Positions 1 to 10,110 of a stretch of DNA of 10,110 nucleotides are shown one piece after another. Numbering within the stretch: position 1 is the first letter of the stretch; each line of letters opens with the position of its first letter. Under the pieces are notes generated by a model, which did no database searches, was not told the origin of the DNA, and worked only from the letters and a program-made list of their open reading frames with translations. Both the position numbers and the translations under genes were made by a program. Source of the DNA: Desulfobacterales bacterium (GTDB lineage: Bacteria > Desulfobacterota > Desulfobacteria > Desulfobacterales > Desulfobacteraceae); NCBI GenBank assembly GCA_022361135.1, contig JAKSBM010000622.1:1-10110 (forward strand), written 5' to 3'.

Positions 1-170
1 CCGGCCATGTCTGCCAGAACCTCTATCTGGCCTGCCAGGCCATTGATGCCGGCACCTGTGCCATAGCGGCCTACGACCAAGAGGAGCTGGATGAATTCCT
101 GGGCCTGGACGGGGAGGATGAATTTGCCCTCTATCTGGCCCCGGTGGGCAAGGTGGAAGAACAGCAATAA
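1..170 (+). CDS. SagB-type nitroreductase family protein, C-terminal fragment
   Basis: Only the last 55 codons are inside the window; the reading frame runs from base 3 to a TAA at 168-170. The peptide starts GHVCQNLYLACQAIDAGTCA and ends in a short acidic stretch followed by ALYLAPVGKV. This pattern (a GH-QN-L-A-A--G helix, then an acidic segment and a closing P-GK) is typical of the C-terminus of the SagB/ThcOx branch of FMN-dependent nitroreductases, which oxidise or reduce small substrates in the cytoplasm. The substrate cannot be told from this part. The fragment converges on the FmdE-family gene across a 77-bp gap. A different nitroreductase subgroup is possible because the FMN-binding N-terminal half is missing. 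Confidence 0.72.
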   Translation, partial: GHVCQNLYLACQAIDAGTCAIAAYDQEELDEFLGLDGEDEFALYLAPVGKVEEQQ

Positions 171-196
171 ACGCCCAAGGGCATATTCCTTTCACC

Positions 197-232
197 CCCC
201 GGGAAAAATTCCATGGCCCAATTAAACCGGGG
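197..232. repeat. Weak hairpin between convergent genes
   Basis: CCCCGG at 197-202 pairs with CCGGGG at 227-232, and an inner AATT/AATT pair (207-210 with 220-223) closes a GC-rich loop. It lies in the 77-bp gap between the ends of the nitroreductase and FmdE-family genes, where a shared terminator would be expected. Neither side is followed by a clear T tract, so a terminator role is only a guess from position. Confidence 0.22.
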
Positions 233-247
233 CAAATGTTTTCAAAA

Positions 248-796
248 TCAGATCTTCTGCTCCTGGGATCTAAAGCAGGGAATACAAAGATCCTTACCGG
301 CAAAGCGTCGGATACGGGATTCCATGACCTTTTCTCCGCAATCGGCGCAGACCATGCTGTTCAGGATGCGGGCACCCCGCACCGGTGCCTGGTCAATGGA
401 CTTGATTTCAAACAAGGGGGCCAGGTCGTGGGCCATGATGGCCTGGGTCCGGGCGGCCTTGGGGTTTTCCGCATTGGGATCGTCCGGAACGATGTGGTCC
501 AGGAAGAGGGCCCGAAATCCCCTGCCGGCCTTGCGGTCGAAAAAGGTAAACCCGGCTTTGCCGTAATCCCAATGGACCAGATTGCCCTTGCCATAGGTAC
601 AGGGGGTGAGAAATTGGATGGCATCCACCCCGCACATGTCCGTTTCCGTGACACAGACCACGTCGGAATCCGGTGTAAGGTTCAATTCCCTTCGGGCCAG
701 TTCGACGGCCCGGATGCCGATGGCCAGGCCGGGACAGGAATGGCCGTGGAAGGCGATGGTATCTTGAATTTCCTTGGTATCTATGGTGCAACGCAT
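248..796 (-). CDS. FmdE family protein with C-terminal zinc ribbon
   Basis: This 182-residue protein resembles subunit E of molybdenum formylmethanofuran dehydrogenase, a family common as stand-alone genes in anaerobic non-methanogens, where its job is not settled. The family signature FHGHSCPGLAIG lies at residues 16-27, with His17, His19 and Cys21 as likely metal ligands. A second family block, near TDMCGVDAIQ and TPCTYGKGNL, follows in the middle. The C-terminus has a four-cysteine zinc ribbon (Cys150, Cys153, Cys171, Cys174), as in many FmdE proteins. The start at 796 was chosen because AAGGAG lies about 8 bases upstream; an in-frame ATG at 847 has no such site and would add 17 unconserved residues. 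It is divergent from the DUF2889 gene and has its own leader hairpin. No other formylmethanofuran dehydrogenase subunits are in the window, so a redox or molybdopterin-linked role is inference. Confidence 0.85.
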   Translation of the reverse strand: MRCTIDTKEIQDTIAFHGHSCPGLAIGIRAVELARRELNLTPDSDVVCVTETDMCGVDAIQFLTPCTYGKGNLVHWDYGKAGFTFFDRKAGRGFRALFLDHIVPDDPNAENPKAARTQAIMAHDLAPLFEIKSIDQAPVRGARILNSMVCADCGEKVMESRIRRFAGKDLCIPCFRSQEQKI

Positions 797-832
797 TGGC
801 GTCTCCTTTGTAACGAATTTGAATGTGGAATC

Positions 833-870
833 GTTCCCCCGGGGCATGGGTGGATCGGCCCCGGGAAAAC
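833..870 (-). promoter_or_regulatory. Leader hairpin at the 5' end of the FmdE mRNA
   Basis: In the minus-strand RNA the arms at 858-870 and 833-845 form a continuous 13-bp stem with a 12-nt loop. The core is eight G-C pairs, followed by two G-U wobbles and three closing pairs. The wobbles become A-C mismatches in the plus-strand RNA, so the full stem exists only in the FmdE direction. It begins almost exactly where transcription should start from the candidate promoter at 878-907. It may stabilise the mRNA end or regulate expression; no known riboswitch was recognised. Confidence 0.4.
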
Positions 871-877
871 CCCGTTA

Positions 878-907
878 AAAATATCGCCGGAAAGCCGCAG
901 GGGTCAA
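878..907 (-). promoter_or_regulatory. Candidate sigma-70 promoter for the FmdE-family gene
   Basis: Read on the minus strand, TTGACC (902-907) lies 18 bp upstream of TATTTT (878-883). The -35 matches 5 of 6 consensus bases and the -10 matches 4 of 6. Transcription would start near 871, giving a leader of about 75 nt that opens with the hairpin at 833-870. Confidence 0.4.
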
Positions 908-917
908 GGAAAAGAAT

Positions 918-946
918 TTGCTTTCCCCGGAAAAATCCCCTAGTAT
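918..946 (+). promoter_or_regulatory. Candidate promoter for the DUF2889 gene
   Basis: TTGCTT (918-923) and TAGTAT (941-946) are separated by 17 bp and lie 34 bp before the GTG start. The match is moderate (TTG plus a 4-of-6 -10 box). It sits back to back with the FmdE-directed promoter in the 183-bp divergent gap. Confidence 0.3.
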
Positions 947-979
947 TTCCCTTGCCAATTTCCACAGGAGGAGAATGCC

Positions 980-1576
980 GTGCTCAAAGATCTGATCAAA
1001 AACGCATCCAGAATTCACACCCGGGACCTGAACTTCACCACCTATCCGGTCAGCGACACCGATGTCATTGTCCATGGCGAGCTCAAGGACATGCGCCATG
1101 TCTCCATCTTCCACGTCACCGGCGTGGTCAAGGATCCCGGTCCCATCCATCACATCAGCTTCACCTGCCACCTTGCCCCCAATCCCCTTCGCATTGTTAA
1201 AGCCGAGGCGGAGATGCTCACGGTGCCCCTGGAGGAATGTCAGGATTGCCTGGACCGGGTTTCCCTCCTTGAAGGCATGGAAATCAAATCCGGATTTTCA
1301 GATGCCGTGGACCAGATCATGGGCCGCACCAAGGGCTGTACCCACCTGTGCCACCTCATCAAAACCATGGCCCAGGAGATGGTCCATGGCTGGATGACCT
1401 GGAACCGGCGGAAAACAGAAGATCACCCCCGGCGTCCCACCAGCCTGAAGGAAAGCCAATACCTCATCAACTCCTGCCGGGTCTGGAAGGAAGGGGGCAC
1501 CCGCATGCGGCAATTGGCAAAGGATCTGAAAAAGATAGATCCTAAGGGGATGGCCCCGGACACCCCCGGGGAATAA
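980..1576 (+). CDS. DUF2889 family protein
   Basis: A 198-residue soluble protein with no signal peptide or membrane segment. It carries the hallmarks I associate with DUF2889: an N-terminal beta-rich region, a central stretch with Cys87 and Cys90 (ECQDCLDRV), then GRTKGCTHLCHLI at about residues 114-126 followed by a long C-terminal helix. The paired cysteines and histidine near GCTHLCH could bind a metal or cofactor; this is inference, since the family has no assigned function. The GTG at 980 is chosen because AGGAGGAG (966-973) lies 6 bases upstream; the ATG at 975 is in another frame. It is divergent from the FmdE-family gene and convergent with the ATL gene. It ends in a proline-rich tail. 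Confidence 0.78.
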   Translation: MLKDLIKNASRIHTRDLNFTTYPVSDTDVIVHGELKDMRHVSIFHVTGVVKDPGPIHHISFTCHLAPNPLRIVKAEAEMLTVPLEECQDCLDRVSLLEGMEIKSGFSDAVDQIMGRTKGCTHLCHLIKTMAQEMVHGWMTWNRRKTEDHPRRPTSLKESQYLINSCRVWKEGGTRMRQLAKDLKKIDPKGMAPDTPGE

Positions 1577-1584
1577 GTTCACGA

Positions 1585-1603
1585 ATTAGAGGTCACCTCT
1601 AAT
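1585..1603. repeat. 19-bp perfect palindrome after DUF2889
   Basis: ATTAGAGGT and ACCTCTAAT are exact inverse complements around a single central C, starting 8 bp after the DUF2889 stop codon. The following bases (AATAATTATCTTTT) are AT-rich with a short T run, so it could act as a weak terminator for DUF2889. Its right half also belongs to the longer inverted repeat 1598-1726, so the two structures exclude each other. Confidence 0.5.
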
Positions 1604-1726
1604 AATTATCTTTTGACATGATTTCAGCATTGCAGAAGCAATTTTAATCCCCGAAATACTTTATGTATTACTCCGGTCAAAATTCTTCTGCGCCTCGAAC
1701 GCATGCTAAAATCCTAAATTATTAGA
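1598..1726. repeat. Long imperfect inverted repeat (about 129 bp), MITE-like or structured RNA
   Basis: Outer arms TCTAATAATT (1598-1607) and AATTATTAGA (1717-1726) are perfect inverse complements. Middle arms GCAGAAG+AATTTT (1632-1638, 1640-1645, one bulged C) pair with AAAATTCTTCTGC (1679-1691). Inner arms AATAC (1655-1659) and GTATT (1665-1669) close a 5-nt loop. The arms are nested in register, so the whole stretch can fold on itself. The segment is clearly AT-richer than the genes around it and fills the gap between two convergent genes. It could be a degenerate non-autonomous element, a bidirectional transcription barrier, or a small structured RNA. No transposase or target duplication was found. 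Confidence 0.5.
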
Positions 1727-1749
1727 ACTACCCTATAGTTTAGGAATGG

Positions 1750-1773
1750 AAAAACCGGAGGCCCGACCTCAGG
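1750..1773 (-). terminator. Intrinsic terminator of the ATL gene
   Basis: On the minus strand CC-GAGG pairs with CCTC-GG (one mismatch, 5-nt loop), directly followed by TTTTT (1750-1754 on the plus strand). The stem includes the ATL stop codon. The stem is short, hence moderate confidence. Confidence 0.4.
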
Positions 1774-2110
1774 AAGTCATTTCCCGAATCTGATCCTCTT
1801 CACGCCCCTCCCATAGGTATTGGGAAAGGTCGATGCGGCCGGAAACCGAAACCACAATACCTTCGGATTCCAGCAATGCCTGTTGTTCTTCCAGGCCCTG
1901 GCCGGGCTTCAGGGAAATCCGGCCCTGGGCATTGATCACCCGGTGCCATGGCAATTGATACTTCCGGGACATGGAATGGAGGAGGCGGGAAACCTGACGG
2001 GCAGCCCTTGGGTTGCCGGCCAGGGCGGCAACCCGGCCATAGGTCAGAACCCGACCCTGGGGAATGGCTTGAATGACGGCCAGGGCCGCCTGTGTAAACG
2101 GGGTGTGCAT
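1769..2110 (-). CDS. Alkyltransferase-like (ATL) protein, MGMT family with Trp for Cys
   Basis: A 113-residue DNA-repair protein of the O6-alkylguanine alkyltransferase family. The acceptor motif PCHRV of true alkyltransferases reads PWHRVI here (Trp55), which is the defining change of ATL proteins. These bind O6-alkylguanine, flip the base and hand the lesion to nucleotide excision repair instead of removing the alkyl group. The helix-turn-helix region is present (VLTYGRVAAL at 21-30, RAARQVSRLL at 35-44), with Tyr24 and Arg38 in the places expected for base flipping and the arginine finger. The protein lacks the N-terminal domain of Ada/Ogt, as usual for ATL. The start at 2110 follows AGGA at 9 bases; an in-frame ATG at 2128 adds six residues and has a poorer site. 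The gene is monocistronic and divergent from the exporter. Confidence 0.88.
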   Translation of the reverse strand: MHTPFTQAALAVIQAIPQGRVLTYGRVAALAGNPRAARQVSRLLHSMSRKYQLPWHRVINAQGRISLKPGQGLEEQQALLESEGIVVSVSGRIDLSQYLWEGREEDQIREMTS

Positions 2111-2175
2111 GGGCCAGAATCCTGCCATGAAATGCCCGGGGTTTCAAGGAAACAAAATCCTGCCCCACTTTTCCA

Positions 2176-2205
2176 TTGAATTCCCGGCCCGGATTCCCCT
2201 ATAGT
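2176..2205 (+). promoter_or_regulatory. Candidate promoter for the exporter, overlapping an ATL promoter
   Basis: TTGAAT (2176-2181) and TATAGT (2200-2205) are spaced by 18 bp; the -10 matches 5 of 6. Read on the other strand, the same spot holds TATAGG with TTGGGA 16 bp upstream, a possible ATL promoter. The two -10 boxes overlap in a CCCTATAGTGGG stretch, so the two genes could compete for polymerase. Confidence 0.35.
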
Positions 2206-2238
2206 GGGCGCCATTTAAATCCCAAGGAAAGGCAGTCC

Positions 2239-3129
2239 ATGAAAACCCAACCCGCTTCCCCTTTGATTCCCCTGGCAGCCGTAATCGCGGCGGTATTCCT
2301 CTGGGGCGCATCCTTTTCCACCATGCGCATGGCCATGAACCAATTGGATCCCTCGGCCGTAATGTTCCTTCGCTTTGCATTTGCCCTGACCGCCCTGCTC
2401 CCCTTCCTTGGTCGACTCTGGCCCCGAAACTACCAGGCCGGAGACTGGAAACCCCTGGGCATCCTGGTCCTTTGCCAGCCCTGCCTTTATTTTCTATTTG
2501 AATCCCGGGCCCTGGTTTACACCACCTCCTCTCAAGTGGGGCTGATTTCCGCCTGCCTTCCCCTGATGGTGGCCCTGGCCGCACGGATCATACTCAAGGA
2601 AACCATGAAACCCTTGACCCTGGTGGGGCTGTTTTTATCCATTGCCGGAGTGGTGGGGTTGACCGCCTTCCAGGCCCAGGGAGAAACCGCCCCCCATCCC
2701 ATCCTGGGGAACATCATGGAAATCCTGGCCATGGCCTGCGCCTGCATCTACATGATCCAGATCAAACAGCTTTCCAACCGGTACAACGGCTGGACCCTGA
2801 CCGCGTTTCAGATCATCACCGGCACCCTGTTTTTCTCCCCGGGCATCCAGGGAATACTGGCGGCCCCGGCCGGGACCTGGACAATGGAACTCATTGCCAC
2901 CCTGGCCTTTCTGGGTGTATTTGTCTCCCTTTTGGCATTTGGTCTTTACAACTATGCCATGGGTCTGTTGCCGGCGGCCCGGGCGTCAATTTTTATCAAT
3001 TTGATCCCGGTCATTGCCGTATTCCTGGGCTGGCTCCTCCTGGATGAAACCTTGAACCAGATCCAAAGCATTGCCGCGGCCGTGGTGATATTCGGCGTCA
3101 TCCTGAGCAACCGGGCCCAGCCCGCCTGA
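2239..3129 (+). CDS. EamA (DMT superfamily) inner-membrane transporter
   Basis: A 296-residue protein of the drug/metabolite transporter superfamily with the usual two EamA repeats and about ten membrane helices. Repeat 1 spans about residues 10-142 and opens with AAVFLWGASF; the run PSAVMFLRFAFA is typical of helix 2. Repeat 2 spans about 155-290 and contains a GLYNYAMGLLPAARASIF stretch typical of helix 8-9. Length and layout are normal for the family, which exports amino acids, purines or other small metabolites; the substrate cannot be told. The ATG at 2239 is chosen over the upstream ATG-less extension (frame open from 2176) because AAGGAAAGG (2224-2232) precedes it and the extra residues lie within the promoter region. 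It is transcribed alone, with a perfect hairpin 20 bp after the stop. Confidence 0.88.
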   Translation: MKTQPASPLIPLAAVIAAVFLWGASFSTMRMAMNQLDPSAVMFLRFAFALTALLPFLGRLWPRNYQAGDWKPLGILVLCQPCLYFLFESRALVYTTSSQVGLISACLPLMVALAARIILKETMKPLTLVGLFLSIAGVVGLTAFQAQGETAPHPILGNIMEILAMACACIYMIQIKQLSNRYNGWTLTAFQIITGTLFFSPGIQGILAAPAGTWTMELIATLAFLGVFVSLLAFGLYNYAMGLLPAARASIFINLIPVIAVFLGWLLLDETLNQIQSIAAAVVIFGVILSNRAQPA

Positions 3130-3149
3130 CCTCCACCGGAATTAACAGC

Positions 3150-3197
3150 CCATGGGCAATCTGCTTCAACGCCCCAATTGAAGCAGATTGCCCATGG
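3150..3197. repeat. 20-bp perfect inverted repeat behind the exporter gene
   Basis: The arms 3150-3169 and 3178-3197 (CCATGGGCAATCTGCTTCAA and its exact inverse complement) flank an 8-nt loop. It starts 20 bp after the exporter stop codon, the usual place for a terminator. It is followed by AAAAAG, not a T tract, in the plus direction, and lacks a T tract on the minus side too. It may protect the mRNA 3' end, stop transcription with Rho, or be a protein-binding site. Confidence 0.75.
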
Positions 3198-3234
3198 AAA
3201 AAGACCCTCCTCACCCACGCCCACGCAATTTATC

Positions 3235-3266
3235 AAAAAAAAACCCGCCGCCGACGCAGCGGTTTT
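3235..3266 (-). terminator. Strong intrinsic terminator facing the minus strand
   Basis: In the minus-strand RNA, AAAACCGC-U-GC and GC-G-GC-(G)-GGUUUU form a stem of about 11 pairs with one G-U wobble, one bulged G and a GUCG tetraloop. It runs straight into a tract of nine U (A9 at 3235-3243 on the plus strand), four of which pair with the upstream A run. In the plus direction only four T follow and the wobble becomes an A-C mismatch, so the minus direction is favoured. No annotated minus-strand gene lies upstream of it, which points to a short transcript from 3440. Confidence 0.55.
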
Positions 3267-3440
3267 CGCCACCGCCACCATGGCCCTGCCTTTTGTCAAA
3301 CCGGAAATTCCACAGGAAAAAATCGCCTGCACCCATTCCCTGACCGACATCGCCCCCCTTTCCCATCCCATGGGCATTTCCTCCACTTTGGTTTGGAAAT
3401 GGAACCCCGCCACATTTTCTTAATCCCTTGATAAATTAAG
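3235..3440 (-). ncRNA. Candidate small RNA or short mRNA on the minus strand
   Basis: This is inferred from its borders: an extended -10 box at 3447-3455 upstream and a U9 terminator at 3235-3266 downstream would frame about 205 nt. Inside, CATTTCC and GGAAATG can form a 7-bp hairpin (3376-3382 with 3395-3401, approximately). A 39-codon reading frame (3296-3415, ATG) has AAGGGA 8 bases upstream; it would encode a basic, Trp- and Arg-rich peptide starting MWRGSISKPKW and ending before the terminator. I recognise neither an RNA family nor a protein family. The rest of the 441-bp gap 3130-3570 holds only the hairpin at 3150-3197, promoter-like boxes and a leader repeat. Confidence 0.25.
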
Positions 3441-3456
3441 ATAAAATCTATAGCAT
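3428..3456 (+). promoter_or_regulatory. Candidate promoter of the signalling operon
   Basis: TTGATA (3428-3433, 5 of 6) and TAGCAT (3451-3456, 4 of 6) are separated by exactly 17 bp in an AT-rich stretch. Transcription would start near 3463, giving a leader of about 108 nt before the CheB-CheR gene. It overlaps the candidate minus-strand promoter. Confidence 0.4.
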
Positions 3457-3478
3457 ACCCATAATTGATTCTCTTCAA
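3447..3478 (-). promoter_or_regulatory. Candidate extended -10 promoter of the minus-strand transcript
   Basis: On the minus strand TGC-TATAGA (3447-3455) forms an extended -10 box. A TTGAAG lies at 3473-3478, but 20 bp away, longer than ideal, so the extended -10 would have to compensate. The overlap with the plus-strand boxes would make the two transcripts mutually exclusive. Confidence 0.25.
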
Positions 3479-3508
3479 TGGATGATGATCCATCCGAACT
3501 TCATCCAT
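3478..3508. repeat. Short inverted repeat in the operon leader
   Basis: ATGGATGA (3478-3485) and TCATCCAT (3501-3508) are exact inverse complements with a 15-nt gap. A competing shorter hairpin uses ATGGAT (3478-3483) and ATCCAT (3488-3493). Both lie just downstream of the candidate start site, where an operator or a leader hairpin could act. Confidence 0.35.
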
Positions 3509-3570
3509 CTTCTTTCTTTGCCCATGGGCCCGTTAGATCGTTTTTCACCGATATAATAGAGGAAAGCCCC

Positions 3571-6450
3571 ATGTCACAACATTGCAACGACAATACGATA
3601 ACACCCACCCATGTGGTGGGCATTGGTGCCTCCGCCGGCGGGCTGGTCGCCCTTGAAGAATTTTTTAAAACCATTCCCTCCAAAACCGGTCTATCCTTTG
3701 TGGTGATCCAGCATTTGCCTGCGGACCACAAAAGCATGATGCTGGAATTGTTATCACGGCACACCGATTTAAAGGTCTGCTACATCGAAAATGACATGGT
3801 CCTGGAGCCGGACAGCGTCTACCTGATCCCACCGGGGAATAATGTTAAATTATTTCACAACACCTTTATTCTGGAAGCCCCAAAGGAAAAACAATCCCAG
3901 ATCAACCTGCCCATTGATATCTTTTTTACATCCCTGGCAGATTCCCAGGAAGAAAAAGCCATTGCCATCATTCTTTCGGGTACGGGCAGCGACGGTTCCC
4001 GGGGAATCCGCCACATCAAGGAGAAATTCGGGATCAACATCGTCCAAAGCCTGGAAACGGCCCAGTTTGACGGCATGCCCAAAAGTGCCATGGAAACAGG
4101 AATCGTGGACTTTGTCCTCCCCCCGGACAAAATGATCCATCACATCCTGGCCTATATCCAGCACCCCTTTGCCAGGCAACCCACCTGCCAGCCCAGAATC
4201 ATGGCCGATGAAACCGGCTTGACCCGCATTTTTTCCCTGCTGCGGGAAAACCATCTGGTGGACTTCACCTTTTATAAGCAGGCCACGGTTCTCCGGCGCA
4301 TTGAGCGACGAATGACCATTAATCAAGTGCACGAATTATCTGACTATATTAAATATCTGGAGAGCTATCCCAAGGAAATCAACACCCTTTACAATGAATT
4401 GCTCATCGGGGTAACCGGCTTTTTCAGGGATCCCAGTGCCTTTGAATACATCCGCAAAGAAGTCATACCGCAAATTCTAACCCAGAAGGATAATAAGGAA
4501 ATCCGTTTTTGGATAGAAGGCTGTTCAACCGGAGAAGAAGCCTATAGTCTGGGGATTCTTTGCCAGGAGTGCATGAAGGAGGAAAAAATTTCGCCCGATG
4601 TTAAAATTTTTGCCACCGACGTGGATAAACGGGCAATCATCACAGCCTCGGACGGCATTTACCATGAAAGCATCACCGCAGATATCCCCCATAACCTGTT
4701 GACCAATTATTTCCATCGCAAGGAAGGCCATTTCCAAATTTCACGGCAAATCCGGGAAATGGTGGTTTTTGCCCAGCACAATATCCTCAAGGACCCGCCT
4801 TTTACAAACATTGATCTGGTCAGTTGCCGTAACATGTTGATCTATCTCCAGCCCATTCTCCAAAAGCGGGCCCTGGAAAAATTCAATTTTGCATTGAAAC
4901 AGGATGGATTTCTCTTCCTGGGCGCCAGTGAATCCATTGGGGAGATGAATCACTATTTTGAATCCCTGAACAATAAATGGAAAATATACCGTTCCCGGGG
5001 GAATCGCTCCCAGCACATGAGCGGGCTGGAACGTTATGCGCCGGATAGCCCGGGCCGGCAGGATCCCCGCTCAAAGCTTTTGAGTGGGACCAGACCCCTG
5101 ATGCAGGAACGGGTCATGGAACAGATGGTCACCCTCCTGGCGGAACGGTATATGGATTTAACCATTCTGGTAAACGATGCCAATGAAATTCTCCATGTTT
5201 TTGGACAAACCGAGGGCTTTTTAAAATTTCCTGCCGGGAAACCGGTGAACGATATCCAAAAGGCCCTGATAAAGGAATTGAAGGTACCGATCATTGCCGG
5301 CCTCCAAAAAATTTTCAAGGGCAACGAACCGGCCAAATACGCCCAAGCCCAACTCCAGGTCAACAACGCCGCCATGACCGCAAAAATCGAAATTCACCCC
5401 ATCAGAACCCATTCCGACGGCAGCACACTGGCTGTAATATTAATCCACAATGAAGAAAGCCAGACAAAAAAAGAAAACATCCCATTGGAAGAAATCGATA
5501 TCCATGTGGAAAGGCGCATTGAAAATCTGGAAACCGAACTTCAATTTACCCGTGAAAGCCTGCAGACCACCATCGAGGAATTGGAAACCTCCAATGAAGA
5601 ATTGGGTGCCACCAACGAGGAATTGATGGCCAGCAACGAAGAACTCCAGAGCACCAATGAAGAGCTCCAATCGGTGAACGAAGAACTCTACACCGTCAAT
5701 GCCGAATACCAGGGGAAAAACCTGGAATTGGTGGAGACGAAAAATGACCTGGAAAATCTGTTGAACAATCTGGAAATCCCCATCCTCTTCCTGGACGAAA
5801 AGCTAAGGATCCGCCAATTTACCCCCCAACTCAAAAAGCTGTTTAAAATCACGGACCAGGACATCGACCGCCCCATTGATCACACCATTCACCACTTTGT
5901 GAATTTTGATCCCACGGAAATAGTGAAACGGGTTCTTGAAACCGAAGAAAACGAAGAGAAGGAAGTGGCGACAAAGGAAGGATTATGTTACCTTATAAAA
6001 ATAAAACCCTATCGGATTTCAGCCAATTACACCGCCGGGGTCATCATCGTATTCATCGACATCACCACCCGTAAGAAAAATGAATTTGTTCAGCAACGCC
6101 TGGATACCGTTATTATGGACTCCAACGACGCAGTCACCGTCCTCGACCTGGAAGGCAATATCACAGCCTGGAACCATGGTGCTGAAAAGATATACGGTTA
6201 TACGGAAGCCGAAGCTCTGGAAATGAATATCCATCAACTTGTCTGCCCGGACACCACACCGGATCCACTCTCTTTCCTGGACCTGATGCGACAGGGGAAA
6301 GCCGTTGTTCCCTTTGAAACCACACGGAAAACCCGATGGGGAGATCGAATCTTCGTTTATCTAACAGCAACCCAATTGGTGGACGACAATGGTGTCATGG
6401 TGGCTGTTGCAACCACGGAAAGGAAAACCAAAGATCCTTCCGATGAATAG
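3571..6450 (+). CDS. CheB-CheR fusion with coiled coil and PAS domains
   Basis: A 959-residue cytoplasmic protein. Residues ~12-190 are a CheB methylesterase domain with the catalytic triad Ser21 (GIGASAGG), His48 (VIQHLP) and Asp141 (GTGSDG), but no receiver domain. Residues ~205-475 are a CheR methyltransferase: a basic helix at [16 protein letters not shown], the AdoMet loop [12 protein letters not shown] at 317-328 and SCRNMLIY at 418-425. A PAS-like domain follows (~520-630), then a coiled coil (~638-730) with five NEEL heptads, and two more PAS domains (~730-840 and ~843-955). The family often ends in a histidine kinase; this one does not. It likely removes and adds methyl groups on receptor-like glutamates. 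ATG 3571 is used because AGAGGAAA lies 6 bases upstream; the frame is open from 3478, but that start lies in the leader. First gene of a four-gene operon. Confidence 0.92.
5590..5694 (+). repeat. Five tandem NEEL heptads in the CheB-CheR coiled coil
   Basis: Five consecutive 21-bp units encode heptads of the form x-N-E-E-L-x-x ([35 protein letters not shown]; residues 674-708). The pattern is characteristic of the linker in CheB-CheR-PAS proteins and should form a parallel two-stranded coil that relays signals between domains. The DNA units have diverged at third positions, so this is an old, selected repeat, not a recent expansion. Confidence 0.8.
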
Positions 6451-6465
6451 ACAAGGATGTTAAAC

Positions 6466-8052
6466 ATGGGTACCCATCCATCCAAACCCCAGTTTCAGAA
6501 ATTAAAAAAAGCAGCTGAAGATATCATCCAGAAAAAGGGCAAAGACATTTATCTGGAAGAGCTTGAATCTGACATGGATTTAAAAAGCCTGCTCCATGAT
6601 CTCCAGGTCTACCAGGTGGAACTGGAAGTCCAAAACAATGAATTAAAACAGGCACAGCAGGAGTTGGAAATTGCAAAGGAACATTATTTCCAGCTCTTCA
6701 ATCAGATCCCGGTGGGATACATCTCCGTGGACAGCTCCGGAATTATCCTTAAATCCAATCAAGCTTTCCAGGAAATGATCCAGCAACCCTTTTCACGATT
6801 ATACCGGCGCCCCTTCCTCCACTTCATCGAACCCGCGGATCAAAACGCGTTCCTGGGCCATTTTCAGCAATTCATCCAAAACAAAGAAAGGCATCACCTG
6901 GATGTGCAACTCCGAGCGGTGGAGGGAAAGCAATTGGATGTCCAATTGGATGTCAAAATCCTTGAACGCCCACGGGAATACAACCAGGGGCAGGATATCA
7001 TTCTCATTTCAGTGGTGGATGTCACCGAAAAAAAACAAATACAAAGGGCCCTGCGGGAACATCGGAACCGCCTGGAAACCATCATTGAAGATATTCCGGC
7101 CATGGTCTGCCGCTTCAATGCCAAGGGTATCATTCTGTACAGCAACAATGATTTCGACCATATATACAAAACCGGGGCCTACCAAGGGGCTGACTATAAT
7201 TTCTTTGAGCTTATTCCCCAGGAACAAAGGGATTTCATCCAAATGGAATTCCTCAGCCTCACCCCGCCGTCTCCGACCAAGGTCATTGAATTTTCCACAC
7301 AAAAAGATGGGGAAGAACGCCACCATCGCTGGGCCATTCGAACCATATTCGACGATGAAAACAGCCCCGTTGCATACCAGCTGGCCGGACAGGACGTCAC
7401 CGAAGAATTACGAATTCTCAAGGAACGGGAGGAAAAGGAAAAACTCCAAAGCCTTGTGGAGCTCTCCGGAGCCGTCTGCCATGAACTGCGCCAGCCACTT
7501 CAGGTGGTTGTGGGGCGGGTTGAGCTGATATCCATGGATCTCAACCATGACAAACATCTATTAAAGGATATCGAAGAATTAAAGAAACAAATCCTTCGAA
7601 TCAATGCCGCCCTGAACCAATTGGACCATATCACCCGGTATAAAACCCGGTCCTATGTGGGCGATGTGAAAATCATCGATCTGAAAAAAGCCTGTGAACG
7701 GAGGAAATACCCGCGTTACTCTCCGAAAAAGCCCTTGAGCATAGAATTCACCAGCCCAGGCCTCCCCGCCGGGGAAGTCATTGACCTATCCAAGGGCGGA
7801 GTTTCCTTCCGCCCACCACGGGAAAACGATTATATGAATGGAGAGGAAGCCCTCCAATGCCGGATCATGGACCAGGCCAGGAACATCCTGGTGGACGATC
7901 TCTGGTGCACCCCATTGACCCGGAACCCAATGGATACGGATGTGACCCAATTACCGGCACAATCGCCCAGGCACAGGATGGCCTTCCAGGACCCGGGCAA
8001 AACCCAGCTCCTTGGGGTGGAAAAACTGCTGTACGAGATGTCCCCCCTCTAG
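6466..8052 (+). CDS. PAS-PAS-HisKA-PilZ signalling protein without ATPase domain
   Basis: A 528-residue cytoplasmic protein. An N-terminal helical region (LHDLQVYQVELEVQNNEL) leads into PAS 1 (~74-190, QIPVGYISVDSSG) and PAS 2 (~200-320, IPAMVCRFNAKG; ends DVTEE). A HisKA-like helical hairpin (~320-395) carries the H-box CHELRQPLQ with phospho-acceptor His339. There is no HATPase domain: none of its N, G1, F or G2 boxes occur. Instead the chain continues into a PilZ domain (~410-525) with the c-di-GMP motifs RKYPR (Arg413, Arg417) and DLSKGG (440-445). It cannot autophosphorylate; it probably receives phosphate from another kinase and also senses c-di-GMP (inference). The start at 6466 has AAGGA 8 bases upstream; the in-frame ATG at 6457 overlaps that site. 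It lies 15 bp after the CheB-CheR gene and 25 bp before the binding protein. Confidence 0.88.
   Translation: MGTHPSKPQFQKLKKAAEDIIQKKGKDIYLEELESDMDLKSLLHDLQVYQVELEVQNNELKQAQQELEIAKEHYFQLFNQIPVGYISVDSSGIILKSNQAFQEMIQQPFSRLYRRPFLHFIEPADQNAFLGHFQQFIQNKERHHLDVQLRAVEGKQLDVQLDVKILERPREYNQGQDIILISVVDVTEKKQIQRALREHRNRLETIIEDIPAMVCRFNAKGIILYSNNDFDHIYKTGAYQGADYNFFELIPQEQRDFIQMEFLSLTPPSPTKVIEFSTQKDGEERHHRWAIRTIFDDENSPVAYQLAGQDVTEELRILKEREEKEKLQSLVELSGAVCHELRQPLQVVVGRVELISMDLNHDKHLLKDIEELKKQILRINAALNQLDHITRYKTRSYVGDVKIIDLKKACERRKYPRYSPKKPLSIEFTSPGLPAGEVIDLSKGGVSFRPPRENDYMNGEEALQCRIMDQARNILVDDLWCTPLTRNPMDTDVTQLPAQSPRHRMAFQDPGKTQLLGVEKLLYEMSPL
6931..6954 (+). repeat. Perfect 12-bp tandem duplication inside PAS 1
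   Basis: CAATTGGATGTC occurs twice in a row (6931-6942, 6943-6954) and encodes QLDVQLDV. It keeps the frame. The two copies are identical at the DNA level, which suggests a recent slip event in a beta strand of the first PAS domain. Confidence 0.7.
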
Positions 8053-8077
8053 GACAAAATAAAAATTAGGATCTGAC

Positions 8078-9100
8078 ATGTTGCCACCCCAGCGAGTTCA
8101 ATTCACCATGGCCATGATCATCCTGGCCGTATGCCTGCAAACTTCCCCCGGGATATCCGCCCAACGAATCCTTGTGCTTGAAACCATGACCGCCCCCATT
8201 GTCCAAGAATTCACCCGGTCATTCATTGCCCGATTCAATCAACTCCATGGAAGCCGGGCCCCCAAAATCATTAAATTCAATGCCCAGGGGGATGGATCCC
8301 AGGCCAGGGCATTTTTAGCCAGGGAAAGCACATCCCATCCTCCGGACCTGGTGGTTTCCGTTGCAACCCTGGCAGCCAAGGCATCCAAAGCCATGCTGGG
8401 CCACACCCAAATTCCACAGGTTTTCATGTGTGTGACGGATCCGGTGGGGGCGGGACTTATTCCCTCACTGGACCAGGCGGCCGACAATATGACGGGGAAA
8501 GCCCACTATATCCCCGCGGAAACCAAAATAAATATGATCCTGAAAATCCTGGGACCACAACTGGGAGAGCGGCCGATTCGTTTTGGATATATTTACACGG
8601 ATTATCCCGCCGACCTCAGCGATTACGAACGCCTCCAAGACGCCGCCAGGACCATCAAAAACATCGTTTTCGTTCCCCGCAAAATAGCCTACCAACCCAT
8701 TGCCCAAAATAAAAAACAACTATTGGAACACGTCCGTGATGCCGCCCGGGAACTCCAGGGGAAAATCGATTATTTCTGGTCCCCCCGGGGCGTGTTGGCG
8801 GTGCTCCCGGACCATGATAAACTGCTGCTGGATTTTCCCCAAAGTCCCCTATTGGTCGGTGCAACGGAAAACAGTGTTAAAATGGGGGCATTGGTCCACA
8901 TCACCGGGGATCCCAAATCCCAGGCCCGGGATGTGGCCACCCTCTGCCATGCCATTTTAAATGGCAAATCCCCCGGGGATATCGCGCCCTCACTTCCCCG
9001 GGACATCCAGTTCTCCGTGAATCTGAAAACAGCCATTCGCTTGAACATGCCCATTCCGTCGGACATACTGGAACTGGCCAAGGGACACATCCATAATTGA
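8078..9100 (+). CDS. TrpX/DUF534-type periplasmic substrate-binding protein
   Basis: A 340-residue exported protein of the ABC substrate-binding family related to TrpX (DUF534, ABC_sub_bind). The signal peptide covers residues 1-28 (hydrophobic core MAMIILAVCL, cleavage after GISA). The mature part begins RILVLETM and shows family blocks PDLVVSVATLAAKA, IPQVFMCVTDPVGAGLI, NMTGKAHYIP and the C-terminal GDIAPSLPRDIQFSVNLKTA. Such proteins bind small ligands such as aromatic amino acids between two lobes. No permease or ATPase gene is seen beside it; instead it is followed 2 bp later by a membrane sensor. It may therefore act as a ligand-presenting co-sensor, not as a transport component (inference from context). 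ATG 8078 has AGGA about 7 bases upstream. Cys19 is preceded by Val, a poor lipobox, so a soluble periplasmic form is more likely. Confidence 0.87.
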   Translation: MLPPQRVQFTMAMIILAVCLQTSPGISAQRILVLETMTAPIVQEFTRSFIARFNQLHGSRAPKIIKFNAQGDGSQARAFLARESTSHPPDLVVSVATLAAKASKAMLGHTQIPQVFMCVTDPVGAGLIPSLDQAADNMTGKAHYIPAETKINMILKILGPQLGERPIRFGYIYTDYPADLSDYERLQDAARTIKNIVFVPRKIAYQPIAQNKKQLLEHVRDAARELQGKIDYFWSPRGVLAVLPDHDKLLLDFPQSPLLVGATENSVKMGALVHITGDPKSQARDVATLCHAILNGKSPGDIAPSLPRDIQFSVNLKTAIRLNMPIPSDILELAKGHIHN

Positions 9101-9102
9101 CC

Positions 9103-10110
9103 ATGGGATTCCAAACCAAAATCACCCTTTTCATTCTCCCCATCATCTTTGCCGCCGTGGCCGGGGTGGGGGTATGGAATTTCATGGCCGCCCGGGACAC
9201 GGTTTACCAATACACCTATGAACAAATCGACCTGATCCTGGAAGAGACCCTCTCCCATGAATTGATCCGCAGGGAAAAAATCCTCAGGCAGACGGAAATG
9301 GACCAGGTGGATTTCTTTGTCCGGGAATACCAGAATGAAGCCCTGGCCGCCCTGGGAAAGGAAATGGAAAATAAGGAGGGGGCATACGCAGTCCTGAACA
9401 GCCAGAAGGAATTCATTTTACTCCCCAAAGAAATGACCGCCCAAACCCTTTCCCCCCTCCTGGAAAAACTATTCAATGGAGCCCCGGAATTCCCCCAGCA
9501 GGGGCGATTCATGGACAAGGCCAGCCACCAGCAATTTTACGTTGCAGCGGCATTTCCCCCCTGGGGATGGACACTGGTATATTTCATTGAAGCCGCTCCC
9601 ATCCATGGGGCCATATCCGACATTTTCCGTCGAACCTGTATCATCATCTCTGTCTTCTTATTTTTAGGCATCCTGGGGCTTCTTGGAATCCTACGAAAGG
9701 TTCTTACCCAGCGGGTGGTCTTGCTGAAAACCGCTGCCGCCCGCATCGCAAGGGAACAATCCATCCAAACCATAGACATCAAATCCCACGACGAGTTGGG
9801 GGATCTGGCCCGATCCATGGAACTCATGTCCGAAACCCTCTACCACCACAACGTCAAACAGGAAAAAATGAAAACAGAACTCATGACCCTTAACCGGGAA
9901 TTGTTCACCAGTAACCAGAACCTGGAAGAAATGAGCAAAAACATGGAGATGCAGGTGGCCCAGCGAACCCAGACCCTGGAGGACATCAACCAGGAGTTGA
10001 CCGCCAATATCGCCTCCATCGAAGCCGAACTCAACCAGGCCAACCAGAAACGCACCCGCCTCACGGAAAAACTCTCCGGCTTGCTCCTGAAGCAGGCAGA
10101 CATGGTCCAG
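9103..10110 (+). CDS. Membrane sensor with periplasmic domain, HAMP and coiled coil (3' end outside window)
   Basis: The frame is open from ATG 9103 to the window edge (336 codons). Residues ~8-26 form TM helix 1, ~27-177 a periplasmic region ending with FPPWGWTLVYFIE, a Cache-like closing strand, and ~178-198 TM helix 2. A HAMP domain follows (~200-251, with the DELGDLA signature at 230-236). A long coiled coil (~252-334) leads out of the window. This is the N-terminal half of a sensor histidine kinase, diguanylate cyclase or chemoreceptor; HAMP plus a long coil ending in SGLLLKQADMVQ does not settle which. The start lies 2 bp after the stop of the binding-protein gene and lacks a close ribosome-binding site (AGGGA is about 17 bases away), so translation is probably coupled. 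The pairing with a periplasmic binding protein suggests that it senses the loaded form. Confidence 0.85.
   Translation, partial: MGFQTKITLFILPIIFAAVAGVGVWNFMAARDTVYQYTYEQIDLILEETLSHELIRREKILRQTEMDQVDFFVREYQNEALAALGKEMENKEGAYAVLNSQKEFILLPKEMTAQTLSPLLEKLFNGAPEFPQQGRFMDKASHQQFYVAAAFPPWGWTLVYFIEAAPIHGAISDIFRRTCIIISVFLFLGILGLLGILRKVLTQRVVLLKTAAARIAREQSIQTIDIKSHDELGDLARSMELMSETLYHHNVKQEKMKTELMTLNRELFTSNQNLEEMSKNMEMQVAQRTQTLEDINQELTANIASIEAELNQANQKRTRLTEKLSGLLLKQADMVQ

Follow-up and report, generated by a model that had tools for sequence, protein, structure and literature searches.

A PAS-PAS-HisKA-PilZ protein without an ATPase domain, encoded next to a CheB-CheR gene in a Desulfobacterales bacterium

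The window analyzed here is a stretch of 10,110 nt (positions 1–10,110) of contig JAKSBM010000622.1 of a Desulfobacterales bacterium (assembly GCA_022361135.1). Its forward strand carries an ORF (6466–8052) for a 528-aa protein with a PAS-PAS-DHp(HisKA)-PilZ arrangement by Pfam scan. A first in-frame ATG at 6457 would give 531 residues (6457–8052), but ATG 6466 is the likelier start, since AAGGA (6453–6457), by its sequence a likely ribosome-binding site, precedes it by 8 nt and the public protein P0001 begins there; residue numbers below count from ATG 6457. The first PAS domain (residues 75–193; 6679–7035) is supported by Pfam PAS and PAS_4 and by a structural model; the second (about residues 204–314; 7066–7398) is a further PAS-family stretch, placed by the model and by alignment with the relatives P0002–P0006. 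The DHp module including its tail (residues 322–411; 7420–7689) forms a helical hairpin in the model, scores 113.8 bits against a DHp profile (with the window protein itself among the profile's 41 rows), and exceeds the Pfam HisKA cut-off by a small margin (27.7 vs. 26.9 bits, residues 335–392). Its phospho-acceptor codon is the CAT at 7480–7482, in the H-box HELRQP (more fully CHELRQPLQ); this is His342, or His339 counted from ATG 6466, and the first-pass annotation had rightly described it as intact. In DivL-like pseudokinases the phospho-acceptor His is replaced; the window protein keeps it. After the family tail (ITRYKTRSYVGDVKIIDL, 7630–7683), where most relatives stop, comes the PilZ domain (residues 414–531; 7696–8049), with a similarly small Pfam margin (24.0 bits vs. 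a cut-off of 22.5, residues 414–473). Both c-di-GMP motifs noticed at first reading are present: RxxxR as RKYPR (R416–R420; 7702–7716) and D/NxSxxG as DLSKGG (443–448, starting at D443; 7783–7800). NCBIfam recognizes two PAS boxes, all else being far under its cut-offs; the domain scan finds no membrane part; and no HATPase is among the 8 Pfam families listed for the protein at E ≤ 10, a list from which the filters of HMMER remove the bulk of matches weaker than an E of about 0.1.

The C-terminal part (residues 315–531) was modeled alone because the PDB matches of the full-length model are dominated by PAS domains. The model consists of a DHp hairpin and then a PilZ barrel with the six-stranded fold, joined by a short linker of low confidence. 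Its closest structural matches are c-di-GMP-bound PilZ domains; CpxA is among the fold matches, for the DHp part, and the RetS–GacS co-complex entry 7n0e is also listed. The model supports both the HisKA and the PilZ folds despite their near-cut-off Pfam scores. No ATPase-like domain was found by Pfam or among the listed structural matches, and PilZ occupies the residues after the DHp; the HATPase_c domain by which a histidine kinase is defined is lacking, and the C-terminal part has a PilZ fold. A hidden HATPase, which would have overturned the first description of this protein as PAS-PAS-HisKA-PilZ without an ATPase domain, was thus not found. The DHp of histidine kinases such as EnvZ and CpxA shares with the window protein the hairpin, the H-box, and an above-cut-off HisKA match, but the window protein has no HATPase_c, carries a conserved KIID tail, and has PilZ in place of the ATPase.

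A search with residues 320–531 against 5.8 billion proteins matched P0001, which is the window protein itself, and P0002–P0007. P0128 came from a profile search, and one Desulfobacula MAG (L001) and one Desulfobacteraceae MAG (L002) from scanning GTDB species genomes. Counting the window protein, the HisKA-PilZ join is present in ten distinct proteins. Two named genome bins, a contig of 5.3 Mb, and further public contigs are among their hosts. The N-termini vary: PAS-PAS (the window, P0002–P0006, L001), PAS (P0128), REC-PAS (P0007), or GAF-PAS (L002). In the eight relatives scanned with Pfam (all except P0128), HisKA is always above its cut-off and HATPase always absent; PilZ is above the cut-off in four (P0002, P0007, L001, L002) and below it in P0003–P0006 (15.5–17.5 bits). 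The His, the adjacent Glu, the H-box Gln and Pro, both Arg residues of RxxxR, and D.S.GG are invariant in all nine proteins aligned. The join is rare. Genome searches at E cut-offs of 1e-30 to 1e-40, in draws of genomes that overlap, found it only in the genomes of L001 and L002 among 389 of the order (up to 7 candidates scored per genome), and only in that of L001 among 395 of the phylum (up to 7), 86 of the family (up to 35), and 26 of the genus; in the family of L002 it occurred only in the L002 genome (12 searched). The HisKA-PilZ fusion is real, rare, and conserved.

The DHp module belongs to a larger group in which it ends in a tail of the form RYxT..Y.G..KIID, where the chain usually stops. 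A genome scan retained 80 loci from 173 relatives; 78 of these end 69–104 residues from the His (one, L048, by reaching its contig end), and only L001 and L002 continue, into PilZ. All 80 share the His together with Glu at H+1, Gln at H+4, and Pro at H+5, although the scan patterns contained the H-box and so favor this conservation; the His is also kept in the six loci that were picked up through the tail pattern but not through that of the H-box. A less biased profile search gave matches at E ≤ 1e-22 in 66 of 395 phylum genomes (up to 13 candidates scored per genome). The rows examined from it (42 of 92 listed places, mostly top-scoring, and an overlapping 24 of 27 listed for five genomes, leaving out the places of L001, L002, and L015 and counting identical segments once) have bimodal scores, with 54 rows at 69 or more, 10 ordinary rows at 46 or less, and none between; part of the 54 genes repeat genes among the 80 loci. 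The His is present in 54 of 54, followed at H+1 by Glu (51), His (2), or Asp (1). The tail motif is in all 54; the pattern used for it is loose and also fits one of the ten ordinary rows. In 51 the chain stops no more than 30 residues past the module, the exceptions being L235, L210, and L211. The L001 protein (as L159), which lies outside the DHp profile, scores 97.4 bits against it.

In 77 DHp-only proteins (the 80 loci minus L001, L002, and the contig-end L048), Pfam finds HisKA in 77, REC in 35, PAS in 35, and GAF in 16; the 25 commonest of the 34 families found do not include HATPase, and no REC in cis was found in 42 of the 77. The window protein has the H-box, the tail, and the separation from ordinary DHp domains that mark this clade. 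DHp-only proteins of Thermodesulfobacteriota such as L025 and L067 have the same module and tail, likewise without ATPase, but stop there, while the window protein adds PilZ. Across a large DHp-only clade of sulfate-reducing bacteria and their relatives, seemingly a larger family new to description, the ATPase is thus absent as a rule, and its absence is not peculiar to the window protein. This qualifies the interpretation first given: its architecture, its motifs, and the lack of a hidden ATPase stand, but the missing ATPase is nothing special to this gene.

The three longer chains differ among themselves. Those of Desulfosarcina widdelii (L210:1618–3267) and D. alkanivorans (L211:1437–3206) are REC-DHp-REC-GGDEF proteins, in which an ATPase-less DHp lies between two receivers with a diguanylate cyclase behind them; this looks like an Asp-His-Asp relay that makes c-di-GMP. 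In the third (L235:1051–2865, minus strand) the chain runs on from the KIID-tail module into a complete kinase (a second HisKA plus HATPase_c).

On a tree of 146 DHp rows and 91 columns, for which the bootstrap had not settled, the KIID-tail module splits from ordinary DHp domains at 97/94; the rows were drawn by a module-derived profile, so that ordinary kinases are represented by the same ten rows only. The window, P0002–P0006, P0128, and L001 form one PilZ clade (100/100), whose neighbor (83/80) consists of 17 DHp-only rows of Desulfamplus, Desulfobacterium, and kin. Seven of these 17 were scanned, and all are GAF-PAS-HisKA without HATPase; an initial description of this neighbor as PAS-PAS-DHp was dropped accordingly. 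L002 and P0007 are placed elsewhere, in a poorly supported region. PilZ may have joined once or more than once: the ten fusions cost three changes on the tree, but the starred branches force only one. The simplest reading of these sequences is that PilZ joined behind a DHp already without an ATPase, and, since the DHp belongs to an ATPase-less clade ending in the tail, that no ATPase was lost in the window protein itself. An artefact (a lost ATPase, a frameshift, or a misassembly) would be the trivial explanation of the architecture, but the join occurs in ten distinct proteins from the bins and contigs named above, and the tree neighbor lacks the ATPase as well, which makes an artefact negligibly probable. 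We reject it; the first-pass annotation, which had judged a lost or frameshifted HATPase unlikely and had named a single-genome assembly error as what would refute it, was right on this point.

The gene directly upstream (3478–6450, plus strand; 990 aa from its first ATG) encodes a CheB-CheR-PAS-PAS fusion, with Pfam matches to CheB_methylest (184 bits), CheR (180.9 bits), CheR_N, PAS_10, and PAS_9. Its stop codon is 15 bp from the DHp-PilZ start. In L001 a 63%-identical orthologue occupies the same place, with a gap of 11 bp to the second in-frame ATG (the first, whose Shine-Dalgarno sequence is poorer, would overlap). This adjacency is shown at these two loci only. Of the other HisKA-PilZ proteins, P0007 and L002 (which starts 140 bp from its contig end) show no CheB-CheR partner. 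Among the remaining loci a CheR-type match of at least 100 bits occurs only in L021 and L061 (25–30% identity), with CheR in 2 of 39 downstream neighbors. Among the best 120 of 1947 CheB-CheR relatives, P0008–P0015 share 62–73% identity, with all others at 52% or less. One of these, P0010, and the HisKA-PilZ protein P0003 each report a 5,306,180-base contig, so that they most likely share a chromosome.

Within the order, 90 CheB-CheR places were found in 65 of 242 genomes (up to 3 candidates scored per genome). Forty-two were examined: 7 had no reachable same-strand next gene, one was that of L001, and 34 were counted (simple longest-ORF calling, gaps of at most 600 bp). Of these 34 next genes, 19 carry HATPase_c, 18 PAS_9, 16 HisKA, and 13 REC; none carries PilZ. 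A statement that most CheB-CheR genes precede complete kinases would be too strong for 19 of 34, but a sensor kinase is a common neighbor, and it is this slot that DHp-PilZ fills in the window and in L001. (In loci L160–L197, from this order, a PAS histidine kinase often follows CheB-CheR-PAS by overlap or a short gap.) The upstream CheB-CheR protein is the best-supported gene partner of DHp-PilZ; the downstream sensor originally suggested for a phosphotransfer test is less well supported.

Downstream, the next gene begins 25 bp on, as first noted, and encodes a periplasmic-type binding protein (ABC_sub_bind, PF04392, 81.4 bits; 8078–9100, plus strand); its place in L001 is taken by a LysR regulator gene of the opposite strand. 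A HAMP sensor gene follows (9097–10110, plus strand; HAMP 27.8 bits), truncated by the window end. Two relatives of it were scanned: L095 is a complete hybrid kinase, and L098 (1–2283, minus strand) is a HAMP-PAS-PAS-HisKA-REC protein without HATPase, so that the window's HAMP sensor may also be ATPase-less. Among the 80 loci, at E ≤ 1e-8, the binding protein has no relative and the HAMP protein a single weak one (L053, 22% identity); synteny therefore does not support the downstream genes as part of a conserved unit.

With the architecture real, no hidden ATPase, and the phosphorylation and c-di-GMP motifs conserved, a two-input node acting in trans is the natural reading of the sequence. More specifically, the protein could be a phosphotransfer node that needs no ATP, is gated by c-di-GMP and PAS signals, and serves its CheB-CheR partner; as an inferred function, this seems quite possible to us, if a little short of an even chance. 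The DHp dimer would be a dimeric phosphotransfer station, its His exchanging phosphoryl groups with receiver domains or obtaining them from a kinase in trans, and a PAS signal together with PilZ-bound c-di-GMP would set its competence. Given the pairing with a CheB-CheR-PAS gene, the output would most likely be control of the CheB-CheR methyltransferase/methylesterase, possibly with direct contact between PilZ and CheR. PilZ would either set the state of the DHp or act on the partner's CheR. Spo0B and ChpT are dimeric phosphotransferases with the His on a DHp-type hairpin and no kinase activity of their own; they retain a degenerate ATPase-like domain, which the window DHp lacks. CckA and RavS are complete kinases and are not known to carry PilZ. 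Both are described as phospho-His proteins regulated by c-di-GMP (CckA, PMC7288161; RavS, PMC6707612), an input that is predicted for the window protein too.

The retained His and Glu, REC in cis, and the REC-DHp-REC-GGDEF relatives would favor phosphotransfer, while the amide at H+4 keeps a phosphatase reading open. The DHp dimer might dephosphorylate a response regulator without ATP, with PAS and c-di-GMP switching the activity and no kinase needed in trans. The DHp alone of EnvZ or NtrB is reported to suffice for phosphatase activity, although the ATPase domain greatly raises it (PMC3510030). In the motif H-E/D-x-x-T/N as described there, Glu/Asp serves the kinase reaction only and Thr/Asn the phosphatase reaction; here H+4 is Gln in all 80 loci and Gln (50), Thr (2), or Ser (2) in the 54 profile rows, and a Gln is also implicated in the phosphatase reaction of RapH (PMC3510030) and NarX (PMC5727384). 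The same Gln, however, occurs in two of the six motif-bearing rows among the ten ordinary kinases, and the kinase-only Glu at H+1 is retained. On balance we consider a phosphatase unlikely, though a serious alternative to phosphotransfer.

As a second serious alternative, c-di-GMP-bound PilZ might bind the partner's CheR and alter methylation, the DHp merely dimerizing. MapZ, the Pseudomonas aeruginosa PilZ adaptor of CheR1, is reported to inhibit CheR1 with c-di-GMP (PMC6370697), and the window protein shares with it the PilZ fold and motifs and a genetic link to a CheR-domain protein. MapZ is a stand-alone PilZ, whereas the PilZ of the window protein comes last in a four-domain chain and the partner is a CheB-CheR fusion. 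By analogy the window PilZ may act on CheR in this manner, but as the whole function of the protein we find this distinctly improbable.

Raw neighbor counts, from simple longest-ORF calling and without a background control, bear on the remaining possibility (six of the 80 loci were lost, and the upstream gene of L001 was left out). Upstream same-strand neighbors (n = 35) have REC in 9, HATPase_c in 8, HisKA in 7, Hpt in 6, STAS in 5, CheC in 2, and CheX in 2; downstream ones (n = 39) have REC in 9. This fits phosphosignaling in general. Since Hpt genes adjoin some DHp-only genes, a second phosphotransfer protein would be redundant at those loci, which counts against the phosphotransfer node, as do the 42 of 77 DHp-only proteins in which no REC in cis was found and the confinement of shown CheB-CheR adjacency to two loci. 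RetS heterodimerizes with the full kinase GacS and modulates it. A comparable pseudokinase role, in which the window protein would pair with and modulate a full kinase, would suit a DHp without ATPase, the HisKA (7 of 35) and HATPase_c (8 of 35) genes upstream of some relatives, and the fusion of the L235 module ahead of a complete kinase; against it, the tail and the separation of the clade from ordinary DHp domains speak against mixed four-helix bundles, and such a role would not need full conservation of the His. We regard it as very unlikely.

Among the open-access papers listed, judged by title and opening of the abstract, none is recognizable as an account of a HisKA-PilZ protein, in line with the initial remark that the architecture was not known as described, or of the DHp-only clade or the CheB-CheR/DHp-PilZ pair. 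For PilZ in general, a review (PMC7288161) counts 221 Pfam architectures and names GAF, Cache, PAS, GGDEF, EAL, and Peptidase_S8 among the partners. The parts are of known kinds; within the open-access literature searched, neither the HisKA-PilZ join nor the clade to which it belongs seems to have been described. In a broader and more doubtful proposal, which we put forward tentatively, the KIID-tail DHp would be a dedicated ATP-free phosphosignaling family across Thermodesulfobacteriota, a plug-in between receivers, sensors, and outputs, with its PilZ branch a junction of c-di-GMP, phospho-His, and chemoreceptor-type methylation (CheB-CheR) in two adjacent genes. If the module does work without an ATPase, it would constitute a layer of histidine phosphosignaling that kinase surveys would overlook, because such proteins resemble broken kinases. 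The PilZ version, if this is true, would couple c-di-GMP to phosphotransfer and, via CheB-CheR, to protein methylation; each of these three activities has a standard assay, which makes the idea directly testable.

The remaining genes of the window, identified by eye, are presumably those for an FmdE-like protein (248–847, minus strand), an alkyltransferase-like (ATL) protein (1769–2128, minus strand), and an EamA/DMT transporter (2176–3129, plus strand). Among the DHp-only loci, 6 of the 39 downstream neighbors carry SDH_alpha (serine dehydratase alpha-chain); assigned by identity, these genes seemingly follow, on the same strand, L005, L007, L008, L010, L030, and L031, all DHp-only genes of the clade neighboring the PilZ branch. 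In four of these (L005, L010, L030, and L031) a DMT transporter relative lies further on.
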